NCBI RefSeq assembly: GCF_000301075.1
Contig: NZ_JH932293.1
Coordinates: 1,710,692 to 1,774,691, forward strand
Source: Bergeyella zoohelcum ATCC 43767
GTDB lineage: Bacteria; Bacteroidota; Bacteroidia; Flavobacteriales; Weeksellaceae
Length of the DNA stretch: 64,000 nt
Direction of reading: 5' to 3'
Under the pieces are notes generated by a model, which ran no database searches, had not been told where the DNA came from, and worked only from the letters and a program-made list of their open reading frames with translations. Made by a program: the position numbers and the translations under genes. Below are positions 1 to 64,000 of the stretch, in pieces. Every line of letters begins with the position of its first letter. The first letter of the stretch is position 1.

Positions 1-2026
1 TTTTAATTAATTTTTTTGCTACTTGCTCCCCATTCGCTAAAGTAGCTTTAACGATGTACATTCCTTTTGGAAGAGAAGCAATGTTCAGCTGATTTTCCTT
101 TCCTTCAAGAACCAACTGCCCACCTGCATTGTACACTTCTACTTTTCCTATTTTTTTGTCGGTTTGGAAATGTACTATGTCCGAAGCAGGATTTGGATAT
201 ACCAAGAAGTTCGCATCGTTTTTATTGATTTCTTTAGTAGCGAGGGTAATGTCTTGCCATTTTACATTATCAATGATTAATGCTTTATGTGGCTGAGTGC
301 CGAAGCTAAACTTCATTGCTACTCTTGTATGTCCTGCGGGGAATGTAATTGCTGGGGTAGAGAATGAACCTATTGCATTTACTGGGAAAGAAGCTACTGG
401 CTGGAAAGAAGCCAAATCATTCGCATCAGTAACGGTTCCTATTACGATGGTTTCTGTTCCTGTGATGCTTGCTGGAGAGCCTGCAAGTGGAACCTCAATA
501 TCAAATTTTAAGTGATGTGTTCCATTCTTTGTGGTTACCTCTGGCGTTACTAGGGTGATATCATTCGTAATGCCCATTCCTTTGTAGATTTGCATTGCTT
601 TATCTGGCAATGGAATATTTCCATTACTTCCTGCTGCATTGGTTAAGGACACTGTAGGGAAAGTAGTATAGTTTCCATTCCAACAAGAAGTAGAGAACAG
701 CTGAGCCGTAGTTAAACTTTCAAAATCAAAACTGAAATCTGCTACTGGTGAACAAGAAGTGGCTGGAGGTGTAGTTCCTACAATGTTCAATGTGTACTCT
801 TCTACCTGTCCAGCTCTTAGGTTAGTATCACAAGGTCCAGTGATAGAATTCGGAGCAGAAGGATTAGACAATGCATTCACATTGGTATTTTTTACTAATC
901 TCATTTTGGTAGCTCCAGTCATTGCACTTGCAGGAATCATGATATTAGAAGTAACCGTATGTGCATTGGCAGGATTACCTGGCTGTATTCTTCCTAAGTA
1001 GAAAGCTTCTCCTGCATCACCGAAATCTCCATTTTGATTAAAATCAATATAAGCTACTACATCACTTGGGAAAGTGCTAGAAGGTCCTTTTACAGAAATA
1101 GGATAGGTAGCACCTTTATTTACATCTGTAGAAATGGAGGTAAAGTCTTCATATACAGGAGTAGTTCCCGAAGTGAAAGGAGAGGTATTAGAAATGGTAT
1201 TAAAAATCACTTGCGTAATCATATTACTATCCACACCATACTGGAAATTAGGCAAACAAGTAGCAGGTGTCCAAGTAAAAGTAAGTCCGCTTGGAGGGAG
1301 GATGGTGTTTTTAGTGTAAATTTCATCGCTTTTAGCTGTACCTTGGGTAGTCATGGTCCAGTTATTCGCATTAGAGCCTTCGGCTTTTCTTGTGGCAAAG
1401 TCAGCAGCAGTGCTTCCTCTTAAGCCTACACTGAAATAACGATCATCTGGATCACCAATAGCCGTTACATTATACTTTTTCTCTATCAGCCCATTCTCGT
1501 GTAGGCTGAGCTGGAAATTCATTTCAAAACGATTGTTATCATAGCCACTCCATTGGCTTCTTGTAAAATCTTTCCATTGGATAGTATAGATCCTGTTAGG
1601 AGCTGTTCCGCTCACTTCGTAAGAAATTTCCCCTTGCTTTCCTCCTATGTTTAAACCTTCTAAGTCATCACTTATAATGGCTATGATTTCTTTATTATGC
1701 GTATTGTTTGCAGATAAAGGTTTATAGTGATAGTGGTAACTATTGGTAGCCAAAGGCGTTCCGAAAGTTACGAAACCATCTGTATAAATGTTTACAGAGG
1801 TATAATCTTGCCCATTAAAATTGAACGAAAAAGGAAGCGACTGTGTGAATAGTGCTGTATCTAAAGAATTACCTGCGGTAGCCACAGAAGCTACTACTGT
1901 AGGATTTGCTAAAGGAGTATAAGTTCCTTGAGATTGAGAGAAAGTGTAACGAGACACCTGTGCATGGAGGGCAGTGGTAGCAAAAGCTGTTGCTAATAAT
2001 GCCAACTTAAAATAATTCTTTTTCAT
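1..2026 (-). CDS. T9SS-exported GEVED-domain protein (C-terminus cut by window edge)
   Basis: The reading frame starts at 2026 with a signal peptide (MKKNYFKLALLATAFATTALHAQ) and stays open to base 1, so about 675 residues are visible. The last visible residues (VAKKLIK) match the usual end of a type A T9SS sorting domain, so probably only one or two residues and the stop are missing. The middle (about residues 320-415) has the DFNQNGDFGDAGE and GQVEEYTL motifs of a GEVED domain. The next section (about 430-580) looks like a beta-sandwich adhesion/MAM-like module. The last 80 residues hold the sorting signal with YPNPASD. Inference: it is exported by T9SS and attached to or released from the cell surface. 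The ligand is unknown. A TAAATTTG box at 2045-2052 on the minus strand fits a promoter just upstream. Confidence 0.85.
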   Translation of the reverse strand, partial: MKKNYFKLALLATAFATTALHAQVSRYTFSQSQGTYTPLANPTVVASVATAGNSLDTALFTQSLPFSFNFNGQDYTSVNIYTDGFVTFGTPLATNSYHYHYKPLSANNTHNKEIIAIISDDLEGLNIGGKQGEISYEVSGTAPNRIYTIQWKDFTRSQWSGYDNNRFEMNFQLSLHENGLIEKKYNVTAIGDPDDRYFSVGLRGSTAADFATRKAEGSNANNWTMTTQGTAKSDEIYTKNTILPPSGLTFTWTPATCLPNFQYGVDSNMITQVIFNTISNTSPFTSGTTPVYEDFTSISTDVNKGATYPISVKGPSSTFPSDVVAYIDFNQNGDFGDAGEAFYLGRIQPGNPANAHTVTSNIMIPASAMTGATKMRLVKNTNVNALSNPSAPNSITGPCDTNLRAGQVEEYTLNIVGTTPPATSCSPVADFSFDFESLTTAQLFSTSCWNGNYTTFPTVSLTNAAGSNGNIPLPDKAMQIYKGMGITNDITLVTPEVTTKNGTHHLKFDIEVPLAGSPASITGTETIVIGTVTDANDLASFQPVASFPVNAIGSFSTPAITFPAGHTRVAMKFSFGTQPHKALIIDNVKWQDITLATKEINKNDANFLVYPNPASDIVHFQTDKKIGKVEVYNAGGQLVLEGKENQLNIASLPKGMYIVKATLANGEQVAKKLIK

Positions 2027-2139
2027 AAATAAAAAATCTTTCCGCAAATTTATAATTATTTAGATTTAATAAAAATAATAAAGCGTATGATTTTTATCAG
2101 TTGACTGAAAAAGAAAAAAAATGTTGCTGAATGATGAAG

Positions 2140-2754
2140 TTATTTTAATAGGGTGATTCCCTCCACCTGAAGTTGAATAGATTGATTTTTACCAAATCCT
2201 TTGATTCTCATGGTCTTTGGGTCAAACTTTTTTAATAAAAAATTTCCTACTTCGTGAATGATTTTTACTTTTCCAGAATGTATATCAAAAGCAATTAAGT
2301 GGCTTTTAACCTCCGTATCCTCTTTTGTTAATTGCTGAAGATAGAGATGTAGATTGGTCTCCATGATAAAATCCGTAACATAACAACCCTCCAATTCTGT
2401 GGCATTTTTTAGGTCTTTGAGTTGAAAGAGCCATGGCTCTTCTTCCTGTTCATCTATACTATAACAGAAAGCCAAAAACGGAGCGTTCTCTTCTGTTTCG
2501 GACTCAACGCTAATAAAGTTCCGTACAATTTTAAAATGCTTATTTTGAAACAAAATATCTTCTCTTTGCTCTATCTTGTTTTCTTCTTTAATACCTAATA
2601 TTTTTTCTTTTATTATCCACTTTAAGAGCCAAAAAACACTTATCAGTAGAACTAAAAAAAAGATAATAATAATGACAGGAAGCGAAAGGATACTGAGAAT
2701 ACCATCCCAAAACCTAGCGTTTGTTTTTTTAATGACTACTTTGGATATTTTCAT
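2140..2754 (-). CDS. Hypothetical membrane-anchored protein
   Basis: 204 residues. I do not recognise a family. Residues 17-50 form one strongly hydrophobic segment rich in Ile, Leu, Val and Phe, preceded by a lysine-rich N-terminus. The remainder is polar with alternating beta-like character (about residues 75-204). This suggests a single-pass inner-membrane protein with a soluble domain, but the side of the membrane is unclear. It is transcribed in the same direction as the T9SS protein, about 110 bases away. It may be strain-specific. Function unknown. Confidence 0.6.
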   Translation of the reverse strand: MKISKVVIKKTNARFWDGILSILSLPVIIIIFFLVLLISVFWLLKWIIKEKILGIKEENKIEQREDILFQNKHFKIVRNFISVESETEENAPFLAFCYSIDEQEEEPWLFQLKDLKNATELEGCYVTDFIMETNLHLYLQQLTKEDTEVKSHLIAFDIHSGKVKIIHEVGNFLLKKFDPKTMRIKGFGKNQSIQLQVEGITLLK

Positions 2755-3234
2755 TATCCCTCTACTTTAAATGAAAAACTAAATGCTGTGGACTGAGGGC
2801 TGGGTTTTTGAGCCTATTTTTATTTTTTCTCTGTCCAATGATATTTTATTAACTCTATTTTACGAATACTTTGCTGGCATCCACTTACCAAACAACTCCT
2901 TTTTTTCATCTGATATATAATACCTTGCGAATACGAATAGATTGAGCAATTCTTTTTGAGTGATTTCTAGCCTTACCTAAATCTATTTCATTTTTTTTGG
3001 AATAGTTATCTCCTCAAAATAAAAAGACCCTCCCAAAAGTATTGGGCAGTTCCTTTATTTATCCGCTATAGAGTTTCCTATCTATCACCTGCAAATCTCC
3101 GAATATTTGGTGGTTTCCTTTTGTAGGAAAATCTCCTGCACGGATGTTTGAGGTTTTCCTGTGGTAGGAAAGCTCCCTGCAAGGATGCATGGTAAAGGTA
3201 GGAAAGTTTTTGTTAATGACAATGTAAAAATAAA
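2755..3234. other. 480-bp gene-free stretch with degenerate repeats
   Basis: No convincing gene on either strand. The half nearest the HEPN gene contains the degenerate repeat described separately (3068-3215). The rest is AT-rich, with nothing recognisable apart from short A/T runs. Confidence 0.5.
3068..3215. repeat. Degenerate ~38-bp repeats with TAGGAAA / CTCCTGCA cores
   Basis: A unit with the order TTTTCCT, GGTAGGAAA, CTCCCTGCAAGGATG occurs clearly twice (about 3115-3147 and 3154-3187). Weaker copies lie on both sides (TTTCCTATC and ACCTGCAAATCTCC near 3070-3100, and GGTAGGAAAG near 3196). Each unit can fold through TTTCC and GGAAA. It looks like a decayed intergenic repeat, not a gene. 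Confidence 0.5.
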
Positions 3235-4044
3235 CTATTTCCCTTGCAAATAATTGATAAAAGCACTACAAAAAATCAACATAAAATACGCTTCTCGTTC
3301 AGTAGGAACATAATTACTTTCTTTTTTCATTAGAGCGTGGCGAATACCTGTTTCTTTCTGATTGGTATATGCATAAAGTTGAGTACAAGCGTTTTCAAAC
3401 ATCTGTGGAATAATAATATTTGCTTCTTTAAGCTTTTTTAATGCTTTCCCTAATGTTTGTTCTCCTGTTTTTTCACGGAGATAAGCCTCTACCGCTGAAA
3501 TAGATTCTTTTATAGAGTTTTGATAATCACCTTGTGGTTTTACAGCATATAATTCTAATGCCTTACTCAAATGTTTCGCTACATTATTTTCAGATTTTTC
3601 AATAGCATTTTCTATCGTTTTTATTTCTTCTTCCGAAGTAATTTCTAGGATTTTATTCTCAACAATACGATAGGCAAAATTCAACCTTTCAAAATGAAAA
3701 TTTAACTCAGTAATAAAATCCTCTTTTATAGCATCACCATATTTCTGACTATAAAAATTTAATAACTCTATAGTAAATTCTATTATATCTAATTTTCTAT
3801 ACCATTTTTCATTACTATCTTCAATAAATGATGTCGCTACAATATTATTCCAGAATTTACCTTCTCTCTGATTCAAAAAATATGTCCACAAAGATTTTTC
3901 TACTCCTTTATATAATTCACTATTTCTATTTCTTAATTTATCAAAACAAGAACATATTGCATTTTGTATTTCTGGGGTTATTTTTTCACGGATAATAACC
4001 TCCGAAGGCTTTGTATAGCCATATCTCTCTGAAAATAAACTCAT
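3235..4044 (-). CDS. AbiJ-like abortive-infection protein with HEPN-type C-terminal domain
   Basis: 269 residues. The N-terminus (FSERYGYTKPSEVIIREKIT, then PEIQNAI) resembles AbiJ N-terminal domain type 4. The second half (about 155-269) carries ISAVEAYLREKTG, LGKALKKL, LYAYTNQKETGIRHAL and a C-terminal CSAFINYL helix, typical of the helical HEPN-like domains at the end of abortive-infection proteins. HEPN domains are often RNases whose Arg and His residues are catalytic. Here the GIRHA segment is the likely counterpart, although Arg and His are adjacent and do not have the canonical R-x4-6-H spacing. It lies 38 bases downstream of a 111-residue gene, probably in one operon. The expected role is phage-triggered growth arrest. 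The family call is from memory of motifs, so moderate. Confidence 0.65.
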   Translation of the reverse strand: MSLFSERYGYTKPSEVIIREKITPEIQNAICSCFDKLRNRNSELYKGVEKSLWTYFLNQREGKFWNNIVATSFIEDSNEKWYRKLDIIEFTIELLNFYSQKYGDAIKEDFITELNFHFERLNFAYRIVENKILEITSEEEIKTIENAIEKSENNVAKHLSKALELYAVKPQGDYQNSIKESISAVEAYLREKTGEQTLGKALKKLKEANIIIPQMFENACTQLYAYTNQKETGIRHALMKKESNYVPTEREAYFMLIFCSAFINYLQGK

Positions 4045-4082
4045 ATTTGTTTTTATTATAGTTTTATTAAAAGGGAAAAAAA

Positions 4083-4418
4083 TTATATTTCATCTCCCAC
4101 CCATTTATATTTTCTAACTAATTCTTCCTTCTTTGTCTCAAAAGTTCTTTTATCATTATTGATTACTTTTTTCAGTAACCACCCCGCGTCTTTACCTGCT
4201 GCTCCAACATCTTTATGTTTTTCCCATAAGGCAATTAAGGGAGTTCCTTCCCAATAATAATTATCACCTCCCATTAAATCTCTAATAGAAAACCACTCAT
4301 CGGAGCGATTTTTACACCAACAATATACAGCACCTTGTAAAAAGTTCATTATTGCGTTTTTTTGTTCATCAGAAATTCCATAAACATCTCTGATAGTTTC
4401 ATTTGTTTTAAAAGACAT
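4083..4418 (-). CDS. Hypothetical 111-residue protein, upstream partner of the HEPN gene
   Basis: No family recognised. The sequence has a helical N-terminus (SDEQKNAIMNFLQGAVYCW), a Trp/Asp-rich centre (DEWFSIRDLMGG, then YYWEGTPL) and a basic C-terminus (KKEELVRKYKWVGDEI). There is no signal peptide or membrane segment, so it should be cytosolic. It begins 81 bases after the dnaK stop, beyond a terminator hairpin, and is followed after 38 bases by the AbiJ-like gene. Co-transcription suggests it is an antitoxin, sensor or effector partner, but no sequence feature proves this. Confidence 0.6.
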   Translation of the reverse strand: MSFKTNETIRDVYGISDEQKNAIMNFLQGAVYCWCKNRSDEWFSIRDLMGGDNYYWEGTPLIALWEKHKDVGAAGKDAGWLLKKVINNDKRTFETKKEELVRKYKWVGDEI

Positions 4419-4447
4419 ATATTTTTCATTTTAATCAGTTAAACAAA

Positions 4448-4473
4448 CCCCACCCAATTAGTATTAGGTGGGG
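4448..4473 (-). terminator. dnaK terminator
   Basis: On the minus strand a CCCCACC arm, about 12 bases of loop including an AATACTAATT internal match, and a GGTGGGG arm are followed by TTTGTTT. It lies between dnaK and the 111-residue gene. A second small hairpin (GCGGAG/CTCCGC, 4486-4500) overlaps the dnaK stop codon. Confidence 0.75.
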
Positions 4474-4499
4474 CTATTGTTGCCTGCGGAGGCTCTCCG

Positions 4500-6398
<1,899 letters not shown>

Positions 6399-6444
6399 TT
6401 ATTAAAAATGAATTTTAAATTACGCTAAGCAATTTCTCTAAAAA

Positions 6445-6476
6445 TATGCCAAGCGAAAGATGATGACAAAATGGCA
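6445..6476 (-). promoter_or_regulatory. Candidate heat-shock element upstream of dnaK
   Basis: Read on the minus strand, TGCCATTTTGTCA (6464-6476) is an imperfect inverted repeat (TGcCA-ttt-TGtCA). About 11 bases further on is TTGGCATA (6445-6452). Its position 60-90 bases before the dnaK start, and the absence of the ordinary TAnnTTTG box, suggest a chaperone-specific control site. I believe similar TGnCA pairs precede chaperone genes in other Bacteroidetes, but that is recollection. Confidence 0.4.
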
Positions 6477-6486
6477 GAAGAAATAT

Positions 6487-6906
6487 TTAACGAATCATTT
6501 GCACCCCTATTTCTTTATGGTTTTCCACCCAAATTTTGGTTTGATGAAACTTCGGAGCGGACAGTTTTGGCCTAAAATTATTAGAAAAGCCATATCCTTC
6601 CTTAGGTATTCCGAAAGCATTGGTATCGCATTTTCCGTTTTGATTTTCATCATGAAAAATAGCTACGGCATATTCTCCTTTGGGTAAATTAGGAAATGTA
6701 ATCGTCTGGGGATTAGTGGTTACCTTCACTCTTTTTTTGGCATATTGTGCCCCCTCTTTTAAAAAGTTTTTATCCGATTGATACAGCCCTATTTCTATTG
6801 CACCATTCGTATTTTTTAAATTGCTTACACGAACCGTAAGATGATTTTGAGCATTAAAGAATAAAGATAAACTGGTAGCTGATAAAGCAAAAATGTATTT
6901 TTTCAT
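6487..6906 (-). CDS. DUF2141 domain-containing secreted protein
   Basis: 139 residues from the Met at 6906. The frame is open further upstream, but this Met begins a clear signal peptide (MKKYIFALSATSLSLFFNAQ) and lies 7 bases after the stop of the epimerase gene, so the longer form starting at 6948 is rejected. LPKGEYAVAIFHDENQNGK and FGIPKEGYGFSNN are hallmark DUF2141 motifs. The family is a small periplasmic or outer-membrane-associated beta-sandwich of unknown function, often beside outer membrane or lipid genes. It is the second gene of a two-gene unit with the SDR-family gene. Confidence 0.85.
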   Translation of the reverse strand: MKKYIFALSATSLSLFFNAQNHLTVRVSNLKNTNGAIEIGLYQSDKNFLKEGAQYAKKRVKVTTNPQTITFPNLPKGEYAVAIFHDENQNGKCDTNAFGIPKEGYGFSNNFRPKLSAPKFHQTKIWVENHKEIGVQMIR

Positions 6907-6913
6907 AAATAGT

Positions 6914-7921
6914 TTAGTTAAAAAAGTGTTGTATTCTAGAAGTATCATTATTTTTATAGGCTCTGTATGGCTCTGACAGTGAAAGTAGATACCTTTTTAT
7001 CACAGGACGAAATAGCTGAGTAAGGGTTTTTCTAAATCCTTTATTTTCGGAAGCTACTTTACTGAAATAAGAGGACAAATCATCTTGCCTGAAATGTAAA
7101 ATCTCTTCCAAATGATGACCATCTCTATACCATCCGCAGTGAAAATTTTTCTCTGCAAAGGCTTTGGGAGGAAAGTTTAAAGCTCCTAATCCGAAGATTT
7201 TAAACGAAAGTGCCAAAAATTCTTCATAAGTACACCTACAGTCTTCGCCACCTCCTAAATTAAAAATCCGCTTATTAAGTTCTGATGTATGCTTTAAAGC
7301 ATTTACAAAAGCTCTAGCCGTATCACTAGGGGTACAGATTTCCATGGCGGTACTAAGTGGCATTTCAAACATCAATTTCGATATTTTATGATTTCCCATA
7401 ATAGCGGCCAATCTGAAAATAGTATATGACAACCCAGACGATTGTAGTAGCGTTTCACACTTTATTTTTGTCATAGCGTATTCGTCCCCATCGCTTGGCT
7501 CTAATGGGTCTGAAACTTGAATATGAGGCGTCTCTACCCGATCTCCATACACCGAAATGGAGGAACTATACACGAAAAAAGCCTTGGGAGAGTGTTTTTC
7601 TAAACTATGAATGAGATTTTGGGTACCTTTCACATTTACAGCTTCTGCAAGTATAGGATTTTCATCTGCCAACGGAGGAATAATGGCTGCCAAATGGATT
7701 ACAAAATCAATATCTCGAGCGGCTTTTTCTACATCATCATACCGAGTAATATCCCCAAAGTGCATTTCATACTTCTGAGGTAAAGAAGACAATAGTTGTT
7801 TAGATTTTGGTGTTTCTACATCAAAAGCCCTAATGTGGTATTGTCCTAAATCAATTAATTGTTTCAAAACTTCATAGCCTACTGTTCCTGACACGCCTGT
7901 TACTAAAACTCGTTTTTTCAT
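6914..7921 (-). CDS. NAD-dependent epimerase/dehydratase (extended SDR)
   Basis: 335 residues. The N-terminal Rossmann nucleotide-binding motif is VLVTGVSGTVGYEVL (residues 4-18), followed by DIDFVIHLAAIIPP (about 70-83). The catalytic YxxxK is in DEYAMTKIK (about 147-155), with an upstream Ser in YSSSISVYGD. It belongs to the extended short-chain dehydrogenase family acting on nucleotide sugars or other sugar/alcohol substrates; the substrate cannot be told. The C-terminal 60 residues are basic and less typical (FRKTLTQLFRPVIKRYLLSL). It is followed by the DUF2141 gene. Confidence 0.85.
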   Translation of the reverse strand: MKKRVLVTGVSGTVGYEVLKQLIDLGQYHIRAFDVETPKSKQLLSSLPQKYEMHFGDITRYDDVEKAARDIDFVIHLAAIIPPLADENPILAEAVNVKGTQNLIHSLEKHSPKAFFVYSSSISVYGDRVETPHIQVSDPLEPSDGDEYAMTKIKCETLLQSSGLSYTIFRLAAIMGNHKISKLMFEMPLSTAMEICTPSDTARAFVNALKHTSELNKRIFNLGGGEDCRCTYEEFLALSFKIFGLGALNFPPKAFAEKNFHCGWYRDGHHLEEILHFRQDDLSSYFSKVASENKGFRKTLTQLFRPVIKRYLLSLSEPYRAYKNNDTSRIQHFFN

Positions 7922-8047
7922 ACGCCTATCAGAACAAACGCTGTGCTATGTATCGATGTTTTAGATATTTTTAGGAGGGTTTAACAGAATTTTAAAAAAA
8001 CCACATAAAAGTATTGTAACAAAGGAATATATTTCTATAAAAAGACA

Positions 8048-8077
8048 AAAAGATTGCCTTTTTCAAGACAATCTTTT
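8048..8077 (-). terminator. gyrB terminator
   Basis: AAAAGATTG (8048-8056) pairs with CAATCTTTT (8069-8077). On the minus strand the stem is followed by a T-rich stretch. It lies about 25-50 bases after the gyrB stop. Confidence 0.8.
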
Positions 8078-8100
8078 CATATTCGGAATACCGCAATTAC

Positions 8101-10041
<1,941 letters not shown>

Positions 10042-10190
10042 TTATTTCAATTAAATAGCTTACAAATATCCGAAAAATTCATGAAAAATGCAAATGAAAA
10101 TAGAACACGGTAACACAGGCAGATTCAACTGGAAATTTTCTAATAGCCATCCTTATCCAATAAATCGAGTAGTTTCTTAGAATACAAAAT

Positions 10191-10221
10191 AGAACCGCTT
10201 CAATGGTATTGAAGCGGTTCT
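10191..10221 (-). terminator. Strong terminator of the OmpA-family gene
   Basis: A perfect 14-bp stem: AGAACCGCTTCAAT (10191-10204) pairs with ATTGAAGCGGTTCT (10208-10221), with a GGT loop. It sits 20 bases after the stop of the OmpA/TSP3 gene and downstream of it on the minus strand. Confidence 0.85.
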
Positions 10222-10240
10222 ACTATCCTAAAATCAAAAA

Positions 10241-12340
10241 TTATCTTCTTCTTTTTGTAGAAGGTTTTTTAGTAGTTGTCTTTTTCACTACTTTTTTCTT
10301 CACTACTGGTAAGTCAGACTTCTGAAGTGCAGCCCAAGCCGCCCCATTGATGGCTTCTACTACTACTTTTCTGTCTTTTGCTCTTTCTTCATTAGATGCT
10401 GTAGCTGGCATTTTTGCATCTCTTGAACCTACCCCTGTAGATTTCAATTGTTTTTCTGCTACGCCTCTTGATTCAAGTGCTTTTACCACGGCAGCAGCTC
10501 TTTCTCTTGAAAGTTTTAAATTATATGCCTGATTACCTTTTTTATCAGTATGTCCTGTTACAAGGAATGTTCCATTAGGCACAGATTTAATCAGCTTCGC
10601 TGCTTGGTTTAGTTTTTCATTAGACACTTCACTAATGGTAGCTTTACCAAAGTTAAAGATAATATCCTTTAAAGCTCCAGTTGCTTCTACTGCTACTACT
10701 TCTGCTGGTTTAGGACAACCATTATACTCTCTAAGCCCAAATTCGTTTGGACATCTATCATCTCTATCTATAATACCATCATTATCACTGTCTGGCCAAG
10801 GACAACCATTATTTTCAGCGGGACCCGCTTGGTGAGGACAAGCGTCATCTCTATCTATAATTCCATCATTATCACTGTCTGACCAAGGACAACCATTGTT
10901 TTCAGCGGGACCTGCTTGGTGAGGACAAGCATCATTTTTATCTAGAATGCCATCACCATCTGTATCTATCATTTGTGCTGATTCTTTACCTTTATACAAG
11001 ATAAATCCAAGCCCTGCATAAACATTGGCACCTTTTGCATTACCAATAAGTGCTGTTAAATCATCTGAGCCTACAGATAAAGGTCCTACTCTAAGAGCTA
11101 AACCTGGCTTAACATCTTTGCTCATAAAATTGTAAGATACAGGCACTGCCACATCAAACCACTTGGTCTCAAATCTAGGTGTTAGATTTACATAATTGTA
11201 ATAGTGCGGATTAGCTTCTTTGTTAGAGGAAAGGTCTACCAAACCATTCGCACTCACGAAGAAGTTTTTGCTGATAGCATAATCTGCATAGAGCGTCAAA
11301 TTAGTGGATAAATCAACGGTACGAGAAGCAATATTATTATTCACCACAGTAAGCCCTTTAGATTTTAGATAACTTGTTGTAGCATCTACATCTGCAAAGT
11401 CTATTTTTTCAGGGTCTATGTCCAATGCTCTTCCTGTTACATTAATTCTTCTAAGGTTCTTATATTCAATAGCACCTATATCATTCACTGATGCACCGAA
11501 CTTTAATGCATAAGGCTTTTCTCCCATCTCATCTTTTAATGTAAGCTCAGCACCTACATTTCCACCAAAACCTCTACCTACATTAGAACCAGAACCTAAT
11601 AATGTCCCTACATTAAACGAGTTAAATAGCTTTTCTGCACTATCACCTTCTTTTACAGAGGTGTAAAAATCCCAATTTACATCATTAATATCTAACCTAG
11701 TAGTATTATTAATTTTTCTATAATTAATATCATACCCTCTACTTTCAAAACTATTACTAGCTATTCCACTATATAGTTTAGCCGTTGCCCCTAAAGATAA
11801 TCTTATTTTTTCATTATCTACCACAGCATAAGAACCTCCTACACCTAAATCTGAAATCAAATGTGCATTAATCCCAAATACTGAATTATTTTTTAGTATT
11901 TCTAGACCACCTATATTATCAGAAAGAGCTCTCATGAATTTAGTATCCAGATTATTTCCTTGTCCAAAGACTCTCATTCTAGAACTAAAACCAAACCCTA
12001 ATCTATCACTTGTGGTAAATTGAACTGATGGACCTAAAACCTCTGTCATCAATCCAAATTTCATTGTTTTCTGCAAAACATCATAAGAGGCATTATTACC
12101 GAAGTTATCTAGTTTTAAATCAAGACCTCTCAATTTATAAAAGTCATTATTTACTCCTGCATTCATCGTTGCGAGATTAAAAGCAAATTTCACTTTAGTA
12201 TCTGCCAATTTAGCTGGGTTATATTGACTTCCATACACTCCCGAATAATTACTATTACTCAAGCCTAAATACTTCTGAGCAGACACTTGATTCACTGCTA
12301 CACCACCCAATACAATGGCTGCAAAAACCAGTTTTTTCAT
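10241..12340 (-). CDS. DUF5723/OmpA-family outer membrane protein with TSP3 repeats
   Basis: 699 residues. It has a signal peptide (MKKLVFAAIVLGGVAVNQVSAQ), then about 430 residues of beta-barrel-like sequence beginning YLGLSNSNYSG, the DUF5723 pattern. Three calcium-binding thrombospondin type 3 repeats follow (about 455-540: DTDGDGILDKNDACP, DSDNDGIIDRDDACP and DSDNDGIIDRDDRCP). Next comes an OmpA C-terminal peptidoglycan-binding domain (about 557-667; IIFNFGKATI, VTGHTDKKGN, LSRERAAAV). The last 20 residues are unusually Lys/Thr/Arg-rich (KKKVVKKTTTKKPSTKRRR). It is expected to tie the outer membrane to peptidoglycan. A TATATTTG box at 12366-12373 (minus) lies 26 bases before the start. 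Confidence 0.92.
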   Translation of the reverse strand: MKKLVFAAIVLGGVAVNQVSAQKYLGLSNSNYSGVYGSQYNPAKLADTKVKFAFNLATMNAGVNNDFYKLRGLDLKLDNFGNNASYDVLQKTMKFGLMTEVLGPSVQFTTSDRLGFGFSSRMRVFGQGNNLDTKFMRALSDNIGGLEILKNNSVFGINAHLISDLGVGGSYAVVDNEKIRLSLGATAKLYSGIASNSFESRGYDINYRKINNTTRLDINDVNWDFYTSVKEGDSAEKLFNSFNVGTLLGSGSNVGRGFGGNVGAELTLKDEMGEKPYALKFGASVNDIGAIEYKNLRRINVTGRALDIDPEKIDFADVDATTSYLKSKGLTVVNNNIASRTVDLSTNLTLYADYAISKNFFVSANGLVDLSSNKEANPHYYNYVNLTPRFETKWFDVAVPVSYNFMSKDVKPGLALRVGPLSVGSDDLTALIGNAKGANVYAGLGFILYKGKESAQMIDTDGDGILDKNDACPHQAGPAENNGCPWSDSDNDGIIDRDDACPHQAGPAENNGCPWPDSDNDGIIDRDDRCPNEFGLREYNGCPKPAEVVAVEATGALKDIIFNFGKATISEVSNEKLNQAAKLIKSVPNGTFLVTGHTDKKGNQAYNLKLSRERAAAVVKALESRGVAEKQLKSTGVGSRDAKMPATASNEERAKDRKVVVEAINGAAWAALQKSDLPVVKKKVVKKTTTKKPSTKRRR

Positions 12341-12365
12341 AATTTGTTTTGTTTGAAAATGGGTG

Positions 12366-12373
12366 CAAATATA
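12366..12373 (-). promoter_or_regulatory. -7 element of the OmpA/TSP3 gene
   Basis: TATATTTG on the minus strand, 26 bases before the start at 12340. The -33 box is not clear. Confidence 0.45.
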
Positions 12374-12450
12374 TGAAAAATCACTTCTAAAACGGCACTT
12401 GCTAATGGAATTTAAGCTTTATTTTTTTGACACTTATATAAAAACGCAAA

Positions 12451-12485
12451 AGAAGAACCACTGTATAATACTCAATAGTTCTTCT
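12451..12485 (-). terminator. Terminator of the YceI gene
   Basis: AGAAGAAC (12451-12458) pairs with GTTCTTCT (12478-12485). On the minus strand the stem is followed by TTTTGCG and a T-rich run. It is 20 bases after the YceI stop. Confidence 0.6.
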
Positions 12486-12506
12486 CCTTAACTTTAAAAC
12501 GGTATT

Positions 12507-13073
12507 TTATTTCGCAGATACTTTGATGGTCATATCTATATCATCTTTTACGATGACATCTTGCATTGTAGATTTATAGTTTACATCAAACTTCTGTCTA
12601 TCCCAAGAAAATTTATCAGAAATGATGGTTACTTCTCCATTATCCACGGTTATTTTCGCAGGGAATGCTACAGGATTTGTTTTATTTCTCACCGTAAGAT
12701 TTCCATGCACAGTATAATTAAAATCTTTATTTTTATTCTTCTTTACCGAAGTGATTTTATAAGTTGCAATAGGATATTTTTCTACTTCAAAGAAATCCCC
12801 TTGCTTTAAATGTGCATTCAGTTTTTGTTGTCTCTCTCCTGTAATATCTGTAGCAGTAATGGAGTTCATATCCATTACAAAAGTTCCTCCTACTACAGTA
12901 TTTCCTTTCATTTCTACCGCACCCGATTTTAGATGAATAGTACCATCATGAGAAGAAGATGCAGTTTTAGCTACTTTATATCCCCACCAATGGATATCTG
13001 ATGAAGTTACTTTTTTTGTTTGTCCGAAGGCAAAAGTTCCTGCCAAAACCGCTAATAATGCTAATTTTTTCAT
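12507..13073 (-). CDS. YceI family periplasmic lipid-binding-like protein
   Basis: 188 residues from the Met at 13073. The longer reading from 13109 is rejected because a consensus promoter (13099-13129) overlaps it. The signal peptide is MKKLALLAVLAGTFAFGQ. The mature part has the YceI lipocalin-like beta-barrel pattern: SDIHWWGYKVAKTASSSHDG at the start, DITGERQQKLNAHLKQGDFF in the centre, and TFVMDMNSI. Family members bind isoprenoid-type hydrophobic ligands in the periplasm. The ligand here is unknown. It forms a single-gene unit. Confidence 0.92.
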   Translation of the reverse strand: MKKLALLAVLAGTFAFGQTKKVTSSDIHWWGYKVAKTASSSHDGTIHLKSGAVEMKGNTVVGGTFVMDMNSITATDITGERQQKLNAHLKQGDFFEVEKYPIATYKITSVKKNKNKDFNYTVHGNLTVRNKTNPVAFPAKITVDNGEVTIISDKFSWDRQKFDVNYKSTMQDVIVKDDIDMTIKVSAK

Positions 13074-13098
13074 GTTAAATTGATTTATCTTTATGGAG

Positions 13099-13129
13099 CA
13101 AAGGTACATATTTGATGACCTATTGTCAA
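13099..13129 (-). promoter_or_regulatory. Bacteroidetes-type promoter of the YceI gene
   Basis: On the minus strand TTG (13127-13129), a 20-base spacer and TACCTTTG (13099-13106) match the -33/-7 consensus. Transcription would begin near 13092, so translation must start at 13073. Confidence 0.65.
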
Positions 13130-13147
13130 TTGATCTATGATAAAAAA

Positions 13148-13167
13148 AAATCCTCTAAAATGAGGAA
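13148..13167 (-). terminator. Small terminator after the short T9SS-CTD gene
   Basis: ATCCTC / GAGGAT-type stem (CCTCTaaaatGAGG) with a run of T on the minus-strand downstream side, just beyond the stop at 13176. Confidence 0.6.
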
Positions 13168-13175
13168 TCTTTGTT

Positions 13176-13508
13176 TTATTGTTTGATGATTTGCTTCACT
13201 TTCTGTGTATTGTCATTAAGCGAATAACTCATAAGGTATTTACCATTTCTCAATCTACTCAAGTCTATCTCCATGGAATTAGTATTGGTAGAAAACTGTG
13301 CTACTTGCGTTCCTAAAATATCAAAAATAGCAATAGATTTAATCTTCATACTTTGCTGCGTAGTCTTTACTACCAGCACATCCCTAGAAGCATTTTTATA
13401 CGCAATGATCACTTCCTCTTTTGGCACAAAACTCTCTGCATGAAACTGAGCTGCCAAAGAACCTCCCATCATAAAAATCATTAATACTATATAGATAATT
13501 CTCTTCAT
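13176..13508 (-). CDS. Minimal T9SS sorting-domain protein
   Basis: 110 residues from the Met at 13508. The frame extends to 13607, but that part overlaps the divergent hemB promoter and start. It has a signal peptide (MKRIIYIVLMIFMMGGSLAAQ) followed by about 88 residues whose last 75 resemble a type A T9SS C-terminal domain (KIKSIAIFDILGTQVAQF, IDLSRLRNGKYLMSY, KVKQIIKQ). Almost nothing is left to serve as cargo between signal and sorting domain, except FHAESFVPKEEVIIAY. It may be a genuine tiny surface protein, since similar small genes sit beside hemB in relatives as far as I recall, or a remnant. Divergent from hemB. Confidence 0.75.
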   Translation of the reverse strand: MKRIIYIVLMIFMMGGSLAAQFHAESFVPKEEVIIAYKNASRDVLVVKTTQQSMKIKSIAIFDILGTQVAQFSTNTNSMEIDLSRLRNGKYLMSYSLNDNTQKVKQIIKQ

Positions 13509-13563
13509 ACTCAATAATATTGGGCTAAAATACAACTTATTTTTTAATGAAACAATAGTTTCG

Positions 13564-13571
13564 TACTTTTG
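13564..13571 (+). promoter_or_regulatory. -7 element of the hemB promoter
   Basis: TACTTTTG matches TAnnTTTG and lies 35 bases before the hemB start. No good -33 TTTG was found at the usual spacing. Confidence 0.45.
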
Positions 13572-13605
13572 TAGCACCAAAATAAATACCAAAACTAAAA
13601 AAATC

Positions 13606-14592
13606 ATGATTTATTCCAGAAATAGAAGATTAAGAACCAGCCCAGCCATCCGAAATTTAGTAAGAGAAACTACCCTTACACCGCATGATTTTGTAATGCC
13701 CATGTTCATCATAGAAGGAGAAAACCAGCAGGAGGCCATCCCTTCCATGCCTGGCATCTACAGAAGAAGCATTGATTTAGCAGTAAAAGAGTGCAAAGCC
13801 CTCTTTGAGCTTGGCATCATGGCTGTCAATCTCTATATGAAAGTCCCTGATGGACTTAAAGACAATACAGGAAAAGAAGCATGGAACCCTAACGGACTGA
13901 TGCAAAGAGCCATTAAAGCAATAAAATCTGCCATTCCCAAAATGGTGGTAATGCCTGATGTAGCTCTAGACCCTTACTCTATCTATGGACATGACGGCAT
14001 CATCACAAACGGACAAATAGATAATGATGCTACCAATATTGCCTTAGCTCAGATGGCTGTTTCCCTAGCAGAAGCAGGTGCAGATGTGGTAGCTCCAAGT
14101 GATATGATGGACGGCAGGGTAAAAGTAATTCGTGAAGCATTAGAAGAAAATCATTTTCATCATGTGGGGATCCTAAGTTATGCCGCAAAATATGCCAGCT
14201 CCTTTTACGGGCCTTTTCGCTCTGCCTTAGATTCAGCACCCAAAGATTTTCAGGAAATCCCTACCGATAAAAAAACTTATCAAATGGATTTTCACAATAG
14301 CCGTGAAGCGTATAATGAAGTTTTTAAAGACATCGAAGAGGGGGCAGACATCATTATGATAAAACCTGGAATGCCTTACTTAGACATCGTAGCGAAAATT
14401 CGTGCAGAAATAGATTTACCCATTGCAGTATTTAATGTGAGTGGTGAATACGCCATGCTGAAAGCTGCTGCACAAAATGGCTGGCTAGACAATGACAAAG
14501 CCATCATTGAAAGTCTTACCTGCATTAAAAGAGCAGGAGCAGATATGATTTTCACTTATGCCGCCAAAGAAGCGGCAATGATTATGCAATAA
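13606..14592 (+). CDS. hemB: Porphobilinogen synthase (delta-aminolevulinic acid dehydratase)
   Basis: 328 residues. It condenses two 5-aminolevulinate molecules to porphobilinogen in haem synthesis (cytosol). The Schiff-base lysines are K195 (SYAAKYASSFYGPF) and K253 (DIIMIKPGMPYLD). The metal loop reads DVALDPYSIYGHDG (about 118-131), so the zinc-binding cysteines of the DxCxCxxxxHGHCG type are absent. This puts it in the Mg2+/K+-type group without catalytic zinc. Other haem genes are not in the window. It converges on the SpoIIM-like gene and shares a bidirectional terminator with it. Confidence 0.97.
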   Translation: MIYSRNRRLRTSPAIRNLVRETTLTPHDFVMPMFIIEGENQQEAIPSMPGIYRRSIDLAVKECKALFELGIMAVNLYMKVPDGLKDNTGKEAWNPNGLMQRAIKAIKSAIPKMVVMPDVALDPYSIYGHDGIITNGQIDNDATNIALAQMAVSLAEAGADVVAPSDMMDGRVKVIREALEENHFHHVGILSYAAKYASSFYGPFRSALDSAPKDFQEIPTDKKTYQMDFHNSREAYNEVFKDIEEGADIIMIKPGMPYLDIVAKIRAEIDLPIAVFNVSGEYAMLKAAAQNGWLDNDKAIIESLTCIKRAGADMIFTYAAKEAAMIMQ

Positions 14593-14617
14593 TTTTTCCA
14601 AATATACTATAAAAAAA

Positions 14618-14649
14618 TTGCCAAAGTGAATTATTCATCACTTTGGCAA
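14618..14649. terminator. Bidirectional terminator between hemB and the SpoIIM-like gene
   Basis: TTGCCAAAGTGA (14618-14629) pairs perfectly with TCACTTTGGCAA (14638-14649). A runs on the left and T-rich sequence on the right allow termination from both converging genes. Confidence 0.85.
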
Positions 14650-14689
14650 AATTGTATTATCTCCTCTCGCTATTACAGCTAAAAAAACA

Positions 14690-15670
14690 TTAATCTTCCT
14701 GCATCATCTCTTTCTCTACTTTTCTTCTTACCCATAGCGGATAGACCAAATAGTAAAATACCACAATAAAAAGACATCCGAAGATGATGAGAGAGTTTAG
14801 CCATACAGGCATAGTCAGTCCATGACGAGACACATACCCTTCTATCCAGCCCGCTACAATGGTAAAAGGGACAGTACTGATGAATATTTTAAAAGAACTT
14901 ACCACTCCTTTCTTAAATGCTTCTAGCCTAGAATAAGTTTTAGGAAATAGAATAGAAGTCCCTAAAATCAATCCCGCTGCACACTCTATAATCATAGCAA
15001 AAATCTCAAAAGTACCGTGAAGCCATATCCCTTTGAGACTGTCTTTTAATGCTCCATATTCATGAAAAAAATACTGAAAAGAACCTAACATGATACAATT
15101 CTGAATAAGCACCCAGAGACTCCCTACCCCACCGAAGACGCCATAAAGATACATTTTAGCCCCCACCATTAAATTATTCATGATAATATAAAATGCCATC
15201 GCCCATTCTTCACCACCATCATACACTTTAATAGGATTCCCTTTTTTAATATTCTCTATGGTCATGTTCACATACCCTTCACCCAAAATAAGCTTCACAA
15301 ATTCCTTATCATAAATGGCAGAAAAAACGCCTATCAATACGAAAATCAGGAAAAAAATAAAGGTAGAATAAATATATTTTCTGTATTCATAAAGTAATAA
15401 AGGGACTTCGGTTTTAAAGAAATAAGAAAAACGATTTTCCTCTATTCGTCTTGTTTTATATATCTTTTGAAAAATTTGTACCGAAAGATGATTGAGATAC
15501 ACCGTGGTTTTACTCTTAGGATAGTAAGTCTGTGCAAATGATAAATCATTCACCAAATTAATATACAAGGAAGACAAGTCATCAGGATTTTTTTTAATTT
15601 TTTTTTGGATTACTTGCTCTACTTCCAGCCATTTTTCTTTATTTTGTTTAATAAAAGCTACCTCTCTCAT
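14690..15670 (-). CDS. Stage II sporulation protein M-like (DUF95) membrane protein
   Basis: 326 residues. A soluble N-terminal part (1-100; MREVAFIKQNKEKWLEVEQ) is followed by five or so hydrophobic segments: about 105-130, 170-195, 200-260, 275-295 and 300-320. Despite its name the SpoIIM/DUF95 family is widespread in non-sporulating bacteria, and in Bacteroidetes usually stands next to an RDD-family gene, as here (divergent, 24 bases apart). The role is unproven; membrane remodelling or transport has been proposed for the group. Confidence 0.85.
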   Translation of the reverse strand: MREVAFIKQNKEKWLEVEQVIQKKIKKNPDDLSSLYINLVNDLSFAQTYYPKSKTTVYLNHLSVQIFQKIYKTRRIEENRFSYFFKTEVPLLLYEYRKYIYSTFIFFLIFVLIGVFSAIYDKEFVKLILGEGYVNMTIENIKKGNPIKVYDGGEEWAMAFYIIMNNLMVGAKMYLYGVFGGVGSLWVLIQNCIMLGSFQYFFHEYGALKDSLKGIWLHGTFEIFAMIIECAAGLILGTSILFPKTYSRLEAFKKGVVSSFKIFISTVPFTIVAGWIEGYVSRHGLTMPVWLNSLIIFGCLFIVVFYYLVYPLWVRRKVEKEMMQED

Positions 15671-15694
15671 ACGATAGGCTAAATTATAAAAAAT

Positions 15695-16432
15695 ATGTCA
15701 GAAATTACTATCAATACTTCACAAAATGTCAATATTATTTTTAATACCGCCAGTATAGGAGAAAGAATGATAGCTTTTGGTATAGATATGGTAATTAAAG
15801 CGGCATATCTCTTTTCTATTTACTTCCTAATTGATCTTTTTAATATCAATTTTATGGGAACAGACTTAGAATGGCTAGCCTTCATCATCATTCTCATGTC
15901 CCCTCTTATCTTTTATACATTAGTATCTGAGCTACTCATGGAGGGACAAACCATCGGAAAAAGAATTATGAAAATTAAGGTCATTAAAATAGATGGCTAC
16001 CAAGCCTATTTCTCAGACTACCTTTTAAGATGGTTTTTCAGATTAATAGATGTGTATTCTAATGGAGGAGCCATAGGTCTTATCACTATGATTTCCAGCA
16101 AGTACAATCAACGACTTGGCGATTTAAGCACAGGAACCGCCGTAATTTCACTCAAAAATAAAGTTAATATTTCTCACACCATTCTTCAGGAAATAGCCGA
16201 TGACTATATTCCTGCATTTCCGCAAGTTTTGGCACTATCAGACCATGATATTAATATCATTAAAACCCACTATCAAAACGCCATCACCCATAATGACATG
16301 ATAGTAATACAGAAATTAGCCAATAAAATACAATCTGTGATGAAACTAGACGACCGGTATATCCCCATGAAGCCCAATGAGTTCATCCAGAAAATACTCC
16401 AAGATTACAATCATTTTACAGGAAAAGAATAA
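15695..16432 (+). CDS. RDD family membrane protein
   Basis: 245 residues. Residues 18-165 are the RDD domain: ASIGERMIAFGIDMVIKA (first membrane segment with the Arg and Asp), ILMSPLIFYTLVSELLMEGQTIGKR, and YLLRWFFRLIDVY. The C-terminal 80 residues are soluble. RDD proteins are small membrane proteins, some linked to Na+/H+ or compatible-solute transport; the function here is unknown. Divergent from the SpoIIM-like gene, a conserved neighbour in this phylum. Confidence 0.88.
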   Translation: MSEITINTSQNVNIIFNTASIGERMIAFGIDMVIKAAYLFSIYFLIDLFNINFMGTDLEWLAFIIILMSPLIFYTLVSELLMEGQTIGKRIMKIKVIKIDGYQAYFSDYLLRWFFRLIDVYSNGGAIGLITMISSKYNQRLGDLSTGTAVISLKNKVNISHTILQEIADDYIPAFPQVLALSDHDINIIKTHYQNAITHNDMIVIQKLANKIQSVMKLDDRYIPMKPNEFIQKILQDYNHFTGKE

Positions 16433-16436
16433 AAAA

Positions 16437-16468
16437 TTTTGTGGAAGAGAAATTTTGAAGTAAATTTG
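16437..16468 (+). promoter_or_regulatory. Consensus promoter of gcvH
   Basis: TTTTG (16437-16441), 19-base spacer, TAAATTTG (16461-16468), 20 bases before the gcvH start. It is one of the best matches in the window to the Bacteroidetes sigma-A-type promoter. Confidence 0.7.
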
Positions 16469-16487
16469 GACAAATTAATTAATACAA

Positions 16488-16859
16488 ATGAATATACCAG
16501 CAGAACTTAAGTACACAAAAGACCACGAATGGGTAAAAATTGAAGGTAATATTGCAACTGTGGGCATCACAGACTTCGCACAGGGAGAGCTTGGGGACAT
16601 CGTTTTCGTGGATGTAGATACGGTAGATGAAGAGCTTTCAGCAGGAGAGGTTTTCGGAAGTGTGGAAGCAGTAAAAACAGTTTCTGACCTTTATTTGCCT
16701 GTAAGCGGTAAAGTAATCGAGTTTAATGAAGCACTAGAAGACCAGCCAGAACTTGTGAACTCTGACCCTTACGGAGAAGGATGGATTATCAAAATAGAAG
16801 TTTCTGGTGAAGGAGAGGAGCTTCTTTCTTCTGATGAATACCAAGCTACCCTTGGATAA
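16488..16859 (+). CDS. gcvH: Glycine cleavage system H protein
   Basis: 123 residues. It carries the lipoyl group that shuttles the aminomethyl moiety between the P, T and L proteins of the glycine cleavage complex. The attachment site is K63 in FGSVEAVKTVSDLYLPVSG. The family-typical N-terminus (PAELKYTKDHEWVKIEG) and full length are present. The genes gcvT and gcvP are not nearby. The downstream vanZ-like gene overlaps its end. Confidence 0.97.
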   Translation: MNIPAELKYTKDHEWVKIEGNIATVGITDFAQGELGDIVFVDVDTVDEELSAGEVFGSVEAVKTVSDLYLPVSGKVIEFNEALEDQPELVNSDPYGEGWIIKIEVSGEGEELLSSDEYQATLG

Positions 16860-17202
16860 ATATTCCAAAATATTTAAAATTACAATGCCCATTTATTGGG
16901 CATTGCTTACTTATGCACTATTGAGGCCTAGCATAGAAAAAACTGACCATTGGTTTTTATTTTCGGGGATAGATAAAGTGGTTCACTTTATTTTTTTCCT
17001 CGTCTTGGGGTTTATGTTTAAAATGGCATACCCTAAAATTACACTGCATTATTTTTCTATCTTACTTTTTAGCTATGCATTATTCACAGAAATACTACAA
17101 GAAATAATAGCCGTAGGCAGAACAGGAGATATTTATGACCTTATTGCCAATGTTTTAGGTTTCCTTCTAGGATTTTGGATAGTAAAAAAACTAGTAAAAT
17201 AA
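16834..17202 (+). CDS. VanZ family membrane protein
   Basis: 122 residues from the ATG at 16834, which overlaps gcvH by 26 bases. An earlier in-frame start at 16807 would overlap more and adds nothing conserved. Three or four membrane segments: MPIYWALLTYALL, VVHFIFFLVLGFMFKMAY, and DLIANVLGFLLGFWIV. The VanZ-like signature includes DKVVHFIFF and TEILQEIIAVGRTGDIYDLIANVLG. VanZ relatives influence sensitivity to glycopeptides in some species; here the role is unknown. Translational coupling with gcvH is likely. Confidence 0.82.
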   Translation: MNTKLPLDKYSKIFKITMPIYWALLTYALLRPSIEKTDHWFLFSGIDKVVHFIFFLVLGFMFKMAYPKITLHYFSILLFSYALFTEILQEIIAVGRTGDIYDLIANVLGFLLGFWIVKKLVK

Positions 17203-17283
17203 TTATCCTAATCTTTATTTTAAGAATTTTCTGTACAAAAAACTTATTTTTTCAAAATCAACAAAATATCGAAAAAAATAAAA

Positions 17284-17317
17284 AATACAGAGACGCAATG
17301 TTTAGCATCTCTGTATT
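17284..17317. repeat. Hairpin repeat (AATACAGAGA / TCTCTGTATT)
   Basis: A 10-bp inverted repeat around a GACGC...GCATC core between the convergent vanZ gene and a T9SS-CTD remnant. It could serve as a terminator. It resembles the hairpins at 17358-17390 and 60926-60945, which also contain a GACG..AGA or GACGCGAT core. Confidence 0.55.
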
Positions 17318-17357
17318 GAGATATCATTATGAATATATCCCACCAACATACCATAAC

Positions 17358-17390
17358 GCCGTAAAGACGCGATACATCTCGGCTTTACAG
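17358..17390. repeat. Hairpin repeat with GTAAAGACGCGAT core
   Basis: GTAAAG (17361-17366) pairs with CTTTAC (17383-17388), with CGCGAT/ATCTCG in the stem. It is a mobile-looking GACGCGAT-type hairpin of the sort dispersed in flavobacterial intergenic regions. Confidence 0.5.
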
Positions 17391-17398
17391 AATTTAAA

Positions 17399-17635
17399 TT
17401 ATTTAGTCACCTTTGTAGTTTCTACACCTTTGTCTGTAGTTATTTTTAGGAAATAAACACCTTTGCTAAGCACTGAAACATCTCTATCATGGTCTAAAAG
17501 CACTTTTACCAATTGCCCTGCTGTGTTGTAAATTTCTACTTTTTGTACTTTGGCATCTCCTTTAAGAATCAAAGTATCCGCATTGGGAAACACCACGCAT
17601 AGCGGCTGTACAGCACAAATATCCACCAAACATTT
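17399..17635 (-). pseudogene. T9SS type A sorting-domain remnant
   Basis: About 76 residues ending a minus-strand frame with no signal peptide. An in-frame TAA lies at 17636-17638, and the only start is TTG. The sequence (VVFPNADTLILKG, VQKVEIYNTAGQLVKVLL, LSKGVYFLKITTDKG) is an ordinary T9SS C-terminal domain in which the YPNP motif has become FPNA. The cargo part is gone. It looks like the tail of a larger surface protein lost by deletion. Confidence 0.7.
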
Positions 17636-17729
17636 TTATCTCACAATAGTCTGAACACCAATAGTATAAACAGCAAATAACTGCTAGCTTCTATCATCAT
17701 ACCTTATACTTAGTACATTATACATCCTA

Positions 17730-18104
17730 TTACCTCCTTGCCATTTCCATTTTATACGCCATCAGTGAGGCGATGTTATTGGCTTTTTGAATAATGATGG
17801 TAGCATTCTCTCCCTCAAAATGCTCATGCACTGTGGCGGTCCATAGCTGAAGCCATATTTCAAAATGATGCTTCTCCATGGCATGAATAGCGTTAATGGG
17901 AAAATGAACCGCCATAGGGTTTCCCTTGTATGCCCTATCTCCCAATAACAGTGTACACCAAAAATCATACATGGTAGGGAGATGATGTGCCCAATCTACC
18001 TTGGCTATTTCATTAAAGAAAAATCCAATCTCAGACTTCTGAATTTTATTGTAAAAAGCATCTACCAAAAAAATAATATCCTCTCTGTTTTCTAATTTTT
18101 TCAT
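17730..18104 (-). CDS. Group III truncated haemoglobin
   Basis: 124 residues, the usual length. It has family-typical features: DIIFLVDAFYNKI at the start, HHLPTMYDFWCTLLLG, FPINAIHAMEKHHFEIWLQLW with the proximal histidine, and AYKMEMA at the end. These are small 2-over-2 globins that bind haem and O2, NO or sulfide. Group III members are the least understood. The gene stands alone between a T9SS remnant and the divergent mce gene. Confidence 0.92.
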   Translation of the reverse strand: MKKLENREDIIFLVDAFYNKIQKSEIGFFFNEIAKVDWAHHLPTMYDFWCTLLLGDRAYKGNPMAVHFPINAIHAMEKHHFEIWLQLWTATVHEHFEGENATIIIQKANNIASLMAYKMEMARR

Positions 18105-18169
18105 GAAATAAAGGTATGAAAATTTTCTTAGCTGAGAAGATTATTTTATTTTTACCCAAACAATGAAAT

Positions 18170-18568
18170 ATGAAAATAGAACACTTAGGGATAGCGGTAC
18201 AATCACTTCCCTTTTCAGAAGAGCTATTCACTAAACTACTGGGCAAAGCACCTTACAAAAATGAAACCGTAGAAAGTGAGGGCGTTACTACTTCTTTTTT
18301 TGAAGTAGGAACATCCAAAATAGAGCTCCTCCACGCTACCCAAGAAGATAGCCCAATAGAGAAATTTATTCAGAAAAAAGGAGAAGGTATTCATCACATC
18401 GCTTTTGGAGTGGAAGATATTATAGCAGAAATAAACCGACTCAAACAAGAAGGCTTTGAATTTATTTCTGAAACGCCGAAAGAAGGTGCAGATAATAAGC
18501 TCATCGTTTTTCTTCATCCTAAAAGCACCAATGGCGTCCTTGTAGAACTTTGTCAAGAAAAGAAATAG
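18170..18568 (+). CDS. mce: Methylmalonyl-CoA epimerase
   Basis: 132 residues of the glyoxalase/VOC fold. Two repeated halves begin IEHLGIAVQSL and GIHHIAFGVEDI, giving the metal ligands (H5, H85 area, and E in LVEL). It interconverts (R)- and (S)-methylmalonyl-CoA in propionate/succinate metabolism. The cinA start lies 2 bases after its stop, so the two are co-transcribed. Confidence 0.93.
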   Translation: MKIEHLGIAVQSLPFSEELFTKLLGKAPYKNETVESEGVTTSFFEVGTSKIELLHATQEDSPIEKFIQKKGEGIHHIAFGVEDIIAEINRLKQEGFEFISETPKEGADNKLIVFLHPKSTNGVLVELCQEKK

Positions 18569-18570
18569 TT

Positions 18571-19818
18571 ATGGTAAAGGCAGCACTTATCGTTATTGGA
18601 GATGAAATTCTTTCTGGACATACGCTGGATACCAATTCTCAATTCATCACTGCCCAACTGAGAGAAATCAATATCCGTACTGTAAGCATTTGTACTGTTC
18701 CAGATTCTGTAGATGCCATACAAAAAGGTCTAGAAACCGCAAGTGAATCAGCAGACATCATCATTACCACAGGAGGATTAGGGCCTACCAAAGATGATAA
18801 AACCAAGAAGGCATACCAGCATTTCTTTAATGACGCATTGGTATTAGATGAAAGCACTTTCGCTCATCTCTCAGAATATTTGAACCGAAAAGGAAGAGCA
18901 CATCTTTTAGAAATCAATAAACAACAAGCCATGGTACTTTCTAAAGCTAAAGTACTCCAAAATCACTACGGAACAGCTCCTTGTATGCAGATAATAGAAA
19001 ATGATAAGATGTATTTTTCTCTCCCAGGCGTGCCTTATGAACTCAAACATTTAGTCAGTGAACAAATCATCCCTTTGCTCAAAAATCATTTCCAAACCAA
19101 TTACATGGAAACTCGATTTATTTCCGTAGTAGATTTCCCCGAAAGTCTATTATCTCAACATATTGAATCTTGGGAACTGGCATTGCCTCAGCATATACAG
19201 CTAAGCTATCTCCCGATAGGAAACCGTGTTAAACTGAAAATCATCGGTTCAGGAAGTGATAAAGCATCCGTAAAAAAAGAACTGGATAACGAAATAGAAA
19301 AACTCCAACCGCTCATCGGGGATAAAGTTATCTCTTGGCAAGGAGAGGCTATAGAAGAAATTTTAGGCGAACTGCTCACCCGTAAAAAACTGACCATAGG
19401 AGCTGCTGAAAGCTGTACAGGAGGAGCTATTGCTCGGTTATTGACTTCCGTTTCAGGAAGTAGCAATTATATGAAAGGCGGAATAGTAAGCTATGCCACC
19501 AGCATAAAAACTTCTGTGCTAGGAGTTTCAGAAACATTCATTAAAGAAAAAAATGTAGTTTCAGAAGAAGTAGCAATGGCCATGGCACAAGGAGCGAAAA
19601 AACTATTACAAACCGATATTTCTATTGCCACCACGGGTGTAGCAGGTCCTAATACCGACAACGAAAATAACGAAATAGGAAAAATATGTTACGCAATAAT
19701 CATTGGAAATCAATCATATACCCACACCTTATTCCTTCCTCATTTAGATAGAAAAGACTTCATCAGCTTCGTAGCTCAAAGAGTATTGCAAGATGTAGTA
19801 CAGTATGTAGATACATGA
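18571..19818 (+). CDS. cinA: CinA family protein (NMN deamidase-related)
   Basis: 415 residues from the Met at 18571, which directly follows the mce stop. The upstream in-frame start at 18550 lies inside mce and is rejected. The N-terminal MoCF-type domain (1-170) has ALIVIGDEILSGHTLDTN and IITTGGLGPTKDDKT. The C-terminal CinA domain (about 255-415) has AAESCTGGAIARLLTSVSG and SVLGVSE, the nicotinamide mononucleotide deamidase region. The protein recycles NMN and hydrolyses ADP-ribose in characterised members. It is followed by a shared terminator. Confidence 0.95.
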   Translation: MVKAALIVIGDEILSGHTLDTNSQFITAQLREINIRTVSICTVPDSVDAIQKGLETASESADIIITTGGLGPTKDDKTKKAYQHFFNDALVLDESTFAHLSEYLNRKGRAHLLEINKQQAMVLSKAKVLQNHYGTAPCMQIIENDKMYFSLPGVPYELKHLVSEQIIPLLKNHFQTNYMETRFISVVDFPESLLSQHIESWELALPQHIQLSYLPIGNRVKLKIIGSGSDKASVKKELDNEIEKLQPLIGDKVISWQGEAIEEILGELLTRKKLTIGAAESCTGGAIARLLTSVSGSSNYMKGGIVSYATSIKTSVLGVSETFIKEKNVVSEEVAMAMAQGAKKLLQTDISIATTGVAGPNTDNENNEIGKICYAIIIGNQSYTHTLFLPHLDRKDFISFVAQRVLQDVVQYVDT

Positions 19819-19902
19819 TAGCTTTTTAGTTTTTGTGCTTTTGGTACTTTGGAAATCCTACAGCTGGAATAAAAAATGCTAAATTTAATTCAACTTTAAA
19901 AG

Positions 19903-19926
19903 AAAGCTGCCCAAGAGAGCAGCTTT
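19903..19926. terminator. Bidirectional terminator between cinA and gapA
   Basis: AAAGCTGC (19903-19910) pairs with GCAGCTTT (19919-19926) and is followed by TTTTT on the plus strand. AAAA-rich flanks on the left serve gapA. Confidence 0.8.
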
Positions 19927-19955
19927 TTTTAGTTTATTATAGTAAAAAAGATTTC

Positions 19956-20972
<1,017 letters not shown>

Positions 20973-21022
20973 TTATAAAATTGTTATTCCTTACTACTTT
21001 TTACTTTGTACAACAAAATACA

Positions 21023-22009
21023 TCACAACGCTAATACTTCCCCTACCGTGAGAAGCTCTTTATTGATTTCGTTATGTTTTTTTATTGCATCTTCTATAGG
21101 CGTATATACCAACTGATTAGACCTCAGCCCTGCCATCACATTGGTAAGTCCTTTCATCAGTCCTATTACTGCTCCGTAACCTAACCTTGATGCCAATACC
21201 CTATCTGCACAGCTCGGTCTGCCTCCTCTTTGAATATGCCCAAGTACGGATACTCTTATATCTGCATTAGGAAATTTTTCTTTCGTTTTATCTGCTAATT
21301 CATAGGTAGTAGCCAGCTGCTCTCCCTCCGCTACGATGACTATATTAGACACCTTCCCTCTTTTATGAGATTCTTCCAAAGTCTTATAAAACTCCTCAAA
21401 ACTGTCTTTCTGCTCAGGAATTAAGATATCTACTGCTCCTGTTGCTATTCCACTATGCAAAGCGATAAATCCAGCATCTCTTCCCATTACCTCAATGAAA
21501 AAAATCCTATTATGAGAAGTGGCAGTATCTCTAATTTTATCAATGGCATCCATTGCTGTATTGAGTGCCGTATCAAAACCGATGGTGCTATCCGTCCCAA
21601 AAATATCATTATCTATGGTACCTGGAACCCCTATGACCTTTATACCGTGCTCTTCGCTAAAAATTTGGGCTCCTGTAAAAGTACCATCTCCACCAATGAC
21701 TACTAGCCCATCAATGCCATGATTTTTACAGTTTTCGTATGCCTTTTGTCTTCCCTCTTCGGTTCTAAAAGCATCTGAACGAGCCGATTTTAAAATGGTA
21801 CCTCCCAAGTCAATGATATTGCTCACAGACCTTGCTCCCATAGCGGTAAATTTTGCTTGCACCAATCCATCGTACCCTTCACGGATACCGATGACTTCCA
21901 CTCCATGGTAAAGTGCCGTTCTTACCACCGCTCTAATGGCAGCATTCATCCCTGGAGAATCTCCTCCCGAGGTCAGTACACCTATTTTTTTTAATTTATG
22001 ATTTCCCAA
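21023..22009 (-). CDS. pfkA: 6-phosphofructokinase (ATP-dependent)
   Basis: 328 residues if started at the TTG at 22009. The frame is open to an ATG at 22072, but a TAGATTTG promoter box (22031-22038) lies inside that extension, which reads as hydrophobic noise. The TTG also places the conserved KKIGVLTSGGDSPGMNAAIRAVVR at the usual distance. Other motifs are VIGGDGTFTGA, PGTIDNDIFGTD, GRDAGFIAL and GHIQRGGRPSCADR. It phosphorylates fructose 6-phosphate in glycolysis. The ISAs1 element lies just upstream. Confidence 0.95.
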   Translation of the reverse strand: MGNHKLKKIGVLTSGGDSPGMNAAIRAVVRTALYHGVEVIGIREGYDGLVQAKFTAMGARSVSNIIDLGGTILKSARSDAFRTEEGRQKAYENCKNHGIDGLVVIGGDGTFTGAQIFSEEHGIKVIGVPGTIDNDIFGTDSTIGFDTALNTAMDAIDKIRDTATSHNRIFFIEVMGRDAGFIALHSGIATGAVDILIPEQKDSFEEFYKTLEESHKRGKVSNIVIVAEGEQLATTYELADKTKEKFPNADIRVSVLGHIQRGGRPSCADRVLASRLGYGAVIGLMKGLTNVMAGLRSNQLVYTPIEDAIKKHNEINKELLTVGEVLAL

Positions 22010-22030
22010 AATCTTATTTATTTGGTTGCA

Positions 22031-22038
22031 CAAATCTA
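22031..22038 (-). promoter_or_regulatory. -7 element of the pfkA promoter
   Basis: TAGATTTG on the minus strand, 22 bases before the proposed TTG start. Its position inside the longer reading frame decides the start of pfkA. Confidence 0.5.
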
Positions 22039-22096
22039 CAAAAAAAATGAATATAATAAAAATATGGCACATTCAATCCACAAAGGTAACTTTTAT

Positions 22097-23243
22097 TAGG
22101 TCAAACGCACGAAATTTAATATTTTTGTTTTTATGGATTTAGTGAGCTATTTTTCTGACATTGAGGATTTTCGTATGGTGAACAAATGCAATCATCTTCT
22201 TTCTGACATACTTCTCATTGGGCTTTTCACCTATTTGAGCAACGGCGAAGACTACGAAGATATGGTATTATTTGCTGAAAATCACCCTGATTTTGTGCGT
22301 GAATATTGTAAGCTTCCCAACGGAGTACCCTCCCACGACACCTTTAATCGAGTTTTTAGTTCACTGGATACTAGCGTTTTAAACAAATGCTTAATGGATT
22401 GTGGTAAAGCCATTTTGGACACGCTTGGCGAAAAACAAATCTGTATTGATGGAAAGAAAATTAAAGGTGTAAATCCTAGAAGTCGTGGAAATACACGGCT
22501 TTACATTGTAAATGCTTGGGTGAGTGAAAACGAACTTTGTATCGGACAGAAAAAAGTAGCAGACAAATCCAATGAAATAACGGCTATTCCTGAAATTATC
22601 AATAGTTTAGATATTGAAAATTCGGTAGTTAGCATTGATGCGATGGGCTGTCAGAAAGAAATAGCATCTTTAATTATGGCGAAAAAAGGGCATTATCTCC
22701 TGTCCTTAAAATCGAATCAATCAGAATTATTTGAGGATGTAGTCTGCGGATTTAAAACTAGATCAAGTGATTGTTTTTCAGAAGAATGGGAGTATTCCTC
22801 GTCTCGATTTGAAACTCGTAAATGCCGTATTTTACAGGCGAAAGATGTGTTGTTTGACGAAAATTTATCGGTTTGGGCGGGATTGAAAACCTTGATTCAA
22901 ATTGAATCCGAAAGGCATTTAGGTACTGATATTCAGAAAGAAACGATATATTATATCAGCAGTGAAGAGGGCTTATCTACGGATTATTTCAATGAATTAG
23001 TTCGTGGGCATTGGGGAATTGAGAATAAATTGCATTGGCATTTGGATGTAACATTTCGAGAGGATTCGTGCCGAGCCAGAGCGGGATTTTCGGAGGAAAA
23101 CCTATCTGCTTTACAGAAATTATCCTTGCAAATGATTAAAAATCAAAAAGATAAATTAAGCTTAAAGAAACGAAGATTAAAAGCTGCCTACAATACAGAT
23201 TACTTAAAAGATATTATCCAAAATTTTTCATGCGTTTAGCCTA
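22097..23243 (+). mobile_element. ISAs1-family insertion sequence
   Basis: About 1.15 kb carrying one transposase gene. Imperfect terminal inverted repeats are visible: TAGGTCAAACGCACGAAA (22097-22114) against the complement of 23226-23243 (TAGGCTAAACGCATGAAA), 15 of 18 matching. The transposase stop codon TAG (23237-23239) lies inside the right repeat. I see no convincing target-site duplication, so the insertion may be old or the exact ends may be slightly off. Confidence 0.75.
22133..23239 (+). CDS. ISAs1 family transposase
   Basis: 368 residues, uninterrupted. The N-terminal DDE_Tnp_1-associated segment (LVSYFSDIEDFRMVNKCNHLL) is followed by a DDE nuclease core with D106 (ICIDGKKIKG), D169 (VVSIDAMGCQ) and E297 (HWGIENKLHWHLDVTF). 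RGHWGIENKLHWHLDV with the downstream RAGFSEENLSALQ is characteristic of the family (H-repeat-associated type). All catalytic residues are present, so it could be active. Confidence 0.95.
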   Translation: MDLVSYFSDIEDFRMVNKCNHLLSDILLIGLFTYLSNGEDYEDMVLFAENHPDFVREYCKLPNGVPSHDTFNRVFSSLDTSVLNKCLMDCGKAILDTLGEKQICIDGKKIKGVNPRSRGNTRLYIVNAWVSENELCIGQKKVADKSNEITAIPEIINSLDIENSVVSIDAMGCQKEIASLIMAKKGHYLLSLKSNQSELFEDVVCGFKTRSSDCFSEEWEYSSSRFETRKCRILQAKDVLFDENLSVWAGLKTLIQIESERHLGTDIQKETIYYISSEEGLSTDYFNELVRGHWGIENKLHWHLDVTFREDSCRARAGFSEENLSALQKLSLQMIKNQKDKLSLKKRRLKAAYNTDYLKDIIQNFSCV

Positions 23244-23349
23244 GTTCTCTCTTTTTTCTTTCGAAGAAATTCCTATCTTTGACCTATCAGAAAAAGTGTT
23301 TTTTTGGTACACTTTTGGTAGTTAATGACATACATTAAATTTTACTGCA

Positions 23350-24348
23350 ATGAAAATCAATGTTACCAATATCTTAACCCATACGATTACTCGCCGTATT
23401 ACGCTGATGCTCAGTGCTGGAATCATCTTAGCATCTTGTTCTGCTCAAATGGGTTCCTACTCCGAAACAGACGGGGTATATTATGATCCTGAAAAAGATG
23501 TATTACCAGAAAACACGCGTTATAACTCTAGGGTAGGTGAAGTATATCCGTTTGAAGACGAAGAAAATCACTCCATTGCAGATGGTGCATTCGAAAGAAA
23601 ATGGGAGAAAAACAATAAATATTGGAATGATAATTCTGGTGCTACTCATTCGGATTGGGGAAATTATACCGGTTCAGAAACCCATATCTATGATAACAGA
23701 TGGATAGGATATGGAGGATGGGGATGGTACAATCCTTACCGTTGGGGTTGGAGCTATCCTTATGGACTGTACGGTGGGTACTACGGTGGCTACGGATGGA
23801 ACTGGGGGTTACATTTAGGCTTCGGATGGGGATGGAATTCTTATTATCATCCATATTGGGACTTTTATAATCCTTACTGGGGATATGGCTATGGCATGTG
23901 GGGAGGCTACGGATGGGGACTTCCTTACCACGGATACCGCTATCGTTCTATCCCAAGAGCGAGAAGTGGTGCTGTAAATTCTTTCAGAAATGGAGGCTAT
24001 AGTAACTACGGAACCCAGCGTAATTCAAATACTTTCGGAAATCAAAGACACAGCGGATTTACTCAACCTAACCAAAGTAGAGGTTTCCAGCAAAATAGTG
24101 GATTTAGGTCTAATGTCAATACTCGATTCCAAGATAATAGTAACTACGGACCGCGTTCGGGAAGTTACAATAATCCACCAAGAAGAAGTAATTTTAATCA
24201 TTCCACCCCAAGACAAAGTGGTTTTAATAACGCTACACCTCGCTCAGGAGGATTCAATAATAGCTCTAGTGGAGGATTCCGCTCGGGAGGATTTAACTCT
24301 GGCGGAGGTGTACGCTCTGGAAGTGGAAGAGTAGGTGGGTTTAGATAA
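23350..24348 (+). CDS. Trp/Tyr/Gly-rich lipoprotein of low complexity
   Basis: 332 residues. The N-terminus is a lipoprotein signal (LMLSAGIILASC, lipobox LASC near residue 29). Residues 35-115 are acidic and polar. About 115-195 is an extreme Gly/Tyr/Trp stretch (GYGGWGWYNPYRWGW and GYGYGMWGGYGWGLPY). From 200 to the end it is Arg/Gly/Ser/Asn-rich, with repeats such as RSGGFN and NSGGGVRSGSG. Similar proteins are common and uncharacterised in Chryseobacterium-like bacteria. It should be anchored to the outer or inner membrane. A TATCTTTG box (23274-23281) just beyond the IS end may drive it. Confidence 0.8.
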   Translation: MKINVTNILTHTITRRITLMLSAGIILASCSAQMGSYSETDGVYYDPEKDVLPENTRYNSRVGEVYPFEDEENHSIADGAFERKWEKNNKYWNDNSGATHSDWGNYTGSETHIYDNRWIGYGGWGWYNPYRWGWSYPYGLYGGYYGGYGWNWGLHLGFGWGWNSYYHPYWDFYNPYWGYGYGMWGGYGWGLPYHGYRYRSIPRARSGAVNSFRNGGYSNYGTQRNSNTFGNQRHSGFTQPNQSRGFQQNSGFRSNVNTRFQDNSNYGPRSGSYNNPPRRSNFNHSTPRQSGFNNATPRSGGFNNSSSGGFRSGGFNSGGGVRSGSGRVGGFR

Positions 24349-24380
24349 GTTCCACACTTACCCTCTTTGTAAAAATTAGC

Positions 24381-24417
24381 CCCTATCTTTCTCTTCACTC
24401 TTATGAAAAAGATAGGG
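24381..24417 (+). terminator. Probable terminator between the lipoprotein and porin genes
   Basis: CCCTATCTTT (24381-24390) pairs with AAAGATAGGG (24408-24417). The loop is 17 bases and an AT-rich run follows. It may only attenuate, since the next gene begins 23 bases later. Confidence 0.5.
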
Positions 24418-24439
24418 TATTTAAAAAATAATTCAAACA

Positions 24440-25858
24440 ATGAAAAAAAATACTTTAATACTTTCCTTGCTTGCTCCTTTAGCAGCAATGTATGCACAAG
24501 ATTTGAGTACCGTGCAAAATGCAATAGACTTATATGGTAACCCTATCAAAGTGGGAAATGCTAAATTCGCTAGTATGGCGGGTTCTAATGGAGCATTAGG
24601 CGGCGATGCTACCAGTATGCTTACCAACCCTGCAGGACTAGGGGTAGCCATTACAGACCACCTCAGTATTACCGCTTCCCAAAATATGATGAACAACGCT
24701 TCTACATTTGCAGGAAAAACTATCCATTCAAAACTGAATCACTTTGACCTTTCCAACGCAAATGCAGTCTTTGTCTTACCTACAGATACAAATGCGAAAT
24801 TAAAATTTCTAAATTTTGGGATTAATTATTCTTCCAAAAAAATCAATAGTGATGTATTGACTAACGGAATGAATAGCATCGCACTAAATCAGGACACTGC
24901 TTCAGGAGCTGATATTGCACTTTTCGATGGACATAATTACTCTAGAACAGGAACACAATCTGAGCTTAACCTCGGTTTAGGGGTGAACTATGATAATAAC
25001 ATCTACTTCGGTGCTTCACTTAATATGCATAGTCTCTCCATAGAACAATGGGACCAAGCGAGATTTCATCTCCAAAATAGCAATAAATCTATATTCTATA
25101 ATAATCAATACACTCCTTACCAAGAAGAAAGCACTGGAATTTCTGGAAACTTTGGTATCATCGGTAAAGTATCCAAAGAACTTAGACTAGGTTTAGCATT
25201 GGAAACTCCCGTTTTTTGGTCCATGGAAAGAGTGTACAACTATAATGGTATGAGTGGTACACAAGTCCGAAGTGAAGACCGTTCTGAAGACCGCAAAATG
25301 AGATCGCCGATGAAAACTACACTGAGTGTTGCTTTCGTACCGAATAAAAATTTGGCATTCAATGTGGATTATACATTGGGACTCACCCAACCTAGATATT
25401 CAGAATATGGTCCTGCAGAAAAGCAACTCAACGATTTTTTCAGAAAAAATGGTGCAAATGCATCCCAATTAAGAGCGGGAGTAGAGTATAGAGTAGATGC
25501 GTGGCGTTTCCGTGGAGGGTATGCCTATACAGGTTCAGGCCTAAAAGGAATGTCAGTCAAGCAATACCAACCGAATAACATGATTACACAAACCAACACA
25601 TCTCATGTACTGCAAGGTGCCAAGAAACAATTCGGTTTGGGTATCGGCTATGATATTGCTTCGTTTTCCATTGACTTAGGTTATCAGAATATTACACAGC
25701 AATATCAAAATGTATTTTTGGGCGGAGAGTACTGGGAAAGCACATTAGAAGGCAATTCTGCTTTTACCACTCATGAGATTAACCCTCAAGCTAATGGGGT
25801 TTCAGAAGTAAAGCAATCCCTGAATAATTTCTACCTGACTTTAGGATTTAGATTTTAA
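24440..25858 (+). CDS. OmpP1/FadL family outer membrane transporter
   Basis: 472 residues. It has a signal peptide (MKKNTLILSLLAPLAAMYAQ), then the FadL hatch motif region (KFASMAGSNGALGGDATSMLTNPAGLG, with the usual NPAGL), then a beta-barrel ending in LGFRF, whose C-terminal Phe is typical for outer membrane insertion. Family members move hydrophobic compounds across the outer membrane. The substrate is unknown. It is followed by a strong terminator. Confidence 0.92.
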   Translation: MKKNTLILSLLAPLAAMYAQDLSTVQNAIDLYGNPIKVGNAKFASMAGSNGALGGDATSMLTNPAGLGVAITDHLSITASQNMMNNASTFAGKTIHSKLNHFDLSNANAVFVLPTDTNAKLKFLNFGINYSSKKINSDVLTNGMNSIALNQDTASGADIALFDGHNYSRTGTQSELNLGLGVNYDNNIYFGASLNMHSLSIEQWDQARFHLQNSNKSIFYNNQYTPYQEESTGISGNFGIIGKVSKELRLGLALETPVFWSMERVYNYNGMSGTQVRSEDRSEDRKMRSPMKTTLSVAFVPNKNLAFNVDYTLGLTQPRYSEYGPAEKQLNDFFRKNGANASQLRAGVEYRVDAWRFRGGYAYTGSGLKGMSVKQYQPNNMITQTNTSHVLQGAKKQFGLGIGYDIASFSIDLGYQNITQQYQNVFLGGEYWESTLEGNSAFTTHEINPQANGVSEVKQSLNNFYLTLGFRF

Positions 25859-25860
25859 TA

Positions 25861-25896
25861 AAAAAACGCAACCTCAAAAAAAGGTTGCGTTTTTTT
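25861..25896. terminator. Strong bidirectional terminator
   Basis: AAAAAACGCAACC (25861-25873) pairs with GGTTGCGTTTTTT (25883-25896). It serves the porin gene and the converging lipoprotein gene. Confidence 0.88.
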
Positions 25897-26368
25897 ATTT
25901 CAGTTCAAAAGGTATTTGTTTTTTTAAAATTTCATAAAAGTCATCTTCTGCTCTATCTCCATCCGAATAGTTTCCATGATGGTCAGTTTGGTATTCTATT
26001 TTAGAAATAAGTTCTATATCATCCGATTTACCATGTTCTGATCTCTTTTTATGCGTATATTTTTTTCTACTAATTATAATTTTTTCATCCTCGAATTCAA
26101 AACGAATATCTGATTTATCTGTAGCACCATATACCATTGCTTCACCTCTTACTATTTTACCACCAGAATAATAGACTGTAGCCTCATCGTTTTCAGTACC
26201 AATTCCTTCCCAGCGATATACTATAGTAGTATCTTTTCTAGGAGCAACATTCTCTTCCACCGCCCAAGCATTATCTGATGAAACTTTCTCATCAGATTGC
26301 TCTTCTTTACATGATAACAAAGCCATGGCACAGCCCAATATGTACGATGCTCTTTTCATTACATTCAT
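25895..26368 (-). CDS. Hypothetical lipoprotein
   Basis: 157 residues. The lipoprotein signal is MNVMKRASYILGCAMALLSC, with the lipid-attachment Cys at residue 20. The start could also be the Met at residue 4. The mature part is charged, with a repeated pattern of short beta-strands (TTIVYRWEG, ATVYYSGGKIV, DIRFEFEDEKIIIS). No family recognised. It may be periplasmic-facing. Confidence 0.65.
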   Translation of the reverse strand: MNVMKRASYILGCAMALLSCKEEQSDEKVSSDNAWAVEENVAPRKDTTIVYRWEGIGTENDEATVYYSGGKIVRGEAMVYGATDKSDIRFEFEDEKIIISRKKYTHKKRSEHGKSDDIELISKIEYQTDHHGNYSDGDRAEDDFYEILKKQIPFELK

Positions 26369-26549
26369 ATTTGATTTTATTTTAGCACGAAGATAAGCAA
26401 TTAACGCATATTCTTTTTCGGTATTGTTAAATATATGTAGTTATCGATAAAAACGGATTATATTATCTAACTGATTATCAATTAGTTGAAAATTTAAATA
26501 TTCCTGATAAATATACTAAATCAACAATACCTCTTTTTCTATTTGAGTT

Positions 26550-26574
26550 GCGTTTTTTTCTAAAAAAAACGCAT
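26550..26574. terminator. Palindromic GCGTTTTTTT hairpin
   Basis: GCGTTTTTTT (26551-26560) faces AAAAAACGC (about 26564-26573) with a two- to three-base loop, about 65 bases upstream of the zinc-ribbon gene. It could be a terminator or cis-regulatory hairpin. No gene needs terminating here, so the role is uncertain. Confidence 0.35.
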
Positions 26575-26637
26575 AGTATTCTTCATAGACCATTTTTTCC
26601 GAATTCTTTTTGTACATTTGATACAAACATATTAAAA

Positions 26638-26982
26638 ATGGAATTTTGTTTAGAATGTGGAGATAAGATTTTGGGAAGAAGCGATAAGAAATTCTGTAAT
26701 GATAGCTGTAGAAATAGCTATAATAACAGACAAAGAAAAGCATCTACCCAAGAGTTACGAAAAATAAATGATGTTCTTCGTAAAAATTTCTGCATTCTCA
26801 GAGAACTTCCTTTTGTGGACAATATATACAAAACCAATAAACCATCATTAGAAAGATTAGGATTTTCATTTACCTATTTCACACATATCGTTACCTATAA
26901 AAATGGTGCTGAATATAGGTTTGTTTATTCATTCGGCTATAAATTAGGGGAAGATGATTTCGTATTGGTGGTAAAAAAATAA
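26638..26982 (+). CDS. Small zinc-ribbon (DUF2116-like) protein
   Basis: 114 residues from the Met at 26638. The open frame further upstream overlaps a TACATTTG promoter box (about 26616-26623) and is not part of the protein. The N-terminus MEFCLECGDKILGRSDKKFC then NDSCRNSYNNR has two zinc knuckles, CxxC and CxxxC, the DUF2116 Zn-ribbon seen in many small flavobacterial proteins. The rest (about 40-114) is a mixed helix/strand region ending VLVVKK. Function unknown; nucleic-acid binding is a reasonable guess. Confidence 0.8.
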   Translation: MEFCLECGDKILGRSDKKFCNDSCRNSYNNRQRKASTQELRKINDVLRKNFCILRELPFVDNIYKTNKPSLERLGFSFTYFTHIVTYKNGAEYRFVYSFGYKLGEDDFVLVVKK

Positions 26983-27032
26983 GCCGTCCCTTTAAAAAAT
27001 AAAAGAACGACTTTCTATGATTATAAAAAAAA

Positions 27033-27842
27033 TTATTTTTGGTATTTTTCCATTACTTTTTGGGAAACACCCGTATTACTGAATCCGCCATCGTGATACA
27101 GATTTTGCATAGTTACTTTTTTAGTAAGGTCACTAAACATCATCACACAGTAATCTGCACACTCCTCAGCAGTAGCATTACCTAACGGAGAAATATCATC
27201 GGCATAATTAAAAAACGCATCAAAACCTTTCACACCGCTTCCTGCAGTAGTCATAGTAGGTGACTGGGAGATAGTATTTACCCTTACTTTATTTTTCTCA
27301 GCAAAGAAATATCCAAAGGTTCTTGCGATACTCTCCAAATACGCCTTATTGTCTGCCATGTCATTATAATCTGGGAATGTTCTCTGTGCTGCTATATAAG
27401 AAAGCCCTAGAATGGAACCCCAATCATTCATTACATCTTTTTCATACGCCACACGCATTACCTTGTGGAAAGAAACCGCAGATACATCCCATCCTTTTTC
27501 TAACCAATCATAATTTAAAGCGGTATAATGTTTTCCTTTTCTCACATTCACAGACATCCCGATAGAATGGAGTATGAAATCTATTTTTCCAAATTTAGCA
27601 ATGGCAGCATCAAAAAGTTTTTCTAAATCTTCTATAGAAGTAGCGTCTGCACCGATGACCTCAGCATTGCATTTTTCTGCCAAGCCATTGAGCTCTCCCA
27701 TTCTAATAGCAATAGGAGCATTAGACAAAATAAACTCCGCACCTTCTTGATGGCATTTCTCTGCTACCTTCCAAGCGATAGATTGCTCATTGAGAGCACC
27801 GAAGATGATTCCTTTTTTTCCTTTAAGTAATCCGTACGACAT
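27033..27842 (-). CDS. fabI: Enoyl-[acyl-carrier-protein] reductase (NADH)
   Basis: 269 residues from the Met at 27842. The frame is open to 27926, but a TACATTTG box on the minus strand (27859-27866) lies in that extension. It catalyses the last step of fatty-acid elongation. It has GIIFGALNEQSIAW (nucleotide binding), DFILHSIGMS, the catalytic Tyr/Lys segment YNDMADNKAYLESIARTFGY and VRVNTISQSPTMTTAGSG. It is the triclosan-sensitive FabI type, not FabK/FabL. Single-gene unit with a short leader. Confidence 0.95.
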   Translation of the reverse strand: MSYGLLKGKKGIIFGALNEQSIAWKVAEKCHQEGAEFILSNAPIAIRMGELNGLAEKCNAEVIGADATSIEDLEKLFDAAIAKFGKIDFILHSIGMSVNVRKGKHYTALNYDWLEKGWDVSAVSFHKVMRVAYEKDVMNDWGSILGLSYIAAQRTFPDYNDMADNKAYLESIARTFGYFFAEKNKVRVNTISQSPTMTTAGSGVKGFDAFFNYADDISPLGNATAEECADYCVMMFSDLTKKVTMQNLYHDGGFSNTGVSQKVMEKYQK

Positions 27843-27858
27843 ATTGTGTAAATTTTCA

Positions 27859-27887
27859 CAAATGTAAGAAAAATCCAAAAAAACAAA
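27859..27887 (-). promoter_or_regulatory. Promoter of fabI
   Basis: TTTG (27884-27887, minus strand), 17-base spacer, TACATTTG (27859-27866). Transcription would start about 10 bases before the fabI Met, fixing the start at 27842. Confidence 0.5.
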
Positions 27888-27893
27888 TAAAAA

Positions 27894-27917
27894 AACCTCT
27901 GAATTATCAGAAGTTTT
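27894..27917 (-). terminator. Terminator of the small helical-protein gene
   Basis: On the minus strand ACTTCTGA pairs with TCAGAGGT (with one G-U pair) and is followed by seven T, 15 bases after the stop at 27933. Confidence 0.65.
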
Positions 27918-27932
27918 TTTACTCAAGAGAAA

Positions 27933-28199
27933 TTAGTTGGTTGCTTTTCTTATCTCTGCTTTTACATCTTCAGTCCAATCTTTGGTTTTTTCCCAAACAT
28001 CTGAAGCAGCATCTTTAGTATCTTCCCAAGCGTCTTTCATATTTTCTTTTGCTCTTTCTAACCAACCTTCTTTAGATGGTGCTTCGTTTTTCTCTTTTTG
28101 TTCGCGGATGTAGTCTTTCACGCGTTCTGCATAGTCATTTACTGTCCACTTTACTTCGTTTACTACACCTTCTGCTTTGTTTAAATGTTTTTCGTCCAT
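27933..28199 (-). CDS. Small amphipathic helical (LEA/YtxH-like) protein
   Basis: 88 residues, almost all helix-forming and highly charged, with no Cys. A roughly 11-residue pattern of Ala, Trp, Lys, Asp and Thr runs through the second half (WLERAKENMKDAW, DTKDAASDVWEKTKDW). No membrane segment. It resembles group 3 LEA or stress-related helical proteins, but this is only composition. Its promoter should lie in the AT-rich stretch after 28200. Confidence 0.65.
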   Translation of the reverse strand: MDEKHLNKAEGVVNEVKWTVNDYAERVKDYIREQKEKNEAPSKEGWLERAKENMKDAWEDTKDAASDVWEKTKDWTEDVKAEIRKATN

Positions 28200-28446
28200 T
28201 TTATAAAATTTTAAATTAATTATTGTTGCTCACATGAGATACAAATCTCTTTCCGAAAATCTGTTTTTTAATAATTCTATAAAAAAAAAGGATAATCGTG
28301 AAAAAAATAAAATACAATAACACAAAAGCAACTTTTTTATATAACACAATTATAATTTATTTTCCGATATACTTTTGTACCCTAAAAACGGCTTAAAAAA
28401 ATGACTATTTGACTGAAAAAAATAGCGTGTTTATGCCCAAATATTC

Positions 28447-28454
28447 TATATTTG
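28447..28454 (+). promoter_or_regulatory. -7 promoter element of the pRiA4b ORF-3-like gene
   Basis: TATATTTG, 24 bases before the start. A second candidate, TACTTTTG (28370-28377), lies further upstream. Confidence 0.45.
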
Positions 28455-28477
28455 CAGCCGTAAAACTGCTTTGTGAA

Positions 28478-29014
28478 ATGATTTATAAGATTAGAATTAT
28501 TTTAGATTCAAAAGACAATGTTTTTCGCGATGTAGAAATCAAAGAAAAACAAACACTATGGAACCTTCACTTAGGAATTAAAAGTGCTTTTAGCCTCCAA
28601 GGGGATGAGCTTTCTACCTTTAACATCATTGATGAAGATGGCACCATCCTAAAATCTGTCCCAATGGAAGATATGAGCGAAGATGGAGACGGTGAAATCA
28701 TGTCTGATGTGTACATTAAAGAAGTCTTTGAAAAGGTAGGAGACAAAACACATTTTCAGTATGGGCTACTAGATTTATGGGAGTTTTTCTGTGAACTCAT
28801 TGAGATTAATAATGAAAAACCCGCAGTAAATTATCCTATTACAGTATATCGTTTTGGAAATGTGCCTCTAAAAGCCCCTGAAAAATCAGCAGCGGCAAAT
28901 CAAAAAAACAAATTTGCCAGCTTTATGGATGATGCTTTTCTAGACGATGAGTTCAATGAAAGTGATTTAGATGATGACTTTGTAGATGAATATAGTGATT
29001 ATGAAGATGAATAA
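28478..29014 (+). CDS. pRiA4b ORF-3-like (IS1096 TnpR-family) protein
   Basis: 178 residues from the Met at 28478. The frame extends to 28409, but a TATATTTG box (28447-28454) falls inside the extension and supports the shorter form. The MIYKIRIILDSKDNVFRDVEI start, the TLWNLHLGIKSAFSL motif and EKVGDKTHFQYGLLDLWEF fit the plasmid pRiA4b ORF-3 family. The last 35 residues are very acidic (DDAFLDDEFNESDLDDDF). The family is found alone in many genomes without any transposon. Function unknown. Confidence 0.82.
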   Translation: MIYKIRIILDSKDNVFRDVEIKEKQTLWNLHLGIKSAFSLQGDELSTFNIIDEDGTILKSVPMEDMSEDGDGEIMSDVYIKEVFEKVGDKTHFQYGLLDLWEFFCELIEINNEKPAVNYPITVYRFGNVPLKAPEKSAAANQKNKFASFMDDAFLDDEFNESDLDDDFVDEYSDYEDE

Positions 29015-29096
29015 ATTCTCAATACACCCCCTTCTTTTGGGAGAGATTTTTTTGATAGAAGTGAGCATTTAGAGCTTAGAAATTAGAAAAAATTTA

Positions 29097-29132
29097 AACA
29101 ATAGGGAACAGATGTATCTGTTCCCTATTGTT
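29097..29132 (+). terminator. Perfect 16-bp stem terminator
   Basis: AACAATAGGGAACAGA (29097-29112) pairs with TCTGTTCCCTATTGTT (29117-29132), with a TGTA loop, followed by a T-rich run. It lies 85 bases after the pRiA4b-like gene and probably insulates the B12 operon. Confidence 0.85.
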
Positions 29133-29342
29133 TTATTAACAAAGCTACTATCTCATTGGGCAACAAATATCCATTAAAAAAATAAAAATGAAGCGTCGTG
29201 ATTTCTTGTTAAAAATCTATAAATGCGTTAATGAAGTAACTTTTGATGTAAAAACTTTTGTATAACTTTTAGTTTTTATCACAAAAATTTAAACAATCTG
29301 ATAACAAAATGAAAAATAAAAATTTTATTTTACAAAAATCAT

Positions 29343-29350
29343 TATCTTTG
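29343..29350 (+). promoter_or_regulatory. -7 promoter element of the B12 operon
   Basis: TATCTTTG lies about 10 bases before the first conserved bases of the cobalamin riboswitch. The -33 region is only weakly matched. Confidence 0.45.
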
Positions 29351-29357
29351 CTTCCTA

Positions 29358-29495
29358 TAGAGGAAAAGGGAATTATGTGAAAATCATAAGCTGTCCCCGC
29401 AACTGTAGTTCGTATAAAAAGTTTTTTACAATCCGCCACTGTGAAAATGGGAAGGCGTAAAAAATACGAAAGCCAGGAGACCTTACCTCCATCTG
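29358..29495 (+). promoter_or_regulatory. Cobalamin (adenosylcobalamin-type) riboswitch
   Basis: Conserved core blocks appear in order: GGGAATTATGTGAAAATCA (29368-29386), CTGTCCCCGCAACTGTAG (29391-29408), CCGCCACTGTGAAA (29434-29447), GGGAAGGCG (29449-29457) and GCCAGGAGACCTTACCTCC (29472-29490). These are the family landmarks. It precedes the TonB receptor and lipoprotein genes and should repress them when B12 is plentiful. Confidence 0.93.
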
Positions 29496-29532
29496 ATAAC
29501 TTGATTTTGCTTTCGGTGGAAAAGCTAATACA

Positions 29533-31368
29533 ATGATGACAAAAAAACATTATTTTTGGCTATTCGCTCTGTGCATCGGAAACGAATATGCCTCGCAAAT
29601 CACTAAAATAGACTCCGTAGTAATCCGTGATCCACTACTGGAAAACCAATTGGTATCCCAAAAAATCATTAGCCTAAAAGACACTGAAATTCAAAAAAAT
29701 ACCACCAACTTATCTGAAAACCTCAGATTCCAATCTCCCATTTTCATTAAGGAAAACGGTAGAGGGATGGCTTCTTCGCCTTCGGTAAGGGGAACCTCTG
29801 CACAGCAAACGGCATTCTTATGGAATGGTATCCAGATAAATTCCTTATTTTTAGGGCAAGGAGACATTAACACACTTGGACTTTTAAGTTATGATACCAT
29901 TGTAGTAAAAATAGGTGCAGGGAGTTTACGCTTAGGCTCTGGAGCTATGGGAGCGAGTGTACATCTTAATAATGATTTGCCATACAATAAAGGATGGAAT
30001 GGCTCTCTTCTCACTGAATACGGCTCCTACAATACGAGTAACAATGCTGTAAAAATAGGCTTCGGGAACGAAAAGTTTTCCGTAAAAGTAAACACCTCTT
30101 ACAGTCAAAGTGATAATGATTACGAAATTGCTGAGAAAAAATACATCAACCGAAATGGGCAGTATCATCAGCTTCACTACGGCATGAGTGCAGGGTACAG
30201 ATTTAGCCCTCATCATGAAATGACCATACATTCACAATTTCATAAAGGAACTCAGCACTTTCCTATTTTTGACACCACTACTCTACCTACTAAATACCAC
30301 ACTGGAGGACTAAAAACACTGCTCAACTATAAATATCAAGGTGAAAGATTTAAAAACCAGACCACTACGGCCTATATAGAAGATGAATTTAACTACTTCG
30401 GAAATATTCAAAATACCGAACCGAGTAGTGGCGGATTAGCAAAAACACTCATCGTAAGAAACTTATCTCATATCACCCTTACGCAGCCTGCACTATCACT
30501 CTCCATCATGGGAGAATTTCAGCATAATGCAGGAATAGGAAAAAACTCGGGAATCATTCACCCCAAAAGAGACTGGGGATATGCATACTTTGGAGCCGTA
30601 AAAAAATGGACCAACGCCCATTCTACGGAACTCTCTGTAAGAAAAAACTTTATTAAAAATATTTCTAGTCCACTCCTCTTTTCGCTGGGCAATAAGCTAA
30701 AAGTAAGCCCACTATGGACTACTCATATCAATATTTCTAATAACTTCAGACTGCCCTCATTCAATGACCTCTACTGGCAGCCCGGGGGAAATCCTGCACT
30801 TCGTCCAGAAATCGCTTGGCAGTTTGAAAGCATGCAAAGTTTTAGAATCAATGATTTCCAGATAGATATCATACCATTTTTATCCTACTTTAAAGACAAA
30901 TTACAATGGACCCCTACCGAATTAGGCTATTGGGCACCCAAAAACATGAATAAAGTAACCAGTTATGGTTCAGAAATTTATCTTCTTTACAAAAAGAAAA
31001 TCCATAAAAACATCTTAGAACTGAAAGCCAACTATGCCTACACTCGTTCTATAGATGTAAACACCAAGCTGCAAAATATGTACATCCCCATCCATAAAGC
31101 GTCGGGTACCCTTTCTTTCTCTGCTCCTCAGTGGAATATCTACGCACAAGGGCTTTTTAATGGACGCACTTATACCACTACAGATGAAGATGTAAACGCA
31201 GCACTAAAACCCTATTTTATCACCAACTTAGGCGTACAGATTTCCATGATAAAAAACCTTTCTTTAGGAGGAAAAGTGAACAATATTTTTAATCAAATTT
31301 ATTATACTACCGCTTATTACCCTCTACCATTGAGAAATTATTCGGTACAAATAGCTTATCAATTTTAA
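29533..31368 (+). CDS. btuB: TonB-dependent vitamin B12 receptor (BtuB-like)
   Basis: 611 residues. Signal peptide (HYFWLFALCIGNEYASQ), then a plug domain (about 30-150: ITKIDSVVIRDPL, ENLRFQSPIFIKENGRGM, SVRGTSAQQTAFLWNGI and GAGSLRLGSGAMGASVHL). A TonB barrel follows, ending YSVQIAYQF. It imports cobalamin with energy from TonB/ExbBD. The B12 assignment rests on the riboswitch directly upstream and the BtuG-like lipoprotein directly downstream (11 bases). A dedicated BtuCDF is not in the window. Confidence 0.9.
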   Translation: MMTKKHYFWLFALCIGNEYASQITKIDSVVIRDPLLENQLVSQKIISLKDTEIQKNTTNLSENLRFQSPIFIKENGRGMASSPSVRGTSAQQTAFLWNGIQINSLFLGQGDINTLGLLSYDTIVVKIGAGSLRLGSGAMGASVHLNNDLPYNKGWNGSLLTEYGSYNTSNNAVKIGFGNEKFSVKVNTSYSQSDNDYEIAEKKYINRNGQYHQLHYGMSAGYRFSPHHEMTIHSQFHKGTQHFPIFDTTTLPTKYHTGGLKTLLNYKYQGERFKNQTTTAYIEDEFNYFGNIQNTEPSSGGLAKTLIVRNLSHITLTQPALSLSIMGEFQHNAGIGKNSGIIHPKRDWGYAYFGAVKKWTNAHSTELSVRKNFIKNISSPLLFSLGNKLKVSPLWTTHINISNNFRLPSFNDLYWQPGGNPALRPEIAWQFESMQSFRINDFQIDIIPFLSYFKDKLQWTPTELGYWAPKNMNKVTSYGSEIYLLYKKKIHKNILELKANYAYTRSIDVNTKLQNMYIPIHKASGTLSFSAPQWNIYAQGLFNGRTYTTTDEDVNAALKPYFITNLGVQISMIKNLSLGGKVNNIFNQIYYTTAYYPLPLRNYSVQIAYQF

Positions 31369-31379
31369 TTTTTAACGAT

Positions 31380-32447
31380 ATGAAACTTAATCAATTTTTG
31401 TTCCTTGCTGGTGCAAGTGCCATGCTCACACTTCAATCTTGTAGAACAGATGAGGCTACTTCATCTACAGGAAATTACCAAAACGGAATTTTCATTACCA
31501 ACGAAGGAAATTATGGAAAACCCAACTCAGGTGTTTCCTTTGTTTCTAAAGACCTTTCTTTTACAGAAAATGACATCTACTCTAAAGCCAATGGCGGTGA
31601 ACCGATGGGAGATGTACTCAATTCTGCTGGTTTTCACGGCAATAACGCCTATTGGGTTATGAACAATTCTAATAAAATCATCGTTACAGACCGCTATACG
31701 ATGAAAAAGAAAAGTGAAATTACCACTACAGAGCAGCCAAGATATATGGCATTTGCTAATAATTATATCTATGTAACAGAAAACCGATGGTACCCTACTG
31801 AAGACGCATTCAGCAAATTAGGTATTTATGACCAAAATCACAATCGGGTAAAAACCATCACCTTTGACCGATTATCAGAAAAAATAGTATCGGCGTCCAA
31901 CTATATTTATGTGCAAACCGATGGTACCAAATATGTTTATAATGGAAACACTTCCGTAGCTGTACCTACAGGACATACCATTAGCAGAATCAACCCTACG
32001 ACCAATGAAGTGGACAAAATCATCACCCTCAACCATACTGGCATGATTAAAGATATGGTAGAAAGCCAAGGAGATGTGTATGTAATGTCTTCATCACAAA
32101 GTGCTGGAACTGCTATTTTCAGAGTAGAAGGATCCAGTGGTAATATATCAAAAATCAATACTGGAGCCGTAGGAATAGGAAGTAAATTAGCCGTAGATAA
32201 TGGCACCATCTATATCCTTGACTCTAATAAAAACATCTTCAAATACAATGGAGTAAGTACTACTAAACTCTTCATGTCTAATGCTTCTACTTATATCTAT
32301 GGGTTTAATGTCATCGATGAAAAAATTTATATTTCTGAAATGAATAATTTCACTTCTAATAGCACCATCTCCGTGCATAATGCAGCTGGAACACTTTTGA
32401 AAACTTTCACTACGGGCATAGGAAGCAATGGTTTCTATAAAAATTAA
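31380..32447 (+). CDS. btuG: DUF5074/YncE-like beta-propeller lipoprotein, BtuG-like
   Basis: 355 residues. Lipoprotein signal with lipobox in LTLQSCRTDE (Cys about residue 21), then repeated beta-propeller blades: GIFITNEGNYGKPNSGVS, GEPMGDVLNSAGFHG, NAYWVMNNSNKIIV, YIYVTENRWYPTED and so on. This is the DUF5074-type propeller of BtuG, the surface B12-capture lipoprotein that pairs with BtuB in Bacteroidetes. It follows the receptor gene by 11 bases under the same riboswitch. The symbol is inferred from context and fold. Confidence 0.8.
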   Translation: MKLNQFLFLAGASAMLTLQSCRTDEATSSTGNYQNGIFITNEGNYGKPNSGVSFVSKDLSFTENDIYSKANGGEPMGDVLNSAGFHGNNAYWVMNNSNKIIVTDRYTMKKKSEITTTEQPRYMAFANNYIYVTENRWYPTEDAFSKLGIYDQNHNRVKTITFDRLSEKIVSASNYIYVQTDGTKYVYNGNTSVAVPTGHTISRINPTTNEVDKIITLNHTGMIKDMVESQGDVYVMSSSQSAGTAIFRVEGSSGNISKINTGAVGIGSKLAVDNGTIYILDSNKNIFKYNGVSTTKLFMSNASTYIYGFNVIDEKIYISEMNNFTSNSTISVHNAAGTLLKTFTTGIGSNGFYKN

Positions 32448-32500
32448 GCTATAGACCCCTTAAAAACTGGCAAAAATTTTGCTATTAAAAACTACGATGA

Positions 32501-32660
32501 ATGTTTTTGTTTACATTTCATCACCTCGGTCTTAGCGGTGATTTTATAATCGGCAAAACCAAATGTAAAGAAAAATTAGGGTATGGATTCCAATTTTTGG
32601 CTGGAAAATATCACAAAATTCAAACACTCTTTAAAGAACATTTAAAGAGTGTTTTTGTTA
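32501..32660. other. Structured or coding-remnant region after the B12 operon
   Basis: Two nested inverted repeats are visible: TTTACATTT/AAATGTAAA (32510-32518, 32561-32569) enclosing ATCACC/GGTGAT (32520-32542). A plus-strand frame reads HHLGLSGDFIIGKTKCKEKL then GYGFQFLAGK, which looks protein-like but has no start or conserved end and fades into the terminator. It could be an RNA element in the btuG 3'-UTR or a decayed gene fragment. Confidence 0.4.
32622..32656. terminator. Terminator hairpin downstream of the B12 operon
   Basis: AAACACTCTTTAAA (32622-32635) pairs with TTTAAAGAGTGTTT (32641-32654), loop GAACA, then a T run. It can act for btuG on the plus strand and for the decayed coiled-coil gene on the minus strand. 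Confidence 0.8.
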
Positions 32661-32670
32661 CTCAAGCCAT

Positions 32671-33023
32671 TTATTCCAAATTGTGTTCTTTAAACCTTTG
32701 CCGTAGCACTTGGTTTTCCTCTTTAAGGAGTTTTTACTGTGCGTTTCAGACTATTGATTTCATCCTGCATGAGCTTTATTTTTTCCTCATAAAGTCCCGT
32801 AATTTCTCGGAATTTAGCCTCATATCGCTTTTCCAAGTCATCCAGTGTTTTCTGATACACGCTTACCACTTTATCTACATTGGTAATTTCTATGCTATCA
32901 TTATTCACTTCTATTGTTTCTGTCTCAGCTTTCAGTTTGTTTCTCCCGAATAGAACCAGCAATTAGGGATGAAAGCCCCGTTACTACCACTGGCATAATG
33001 TATTCTCTAAAAATATCCATCAT
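32671..33023 (-). pseudogene. Decayed membrane-anchored coiled-coil gene (phage-lysis-like), two frameshifts
   Basis: Three minus-strand frames join into one plausible protein of about 117 residues. Frame one, from the Met at 33023, reads MMDIFREYIMPVVVTGLSSL then IAG, a membrane segment. A shift near 32950 leads to FGRNKLKAETETIEVNN, then VYQKTLDDLEKRYEAKF and QDEINSLKR, a coiled coil. A second shift near 32724, at an A5 run, leads to LLKEENQVLRQRFKEHNLE and the stop at 32671-32673. Removing one base at each site restores one frame. The layout resembles small anchor/coiled-coil proteins of prophage lysis modules. Sequencing error in homopolymers is the alternative. Confidence 0.6.
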
Positions 33024-33134
33024 ATAAGAATATTATCTCATTCCCAAATTATTTCATCATTTTTTACGGATACGCTAAAGCCAGTCCCCCCCATAGGTTT
33101 CCATCAAACATTTTAATTCCTTTGTCAGCATCAG

Positions 33135-33253
33135 CTCTCAAATCCATAGGTAATAATTCAGTTTATATATTTGACTTTCAAAACCTTAAACATACGAATT
33201 ATTACCTTTTTTTGCAAATATTTTTTAATTTTTCTTATCCCGAACTCAGGTTA
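33135..33253 (+). repeat. 119-bp direct repeat, copy 1
   Basis: It runs from CTCTCAAAT to GAACTCAGGTTA. It has an internal perfect 12-bp inverted repeat, AGGTAATAATTC (33148-33159) and GAATTATTACCT (33196-33207). Copy 2 starts 229 bases later. Confidence 0.8.
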
Positions 33254-33363
33254 TTTAACGATTCACATCTGGTACATTTCATGACGCTAAATTATATAAA
33301 ATATATCAGAATAACAATACCTAAATATATTAATTTAACAATACCAAATATCCGTAACTTGCT

Positions 33364-33482
33364 CTCTCAAATACATAGGCAATAATTCGGTTTATATATC
33401 TAATTTTCAAAACACTAGATATACGAATTATTACCTTTTTTTGCAAATATTTTTTACTTTTGCTTATCCCGAACTCAGGTTA
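33364..33482 (+). repeat. 119-bp direct repeat, copy 2
   Basis: Same length and boundaries as copy 1 with roughly 90 % identity by eye. Its inverted repeat is AGGCAATAATTC (33377-33388) and GAATTATTACCT (33425-33436). The right half, from the GAATTATTACCT arm to CAGGTTA, is nearly identical in the two copies. Confidence 0.8.
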
Positions 33483-33613
33483 AAATAAAATTCAAAATGA
33501 GCTGGATATATGTTTTTCTAAAATTCTAGAGTTAAGTAGAATTATCTTATGGTATTATCGCCTTTTATTCGTAAATTTGTAAGATATTTTTTAACAAAAT
33601 AATTTTTGCTTCA

Positions 33614-34705
33614 ATGAAATGTGGAATTGTAGGATTGCCCAATGTAGGTAAATCCACTCTTTTTAATTGTTTAAGTAATGCGAAAGCACAATCTGCCAAC
33701 TACCCCTTTTGTACCATAGAACCGAATTTGGGGACGGTATCTGTACCTGATCCTCGACTGAATAAATTAGAAGAACTGGTAAAGCCAGAAAGAGTACAGC
33801 CTGCCGTAGTAGAGATAGTGGACATTGCAGGGCTAGTGAAAGGGGCTTCTAAAGGAGAGGGGCTCGGTAATCAGTTTCTTGCCAATATCCGTGAGTGTGA
33901 AGCTATTATCCATGTGCTTCGCTGTTTCGAAAATGGAAACATCGTTCATGTAGAAGGTTCTGTGGATCCTCTGAGAGACAAAGAAATCATTGATATAGAA
34001 CTCCAACTGAAAGATTTAGAGACCGTAGGAAAGGCTGTGGATAAAGCGAAGAAATTCATCAAGTCAGGGAAAAAAGAGGATATCCTTACCTATGAAACCC
34101 TTCTGGCACTCCAGAAATTTTTGGAAGATGGTAGAAATGCAAGAGAATTTGAAACCAATGACCTTACACTGCCTATCATCAACGAGGTGCACCTTTTGAC
34201 TAAAAAACCCATCCTCTATGTATGTAATGTAGATGAAAAATCCATTAAAAACGGTAATGAATGGATTCCTAAAATTGAGGAGATGGCGGCCAAAGAGGGG
34301 GCCGAAGTAGTGGTACTTGCTGCTCAAATAGAAGCTGACATTAATGAATTAGAAACTTATGAGGAGAGACAAATGTTTTTAGAAGAGCTCGGTCTAGAAG
34401 AACCCGGTGTAAACCGCCTAATTCGAAAAGCCTATGCGTTGCTGAAACTCCAAACCTACTTTACCGCTGGGGTAAAAGAAGTAAGAGCATGGACCATTCA
34501 GAAAGGCTGGACAGCTCCTCAGGCAGCGGGTGTTATCCATACAGATTTCGAAAAAGGATTCATCCGTGCAGAGGTGATAAAATTTGATGACTTCGTAAAC
34601 TATGGCTCTGAAGCTAAAGTAAAAGAAGCAGGGAAAATGGGAGTAGAAGGAAAAGAATACATTGTCCAAGATGGTGACATTATGCACTTTAGATTTAATG
34701 TATAA
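33614..34705 (+). CDS. ychF: Redox-regulated ATPase YchF (Obg family)
   Basis: 363 residues, the standard length. The P-loop is [15 protein letters not shown] (about 4-18), switch region [20 protein letters not shown], and the base-recognition motif is VCNVDE instead of NKxD, which explains the ATP preference of this family. The C-terminal TGS domain (about 280-363) ends DIMHFRFNV. It is a ribosome-associated P-loop ATPase linked to oxidative-stress response. Single gene with its own terminator. Confidence 0.97.
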
Positions 34706-34710
34706 AATAG

Positions 34711-34739
34711 AAAAACCAAGCCTTTGAGCTTGGTTTTTT
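34711..34739 (+). terminator. ychF terminator
   Basis: AAAAACCAAGC (34711-34721) pairs with GCTTGGTTTTT (34728-34739), loop CTTTGA. Confidence 0.88.
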
Positions 34740-34847
34740 CATTAAGTACAGCAGATGAGAATATTCTTTAGTTTTTTTGCTCTAGTAATTTGATATTTTA
34801 TAAGTAACAGACAACATTTCTAATTTCTAAACTCATTGTTACGGCTA

Positions 34848-35531
34848 TTATTTCTTTTTGTAGTGGTCAAAAATTCCAAAATCAGTAGGCGTCCAAAGTG
34901 CAGCTTTTTGTCCGCAAGCTTTAAGTGCATTATTCGCCCAAGTGTTGCAGGTCATTAAGAAGCTATAGCTCCCTTTGGCTTCATAAAAAGCGTCATTATT
35001 GCCATAGACAGCATCAGTAGGAATAAGTATGTTTCGCCCTAAAGTATCTTTATCAAATTGATGGTCAATGAATGAAATTAATCGTTTATATTGTTCCTCA
35101 GTAACTGGAATTTTAATGCAGTTTTCATCTTCTTTCATCGTTGGATAATAAGTACAATGCATAGCCGATTCACTAAGAGAGAAGGCTGCTTTAAAGGCAG
35201 TGGAAAATTTTAAATCTTTCCACTCTGGGGTGTCTAGATAAAAACCTTTATCTCCCCATCCTATTGCTAAATATGGAAAAGTACCTTTACTATTCTGGAT
35301 ATTTTCTACTGGAATTTTTTGTGACCAATCCATAAGTGAGTGTTTTACAGGTACCACAATATCCGTATGAACTCCGTTAGTAAGTAAGAATATATCCACT
35401 GTTTTGGTCGATGCTGTTTTTTCAGCAGCTATTGGAATTTTGGGTAAAGCCCAACCTAACAATAAATAAACTATTGGGATAGCCATTATTATTGCTAAAA
35501 CCCTTATAATAATTTTTCTTGTCTTCTTCAT
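34848..35531 (-). CDS. DUF2459 (TIGR02117) family protein
   Basis: 227 residues. A signal anchor (residues 8-30, IIRVLAIIMAIPIVYLLLGW) precedes the domain. Family motifs are FLLTNGVHTDIVVPV, AIGWGDKGFYLDTPEWKDL, ALHC-like SAMHCTYYP and CNTWANNALKACG. Members were once called urease-associated, but their function is unknown; the conserved His and Cys suggest an NlpC-like enzyme fold. It follows the HD-domain gene by 4 bases and is likely co-transcribed. Confidence 0.85.
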   Translation of the reverse strand: MKKTRKIIIRVLAIIMAIPIVYLLLGWALPKIPIAAEKTASTKTVDIFLLTNGVHTDIVVPVKHSLMDWSQKIPVENIQNSKGTFPYLAIGWGDKGFYLDTPEWKDLKFSTAFKAAFSLSESAMHCTYYPTMKEDENCIKIPVTEEQYKRLISFIDHQFDKDTLGRNILIPTDAVYGNNDAFYEAKGSYSFLMTCNTWANNALKACGQKAALWTPTDFGIFDHYKKK

Positions 35532-35535
35532 GATG

Positions 35536-36756
35536 TTATTTTTTTTCTAGTTCTCTGGGAGTTACTAATACATACCTTTTACTAGACTGTGTAATAGATG
35601 AAGTAAGAATATGCCCTTCGTATTGGTGTAATGGAATGATTTCCTGATTTTTCGTAAAAATATGTATGGGTTGCTGTACAGCATTGTATGGCAAAAGATT
35701 TCTTTCCAAAGCATATACCAGCTCTTCTGCTTCCTGCTTTCCAAAAAACGCTATGGCTTGTTGTTTTTTCATTTCTATTTCCTCTGTGCTGAAAGGCTTT
35801 GTACCTATACTCGTTTTTGGCAAATTTCTATGGATGATACATTGACACTGGTAGGATAATAAAAAATCCTCATGACTGCTCCATGTTTTAATGGCCTCAA
35901 TAATATCATTGTCATCTAATCTTGTAAACTGTCTAATGTCTTCACTACTTGGCTCTATGATTTTCTTGGATTTCAAAAAATAGTCCAGAGCCTCACTCTT
36001 TGTTTCTAACTTATTTTCTAATGCCAATGCTTTGGCACTCTTTAAGATGCTTACCAACAAATTTTCTGCCATGGCCGCCGTTTTGTGATAATATACCTGC
36101 CAATACATGAACATTCGGGAGGTGAGAAAATGCTCTACAGAATAAACTCCTTTGGCATCTACTACCAGTTCATCTTCATAGACATTGAGCATAGAAATCA
36201 GCCTTTCTGTATTTACATTTCCTTCGGCTACACCTGTAAAAAAACTATCTCTTTTAAGGTAATCTAGTCTATCTACATCTAGCTGAGAAGAGACCAATTG
36301 ATTAAAAAACTTTCTTGGATATTTTCCTTGAAACATCTCTATTGCCATAGAAAGTTCGCCCCCAAATTCTTTATTTAACCGATGCATGAGCAATAGAGAG
36401 AGATTTTCATGATGCCAGTCTTCCATCAATACACTTTCTAATGCATGCGAAAAAGGTCCATGACCGATATCATGAAGCAAAATGGCCAAAAGTGCTGCTT
36501 TTTCTTCTTCCTGAAAAATCATCACCCCTTTCATTTTAAGTGTTTCTAAAACTTTGGACATTAGGTGCATAGCTCCTAAAGCATGATGAAAACGAGTATG
36601 CGTAGCACCAGGGAAAATAAGATTGAGAAGTCCTGTTTGTCCTATATGTCTAAGTCTTTGAAAATAAGAATGTTCTAAAACATCATACACTATATCATGC
36701 GTTATTCTGATGAATCCATGTATGGGATCATTGATGATTTTTCTTTTATTCAGCAT
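35536..36756 (-). CDS. HD-domain metal-dependent phosphohydrolase
   Basis: 406 residues. The HD motif set appears in the first third: HTRFHHALGAMHLM, LLAILLHDIGHGPFSHALE (HD pair with a following H) and SSQLDVDRLDYLKRDSFFTG. This layout matches the dNTP triphosphohydrolase-like YdhJ group. The substrate is not known. First gene of a two-gene unit with the DUF2459 gene. Confidence 0.9.
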   Translation of the reverse strand: MLNKRKIINDPIHGFIRITHDIVYDVLEHSYFQRLRHIGQTGLLNLIFPGATHTRFHHALGAMHLMSKVLETLKMKGVMIFQEEEKAALLAILLHDIGHGPFSHALESVLMEDWHHENLSLLLMHRLNKEFGGELSMAIEMFQGKYPRKFFNQLVSSQLDVDRLDYLKRDSFFTGVAEGNVNTERLISMLNVYEDELVVDAKGVYSVEHFLTSRMFMYWQVYYHKTAAMAENLLVSILKSAKALALENKLETKSEALDYFLKSKKIIEPSSEDIRQFTRLDDNDIIEAIKTWSSHEDFLLSYQCQCIIHRNLPKTSIGTKPFSTEEIEMKKQQAIAFFGKQEAEELVYALERNLLPYNAVQQPIHIFTKNQEIIPLHQYEGHILTSSITQSSKRYVLVTPRELEKK

Positions 36757-36916
36757 ATTCTTTTTCTTATAGCGAAGATAAGGTTTTTCAGAAGTTTAAA
36801 AAGTATTTTCATATTTTAAATTTTATAGTTGCTCCTTTCTCATTGAGTTTTGATGACATATTTTTTAATTCGGTGATGCTTATTTTAATTGGCAAACATT
36901 TTGCAAAAGAGCTATC

Positions 36917-37684
36917 ATGAGATATTTTATACTATTATTATTCGGTTTTGTTCAGTTTTTTTATTCTCAAGGGTTGGGTAATATTTCTACCAACGAATCT
37001 TTGACCTATCGGATTCATTATGGTTTTTTAAATGCGGGAGAAGCCACGCTATCCACTAATGAAACCCATTATAAAGGAATGCCTCATCTTCATGTGATAG
37101 GAAAAGGAAGGTCTAAAGGTGCTGTAAATGCTTTCTTTAAAGTGAGAGACCACTATGAAAGTTATATTAACTTAAGTACAGGGCTACCTTCTTTCTACAT
37201 AAGAAATGTACATGAAGGAAGCTATAAACAGCATTTACAAACTACTTTTCACCATGATTCTACTACATTGACATTAAAAAATGTATTGGAGAACTCTTCT
37301 CCTAAACAAATTAAAACCGTAAAAGGAGTTCAGGATATGCTTTCTGCTTTTTATTACCTAAGAAGTATGGGGGAGCAAGATTTAAAAGTAGGAAGTATAA
37401 AAAATATCAATGTATGGATAGATGATGAACTCTTTCCTTTTCAAATTCGAGTGGTAGGGACAGAGACTATTTCTACCAAATTTGGTAAAATCAAATGTCT
37501 GAAAATTATACCATTGGTAAAAAGTGGTAGAGTTTTTAAAGAAAAAGAAGGAGTAACCATGTGGGTATCTAATGATAAAAATCATATCCCCATTGCCATC
37601 AGTGCAAAACTTTTGGTAGGCTCTCTAAGAGCTGATTTAAGTAATTACTCTAATGTAAAATACCCTCTACAATTTGTAAAATAA
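36917..37684 (+). CDS. DUF3108 domain-containing periplasmic protein
   Basis: 255 residues. Signal peptide (MRYFILLLFGFVQFFYSQG), then the DUF3108 pattern: LTYRIHYGFLNAGEATL, VIGKGRSKGAVNAFFKVRD, GVQDMLSAFYYLR and WVSNDKNHIPIAISAKLLVG. It is a beta-rich secreted domain of unknown function. It is divergent from the HD gene and followed by a terminator. Confidence 0.88.
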   Translation: MRYFILLLFGFVQFFYSQGLGNISTNESLTYRIHYGFLNAGEATLSTNETHYKGMPHLHVIGKGRSKGAVNAFFKVRDHYESYINLSTGLPSFYIRNVHEGSYKQHLQTTFHHDSTTLTLKNVLENSSPKQIKTVKGVQDMLSAFYYLRSMGEQDLKVGSIKNINVWIDDELFPFQIRVVGTETISTKFGKIKCLKIIPLVKSGRVFKEKEGVTMWVSNDKNHIPIAISAKLLVGSLRADLSNYSNVKYPLQFVK

Positions 37685-37720
37685 AATCATAAAGATTCAC
37701 TTTCATTAGAATAAAAAAAC

Positions 37721-37759
37721 ATCCCTCTTGCAGCGTGAAGTCTGGAAAGAGGGATTTTA
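37721..37759 (+). terminator. Terminator of the DUF3108 gene
   Basis: ATCCCTCTT (37721-37729) pairs with AAGAGGGAT (37747-37755) and is followed by TTTTAATTTT. Confidence 0.8.
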
Positions 37760-37902
37760 ATTTTGAATATTAAGGTATAAAATAACCATTTGTTTTTTAT
37801 ATAGTATAATCACTTGATTTTTAGCAAGTTGTAGGCAATAATAGCGAAGAGTAATTGGCTTTTGGCTTAATATTGTATTTCCCCTACTCAATATTGTTTC
37901 TC

Positions 37903-38023
37903 ACTTCTATAATCATTGTACTTTATACATAGCACAAATTCACTTCTATAATCATTGTACTTTATACATTGTACATAGTACAAATTCTAATTTCTAATCT
38001 CCAATTTCTCACTTCTAAAATCA
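37903..38023 (+). repeat. Dispersed CACTTCTA/GTACTTTATAC repeat, copy A
   Basis: Two tandem units of about 45 bases (CACTTCTATAATCATTGTAC, then TTTATACAT, then a CACAAATT or GTACAAATT tail), followed by TTCTAATTTCTAATCT. The same sequence occurs inverted at 42556-42667 and in related form at 53857-54015. Confidence 0.8.
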
Positions 38024-38024
38024 T

Positions 38025-39050
38025 TTATTTCCTTTCTAAGAAAAAAGTAAAAATGGTATTTTCTAAATAAGTACTTTCCACCAATATTTTTTGCTGATGA
38101 GCCTCCATAATATGCTTTACAATAGCAAGCCCTAGCCCTGAGCCCCCCTCACGGCGACTGCGAGAACTCTCCACACGATAAAATCTTTCGAATATTCTTG
38201 GGAGTGCTTCGGGTTTTATTCCCATACCATTATCAATGATTTGTACTACCACTTTATTTTTCAGATATCCTATTCCAATAGTAATCAATGCATTATCTCT
38301 ATTAGCATAGTAAATAGCATTGGATATAAGATTGGTAAGTACTTGTGCTATTTTTTGTTTATCCGCTTTTACCATGACTGGAGTAGTAACCGTTTCTATC
38401 ACTATTTGAGCTCCTTTTTTCTGTGCTTCAAGGTCTAATATTTCCGAAACCTCTACTGCCAACTCGTGAATATCAAAAATAGAATACTGTAGCTGAATTT
38501 CCCCTGACTCAAATTGGCTAATCATGTCTAAATCTTTCACAATGCTGAGTAATCGCTCTACAGATTTCTCTATTCTCTCTAAATATTTATCACGAATGGT
38601 AAGATTTTCTACTCCGCCATCCATCAGGGTTTCTACATACCCTTGAATAGAGAAAAGTGGTGTTTTTAGCTCGTGAGATACATTACCTATATATTCTTTC
38701 CTATAGCCTTCCATAGCTTTCATGGTATCTATTTCTATAGCATTTCTTTGGTTAATTTCATATACTTTTTCACCAAATTTTACAAAATTCACCTCATCAT
38801 TACCATCTACGCTGTACTCTTCTGGGAGGAGGGTTTTAATCTGCTGAATTTGTTTTTTGCTATAGAATTTTAATAAAAAATCCATGAGATAATAATTGAA
38901 AATGACAAAAAATAACACCACTACCGCAATGGTGAGATAGAAATAAAAAGACCTATCTGTAAAAGATTCATAATAAAAATGAAAAACCACTGCTGTAGCA
39001 CAAATAGCTACCGTAAAAAGTGCCGCTGCGGAAAGTGTAAATTTGTTCAT
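38025..39050 (-). CDS. PhoR-type sensor histidine kinase
   Basis: 341 residues from the Met at 39050; the TTG two codons upstream is less likely. Two membrane segments (about 6-25 and 36-60) are joined by a very short loop (YYESFTDRSF), so periplasmic sensing is minimal. The HisKA domain has the phospho-accepting His in GNVSHELKTPLFSIQGY (about H126). The HATPase domain has NLISNAIYYANRDN, DNGMGIKPEALPRIFERFYR and GSGLGLAIVKHIMEAH. It phosphorylates the response regulator encoded 19 bases upstream. The layout (short loop, no extra domains) fits PhoR-like kinases of this phylum. Confidence 0.93.
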   Translation of the reverse strand: MNKFTLSAAALFTVAICATAVVFHFYYESFTDRSFYFYLTIAVVVLFFVIFNYYLMDFLLKFYSKKQIQQIKTLLPEEYSVDGNDEVNFVKFGEKVYEINQRNAIEIDTMKAMEGYRKEYIGNVSHELKTPLFSIQGYVETLMDGGVENLTIRDKYLERIEKSVERLLSIVKDLDMISQFESGEIQLQYSIFDIHELAVEVSEILDLEAQKKGAQIVIETVTTPVMVKADKQKIAQVLTNLISNAIYYANRDNALITIGIGYLKNKVVVQIIDNGMGIKPEALPRIFERFYRVESSRSRREGGSGLGLAIVKHIMEAHQQKILVESTYLENTIFTFFLERK

Positions 39051-39069
39051 CTCCAATAGTATATAAACT

Positions 39070-39747
39070 TTAAATTACTAATTTATACCCTATTCCTTTG
39101 AGCGTTTGGATAGAATCAATGCCCAATTTTTCTCGGAGACGACGGATATGGACATCTATAGTTCGCTCCCCTACTACCACTTCATTGCCCCAAACTTTTT
39201 CCAAGATTTCTTCTCTTTTGAACACCTTATCTGTATTAGAAGCTAAAAGAAAAAGTAAATCAAATTCTTTTTTGGGTAAAAGATGAGACACTCCATTTTG
39301 AGTTACTTTAAAATTATTTTTATCAATGATAAGATTATTTACATTAATGATAGCACTTTCCGAGGAAACCTGTGAAGTAAGCTGTAGTAATGCATTGATT
39401 TTAGAAATAAGAATTTTAGGCTTAATTACTTTTACTATGTAATCATTAGCCCCTGCTTGGAAACCCGCTAGCTGAGAAAACTCCTCCCCACGAGCCGAAA
39501 GGAATACGATGAGCGTCTTTTTAAGCTCTGGAATTTGTCTTAGGTCTTGGCATGTTTCTATTCCATCTTTTTCGGGCATCATTACATCTAGAAGAATAAG
39601 GTCTGGAAGAATTTCTTTTGCTTTTTTTATTCCATCCACTCCATTATTAGCAGAATACACAGTGTAGCCTTCTTTTTCTAAATTGTAGCTCAATATCTCT
39701 ATAATATCTTGCTCATCATCTATTAAAAGTATTTTTTTATTATTCAT
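39070..39747 (-). CDS. OmpR/PhoB-family response regulator
   Basis: 225 residues. Receiver domain 1-120 with acidic pocket LLIDDEQDI, phospho-acceptor D54 in LILLDVMMPEKDG and the VIKPK lysine. The winged-helix DNA-binding domain (130-225) has LLPKKEFDLLFLLA, VFKREEILEKVWG, RTIDVHIRRLREKLG and the usual KGIGYKLV ending. It is the first gene of the two-gene signalling unit. The divergent neighbour (190 bases away) is a TonB receptor, a plausible target. Confidence 0.95.
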   Translation of the reverse strand: MNNKKILLIDDEQDIIEILSYNLEKEGYTVYSANNGVDGIKKAKEILPDLILLDVMMPEKDGIETCQDLRQIPELKKTLIVFLSARGEEFSQLAGFQAGANDYIVKVIKPKILISKINALLQLTSQVSSESAIINVNNLIIDKNNFKVTQNGVSHLLPKKEFDLLFLLASNTDKVFKREEILEKVWGNEVVVGERTIDVHIRRLREKLGIDSIQTLKGIGYKLVI

Positions 39748-39937
39748 CAGGTTTCAATTATCTCATCAAAAGTATAAAAAAAATGCTGTAATAAAAGGCT
39801 TTTATAAAGATTTTACATTTTCTTAATATTAAAATGATTTTGTAACAAATCTTTAATGTTTATTTAAAAAATACGAAATGGAGTTTAGCACATGGCTATC
39901 CTACATTTGCACCGAACAAAATTTTTAATCGAAAAAA
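39748..39937. promoter_or_regulatory. Divergent control region between regulator and TonB receptor
   Basis: 190 bases. TACATTTG (39902-39909) lies 29 bases before the TonB receptor gene. Upstream, TTAATATTAAAATG, TTGTAACAAATC and TTTAATG (39835-39860) recur about 11 bases apart, the spacing expected of direct-repeat half-sites for an OmpR-family regulator. The reading as a Pho-box-like site is inference. Confidence 0.4.
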
Positions 39938-42553
39938 ATGAGAATAAGCAAATTAAGTATTGGTGCTCTATTTCTTATCAGTTCCAATGCTATGTTTTTT
40001 TCACAAACGGTACAAGATACTATTCGGAAAGAATCTAAAATCAGCGATATAGTTATCCAAGGTACAAATAATAAAAAAACGGAAACGGCGGTTTTAGTAG
40101 AACAAAAAAAAGCCACCATCCAAAAACAAGCCGTAAGTGCCGAAGAAATCAGCAGAAAAGGAGTTTCTAATGTAGAGCAAGGGCTTACCAAAGTTACAGG
40201 AATTACTACAGTAGAAGGCAGAGGACTTTTCGTAAGAGGGCTAGAAGAGAGGTACAATTATTTACTAGTAAATGGTTTGGGAACGCCTTCTAATAACCCT
40301 TTCCAAAAAATAGTTGCCCTCAGACAATTTCCTACCGATGTAGTAGGTAAACTGAATATTTATAAATCTTTTAATGCCAATCTTTATGGTGATTTTGCTG
40401 GTGCCACCTTTGATGTAGAGACGCTGACCATTGATAAACCATTTACCAAAGTAGAATTCTCTATCGGAGGCAATAGCATCAGTACTTTCAGGAAAAACTT
40501 CCTCATCTCTGAAGGTGCTACAGGCATGAAAGGCTATACAGGGCTAAATGCTGAAGACAGAAGGTTGCCAGCACTCATCAGAAATGTTCGTCCACAGGCA
40601 TATCAGTTCACCGCCCAAGAGGCAGCAAACGCTTTTAAAGACGGCTGGAATGTAAGTCCTATTCGTGCACTTCCCAATACTGGAATGAGCTTTACCACTG
40701 CTCAAAAAATGGGAAATCTAAGATTTTTATTTTCACTGAACCAAAGCAGTAATTACAGCTATAAAGAAGGAGCTAAAAATCAATTTCTCAATTTAGGAAA
40801 TACCATCTATCTGAATAATGACCTACTAAGAAAACAATATAATTATAGTGTAGAAACATCTGCACTCATGGGATTGGCATACAAAAAAAGAGGAACCAAT
40901 ATTGCTCTGAATGCCATTTTCTTACAAAATGCGGATAATATCATAGAAGATTTTTACGGCTATAGAAACTATGAAACACAAAAGAAAGACCTTGGTTTTT
41001 TCCGTGTCAATCAGATGGATATTTCTAGATTTATTAACCTACAGCTTACCGCTTCACACAAAATCAATCATAGACATACTATAAAAGGAGGAATAAGCTA
41101 TGTAATTAATAACTACGCTCAGCCCGATAGAAAAATAATGGAGGGAAGTAGGCAAGACCAATTCGGAAATATGCTAGAACATGACCAAATTTATATGGCT
41201 TATGGTGGGAATAACCTTATCCGTCAGTATTTAGATGTGAATTCTAAATTTTACAGTTCAGCATTTGCGGAGTATCAGCTTAACCTCGGAAACAAGGGCG
41301 ATAAAAAGGACTACCCTATTCAGCTTACCTTGGGCTATAACGGATTCATGGATGCTAGAAAAAACTCTTACCGATTTATCTTCGCTAGACCTAAAGTAAC
41401 AGGGCAAGGGTTCATCATCCACAAAAATCGTTTAGATTCCCAAATTTTTACCGATATACAGCAAGGAAATCTTACTTATATAGAAGAATCAGACCCTTAT
41501 AACTTCCTGAGTAATATGTATCAAGGCGTAGGTGCTGGCTATGCACTCCTGAATATTAAGCCCAATGATTCTTGGGACATTCTCCTCGGGGGGCGTTATG
41601 AGAAAGACATGTCTCTTATCCGTTACCGAATGCCAGGACAGTCCAATACCATTAATTTAATCAAGGATAAAGATTTCATCCTTCCCTCTTTGGCGATAAA
41701 AAAAGCACTCAATCATCAGCATAATCTCAGATTTTCTGCCAGTACCACAGTAACCAGACCTGTGCTGATAGAGACCATGCCCATCACCTATGTAAATCCT
41801 GATAATGAAAACATTAAAGGAAATGCAGATATCCAAAACAGCCAGAATATCAATCTTGACTTCAAATGGGAGTACTTCCCTACTTCTAAAGAAATGATGG
41901 CAGTAAACCTCTTTGGTAAACAAATTAAAAACGCAATAGAAAGGTCTTTTGAGCCTTCCGCTTTCAGTGGAGGTACGGTAGTGAGTTTTTTCAATGCTAA
42001 AAAAGCTACAATTGTAGGGGTGGAGCTAGAAGGTATTTTGAATTTAGGACGAATCTCTGAAGCTCTTAATCATTTCTCCCTTGGTGCCAATGCCACTTTT
42101 ATGTACACCAATGTGGAAAGGAGTAACCTCCAGCTCAAAATGGAGAAACCTGAATCTGTAGCACTAGCCGACCTTAAAAAGAGAGGATTACAAGGTGCTG
42201 CCCCTTACACCATTAATGCCGACCTGAAATACGAAACCAAAAATACTAACCACCAAAAAAGAACCGTTTCTCTTATCTATAATGTTTCTGGTCCTAAGAT
42301 TTTCATCGTGGGAGTAGCGGGTACGGATAGCCTTTTGGAACAGCCTTACCATCAGCTGGATTTGGTATATCAAGAGCAACTGAACAAGCATTGGAATATC
42401 AAATTCGGAGTGAAAAATATGCTGAACGCTAAATACGAAATTCTCCTCGGGACAGATAATTACCTACCCTTAGAAAATCCTAATCAGACCAATACCTATA
42501 CCGATTATTATAGAGGAATAGGACTCAATCTCTCCGTAGGATATACTTTTTAG
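39938..42553 (+). CDS. TonB-dependent outer membrane receptor
   Basis: 871 residues. Signal peptide (ISKLSIGALFLISSNAMFFSQ), then a plug domain (about 30-200) with ISDIVIQGTNN, VLVEQKKATIQKQAVSAEEI, VEQGLTKVTGITTVEGRGLF and VRGLEERYNYLLVNGLGTPS. A large barrel follows and ends GIGLNLSVGYTF. No carboxypeptidase-like N-terminal domain. It is divergently placed from the two-component system and followed by a lipoprotein gene. The imported compound is unknown; phosphorus acquisition is a guess from the PhoR/PhoB-like regulator. Confidence 0.9.
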   Translation: MRISKLSIGALFLISSNAMFFSQTVQDTIRKESKISDIVIQGTNNKKTETAVLVEQKKATIQKQAVSAEEISRKGVSNVEQGLTKVTGITTVEGRGLFVRGLEERYNYLLVNGLGTPSNNPFQKIVALRQFPTDVVGKLNIYKSFNANLYGDFAGATFDVETLTIDKPFTKVEFSIGGNSISTFRKNFLISEGATGMKGYTGLNAEDRRLPALIRNVRPQAYQFTAQEAANAFKDGWNVSPIRALPNTGMSFTTAQKMGNLRFLFSLNQSSNYSYKEGAKNQFLNLGNTIYLNNDLLRKQYNYSVETSALMGLAYKKRGTNIALNAIFLQNADNIIEDFYGYRNYETQKKDLGFFRVNQMDISRFINLQLTASHKINHRHTIKGGISYVINNYAQPDRKIMEGSRQDQFGNMLEHDQIYMAYGGNNLIRQYLDVNSKFYSSAFAEYQLNLGNKGDKKDYPIQLTLGYNGFMDARKNSYRFIFARPKVTGQGFIIHKNRLDSQIFTDIQQGNLTYIEESDPYNFLSNMYQGVGAGYALLNIKPNDSWDILLGGRYEKDMSLIRYRMPGQSNTINLIKDKDFILPSLAIKKALNHQHNLRFSASTTVTRPVLIETMPITYVNPDNENIKGNADIQNSQNINLDFKWEYFPTSKEMMAVNLFGKQIKNAIERSFEPSAFSGGTVVSFFNAKKATIVGVELEGILNLGRISEALNHFSLGANATFMYTNVERSNLQLKMEKPESVALADLKKRGLQGAAPYTINADLKYETKNTNHQKRTVSLIYNVSGPKIFIVGVAGTDSLLEQPYHQLDLVYQEQLNKHWNIKFGVKNMLNAKYEILLGTDNYLPLENPNQTNTYTDYYRGIGLNLSVGYTF

Positions 42554-42555
42554 CC

Positions 42556-42667
42556 AATTAATGCTATGCTTCTATGTACCATGTACAAAGTATAAAGTAC
42601 AATGATTGTAGAAGTGAATTTGTACCATGTACAAAGTATAAAGTACAATGATTTTGTAGAAGTGAGA
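42556..42667 (-). repeat. Dispersed CACTTCTA/GTACTTTATAC repeat, copy B (inverted)
   Basis: Read on the minus strand it gives TTTCTCACTTCTAC, ATCATTGTACTTTATAC and TTTGTACATGGTACAAATT, twice. This matches copy A at 37.9 kb in opposite orientation, so the two copies bracket the two-component system and the receptor gene. Confidence 0.8.
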
Positions 42668-42673
42668 AACAAT

Positions 42674-42898
42674 ATGAAGCAGGAGAAAAGTAACCTTAAG
42701 CAAGGGAAAAGCGACATCAAGCAAGGGAAAAGTAACCTTAAGCAAAGGAAAAGTGACATCAAGCAAGGGAAAAGTAACCTTAAGCAAAGGAAAAGCGACA
42801 TCAAGCAAGGAAAAAGTAACCTTAAGCAAGGAAAAAGCGACATCAAGCAAGGAAAAAGCGATATTAAACCAAAATTGCCAAAAGATTATACAAAATAA
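42674..42898 (+). CDS. Heptad-repeat (KQGKSDI/KQGKSNL) minisatellite ORF
   Basis: 74 residues if started at the Met at 42674 (MKQEKSNL). Nearly the whole ORF is a 7-residue repeat alternating KQGKSNL and KQGKSDI (with KQRKSNL-type variants), about nine units, then DIKPKLPKDYTK and a stop 16 bases before the lipoprotein gene. It is highly basic, with no signal peptide. The heptad could form a helix. The repeat stays in frame in all three frames because the unit is 21 bases, so coding is not certain. It may be a real small gene between receptor and lipoprotein, or only a non-coding minisatellite. Confidence 0.35.
   Translation: MKQEKSNLKQGKSDIKQGKSNLKQRKSDIKQGKSNLKQRKSDIKQGKSNLKQGKSDIKQGKSDIKPKLPKDYTK
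42679..42874 (+). repeat. 21-bp tandem repeat (42-bp higher-order unit)
   Basis: About nine units alternate AGCAAGGGAAAAGTAACCTT-type and AGCAAGGGAAAAGCGACATC-type sequences, with G/A variants inside AAGGG/AAAGG. There are no spacers, so it is a minisatellite and not a CRISPR. Copy number is likely variable. Confidence 0.9.
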
Positions 42899-42914
42899 AA
42901 AATTAAATAAAAAA

Positions 42915-44144
42915 ATGAAAAAATCAGTATTGAAAATCGTAGCCATAGCGGCTTTGATACTTACCACCACCTCTTGTACCTTTAATATCCATGACGGTAT
43001 GGAAGGGGGGACAGAAACCGCCAACACCCATGCCAATATCCTTAGCGGTTCGGGAACACTGAAAGGAAATATTACCAGTGACCTCGTCATCAAAAAAGGT
43101 GAATATACTTTAGAAGGCGTAGTAAAAGTATATGGTGGAGGGAGGCTTTTTATAGAACCAGGAGCTGTATTTAAAGCTTCGCCTACTATTTCCAGCTCGC
43201 TGGTTATTCTCCAAGATGGTAAAATTTATGCCACAGGAACTGCAGATGAGCCCATCGTATTCACCTCAGGAAGAAATACACCAGCAGCAGGAGACTGGGG
43301 AGGAATTACCCTCTATGGAAATGCTCCTATTAAGGCACTGAATGGAAATACTACTGCCGTTTCTGAAGACGGAAATAATATTACCTACGGAGGAAATGAT
43401 GCCAATCATAGTTCGGGAGAACTGAAATTCGTGCGTGTGGAGTATGCCGGAAAGAAAATAGGTGACGGTACTTCTGAAACCAATACTTTTACATTCTACT
43501 CCGTAGGAACGGGTACTAAACTAGAAAACCTTGTGGCCTACAAAGGTACTGATGATGGTTTTGAGTTCTTCGGAGGAACAGCAAGTGCTACTAACCTCGT
43601 GGCATACGGAAATTATGACGATTCTTTTGATTGGCAAGACGCATGGCAAGGACAGCATAATAAAAATTGGTTTGCTCTACAAACGGTAACAGGAAATTTC
43701 GGAATGGAAATAGAAGCCTCTGGAAACATAGATAACACTCCACCCAAAATAGAAAATATTACACTTATCCGTAAAGACAATACCCAGCCTGAAGTTCCTA
43801 ATTCGCCTGAAATTTCAGCGATACAATTTAAAAAACAAGGCTCGGGAATCTTTAAAAATGTGTACATCAGTGGATATAAAAATACCGGAACTCAAAAGGC
43901 TTATGCTGTACTTATCCAAGATAAAACCACAAATGATAACCAAGCTACAAAACAGAAAATTAAAGTAGAACCTACTTTCCATACCAATTCAGACCACCTC
44001 TATACTTGGGGATATGCCACGAATGCCAACTGGACAGTAGCTCATCCTTTTACTTTTACCAATGCCAATGTAAACAAAGTAACACTTCCGAAAGGAGCTT
44101 GGGCAAGTGTAAATAGTGTGGACTTACTCAGTGCATTAGATTAA
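42915..44144 (+). CDS. Right-handed beta-helix-like lipoprotein
   Basis: 409 residues from the Met at 42915 (MKKSVLKIVAIAALILTTTSC), a lipoprotein signal with Cys at about residue 21. The frame is open further upstream only through the tandem repeat, so that part is rejected. The body has the ladder pattern of beta-helix proteins: VIKKGEYTLEGVVKVYGGGRLFIEPG, then DEPIVFTSGRNTPAAGDWGGITLYGN, ELKFVRVEYAGKK and ENLVAYKGTDDGFEFFGG. Homologues are widespread in Bacteroidetes beside TonB receptors and are often misnamed multidrug transporter. Inference: a surface partner of the receptor encoded upstream. Confidence 0.85.
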   Translation: MKKSVLKIVAIAALILTTTSCTFNIHDGMEGGTETANTHANILSGSGTLKGNITSDLVIKKGEYTLEGVVKVYGGGRLFIEPGAVFKASPTISSSLVILQDGKIYATGTADEPIVFTSGRNTPAAGDWGGITLYGNAPIKALNGNTTAVSEDGNNITYGGNDANHSSGELKFVRVEYAGKKIGDGTSETNTFTFYSVGTGTKLENLVAYKGTDDGFEFFGGTASATNLVAYGNYDDSFDWQDAWQGQHNKNWFALQTVTGNFGMEIEASGNIDNTPPKIENITLIRKDNTQPEVPNSPEISAIQFKKQGSGIFKNVYISGYKNTGTQKAYAVLIQDKTTNDNQATKQKIKVEPTFHTNSDHLYTWGYATNANWTVAHPFTFTNANVNKVTLPKGAWASVNSVDLLSALD

Positions 44145-44200
44145 ATCAACAGTATTTCTCACTAAATACCCATTTATTTTATTCATCTATTTTCTTTAGC

Positions 44201-44228
44201 GAAACCATTTCCTTCGGGAGATGGTTTC
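44201..44228 (+). terminator. Terminator of the beta-helix lipoprotein gene
   Basis: GAAACCAT (44201-44208) pairs with ATGGTTTC (44221-44228), extended by TCC/GGA, then TTTTTTATT. Confidence 0.85.
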
Positions 44229-44314
44229 TTTTTTATTCCACCAAAATTCACGATATTTGCCATCTAAAATTTCCGATACTCATCGGAGAGAATAAAAAAA
44301 GAAAAATTTCCATT

Positions 44315-46711
44315 ATGAAGATTTCAAATGCGTGGCTGAGAAAGTTTATTTCCACTGAAATTAAAAATGAAAAAGTAGCAGAATACCTTACAGACATTGG
44401 TCTAGAAGTAGAAGGTGTAGAAACTTTTGAGAGCATTAAAGGTGCTCTAAAAGGGATAGTGGTAGGTAAAATACTCACCTGCGAAAAACACCCGAACGCA
44501 GATAAACTGAAATGTACCACAGTAAATATAGGGAGTGAAGTACTACAAATAGTTTGTGGTGCCCCTAATGTAGCCGCTGGACAAACCGTGCCGGTAGCTA
44601 CCGTAGGTACAAAAATCTATACTCCAGATGGAAACTTTTTCGAAATCAAAGCAACAAAACTAAGAGGAGAAAAATCTCAAGGAATGATTTGTTCCGAAGT
44701 AGAAATAGGAGTAGGAAAAGGAAATGATGGCATTATGGTGCTTCCAGAAGGCTATGAAGCAGGTAAACCGCTTTCTGAATACATTGCTGTGGTGGAAGAC
44801 CAAGTATATGAAATAGGACTTACACCGAATAGAACCGATGCCATGTCTCACTACGGAGTGGCAAGAGATTTACATGCTTATCTCCAAACCAATGGCATAG
44901 CTTCTACCCTACTGAAACCAGACACTCCCAAAGTAGAAGTTCAGAAAGATAATACTTATACTTTGACGATTGAAAATCGTGAAAAATGCCCTCGATATGC
45001 TGGTGCATACATAGAAAATATTACGGTAAAAGAGTCTCCACAGTGGCTGAAAAATTATCTTCTCGCCATCGGACTTCAACCGATAAATAATGTAGTAGAT
45101 GCTACTAATTATATTCTTCATGCTTTTGGCCAACCGATGCATGCCTTCGATGCCAATAAAATTAAAGGTAACGGTATTACAGTAGGAAGTCTTCCAGAAG
45201 GAACTTTGTTTGAAACCTTGGATGGTATTGAGAGAAAAGCCAATGGAGAAGAAATCATGATTTTAGATGGTGAGAAAAACTTTTTAGCCTTAGCAGGTGT
45301 TTTAGGTGGAAAAAACTCATCCGTATCTTCAGACACCCAATCCATTTTCTTGGAGAGTGCTTATTTTGATGCAGTATCTGTAAGAAAAGCAGCAAAATTT
45401 CACGGACTCAATACAGATGCATCTTTCCGATACGAGAGAGGTACTGACCCTACCATTTGTAGAAACGCTCTAATTCACGCTATCCAGCTTATTACAGAAA
45501 TTACAGGCGGAAACTTAGCAGAAAATATTGTAGAATATTACCCCGAAAAAATTCAGCCTAAAAATATTATTTTTAGATATTCTGTTTTAGATCAAATCTT
45601 AGGGATTACCATTCACCGAGAAAAAATAAAAGAAATTTTAAGACTTTTAGACATTGAAATTCTGAATGAAATCCCCAATGGTTTAGAACTTACCGTAGCA
45701 CCTTATAGGGTAGATGTTACCAGAGAAATAGATGTAATAGAAGAAATTCTTAGAATCTATGGGTACAATAAAATAGATGCCCCTAAAAAAATAGCTTTTA
45801 CCCCTGTAAAGCTCCACCTTAATGACCGCGATGCGATGGAGAACAAATGGGCTACGCTACTACAAAGTCAAGGTTTTTTTGAGGTAATGAATAATTCCCT
45901 TACTACCCTTTCATCTGAAGAAAATGCGGTAAAACTCCTCAATCCGCTTTCAGGAGAACTCGCCTATATGAGACAATCACTTTTGGAAGGATTGCTCCAA
46001 AATACTGCGTATAATATTAATAGAAAAAATCCTGATATCAAATTTTTTGAATTCGGAAAAATTTATTTTAAGAAAGAAAAATACGAAGAGAGAAAGCAAA
46101 TAGCTTTACTTACTTCTGGAAGAGCGGTGCCTGAAAACTGGAAAATGCAGCAGTCAGCAACAGATTTTTTCTATCTGAAAGGGCATATAAAAAACATTCT
46201 GCAAAGTACCGGAATCCAATGGACAGAAAAACCAGAAAAAGATGAAAGATTTTCTGATGCTTTGGCACTTTGGACGGGGAATCAAAAGATAGGCATGATA
46301 GGGAAAGTAGCTTCTCCTTATGCCAAGAAATACGATGTGGAGCAAGAAGTCTTTTATGCTGAATTAGAAATAGATGCTATAGATGCTCTGAGAAGTAAAG
46401 ATAATTTTAAATTCCAAGATATCCCAAAATTCAATAGTGTAAGAAGAGATTTAGCCTTATTAGTAGATGCTTCTCTACCTTATTCCGCATTATATGAATC
46501 GGCAAAAGATATTCCATCACCATTTATCAAAGACATCAATCTTTTTGATGTGTATGAAGGTAAAAACCTTCCGCAAGGTAAAAAATCATACGCCATGAGT
46601 TTTGAAATTCTAAATCCAGAAAAAACGATGGATGAGAAGGAAATCGGTGAAATTATGAATCAACTCATCAAGGTTTTCACTGAAAAGCACAACGCTGAAC
46701 TAAGAGGATAA
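44315..46711 (+). CDS. pheT: Phenylalanine-tRNA ligase beta subunit
   Basis: 798 residues, the usual length. An N-terminal EMAP-like tRNA-binding domain (about 40-150: LTCEKHPNADKLKCTTVN, VCGAPNVAAGQTVPVA) is followed by the B3/B4 editing domain, B5 (ENIVEYYPE to about 475) and the catalytic-like core (about 480-690: RREDAVEN-type GYNKIDAPK, LLNPLSGELAYMRQSLL). The C-terminal anticodon-binding FDX-ACB domain starts FQDIPKFNSVRRDLALLVD. It pairs with PheS (not in this window) to charge tRNA-Phe. Confidence 0.97.
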   Translation: MKISNAWLRKFISTEIKNEKVAEYLTDIGLEVEGVETFESIKGALKGIVVGKILTCEKHPNADKLKCTTVNIGSEVLQIVCGAPNVAAGQTVPVATVGTKIYTPDGNFFEIKATKLRGEKSQGMICSEVEIGVGKGNDGIMVLPEGYEAGKPLSEYIAVVEDQVYEIGLTPNRTDAMSHYGVARDLHAYLQTNGIASTLLKPDTPKVEVQKDNTYTLTIENREKCPRYAGAYIENITVKESPQWLKNYLLAIGLQPINNVVDATNYILHAFGQPMHAFDANKIKGNGITVGSLPEGTLFETLDGIERKANGEEIMILDGEKNFLALAGVLGGKNSSVSSDTQSIFLESAYFDAVSVRKAAKFHGLNTDASFRYERGTDPTICRNALIHAIQLITEITGGNLAENIVEYYPEKIQPKNIIFRYSVLDQILGITIHREKIKEILRLLDIEILNEIPNGLELTVAPYRVDVTREIDVIEEILRIYGYNKIDAPKKIAFTPVKLHLNDRDAMENKWATLLQSQGFFEVMNNSLTTLSSEENAVKLLNPLSGELAYMRQSLLEGLLQNTAYNINRKNPDIKFFEFGKIYFKKEKYEERKQIALLTSGRAVPENWKMQQSATDFFYLKGHIKNILQSTGIQWTEKPEKDERFSDALALWTGNQKIGMIGKVASPYAKKYDVEQEVFYAELEIDAIDALRSKDNFKFQDIPKFNSVRRDLALLVDASLPYSALYESAKDIPSPFIKDINLFDVYEGKNLPQGKKSYAMSFEILNPEKTMDEKEIGEIMNQLIKVFTEKHNAELRG

Positions 46712-46721
46712 CGATAAAAAT

Positions 46722-46753
46722 AAATAACCATTAGTAAAGACTAATGGTTATTT
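46722..46753. terminator. Bidirectional terminator after pheT
   Basis: AAATAACCATTAGT (46722-46735) pairs with ACTAATGGTTATTT (46740-46753), loop AAAG. It serves pheT and the converging TerB-like gene. Confidence 0.85.
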
Positions 46754-46755
46754 GT

Positions 46756-47106
46756 TTAATTTAACTTCCATAAATACTTGAGTAAAGTATAAAATTTATG
46801 CTCTCTATCGGTAACTTCTGCGTCTAATTTTATGAGTGTTTTGGCAAAATCTACAAATCTTTTTCGCTCCTCAAGAGTAGAATCTTCTAAGAAGCAGCGG
46901 GCATGAAACTCAAAATGATCTTTCCATGCTTCGGGCTGAAGTGTCTGTATCACTTCTAGTTCATTTTCTATCACGAATTTGAACGCAAAATTTTCTGCTA
47001 GATATTCTTGGATTTTTTGCTCCTCACTAGGAGAAAAAACATGATCTACAGAAGAAAGAATCATGAGAAGGTGATAACCAGCAATAGATTTATGAGACTT
47101 ATTCAT
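46756..47106 (-). CDS. TerB-family tellurite-resistance-like protein
   Basis: 116 residues, all helical. YHLLMILSSVDHVFSPSEEQKIQEYL and FAKTLIKLDAEVTDREHKFYTLL match the TerB fold with its acidic metal-binding loops. TerB-family proteins are often part of stress or phage-related systems, but here no other ter gene is present, so tellurite resistance is not implied. The family call is moderate. Confidence 0.75.
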   Translation of the reverse strand: MNKSHKSIAGYHLLMILSSVDHVFSPSEEQKIQEYLAENFAFKFVIENELEVIQTLQPEAWKDHFEFHARCFLEDSTLEERKRFVDFAKTLIKLDAEVTDREHKFYTLLKYLWKLN

Positions 47107-47168
47107 AACAATAGTTATTAGATAAAATATTGAAATAGAGTAATTTTATTTCGGTTTTATGATACAAA

Positions 47169-47194
47169 AAAATCTCAGAACGCTCTGAGATTTT
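47169..47194. terminator. Terminator hairpin
   Basis: AAAATCTCAGA (47169-47179) pairs with TCTGAGATTTT (47184-47194), loop ACGC. On the minus strand it follows the stop of the secreted protein at 47214. Confidence 0.85.
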
Positions 47195-47213
47195 ATGTAT
47201 TCAGAGTAAATTT

Positions 47214-47603
47214 CTATTTATTTTCGATAGCAAGGATTACAACTTTTTGTCCATCTATCATTTCTGTTTTTAATACATTAAAACCATCCATCACTACCAA
47301 AATAGAAGTATCCGTAATTTTTTTACCATTGACCATCACGGGCTGATCAGCAGAAAGTCCATTCTGTATATTGAGTTTTGCTAGAGAAATAGCATCATAA
47401 GATACATTTTTTGCAGTATATTTCTGTATTTCCATGCCTTCAAAATTTGTTTTTGATACAGCATTTAACTTAGCTTTAGATGCTTTCAGATGATTGATGA
47501 ATTGACTAGAAGATAAGTGTCCATTCAGTAAAGCCAAATTTGAAGATTGAGCAAATGCAAATGTTCCGAATGTTAATCCCAATAATAATGCAATTTTTTT
47601 CAT
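47214..47603 (-). CDS. Hypothetical secreted protein
   Basis: 129 residues. Signal peptide MKKIALLLGLTFGTFAFAQ. The mature part (about 110 residues) alternates short helices and strands, with a central DAISLAKLNIQNGLSADQPV and a strongly beta-like end (ITDTSILVVMDGFNVLK, VVILAIENK). I recognise no family. A TATATTTG promoter box lies at 47623-47630 (minus). It should be periplasmic or secreted. Confidence 0.65.
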   Translation of the reverse strand: MKKIALLLGLTFGTFAFAQSSNLALLNGHLSSSQFINHLKASKAKLNAVSKTNFEGMEIQKYTAKNVSYDAISLAKLNIQNGLSADQPVMVNGKKITDTSILVVMDGFNVLKTEMIDGQKVVILAIENK

Positions 47604-47622
47604 GAGTTCTGTATTAGATAGT

Positions 47623-47630
47623 CAAATATA
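47623..47630 (-). promoter_or_regulatory. -7 element of the hypothetical secreted protein gene
   Basis: TATATTTG on the minus strand, 20 bases before the start at 47603. Confidence 0.45.
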
Positions 47631-47673
47631 CTATTTTTTTTGAAATAATAATCATTTTTATAAAAAAAACACA

Positions 47674-48330
47674 TTACCACAATAGCAATTGTTCGGTATA
47701 AATTTCCCTATAATCATGGATGATTTTATTAGCGGTAGAATAATCTTGTTGGCTGGTATGTGGACTGGTAAAAGCTACTACAAAGATTCCTGCTGCATTA
47801 GCGGCTTTTATGCCATTGGTAGAATCTTCTATTACCATACAGTTTTCCCTGTCTTCTCCAGCTATTTGTGCAGCTATTTCAAAAATTTCAGGATGAGGTT
47901 TAGATTCCTTTAAGTCCGCACCGGATATTTTTCCCACAAAATATTTTTCTAAACCAAATTTCTCAAATACCCAATTAATGGTATTGATGTGTGCCGAAGA
48001 GGCTAAGACCAATTTTAGCCCTGCGTTATAATAATGCTCTATAAGTGCTCTTACCCCTGGAATGAGATCAAAATCAGGGTCATGATCAAAATAATGTTTG
48101 AAATAGTTTCTTTTTATAGAAGCCAAATCTTCCCATGAGTGATGAAGCCCAAAATGCTCTATCAATCGAGTACAAACCTTCTGAGTAGAAGCTCCCGTAA
48201 AAGTAGCATACATCTCTTCGGAAACATGGAGGTTCATCTCTTCAAACATTTTAAAATAGGCTTTCCTGTGGAGTGGCTCAGTATCCACTATCACGCCATC
48301 CATATCAAACAATATTGCTTTGAATTTCAT
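47674..48330 (-). CDS. HAD-family hydrolase (beta-phosphoglucomutase-like)
   Basis: 218 residues. HAD motif I is AILFDMDGVIVDTEPLHRKAY (D8 and D10). The cap is helical (about 17-85). Motif II is LKLVLASSAHINTI (Ser), the motif III lysine is KESKPHPEIFE, and motif IV is MVIEDSTNGIKAANAAG. The DxDGVIVDTEP motif and short cap are typical of beta-phosphoglucomutase or sugar-phosphate phosphatases. The substrate cannot be told. Confidence 0.88.
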   Translation of the reverse strand: MKFKAILFDMDGVIVDTEPLHRKAYFKMFEEMNLHVSEEMYATFTGASTQKVCTRLIEHFGLHHSWEDLASIKRNYFKHYFDHDPDFDLIPGVRALIEHYYNAGLKLVLASSAHINTINWVFEKFGLEKYFVGKISGADLKESKPHPEIFEIAAQIAGEDRENCMVIEDSTNGIKAANAAGIFVVAFTSPHTSQQDYSTANKIIHDYREIYTEQLLLW

Positions 48331-48588
48331 TGAGGTAAAATTTTTGCGAAGATACTGAAAAAAGGGAAATTTTATTTTGAAAAAAGCCCAAATGATTTCA
48401 ATGAATCATATTAACATGATCAGAAAATCACTTACTTTTGAAGTCTCTGATGGTATTGGTTATTTTTTTGGGATAAAAAATATGTTTTTATTTTGTATAA
48501 GTACATTTTATGAAAAATAAGGTATAAAATTTGTCTCATGAATATCCCATGAAAAAAACTAAATTAGCCTCATGATTTTTTAGGTGAT

Positions 48589-49866
48589 ATGAATTTTGAT
48601 AGAATCAAAGAAAAATTAGAAATCCTTGCTGACGCTGCTAAATACGATGTCTCTTGCTCATCAAGTGGTGGAAAACGCAAAAATGAAGGAGGCGTAGGTA
48701 ATAGCTCCGCTTCGGGCATTTGTCATACCTATACTGAGGATGGCAGATGTGTCTCTTTGCTCAAAATTTTACTGACTAACCACTGTATCTATGACTGTGC
48801 ATACTGCGTTTCTAGGCGGAGTAATGATATCAAAAGAGCTGCTTTTACCGTAGATGAAGTGGTGGATCTCACCATGAGCTTTTACCGCAGAAATTATATA
48901 GAAGGGCTTTTTCTTAGTTCGGGGATTTTTAAAAATCCTGATTATACCATGGAAAGACTGGTACTAATCGCTAAAAAATTACGCCAAGAGCAAAAATTTT
49001 TCGGTTATATACATCTTAAAACTATTCCCGGAGCAAGTGATGAACTCATCCAAGAAGCAGGACGCTATGCTGATAGACTTTCCATTAACCTTGAAATTCC
49101 ATCGGCTGAAGGACTGAAACTTTTGGCACCAGAGAAATCACATGAGGACATGATAAAACCTATTTCTTTCATATCCAATAAATTACAACAAACAAAGGAC
49201 GAAATAAAAATTATTAAATCTACTCCTAAGTTTGCCCCTGCAGGACAATCTACCCAGCTCATTGTGGGAGCAAGTAATGATACAGACCTGAAAATCATAA
49301 AGGTTGCAGATTATTTCTATAATAAACACACCATGAAGAGAGTATATTACTCTGGTTATGTACCTATTACTACCGATGCCAGACTACCTTCTATTCATAC
49401 ACCGGTGCCTGCATTGCGTGAGCATAGGCTGTATCAAGCAGATTGGCTGATGCGGTTTTATGGATTCGATGCCGATGAAATTTTAGATGTTTCTCACCCG
49501 TTTTTAGATTTGGAGCTTGACCCGAAAGTAGCATGGGCAGTTCGGAATAGTCATCTTTTTCCAGTAAATATCCAATCGGCTTCTAAAGAAATGCTCCTCA
49601 GAGTTCCAGGTTTGGGCATAAAAACGGTAATGAAAATATTAAAAGCAAGAAAGTTTCAGACTGTGAGATTAGAACATTTAAAAAAAATGGGAGCGGCTAC
49701 CAATCGTGCCAAATATTTTATTGATTTGGAAGAGACACGCAGCTTTACTAGGTCACTTGATAGCCATCATCTCAGAAATTTACTTATAAAAGGTTCTCAA
49801 TCAAAATATAAAACTGTACAACTCACCATTCCTAATTTGTTTTCAGATGACACAGCTGGTCTATGA
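48589..49866 (+). CDS. Putative DNA modification/repair radical SAM protein (TIGR03916-type)
   Basis: 425 residues. The radical SAM [4Fe-4S] site is LTNHCIYDCAYCVSRRSND (CxxxCxxC, about 65-83). A helix-hairpin-helix motif near the end (VPGLGIKTVMKILKARKFQ, about 343-361) suggests DNA or RNA contact. The pattern KLEILADAAKYDVSCSSSGGKRK at the N-terminus fits this family, which usually occurs beside a uracil-DNA-glycosylase-linked protein. It overlaps the next gene by 20 bases, so the two are co-translated. The exact reaction is unknown. Confidence 0.85.
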   Translation: MNFDRIKEKLEILADAAKYDVSCSSSGGKRKNEGGVGNSSASGICHTYTEDGRCVSLLKILLTNHCIYDCAYCVSRRSNDIKRAAFTVDEVVDLTMSFYRRNYIEGLFLSSGIFKNPDYTMERLVLIAKKLRQEQKFFGYIHLKTIPGASDELIQEAGRYADRLSINLEIPSAEGLKLLAPEKSHEDMIKPISFISNKLQQTKDEIKIIKSTPKFAPAGQSTQLIVGASNDTDLKIIKVADYFYNKHTMKRVYYSGYVPITTDARLPSIHTPVPALREHRLYQADWLMRFYGFDADEILDVSHPFLDLELDPKVAWAVRNSHLFPVNIQSASKEMLLRVPGLGIKTVMKILKARKFQTVRLEHLKKMGAATNRAKYFIDLEETRSFTRSLDSHHLRNLLIKGSQSKYKTVQLTIPNLFSDDTAGL

Positions 49867-50608
49867 CGGAAGTTTTGAAGGATTGCTTACAGCACTTTTT
49901 GAAGCGGTAGAATATCGTTTTGATGCTCCTAAAATCATTGAAAATCACCACTATCAAGAAGAATTATTTTCTAAGGTACATCAAGTCATTACTCAGGAAA
50001 ATAAAGCCCAACGGATACTCACTTTTTTTGAAAAAAAATTATCTAAATCTGGAATGTCAAAGCTCATTAAGCTGTATTTGTACGAAGATTCTAGAAAAAA
50101 TCAGTTGTTTTTAGAGCTTCTCAATAAGTGTATTCATACCGAAAGTAAAGCAATTTTTAATGATATTGTGGATAACACCATACTGGAAATCTTACAAATA
50201 GAAAAAAAAGTTATCCGAGAAAGCCATAGAATGAAAGCCTTTGTTCGTTTTCAGCAAATGGAAAATGGTTATTATTTTGCAGAAATAGAGCCTGATTTCG
50301 ATGTACTTCCTTTAATTAAACATTTTTTTGTCAAAAGGTATGCAGATCAGCCATGGATGATTTTAGATGTCAAACGCCAATATGCGATGAATTACAATAC
50401 AAAAGAAGTAATATTCCTGTACTTTACACCAGAACAACTATCGGTAATGGCAGAGCTTAAAAACCAATTGCATACCTCTGAAAAAGCATACCAACGGCTT
50501 TGGAAAAGCTATTTTGAAAAAACCAACATCCAAGAACGAAAGAATACCAAGCTCCATTTACAGCATCTTCCCAAACGATATTGGAAATATCTTACGGAGA
50601 AAAATTAA
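49847..50608 (+). CDS. DUF4130 / TIGR03915 putative DNA-repair protein
   Basis: 253 residues. Motifs are LVYDGSFEGLLTALFEAVEY, KLIKLYLYEDSRKNQ, VIRESHRMKAFVRFQQMEN, YFAEIEPDFDVLPLI and YADQPWMILDVKRQYAM, the DUF4130 core. In many species this domain is fused to a C-terminal uracil-DNA glycosylase. Here the protein ends after the DUF4130 part (KRYWKYLTEKN), so the glycosylase domain is absent or encoded elsewhere. It is the partner of the radical SAM gene. Confidence 0.85.
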   Translation: MTQLVYDGSFEGLLTALFEAVEYRFDAPKIIENHHYQEELFSKVHQVITQENKAQRILTFFEKKLSKSGMSKLIKLYLYEDSRKNQLFLELLNKCIHTESKAIFNDIVDNTILEILQIEKKVIRESHRMKAFVRFQQMENGYYFAEIEPDFDVLPLIKHFFVKRYADQPWMILDVKRQYAMNYNTKEVIFLYFTPEQLSVMAELKNQLHTSEKAYQRLWKSYFEKTNIQERKNTKLHLQHLPKRYWKYLTEKN

Positions 50609-50753
50609 GGCACATTTTACCTATCATTTTTTGTTCCATGAGTAAAGACAGTACTTATTACATCCTTTTTATGGGTACTTTCTAAGCTTTATTTTCTAAG
50701 AATTCTCTAATATATACCCTCTCTGAAATATAGGAAAATCCAAATAATCTCAG

Positions 50754-50761
50754 TAAATTTG
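50754..50761 (+). promoter_or_regulatory. -7 element of the uvrA promoter
   Basis: TAAATTTG, 17 bases before the uvrA start. No clear -33 box. Confidence 0.4.
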
Positions 50762-50777
50762 CTTTTTTAATTACCCT

Positions 50778-53567
50778 ATGAACCACAATCAAAGCATTGA
50801 TATCAAAAAACAACTTTTTGTAAAAAACGCTCATCTCAATAATCTTAAAAATATAGATGTACTGATTCCTAAAAATAAATTAGTGGTCATTACTGGGGTT
50901 TCGGGGTCAGGAAAATCTTCCTTGGCTTTTGATACCATTTATGCAGAAGGGCAACGCAGGTATGTGGAAAGTCTCAGTTCTTATGCAAGACAATTTTTGG
51001 GTAAATTAGAAAAACCGAAAATAGATGATATCAAAGGTTTAGCACCATCTATTGCCATTCAGCAGAAAGTAATTTCTTCTAATCCTCGTTCCACAGTAGG
51101 CACTACCACAGAGATTTATGATTATCTGAAACTGCTCTTCGCAAGGATAGGACGAACTTTTTCCCCTATCTCAGGGCAGGAAGTGAAAAAAAATTCCGTA
51201 ACAGATGTGGTGGACTATTTAAGAAAAAATACGGAAAGGAGTTTCCTGATTTTGGCACCCCTTTCCATGGTGATAGATGAATGGAAAACTACGCTCAATA
51301 CTTTAAAAGTTTCAGGCTTTACACGGTTAGAAATTAGTGGAAACATTGCACAAATACAGGATTTAGAAGACTTTGGATTTGAACCTACAGCGGAGATGGT
51401 TTTTCGTCTCGTGATAGACCGTTTTCAATATGAAGAAGATGAGCAGTTTGAGCAGCGTCTGGCAGACAGCATACAGATGGCTTTTTATGAGGGGCATGGG
51501 GCGTGTATATTAAGAGACACTGAAACCAATGAAGAAATCCATTTTTCTAATAAATTTGAGCAAGACGGTATCACATTTCTAGAACCTACAATCCATTTTT
51601 TCAGTTTTAATAATCCTTATGGTGCTTGTCCTACCTGTGAAGGATACGGAAAAATCATTGGCATCGATGAAGATTTGGTCATTCCGAACAAGGGACTTAC
51701 CCTCTTTGAAGATGCTGTAGCCCCATGGAAAGGAGAAACAATGCGTGAATGGAAGAAAGAATTCATCCGTACCAATAAAGATTTTCCTATTCATAGGCCC
51801 TATTTTGAACTTACCAAGGAACAGAAAGTACTATTATGGAAAGGGAAAGATAAAAAATCTGCATCTATTCAGAATTTTTTTACAATGCTGGAGGAAAATC
51901 TATACAAAATTCAGTACAGAATATTACTTTCCAGATATAGAGGAAAAACCAAATGCCCAGACTGTGAAGGGCTTAGGCTAAGAAAAGAGACCGAAAATGT
52001 AAAAATAGATGGTCATACCATGCAGAGCATGATAGAGCTACCACTCAATGAGTTGCTCCCTCTGATTCAGAATCTTAAGTTGGAGGAACATGAAGAAAAA
52101 ATTGCCAAAAGATTGCTTTATGAAATCACCTCACGCTTAGAGTTTTTGCTGAAAGTAGGGTTAGGATATCTTACGCTTAACCGTGCCAGTAATACGCTTT
52201 CTGGAGGAGAAAGCCAGCGGATTAATCTTGCTACCAGCCTTGGAAGTTCACTGGTAGGTTCTATCTATATTTTGGATGAACCCAGCATAGGACTTCATTC
52301 TCGGGATACCGAAAATCTGATACAAGTGCTTAAAAATCTTAGAGATTTAGGCAATACGGTTATCGTAGTGGAACATGATGAAGATGTGATGAGAGCTGCA
52401 GATTACATCATAGACATTGGTCCCGAAGCAGGTTTTTTAGGAGGCGAACTGGTTTTTGCGGGAGATTTTGAACAACTCCGTAATGCGGATACCCTCACCT
52501 CTAAATATCTTACAGGAAGACTACAGATAGAAGTACCCAAGGTAAGGCGTAAACCTAGTGCTTTTATAGAAATCAGGGGAGCGAGACATAATAACCTGAA
52601 GAATATTTCCGTAGATGTTCCTTTGGAATGCCTTACGGTGATTACGGGCGTATCGGGTTCTGGAAAATCTACACTGATGAAGGAAATATTGGTGAATGAA
52701 ATCCGAATTCAGCTGGGAATGGCAGGGCAAAAAACAGATTATGATAGCGTTACCTTTCCAAAAAAAATCATTCAAAACATAGAGCTAATAGACCAAAACC
52801 CCATAGGAAAATCCTCTCGTTCTAACCCTGTTACTTATCTCAAAGCCTATGACGATATCCGAGACATTTTTTCCAAACAGAAATTGGCAAAATCCATGGG
52901 GCTTAAACCTAAACATTTTTCATTTAATGTAGATGGAGGGAGATGTGATGTGTGCAAAGGAGAAGGAGTAACTACCGTTTCTATGCAGTTTATGGCAGAT
53001 ATAGAGCTTATCTGTGAAGCATGTAACGGAACAAGGTTTCAAAAGGAAATATTAGATGTAAAATACGATGATAAAAGCATTTCTGATATTCTTCAGATGA
53101 CGGTAGATGAAGCCATTACTTTTTTTAGTCATAATAAAGAAGATAAAATAGTAGCTAAGCTCCTGCCTTTACAAGATGTAGGACTGGGATATTTACAGTT
53201 GGGACAAAGTTCTTCTACGCTTTCTGGGGGTGAAGCACAAAGGGTGAAGCTGGCTTCATTTTTGGTGAAAGGAAATTCTGCAGAAAAAACGCTTTTTGTT
53301 TTTGACGAACCATCTACGGGATTGCATTTTCATGACATTCAGAAGTTGATAAAATCATTACAAGCATTGATTCAGCTTGGGCATTCTGTGATTGTTATTG
53401 AACATCAGCCGGATATTATTAAATGTGCCGATTGGATTATAGACATTGGTCCTGAAGCGGGAAAATATGGTGGCGAAATTGTTTTCTGTGGCACTCCCGA
53501 AGATTTGATAAAAAATAAAAATTCTAGAACAGCAAAATTTATAGAGGAAAAAATAAAAGGCTATTAG
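50778..53567 (+). CDS. uvrA: Excinuclease ABC subunit A
   Basis: 929 residues. Two ABC modules: Walker [19 protein letters not shown] (about 37-54) and [17 protein letters not shown] (about 620-640). Signature sequences are [15 protein letters not shown] and [15 protein letters not shown]. Zinc modules are CPTCEGYGK and CDVCKGEGV then CEACNGTRF. It recognises DNA damage in nucleotide-excision repair with UvrB and UvrC, which are not in this window. The length is at the short end of UvrA, typical for this phylum. Confidence 0.97.
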
Positions 53568-53640
53568 CGGTAAGCGGATGACCGATTAACCAATGGCTTA
53601 TAGCTTTTAGCAATTCACCTTTAAAAACTTTCTCTCTCGT

Positions 53641-53806
53641 ACTTTGCCAAAGTTTCTAAGACTTTGGTAAAGTGCTTTATGAATCTTTGACCTCGTAGAG
53701 GTCAGATGTTTATAGCATGGAATATTATTTTATATCACATATGGCCCCTTATCGGGGTCGCATAACAAAAATGGTTATTACCATATACATTTAACTCCGA
53801 TGGAGT
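53641..53806. repeat. Cluster of hairpin-forming intergenic repeats
   Basis: Four small palindromes in a row: ACTTTGCCAAAGT/ACTTTGGTAAAGT (53641-53673), GACCTCGTAGAGGTC (53689-53703), CCCC/GGGG around TTATC (53745-53757) and ACTCCGATGGAGT (53794-53806). This arrangement resembles dispersed structured repeats seen between genes in several Bacteroidetes. Confidence 0.65.
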
Positions 53807-53856
53807 CAGTACACGCAGTAGGATGAGGGCGACTGGTTTTTAGCGAATAGTTTTCT

Positions 53857-54015
53857 AACTTCCAAATTCTAATTTCCAACTTCTAAAATCATAGTACATC
53901 ATACTCTGTACATTATACAACTTCTAATTTCTAATTTCCCACCTCTAAAATCATTGTACATCATACTTTGTACATTGTACAACTTCTAATTTCTAATTTC
54001 TCACTTCTAAAAACA
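53857..54015 (+). repeat. Dispersed CACTTCTA/TTCTAATTTCTAA repeat, copy C
   Basis: Three tandem units containing ACTTCTAATTTCTAATTTC, CACTTCTAAAATCATTGTAC and ATCATACTTTGTACATTGTAC. It is related to copies A and B, with diverged GTAC blocks. Confidence 0.75.
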
Positions 54016-54073
54016 TATAATACATCTCTAAATAATCGCTATCTTTGTTGGGTAACTATAAAAAAGTAAAAGT

Positions 54074-55276
54074 ATGAAGTTTGGAATTATAAGAGAAGGA
54101 AAAAAACCACCAGATAAAAGAGTGGTTTTTACCCCTGAAGTATTGGAACAATTTCGTCAAAATTATCCCCAAGCCTCTTTTAAAGTAGAAGCGTCTCCTA
54201 TTCGTATTTTCAAAGATGAAGAGTATATCGCCAGAGGATTTGAGGTGAGTGATGACTTACAAGACTGTGATATACTACTCGGAGTAAAAGAAGTTCCTAT
54301 CGAAAATTTAATTCCGAATAAAACTTACCTTTTCTTTTCCCATACCATTAAAGAACAGCCTTACAATAAAAAATTACTTCAGGCATGTTTAGAAAAAAAT
54401 ATTCGCCTAATAGATCATGAAACATTGGTAGATGAAAAGGGTACCCGGTTAATAGGATTTGGGAGATATGCGGGGATTGTAGGGGCTTATAATGGTTTTA
54501 TTACCTATGGTGTGAAACATCAGCTCTACAGCATGCCTAAAGCAGAACATCTCTACTCTCAAAAAGATTTGATAGAGGAACTAAAAAAACTCAATCTCCC
54601 ACCTATCAAAGTAGTGCTTACAGGATTTGGAAAAGTGGGCTATGGTGCAAAGGAAATGCTTGATGGTATGAATATGAAACAGATTTCTAAAGAAGATTTC
54701 CTTAATAATGAGTATGAAGAGCCTGTATATACCCATATAGATTTGGCAGACTATTACCGAAGAAAGGATGGTAAGCCAAGTGATAATAATGATTTTATAT
54801 CACATCCAGACGCTTACGAATCTGATTTTGAAAAATTCACAAAAGTGGCAGATATATTTATCGCAGGGCATTTTTATAAGACAGGTTCTCCGTATATTTT
54901 AACACAAGAGATGCTAAAAAAAGAGGATAATAATATCTCTGTCATTGCAGATATTTCTTGTGACATAGATGGCCCTATTGCCTCTACCCTACAGCCCTCT
55001 ACCATTGCAGATCCTATATATGGCTATTCTCCGAAGGAGCATAAAGTAATAAAAGTAACTGCTGATCATTCATCTATTGCAGTGATGGCAGTGGATAATT
55101 TGCCTTGTGAATTACCAAGAGATGCTAGTCAAGGTTTTGCCGAAATGTTTTTAAAGGAAGTAATACCCGCATTTTTTGATGGAGATAAAAGTGGAATTTT
55201 ACAAAGAGGTACCATCTGTGAAAATGGTCAGCTCACCCCACAGTTTGAATACCTTACCGACTATGTTACTCAATAA
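54074..55276 (+). CDS. NAD(P)-dependent AlaDH/PNT-like dehydrogenase (lysine/saccharopine dehydrogenase-type)
   Basis: 400 residues. The N-terminal AlaDh/PNT domain has FGIIREGKKPPDKRVVFTPE. A second nucleotide-binding part follows (VLTGFGKVGYGAKEML, about 178-193, a GxGxxG-like motif; VIADISCDIDGPIASTLQPS). The sequence is closest in style to saccharopine dehydrogenase (lysine-forming) or to alanine dehydrogenase relatives. The substrate is not certain. First gene of a probable operon with the next two. Confidence 0.82.
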   Translation: MKFGIIREGKKPPDKRVVFTPEVLEQFRQNYPQASFKVEASPIRIFKDEEYIARGFEVSDDLQDCDILLGVKEVPIENLIPNKTYLFFSHTIKEQPYNKKLLQACLEKNIRLIDHETLVDEKGTRLIGFGRYAGIVGAYNGFITYGVKHQLYSMPKAEHLYSQKDLIEELKKLNLPPIKVVLTGFGKVGYGAKEMLDGMNMKQISKEDFLNNEYEEPVYTHIDLADYYRRKDGKPSDNNDFISHPDAYESDFEKFTKVADIFIAGHFYKTGSPYILTQEMLKKEDNNISVIADISCDIDGPIASTLQPSTIADPIYGYSPKEHKVIKVTADHSSIAVMAVDNLPCELPRDASQGFAEMFLKEVIPAFFDGDKSGILQRGTICENGQLTPQFEYLTDYVTQ

Positions 55277-55285
55277 TTAAGAAAA

Positions 55286-56221
55286 ATGAAAAACAGAATT
55301 ACAGCATTATTTAATGTCCATTATCCTATTATCCAAGGTGGAATGATTTGGCATTCAGGATGGAGATTAGCATCAGCGGTCTCTAATGCGGGTGGCTTAG
55401 GACTCATTGGAGCAGGAAGCATGTATCCTGATATTCTCAGAGAAAATATCCAAAAATGTAAAGCAGCTACAGATAAGCCGTTCGGCGTGAATATCCCCAT
55501 GCTCTACCCTAATTTAGAAGAAATTATTCAAATTATTTTGGAAGAACAAGTAAAGATCGTTTTTACCTCTGCGGGAAATCCTAAAACTTATACTGAAATG
55601 TTCCAGAAAGAAGGACTTAAAGTAGCCCATGTAGTTTCTTCTACTAAATTTGCTATGAAATGTGAAGAAGCAGGAGTAGATGCCATTGTGGCGGAAGGTT
55701 TTGAAGCAGGAGGACACAATGGGAGAGATGAAACCACGACAATGGTACTCATTCCCAATGTGAAAAAGCATATCTCTACGCCACTCATTGCCGCAGGAGG
55801 AATAGGATTCGGGGCTCAGATGAAAGCTGCAATGGTACTGGGTGCAGATGGCGTACAAATCGGTTCTAGATTTGCTGCTACCGAAGAAGCAAGTGCCTCC
55901 CCCGTATGGAAAGAAAAAATCACTATGCTAAATGAAGGAGATACTCAGCTGACTTTAAAAGAATTAGCTCCGGTGAGAATGGTGAAAAATCAACTTTTTC
56001 ATGATTTAGAATCTGTTTATACCGAAGGGAAAAATATAGAAAAACTCAAAGAAATTTTAGGCAGAGCCAAAGCTAAGAGAGGAATGTTCGAAGGAGATTT
56101 GGAATATGGGGAATTAGAAATAGGACAAGTTTCTGCTATGATAGATAAAGTGATGACTGTTCAAGAGGTCTTTGATGAAATTATTAGAGATTTCAACGCC
56201 ATTCAAGATATAAAATTGTAA
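55286..56221 (+). CDS. FMN-dependent nitronate monooxygenase / enoyl-reductase-like
   Basis: 311 residues. TIM-barrel flavin oxidoreductase of the 2-nitropropane dioxygenase family: ALFNVHYPIIQGGMIW at the start, EGFEAGGHNGRDE with the catalytic His region, LIAAGGIGFGAQMKAAMVLGADGVQIGSRF with the flavin phosphate site. Nitronate monooxygenase and FabK-type reductases share this fold. With FabI already present, the nitronate role is more likely. It follows the preceding gene by 9 bases. Confidence 0.85.
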   Translation: MKNRITALFNVHYPIIQGGMIWHSGWRLASAVSNAGGLGLIGAGSMYPDILRENIQKCKAATDKPFGVNIPMLYPNLEEIIQIILEEQVKIVFTSAGNPKTYTEMFQKEGLKVAHVVSSTKFAMKCEEAGVDAIVAEGFEAGGHNGRDETTTMVLIPNVKKHISTPLIAAGGIGFGAQMKAAMVLGADGVQIGSRFAATEEASASPVWKEKITMLNEGDTQLTLKELAPVRMVKNQLFHDLESVYTEGKNIEKLKEILGRAKAKRGMFEGDLEYGELEIGQVSAMIDKVMTVQEVFDEIIRDFNAIQDIKL

Positions 56222-56242
56222 AAAAACATCTAACTGTAGTAA

Positions 56243-57025
56243 ATGCAAACAGACAAAATTATTCGCCACATCGTTCATTGGCTGAAAGATTACGCCCAGA
56301 ACTCTAATGTGAATGGCTATGTGATAGGAATTTCAGGCGGGGTAGATTCTGGGGTGGTTTCTACGCTTTGTGCCATGACGGGACTGAAAGTATTAGCTTT
56401 AGAAATGCCCATCAGACAAGAAGTTCAGCAGAAAAATAGAGCATTAGAGCATATTCGGTTTTTAGAAGAAAAATTTCCCAATGTACAAGGCATATCAGTA
56501 GATTTGAACGAACCGTTTGAAAGTTTAGTTCGTGTTTTGGATACGGCAGAATATCCCAATCAATCATTGGCACTGGCAAATACACGAAGTAGACTTCGGA
56601 TGACTACGCTGTATTATTATGGGCAAATCCATGGGCTTTTGGTATGTGGCACGGGGAATAAAGTGGAAGATTTCGGCATAGGATTTTTTACCAAATATGG
56701 AGATGGCGGCGTGGATGTTTCCCCTATTGCAGACCTTTACAAAACAGAGGTGTATGCACTAGCAAAGGCTTTAGAACTTCCTTCATCTATCCAAAATGCC
56801 ATTCCTACCGATGGACTTTGGGATGGCGAAAGAACGGATGAAGACCAAATAGGAGCCACTTATCCCGAACTGGAAGAAATTCAAAAAGCATGGGGAACGA
56901 AAACGGAAAAAGACTATACAGGAAGAGCATTGGAGGTCTATAAAATTTTCTCCCGAATGCACAAAGCGGCTCAGCATAAAATTAACCCTATCCCCATCTG
57001 TGAGATACCAGAGGAATGGAAATAG
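56243..57025 (+). CDS. nadE: NAD+ synthase (ammonia-dependent)
   Basis: 260 residues, the glutaminase-free form. The PP-loop ATP motif is GYVIGISGGVDSGVVSTLC. Other motifs are ALANTRSRLRMTTLYYYGQI, VCGTGNKVEDFGIGFFTKYGDGGVDVSPIADLYKTEVYAL and IPTDGLWDGERTDEDQIG. It converts nicotinic acid adenine dinucleotide to NAD. Third gene of the operon (22-base gap). Confidence 0.95.
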   Translation: MQTDKIIRHIVHWLKDYAQNSNVNGYVIGISGGVDSGVVSTLCAMTGLKVLALEMPIRQEVQQKNRALEHIRFLEEKFPNVQGISVDLNEPFESLVRVLDTAEYPNQSLALANTRSRLRMTTLYYYGQIHGLLVCGTGNKVEDFGIGFFTKYGDGGVDVSPIADLYKTEVYALAKALELPSSIQNAIPTDGLWDGERTDEDQIGATYPELEEIQKAWGTKTEKDYTGRALEVYKIFSRMHKAAQHKINPIPICEIPEEWK

Positions 57026-57080
57026 ATGCTTTAGAGCGTATGGTTAATACCGTCTTTTAATCTTTCAAAACCTAATCATT

Positions 57081-57524
57081 ATGAAAAAAAATGGACTGTT
57101 CATTATTCTTTTGATACTCGTATCATGGATGGTGTTACAAAATTTCGTACCCGATACTACACTACAAAGAGGAATCAATTCATCATCTAAAGCAAAGGAT
57201 ATTAGAGCACTGACCGATGAAAAAGTGATCATTCCTTATATTAAAAAAGAAGGTAAACTTCCCCACTATTATCTCACCAAGGAAGAAGCTAAAAGATTAG
57301 GATGGAATCCTGCTAAAGGCAATATTTGTGAGGCAATTCCTAATAGAGCCATTGGCGGAAATAGGTTTTATAACCGTGAAAGAAAACTTCCGAAAGAAAA
57401 AATATACTATGAAGCAGATGTGAATGTTACCTGTGGCTACAGAAAACAAGACCGTGTTATTTATACAAAATCAGGTGAGGTATGGCTCACAAAAAATCAT
57501 TATAAAACTTTTATAAAACAATAA
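57081..57524 (+). CDS. Exported barnase-type ribonuclease
   Basis: 147 residues. Signal/anchor segment 1-25 (LFIILLILVSWMVLQNFV) followed by a guanyl-specific RNase domain. The predicted catalytic residues are E111 (YEADVNVTCGY), R121 and R125 (RKQDRVIY) and H140 (KNHYKTF). Their spacing (10, 14, 29) is identical to barnase E73/R83/R87/H102. It should hydrolyse RNA after guanosine in another cell or in the periplasm, where the host is safe. The next gene encodes a barstar-like inhibitor, 9 bases downstream. Confidence 0.93.
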   Translation: MKKNGLFIILLILVSWMVLQNFVPDTTLQRGINSSSKAKDIRALTDEKVIIPYIKKEGKLPHYYLTKEEAKRLGWNPAKGNICEAIPNRAIGGNRFYNRERKLPKEKIYYEADVNVTCGYRKQDRVIYTKSGEVWLTKNHYKTFIKQ

Positions 57525-57533
57525 ATTACTCCA

Positions 57534-57812
57534 ATGAAAACCGTTCAAATTGATTTTTCAGAAATAGGCTCAGAAGAAGATTTTTATTCTGCTTTAAAAA
57601 AAGAAGTTTCTCTTCCCGAGTATTTTGGTGATAATCTAGATGCACTTTGGGATGTTCTTACTGCACACATAGAACTACCGATGAGGATGGAACTCATAGA
57701 ACTCAGTGTAGATCAATTGGAAATTTTTGAAGATCTCATAAACACTTTAGAACAAGCCGATGAAGAAACCGAAGGTTTTGAGTTCAGATATTATTTAGAG
57801 CAGTATGAGTAA
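57534..57812 (+). CDS. Barstar family RNase inhibitor
   Basis: 92 residues. The barstar core LPEYFGDNLDALWDVLT contains D36 and D40, equivalent to the barstar aspartates that plug the barnase active site. The C-terminal E/D cluster is typical. It would neutralise the neighbouring RNase inside the producing cell, so the two genes form a toxin-inhibitor pair. Translation coupling is likely (9-base gap). Confidence 0.93.
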   Translation: MKTVQIDFSEIGSEEDFYSALKKEVSLPEYFGDNLDALWDVLTAHIELPMRMELIELSVDQLEIFEDLINTLEQADEETEGFEFRYYLEQYE

Positions 57813-57818
57813 TGAGAC

Positions 57819-58514
57819 TCATTCTGCTTTTTTTATCGATGCTATCATTTTCTTCATTCCTACAGAAGCAATCTCTGAAAAATGAATGGCATATTTGTGT
57901 GTCATATAATTTTCATCGGGATTGATGCTAAACACTTTTGCATGTTCTGGCACGAAATGAATAAGTCCAGCAGCTGGATATACCTGCAATGAGGTGCCTA
58001 TTACTAAGAAATAATCTGCTTGTGCTGCCCATTCCATGGCTATTTCCATCATAGGAACTTCCTCACCAAACCATACGATGTGCGGCCTTAGCTGTACTCC
58101 TCTTTCATCTACATCTCCTAATAGTAAATCTTTCTTCCAAGGAATCACTGGAGAATAGGTGTCTATGGGTCTCACTTTTCTCAATTCACCATGCAAATGG
58201 AGTACTTGGGTAGAGCCCGCCCTTTCGTGGAGGTCATCTACATTTTGGGTAATAATCTTTACATCAAAATCCTCTTCTAATGTTACCAGAAGATGATGTG
58301 CCTCATTGGGAGCTACTGAAAAAAGCTGTGCTCTTCTCTGATTATAAAAATCTAAAACTAAGGCGGGATTTTTATTAAATCCCTCTATAGATGCCACTTC
58401 TTCTATAGAATGATTTTCCCAAAGTCCATTGGCATCTCTGAAGGTAGAAATACCACTCTCCGCAGATATTCCCGCACCTGAAAGTACTACAAATGTTTTT
58501 TTATCTTTCATCAT
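57819..58514 (-). CDS. cobB: NAD-dependent protein deacylase (sirtuin)
   Basis: 231 residues. Rossmann motif VLSGAGISAESGISTFRDANGLW, TQNVDDLHERAG, catalytic His in LHLHGELRKV. The segment DFYNQRRAQ carries the Tyr-xx-Arg pair (YNQR) associated with succinyl/malonyl-lysine preference, so desuccinylase activity is likely. The region between the catalytic His and FGEEVPM has no cysteines, so the usual zinc tetrad is missing, as in some bacterial sirtuins. It ends 6 bases from the barstar stop. Confidence 0.9.
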   Translation of the reverse strand: MMKDKKTFVVLSGAGISAESGISTFRDANGLWENHSIEEVASIEGFNKNPALVLDFYNQRRAQLFSVAPNEAHHLLVTLEEDFDVKIITQNVDDLHERAGSTQVLHLHGELRKVRPIDTYSPVIPWKKDLLLGDVDERGVQLRPHIVWFGEEVPMMEIAMEWAAQADYFLVIGTSLQVYPAAGLIHFVPEHAKVFSINPDENYMTHKYAIHFSEIASVGMKKMIASIKKAE

Positions 58515-58610
58515 GCTAAGATAAGGATTATTCTGTATAGTAACTATGGCTAAAAGTTTGGCAAGCCTTATTTTTACTAAAATAAAAGACTAACTTTTTC
58601 TTGTTTTTCT

Positions 58611-58641
58611 TTGTATAATGAATTAAAAATAAATACATTTG
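58611..58641 (+). promoter_or_regulatory. Consensus promoter of mntH
   Basis: TTG (58611-58613), 20-base spacer, TACATTTG (58634-58641). A start at 58639 (TTG) would lie inside the -7 element, so the real start is the ATG at 58660. Confidence 0.7.
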
Positions 58642-58659
58642 CAAAAAAACAAAGCGTAC

Positions 58660-59976
58660 ATGTCATGGAGATATGAAAGAGAAAGTAATTCTCTAGCTGA
58701 ATCTTTTTCTACGGTAAAAGTCCCTCAAAACGCTGGCTTTTGGAGGAAGTTTTTTGCTTTTTTCGGTCCTGGTCTCATGATTTCTGTGGGATATATGGAC
58801 CCCGGAAATTGGGCAACAGATATAGAGGGGGGAGCTAAATTTGGCTATACTCTTCTTTTCGTTATTTTGCTTTCTAATTTTTTTGCTATCATTCTTCAGC
58901 ATCTATCTGTAAAATTAGGTATTGCTACGGAAAGAGATTTAGCACAAGCGTGTAGAGGGCATTATTCTAAACCTGTTAATTTCGTTCTATGGCTTTTTTG
59001 CGAAATAGCCATTGCAGCTATGGATTTAGCCGAAGTCATCGGTACGGCCATTGCACTAAATTTACTTTTCGGTGTACCCCTTACTTATGGTGTCATCATT
59101 ACCATTATAGATGTATTTATCATCCTAATGCTTCAAAAGAGAGGCTTCCGATGGTTGGAAGTTTTTATCGCATCATTAGTCTTTTTAGTATTGGCTTGTT
59201 TTGCGTATGAAGTATTGATTGCTCAGCCTAATGTTCAGGATTTACTCAGTGGATTTATTCCTAAAAAAGAAATTATTGAAAACCCTCAGATGCTTTTCAT
59301 TGCTGTAGGTATTTTGGGTGCTACGGTGATGCCTCATAACCTATATTTACATAGTAGTATAGTCCAAACCAGAGCGTACCAAAGAACTGAAAAAGGGAAA
59401 AAGGAAGCAATAAAATTCGCGTCATTAGATAGTACATTATCTTTATTATTGGCATTTTTTATTAATGCTGCGATACTTATTCTGGCTGCGGCTACTTTCC
59501 ACGGCACCCCCTATTCAGACATTGCAGATATAGGAGATGCCCATCAGATGCTAGAACCGCTATTAGGAACTTCATTAGCTGGGATAGCTTTTGCGGTAGC
59601 ACTTTTAGCATCGGGACAAAACTCCACGCTTACAGGTACACTGGCAGGACAAATAGTGATGGAAGGTTTTCTTAATTTGAAAATCAAACCATGGCTCAGA
59701 AGAATGATTACAAGACTTATTGCTGTTATTCCTGCATTTTTTGTTACCCTATTTGCTGGGGAAAAAGGAACTGCAGAACTATTAATTTGGTCTCAAGTAA
59801 TACTCTCTTTACAGTTGCCGTTCGCTGTTTTCCCGTTGATACAATTTACCAATGACTCCTCCAAAATGGGAAGTTTTGCCAATGCCTTTTGGCTTAAAAT
59901 AATGGTTTGGATCATAGGGCTTATCATTCTTTTCTTAAATGTTTATTTAGTTTTCCACTTTTTCACTGCGGAATAA
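58660..59976 (+). CDS. mntH: Nramp-family divalent metal transporter (MntH)
   Basis: 438 residues from the ATG at 58660. About 11 membrane segments. Metal-site motif DPGN in TM1 (ISVGYMDPGNWATDIEGGAKF) and MPH in TM6 (GATVMPHNLYLHSSIV). GQNSTLTGTLAGQIVMEGFL is the family segment before TM8. It imports Mn2+ and perhaps Fe2+ with protons across the inner membrane. I see no classical MntR or Fur operator, only the promoter. Confidence 0.95.
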   Translation: MSWRYERESNSLAESFSTVKVPQNAGFWRKFFAFFGPGLMISVGYMDPGNWATDIEGGAKFGYTLLFVILLSNFFAIILQHLSVKLGIATERDLAQACRGHYSKPVNFVLWLFCEIAIAAMDLAEVIGTAIALNLLFGVPLTYGVIITIIDVFIILMLQKRGFRWLEVFIASLVFLVLACFAYEVLIAQPNVQDLLSGFIPKKEIIENPQMLFIAVGILGATVMPHNLYLHSSIVQTRAYQRTEKGKKEAIKFASLDSTLSLLLAFFINAAILILAAATFHGTPYSDIADIGDAHQMLEPLLGTSLAGIAFAVALLASGQNSTLTGTLAGQIVMEGFLNLKIKPWLRRMITRLIAVIPAFFVTLFAGEKGTAELLIWSQVILSLQLPFAVFPLIQFTNDSSKMGSFANAFWLKIMVWIIGLIILFLNVYLVFHFFTAE

Positions 59977-59986
59977 AAATTGTTAC

Positions 59987-60274
59987 CTACTTGGATGAAA
60001 AATACCCCTTCAACGCCTCTATATATTCCTCAAAGGCTTCTAAGCCTTGGGTGGTAAGAGTGAGTTCCGTATTTGGATAATTATCTTTAAATGATTTGGT
60101 TACGCTGATGTATCCCGCTTTTTCCAGTTTAGCTATCTGTACACTGATATTGCCCGAACTAGCTTGAGTAACTTCTTTTATCCGATTGAAATCTGCTTTT
60201 TCTTCCGAAACCAAAAGCGACATGATCGACAATCGTAACTGCGAATGCAAAAGAGGATTTAAATTTTTAAACAT
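59987..60274 (-). CDS. Winged-helix (MarR/ArsR-like) transcriptional regulator
   Basis: 95 residues from the ATG at 60274; the GTG one codon earlier is less likely. Helix-turn-helix core IMSLLVSEEKADFNRIKEVT, then SSGNISVQIAKLEKAGYISV with the recognition helix, then LTTQGLEAFEEYIEALKGYF. It belongs to the small regulators (HTH_27-like) that accompany a membrane protein with a similar start in Bacteroidetes. It is the last gene of the leftward operon. No effector known. Confidence 0.88.
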   Translation of the reverse strand: MFKNLNPLLHSQLRLSIMSLLVSEEKADFNRIKEVTQASSGNISVQIAKLEKAGYISVTKSFKDNYPNTELTLTTQGLEAFEEYIEALKGYFSSK

Positions 60275-60282
60275 CACTTGAT

Positions 60283-60900
60283 TTATACGGTTTTTATTTC
60301 TTTGTTTTCTTCGTCAATGATAATTGCTTGTGAATTGGTTATCGGACACAAATCTATTTTTTTTCCAAATTCTGAAATGATGGTTTCTACTGCTTCTACA
60401 AATGGAAAATTGGTGTAATGAGGTACAGGGTAAAAATCAATAACATCTAAGCCTACAAAAGATTGTAATTCGGGGGCTTTTGCTACATCGTCCATTAGGG
60501 TAACATATTCAATATTAGATGAAAGCACCATAGAACCCGCCGATTCTCCTATATAGGTTTTTCCTTTCTTAATTTCCTCGATAATGATGGTATCTGCACC
60601 CGATTTTTTCAACTCTTGAAGAAGAAAAAATGTATTCCCTCCAGAAATATAAATGAAATCGTTTTGCTGAATTTTTTCTTTAATTTCAGAATATTTTGCG
60701 GTGGAAATTTCCAACTCATCAATGATAAATCCCATTTTTTCAAAGGTCTTTTTTGCAGTATCTACATAAAAGGTAACCTCTTCCACTAAACTTGCTGTAG
60801 CGATAAAAGTGATTGTTTTTCCTTTATTTTCGGCTCCTGCAAATGTTTCGAAAATAGAAGCTACCTCACTAAAAGAGGAACATAGAAATATATTTTTCAT
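60283..60900 (-). CDS. Peptidase S51-family (peptidase E-like) protein
   Basis: 205 residues. The catalytic Ser motif is IGESAGSMVLSSN (nucleophile elbow, Ser about residue 121). FIYISGGNTFFLLQELKKSGADTI and the C-terminal IDEENKEIKTV match peptidase S51/dipeptidase E. It cleaves Asp-X dipeptides in characterised members; the substrate here is not known. Part of the leftward operon, 8 bases before the regulator. Confidence 0.85.
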   Translation of the reverse strand: MKNIFLCSSFSEVASIFETFAGAENKGKTITFIATASLVEEVTFYVDTAKKTFEKMGFIIDELEISTAKYSEIKEKIQQNDFIYISGGNTFFLLQELKKSGADTIIIEEIKKGKTYIGESAGSMVLSSNIEYVTLMDDVAKAPELQSFVGLDVIDFYPVPHYTNFPFVEAVETIISEFGKKIDLCPITNSQAIIIDEENKEIKTV

Positions 60901-60925
60901 TGTTTTTGTTTTTTATTCACCGTAG

Positions 60926-60945
60926 GGACGAGACACATCTCGTCC
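60926..60945. repeat. Hairpin repeat GGACGAGA/TCTCGTCC
   Basis: An 8-bp perfect inverted repeat with CACA loop (60926-60945), flanked by CGTAG. It lies between the membrane protein and peptidase genes and looks like the hairpins at 17.3-17.4 kb. Confidence 0.6.
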
Positions 60946-60989
60946 GCTTGTAATTTCATTATAATCAATGTGTTAAAAATATCCGTTCC

Positions 60990-61571
60990 TTACGAGAAGA
61001 TTCGTTTTTTATAATCCGAATGCAACTGAATTCCTGGAATTAAAAACAACAAGGCTGCCAAAACCACGGTCATCAAAATGGTGTAATATCCATAATTGAT
61101 AAACAAAGTACTGTAAACCAATATAAAAGAGATAAGCGAGGTACCTATCCAAAGTCGGTTTTTCAGCTGTAATGCCGTTGCCAGAGAAGCCATTGCAAAA
61201 GGTAGGTATATCAGTACAATAATCCACTTGGAAGATTGTGTAAATCCGCCCACCATTGCACCTATTCCCGCTACGAGCCAAAGCCAGCCCATCCAGTCGA
61301 TGCTTTTGCCTTGTTTTTCGGCTTTTATGCCTTCTCGCATTTTGGCAATAAAGGTAAAAATAAATCCCAAAGGCATCAAAATAAGCCACACGAGTCCCGA
61401 TTTATTGAAATGAAAATCAAATTGATACATCAGGAAATGTATAGTTCCTGCTAACATAATGAGTACGCCCCAAAAGATAAAGAAAAATCCGTTTTGTTCG
61501 TACTTTTGTTTGCGTTGATTGATAACCTCTTGAATGATTTTTAGGCTATCATTAGGTTGTAATTGTTCCAT
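60990..61571 (-). CDS. Hypothetical multi-pass membrane protein
   Basis: 193 residues. A cytosolic N-terminus (MEQLQPNDSLKIIQEVINQRK) precedes about six hydrophobic segments (roughly 28-48, 57-77, 93-112, 118-138, 143-161 and 163-183). Similar proteins with this start sit next to small HTH regulators in flavobacteria, which fits the operon here. Function unknown. Confidence 0.75.
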   Translation of the reverse strand: MEQLQPNDSLKIIQEVINQRKQKYEQNGFFFIFWGVLIMLAGTIHFLMYQFDFHFNKSGLVWLILMPLGFIFTFIAKMREGIKAEKQGKSIDWMGWLWLVAGIGAMVGGFTQSSKWIIVLIYLPFAMASLATALQLKNRLWIGTSLISFILVYSTLFINYGYYTILMTVVLAALLFLIPGIQLHSDYKKRIFS

Positions 61572-61627
61572 TTTTATTGAGTTTTAAATAGGTTACAAAT
61601 ATAATTTAATTTAATTTATTTTATAAA

Positions 61628-63547
61628 TCAAAACCGCACCATCGTTCCAAAATAGAAAATCCGTTTTTGGAGGTGGTTGTAATGTAAATTTGTGTAATTC
61701 GAATTGTAATACACCGAAGCAGAATTATTGAAATTCAGTAAGTTATTAACTGAAACAAAACCAATCACAGCAGTTTTTCCAATGAAGAAAAGTCGGTTTG
61801 CTGAAAAATCCAAGCGTTTATAATGAGGCATTTCAGCGGAATACCAATCGCCGAAAATCGGTTGAAAATCATTGGCTTGTGGATTAAAAACTGCCGACTG
61901 CACAGGAGTAAAACGATTTCCCGGACGCGTGGCAAAAACCAACGAAGCCGTAAACCATTTCGGATTTTTGTAAATTAGTTGCGACTTGATAAAATATTTT
62001 AAGTTTAAAGGCGTGTTATATTTTTGATTTCCAATAGCATACTTCTGATTTAGAAAAGTATTCGATATTGAAAAAGAAAATTGATGATTCAATTTAAAAT
62101 CCACAGAAGCCTCACTTCCAAAGGTTTGTGTTTTATCAAATTGCTCGTAATGATTGGTTACAATATCGCCTTTATCTGCTTTGAAATATACTGATGTAGA
62201 AATGTTAAATTTCTCATTTTCAAAAGAATAATCCAAAGCAATTTGATGACTGCTCAGCGTATTGAAATTGCGAATAATATAATTTGGTGTAGTATAGCTG
62301 TGGTATTTTCCTGCACTGAAAATCAACCGATGCTCGTTATTTGGCGTGTAATTGGCTGAAAATTGGTAACTTGTAAAACTTTCGGTGTTTTTGTGAAGAA
62401 AAATATTTTTCCGCAAAGCCGATGAAAAATTCCACTGATTATTAGGTGAATAATTGGCATACACATAAGGTTCTACATAAAAAAAGTCAGTTGTTTTTTG
62501 ATTGGTAAAAGTCGGACTTTCAGGCTTTAAACTGAAATAAAATTGCGGTAAAACTTCATTGTAATGATAGCGAAATACCGAAGCATCTACACCGTATTGC
62601 ATACTAAATGCTCTCGAAAACTGAGTTTTAAAGCTCAAACCATTGAAAAACTGAATATTTTTCACTTTGGAATCAATGTTTCCAAATTTGAATTCCGAGT
62701 GGGAAAAATCTACCATCGAAGCCCAACGAATTTTCGTTTTCTGCGTAAAATAATCCAAATTATTCACTGAAAAAAAGCGTTTTTTGAAGGCTTCAACATC
62801 GCCTAAAAAATTCAAAGAACGATTCAAAACCGAATATTTTTCATCAATAAAATAATTAAATGTATTGAAAGACAGGGTTTTATTGATTTTTAGATGTGTG
62901 TTTGCTCCCAAATCGAAAGTGGAAAAATGGTGCAGTTGGTCTAAACTTTTTCTGTTCAACCCGATAATAGCATCACTAAACTGATAATTGGTGTAAATTT
63001 GCGTAAAATTGTTTTTACCGAGTTTCTGATTTCGCATCAGTCCAATATTGGAAAGAGCCAAAGAAAGTTGTGTAAATTCGCTAATAGGCTGGGTTTTAGT
63101 TTCTATTTCCACCAATCCTGCACTTGAATTACCGAAATTCAAAGGTGGATTACTCGAATAAACATATTGTTTATCAATAAGTTCAGTATTGAAAAGTGAA
63201 AAATTTCCCAAGCCATCATTCCGACTGAAACGCACGGGATTTAACACAGGAGAACCGTTGAGATAAACCCTTGACCTATAGGGACTTCCGCCTCTAAGCG
63301 AAGGGTTAGCACTCTCATCTGTATTAGTGGAAGCAGGAAGTGTGGTAATGGCTTTGAGCGGGTCGGCGTTGGCAGCAGGATTGAAATAAATATCCAACGA
63401 ATTGAGTTTTTTTACCGCAAATTTTTCGGAAATCGGGTCTTTTTTCACGATGATAACCTCTTCCAATTGATTGATTTGGAGGCTGTCTTGTTGGGCTTGT
63501 ACAAAACTGAAAATAAGTAAATTAAATATAAAGAGTAGTGTTTTCAT
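61628..63547 (-). CDS. TonB-dependent outer membrane receptor
   Basis: 639 residues. Signal peptide (MKTLLFIFNLLIFSFVQAQQ), TonB-box-like LEEVIIVKKDP, plug domain (about 40-150: KAITTLPASTNTDESANPSLRGGSP, GLVEIETK), then a barrel ending FYFGTMVRF. There is no carboxypeptidase-like N-terminal domain. It lies in a leftward operon with a TPR-like protein upstream and a membrane protein, S51 peptidase and regulator downstream. The substrate is unknown. Confidence 0.9.
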   Translation of the reverse strand: MKTLLFIFNLLIFSFVQAQQDSLQINQLEEVIIVKKDPISEKFAVKKLNSLDIYFNPAANADPLKAITTLPASTNTDESANPSLRGGSPYRSRVYLNGSPVLNPVRFSRNDGLGNFSLFNTELIDKQYVYSSNPPLNFGNSSAGLVEIETKTQPISEFTQLSLALSNIGLMRNQKLGKNNFTQIYTNYQFSDAIIGLNRKSLDQLHHFSTFDLGANTHLKINKTLSFNTFNYFIDEKYSVLNRSLNFLGDVEAFKKRFFSVNNLDYFTQKTKIRWASMVDFSHSEFKFGNIDSKVKNIQFFNGLSFKTQFSRAFSMQYGVDASVFRYHYNEVLPQFYFSLKPESPTFTNQKTTDFFYVEPYVYANYSPNNQWNFSSALRKNIFLHKNTESFTSYQFSANYTPNNEHRLIFSAGKYHSYTTPNYIIRNFNTLSSHQIALDYSFENEKFNISTSVYFKADKGDIVTNHYEQFDKTQTFGSEASVDFKLNHQFSFSISNTFLNQKYAIGNQKYNTPLNLKYFIKSQLIYKNPKWFTASLVFATRPGNRFTPVQSAVFNPQANDFQPIFGDWYSAEMPHYKRLDFSANRLFFIGKTAVIGFVSVNNLLNFNNSASVYYNSNYTNLHYNHLQKRIFYFGTMVRF

Positions 63548-63575
63548 AAAGTTATAAATAATATCTGTTTAAGTT

Positions 63576-64000
63576 TTATTTTTCAGGAAATTCTGATTGG
63601 AATTTTTTCTGCAACTCGTCAGCTTTTTCTTTCTGATTTTCAGAAGAGTACCATTTCAAAAGACTTTGATAGGCTTCCCTTTTTCCCCAAGTAGGTAAAT
63701 GTTCGGAATTTTGGTTCGGTTCAGGGAGTGAAATGGCTTTTAAAAGTGAAGTTTCTGCCTTTTTGCCACCGCCGTATTGCTTGGGAATATTGGTGTCATA
63801 ATTGCCTTCCACATAGTACAAACGCGGATTTTCTTTTTCCAAACGAAAGCCTTTTTGCAGATTTTCACGAATTTTGGCATCAATCTGCATCGCTTCCATC
63901 TGATTTTTCATAAAAACAAACGATAAACTCAAATTATTGGCTAATAGGGCATATTCTTCGGCGTTTTTATTTTTCTTATCTTGCAGAATATCAATGCTTT
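63576..64000 (-). CDS. TPR-like protein (N-terminus outside the window)
   Basis: The frame is open to base 64000, so only the last 140 or so residues are seen. A family-like segment reads NPRLYYVEGNYDTNIPKQYG then GGKKAETSLLKAISL, typical of TPR-type repeat proteins in this phylum (NPR.YY...P..FGGG pattern). The rest is helical (KREAYQSLLKWYSSENQKEK). It ends 28 bases before the TonB receptor and likely belongs to the same operon. Confidence 0.65.
   Translation of the reverse strand, partial: SIDILQDKKNKNAEEYALLANNLSLSFVFMKNQMEAMQIDAKIRENLQKGFRLEKENPRLYYVEGNYDTNIPKQYGGGKKAETSLLKAISLPEPNQNSEHLPTWGKREAYQSLLKWYSSENQKEKADELQKKFQSEFPEK

Follow-up and report, generated by a model that had tools for sequence, protein, structure and literature searches.

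A catalogued AbiJ-NTD4/HEPN-like defence candidate and a small mobile-element gene side by side, not as a conserved pair, behind dnaK of Bergeyella zoohelcum

The AbiJ proteins are the described family to which the locus reported here is most readily compared, in particular those carrying the AbiJ-NTD4 domain, defined by Anantharaman et al. in 2013 (PMC3710099); it has been proposed that the N-terminal domains (NTDs) of AbiJ keep the HEPN toxin inactive until viral components are met, and both an Ex3[KR] motif and a catalytic His are among the features described for HEPN (PMC3710099). Within the AbiJ proteins, those devoid of an NTD are more often found in restriction-modification (R-M) operons (PMC3710099). 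PADLOC lists a single-gene phage defence candidate, PDC-S32, for which a literature search returned no paper and no test of function; as to small genes standing before defence genes, CapK and CapS have been described as regulators encoded ahead of diverse immune operons (PMC13373217).

The DNA analysed (hereafter the window) is a stretch of 64,000 nucleotides from B. zoohelcum ATCC 43767, in which a sequence-only reading had singled out two open reading frames on the same strand, of 269 and 111 residues, as an undescribed defence or toxin-antitoxin pair inserted beside the housekeeping gene dnaK. Both frames and their place directly behind dnaK were recovered as described (Table 1): the 111-residue gene begins 81 bp behind the dnaK stop and the HEPN gene follows 38 bp further. 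The stretch between dnaK and the first of them (4419-4499) folds with an energy of -30.9 kcal/mol (z -5.5), and its hairpin is probably the dnaK terminator. The GC content of the HEPN gene (0.29) and of the 111-residue gene (0.32) is low compared to that of dnaK (0.43) and of the window (0.36), and the 3' flank of dnaK in 12 relatives is occupied by differing genes, which makes it a variable spot; none of the 12 carries PDC-S32 or the 111-residue/HEPN pair there. Three of the genomes compared (G002, G011 and G012; loci L050, L053 and L054) display related-looking elements behind dnaK, with an adjoining zinc-finger/HTH-like gene and, in two of the three, an integrase-like gene, all assigned by eye and not by profile; a similar zinc-finger/HTH and integrase-like pair lies behind an mnmE-like gene in L078. 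The dnaK end occurs only once in the window, and the stretch 4440-4560 has no further copy in the genome beyond short chance matches, so that no att duplication is visible, and a site-specific element integrated at the 3' end of dnaK was rejected as a candidate on this ground. An inserted cassette is nevertheless a fair description of the locus. The decayed repeats noticed nearby are real, being 73-81% identical to units at two further sites in the genome (G000:C1:1682698-1683044 and 2271178-2271496), where the units are about 41 bp apart; TRF detects no repeat array in the window. About 3.7 kb before the window (L069:2677-6269, G000:C1 about 1703368-1706960), a nuclease of the DUF1016 type (PDC-S02, E 5e-136) is encoded together with a DEAD-type, PbeA/type IV-like helicase; the two separate pyrB-like from carA-like genes, which gives the impression of an insertion into the pyrimidine operon.

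Table 1. Features of the site behind dnaK (window coordinates; residue numbers refer to the 269-residue protein)
Feature	Position	Strand	Basis	Remarks
Degenerate copy of an intergenic repeat	3100..3187	.	genome search	outside the genes
269-residue protein gene, AbiJ_NTD4 + C-terminal HEPN-like (PDC-S32)	3235..4044	-	ORF + Pfam + PADLOC	
AbiJ_NTD4 domain	residues 3-149		Pfam	
HEPN-like helical domain	residues about 154-266			carries E186-x3-R190, T227-N228, R235-H236
Gap between the two genes	4045..4082	-		38 bp; co-transcription possible
111-residue protein gene	4083..4418	-	ORF	small Bacteroidota family; winged-helix-like secondary-structure pattern (putative, low confidence)
Strong hairpin, then GTTTGTTT (T-rich tail)	4447..4474	-		probably dnaK terminator; ends about 28 bp before the start codon of the 111-residue gene
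dnaK	4500..6383	-		housekeeping anchor of the variable site

The AbiJ-type N-terminus of the 269-residue protein, recognised by the sequence-only reading, is matched by Pfam AbiJ_NTD4 with an E-value of 2.8e-27 (96.5 bits, above the curated cut-off of 34), and PADLOC PDC-S32 profiles cover its full length (E 2e-93 and 6e-69), the former, PDLC04996, aligning residues 2-269 to positions 3-275 of 280; the match to the CBY_0614 model, NF046078, is weak (25.7 bits, below the cut-off of 150). Judged by these profiles, the protein is an already catalogued candidate defence protein (PDC-S32; AbiJ-NTD4, PMC3710099) and probably an anti-phage suicide RNase of a known family, so that the label "undescribed" does not hold for it. 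Its distribution is patchy, PDC-S32 being found in 12 of the 395 Bacteroidota genomes sampled and in 2 of 246 genomes of B. zoohelcum's own family, and the gene is therefore regarded as accessory; together with its absence behind dnaK in the relatives, this agrees with the earlier view of an AbiJ/HEPN-type accessory protein, probably involved in defence. The AlphaFold model predicts helices at a poor pLDDT of 54, and a fold search with it gave no match; the alignments available for modelling the two proteins comprised no more than two and five sequences.

The explanation that we consider likely is that two independent accessory genes share the variable site behind dnaK, namely an AbiJ-NTD4/HEPN effector and a separate mobile cargo gene. 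It draws on homology, motif conservation, genomic contexts and the absence of pairing (see below), and what we infer beyond these is the RNase activity, the trigger and the role of the 111-residue protein. The 269-residue protein would be a single-gene abortive-infection effector, whose N-terminal AbiJ_NTD4 may sense infection or be silenced by a host partner, and whose C-terminal HEPN dimer would cut RNA by means of H236, with R235 and E186, bringing the infected cell to a stop. The 111-residue gene would be cargo of its own and no dedicated antitoxin; its product is most likely either a small regulator that binds DNA or a factor acting singly in defence or anti-defence.

The genomic context of the HEPN relatives is of particular relevance to the silencing of such an effector. 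In four of the five closest relatives the gene forms part of a type I R-M locus: in L003, L005 and L006, whose HEPN genes are 56-60% identical, hsdM lies upstream and hsdS downstream, the spacing to hsdS being 6 bp in L003, an overlap in L005 and 6 bp in L006, and in L007 an hsdM-like gene lies upstream together with the recombinase also seen upstream in L006, the contig ending 37 codons into the HEPN gene. The L004 gene follows a gene of the XRE HTH type in a region that resembles a prophage (by eye), and more distant relatives are solitary or plasmid-borne. Being built into type I R-M loci before hsdS, the HEPN proteins of the close relatives are probably PrrC-like back-ups silenced by R-M subunits, a guard model that this linkage renders directly testable; a member bearing NTD4 inside hsdMS loci is also a small extension of the described pattern, since it is AbiJ proteins devoid of NTDs that more often occur in R-M operons (PMC3710099). 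The window gene has no R-M genes in cis, the type I system of the genome being located about 160 kb away (G000:C1:1868000-1884000); it may have left the R-M context and work either alone or in trans with that system. The R-M locus itself (L096:4636-13555) comprises hsdM, RhuM, Fic-like, hsdS, DUF1016-like and hsdR-like genes, of which hsdS alone was called by profile and the others by comparison or by eye; its RhuM-, Fic- and DUF1016-like genes lie between hsdM and hsdR.

The 111-residue protein was held to be unassignable, and so it is in the libraries searched, having no significant match in Pfam, NCBIfam, PADLOC, PHROGs or PDB; the profile search proposed for both proteins was thus fruitful for the HEPN protein only. 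It belongs to a small family found at eleven loci, the window included, with relatives 48-60% identical; two weak matches with internal stops (G472 and G778) were left out of this count. The gene is rare: it occurs in 1 of 199 genomes (B. zoohelcum's own only), in 3 of 395 genomes of the phylum and 4 of 299 in the genus of L062 (one remnant in each set), and in 5 of 301 in the family of L006, while three scans of viral contigs yielded one relative and phage scans none. Members of this family turn up repeatedly in conjugative elements and in defence islands and, being in no library searched, represent a cheap screen target.

That the 111-residue protein is a single-gene defence or anti-defence factor of conjugative and integrative elements, which owes its defence-gene neighbours solely to the tendency of such elements to accumulate them, is a possibility that we retain tentatively. 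It is consistent with a constant position within the tra region of conjugative elements of Prevotella, first seen in a Prevotella nigrescens plasmid (L021) and, with the same lysozyme-then-small-gene order, in four further genomes (L089-L092), for a total of five Prevotella-type loci; with an inverted "moron" position, on the opposite strand, among the phage-tail/baseplate genes of a viral contig (L020); and with an integrase-type element in which the gene lies between CoiA-like genes (L078). A further relative is found beside an IS-type transposase (L077). Against this possibility, the protein has no library match and no known anti-defence relative. In L021 (NZ_CP072340.1), a replicon with a plasmid annotation, the 111-residue gene is immediately followed by a complete 5S rRNA gene (5778-5889).

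It is doubtful, though compatible with several neighbourhoods, that the protein is instead a portable regulator of adjoining defence genes, the HEPN gene included, in a role comparable to that of CapK/CapS (PMC13373217). The gene stands on the same strand directly before a defence-type gene in the window, in L062, from a genome of the same order (144 bp before a Z1/Helicase_II ATPase), and in L093, where it lies directly behind Kiwa kwaAB and 117 bp before an AbiL/AriA-like ATPase with DUF4276; moreover, the helix/strand order predicted for it resembles, and its helix-strand alternation suggests, a winged helix. However, the loci are few and the association is a plain tally with no null model, the five conjugative-element loci have no adjoining defence gene, and there is no significant fold match, the model searched being poor (pLDDT 44). 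The MarR profile is non-significant (E 0.055, then 0.44 with more sequences) and the pI of 6.6 is atypical of a DNA binder. Assignment as a winged helix by fold search was set aside, the models being too poor and the SAMHD1 matches (TM about 0.28) meaningless. The surroundings of the L093 gene (L093:3547-14850) form a dense defence island with AlbA/pAgo-like, Kiwa kwaAB, 111-residue, and AbiL/AriA-like ATPase and DUF4276 genes. Unlikely as a whole is the bolder statement that the family is an unrecognised portable protein of Bacteroidota mobile elements, regulating or counteracting adjoining defence genes (AbiJ-HEPN, Z1 ATPase, Kiwa/AbiL-like) and that PDC-S32 is an HEPN RNase with its Arg moved beside the catalytic His.

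This latter point originates from the adjacent Arg-His pair (R235-H236) within "GIRHA" of the 269-residue protein, which was correctly noticed in the sequence-only reading but is no oddity: in an alignment of 20 HEPN homologues, uncertain in the loop, R235 is found in 17 and H236 in 19, so that the adjacent pair is typical of the protein's family. In the same alignment E186, the acid expected on helix 2 from the Ex3[KR] motif, is present in all 20 sequences and [KR]190 in 19. The Rx4-6H motif expected where helix 3 ends is absent from the protein, no His occurring 4-6 residues after R235 (T227...R235-H236), and for this reason the domain is named HEPN-like and not a canonical HEPN RNase. Thr or Ala occupies the position of the canonical Arg in 17 of the 20 homologues. 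L015-L017, close kin of one another and the three that lack R235, have Arg at the position of T227, eight residues earlier, in the form Y-R-N-x6-H. R227 and R235 are therefore mutually exclusive across the 20 sequences, suggesting an active-site Arg that was moved rather than lost, and its relocation beside the catalytic His within the clade would be the simplest reading, leaving PDC-S32 with a clear active-site question. The missing Rx4-6H and the Thr/Ala substitution could also point to a non-catalytic domain with an RNA-binding or structural role, but we regard a dead enzyme as improbable, given that none of Arg, His and the acidic residue is lost, the Arg being shifted to adjoin the His, and that the two Arg positions exclude each other.

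As to the pair, each gene occurs alone elsewhere, with different neighbours, and the two are therefore no conserved pair. The HEPN (PDC-S32) gene is near the 111-residue gene at 0 of the 10 other loci of the latter, the very count by which the sequence-only reading had proposed that its module could be refuted, and the 111-residue gene is found in 0 of the 13 other PDC-S32 genomes, a search with no positive control of its own, although the same type of query worked in other genome sets. The conserved adjacency typical of type II toxin-antitoxin genes is thus lacking, the window being the only locus examined where the two adjoin; the pair reading is not supported, and toxin-antitoxin pairing was ruled out by co-occurrence. 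A true two-gene toxin-antitoxin or defence module, in which the upstream protein neutralises or arms an HEPN toxin, is very improbable, since the shared strand, the short gap, the antitoxin-first order, the low GC and the lineage-specific nature of both genes are outweighed by these separate occurrences and by the pairing of close HEPN relatives with hsdS instead. Given the gap and the common strand, an operon specific to this lineage is conceivable; a promoter scan with the sigma-70 consensus, unsuited to Bacteroidota, gave matches no commoner than in shuffles.

With two independent accessory genes as the preferred reading, the locus comes down to two cargo genes of low GC, with putative mechanisms, that occupy the variable 3' flank of dnaK, and the interest shifts to the R-M linkage of the HEPN relatives, to the putatively relocated arginine and to the repeated occurrence of the 111-residue family in defence islands. 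Compared to PDC-S32, the 269-residue protein matches over its full length with no difference of substance, and its isolated copy, along with the R-M linkage of close relatives, is an addition to this catalogued candidate. With AbiJ carrying AbiJ-NTD4 (CBY_0614 type, PMC3710099) it shares the N-terminal AbiJ_NTD4, the C-terminal HEPN-like helices, Ex3[KR] and a catalytic-type His, but it differs in the adjacent R-H in place of Rx4-6H and in the weak NF046078 match. The PrrC/PrrI anticodon nuclease with type I R-M (PMC3710099) resembles the close relatives, which sit in hsdM-hsdS loci, whereas the 269-residue protein has no ABC ATPase domain and its gene in the window has no R-M partner in cis. 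With CapK/CapS (PMC13373217), the 111-residue gene shares the position of a small gene before unrelated defence genes, but it is one gene and not two, its regulation is putative and no recognisable homology is claimed.
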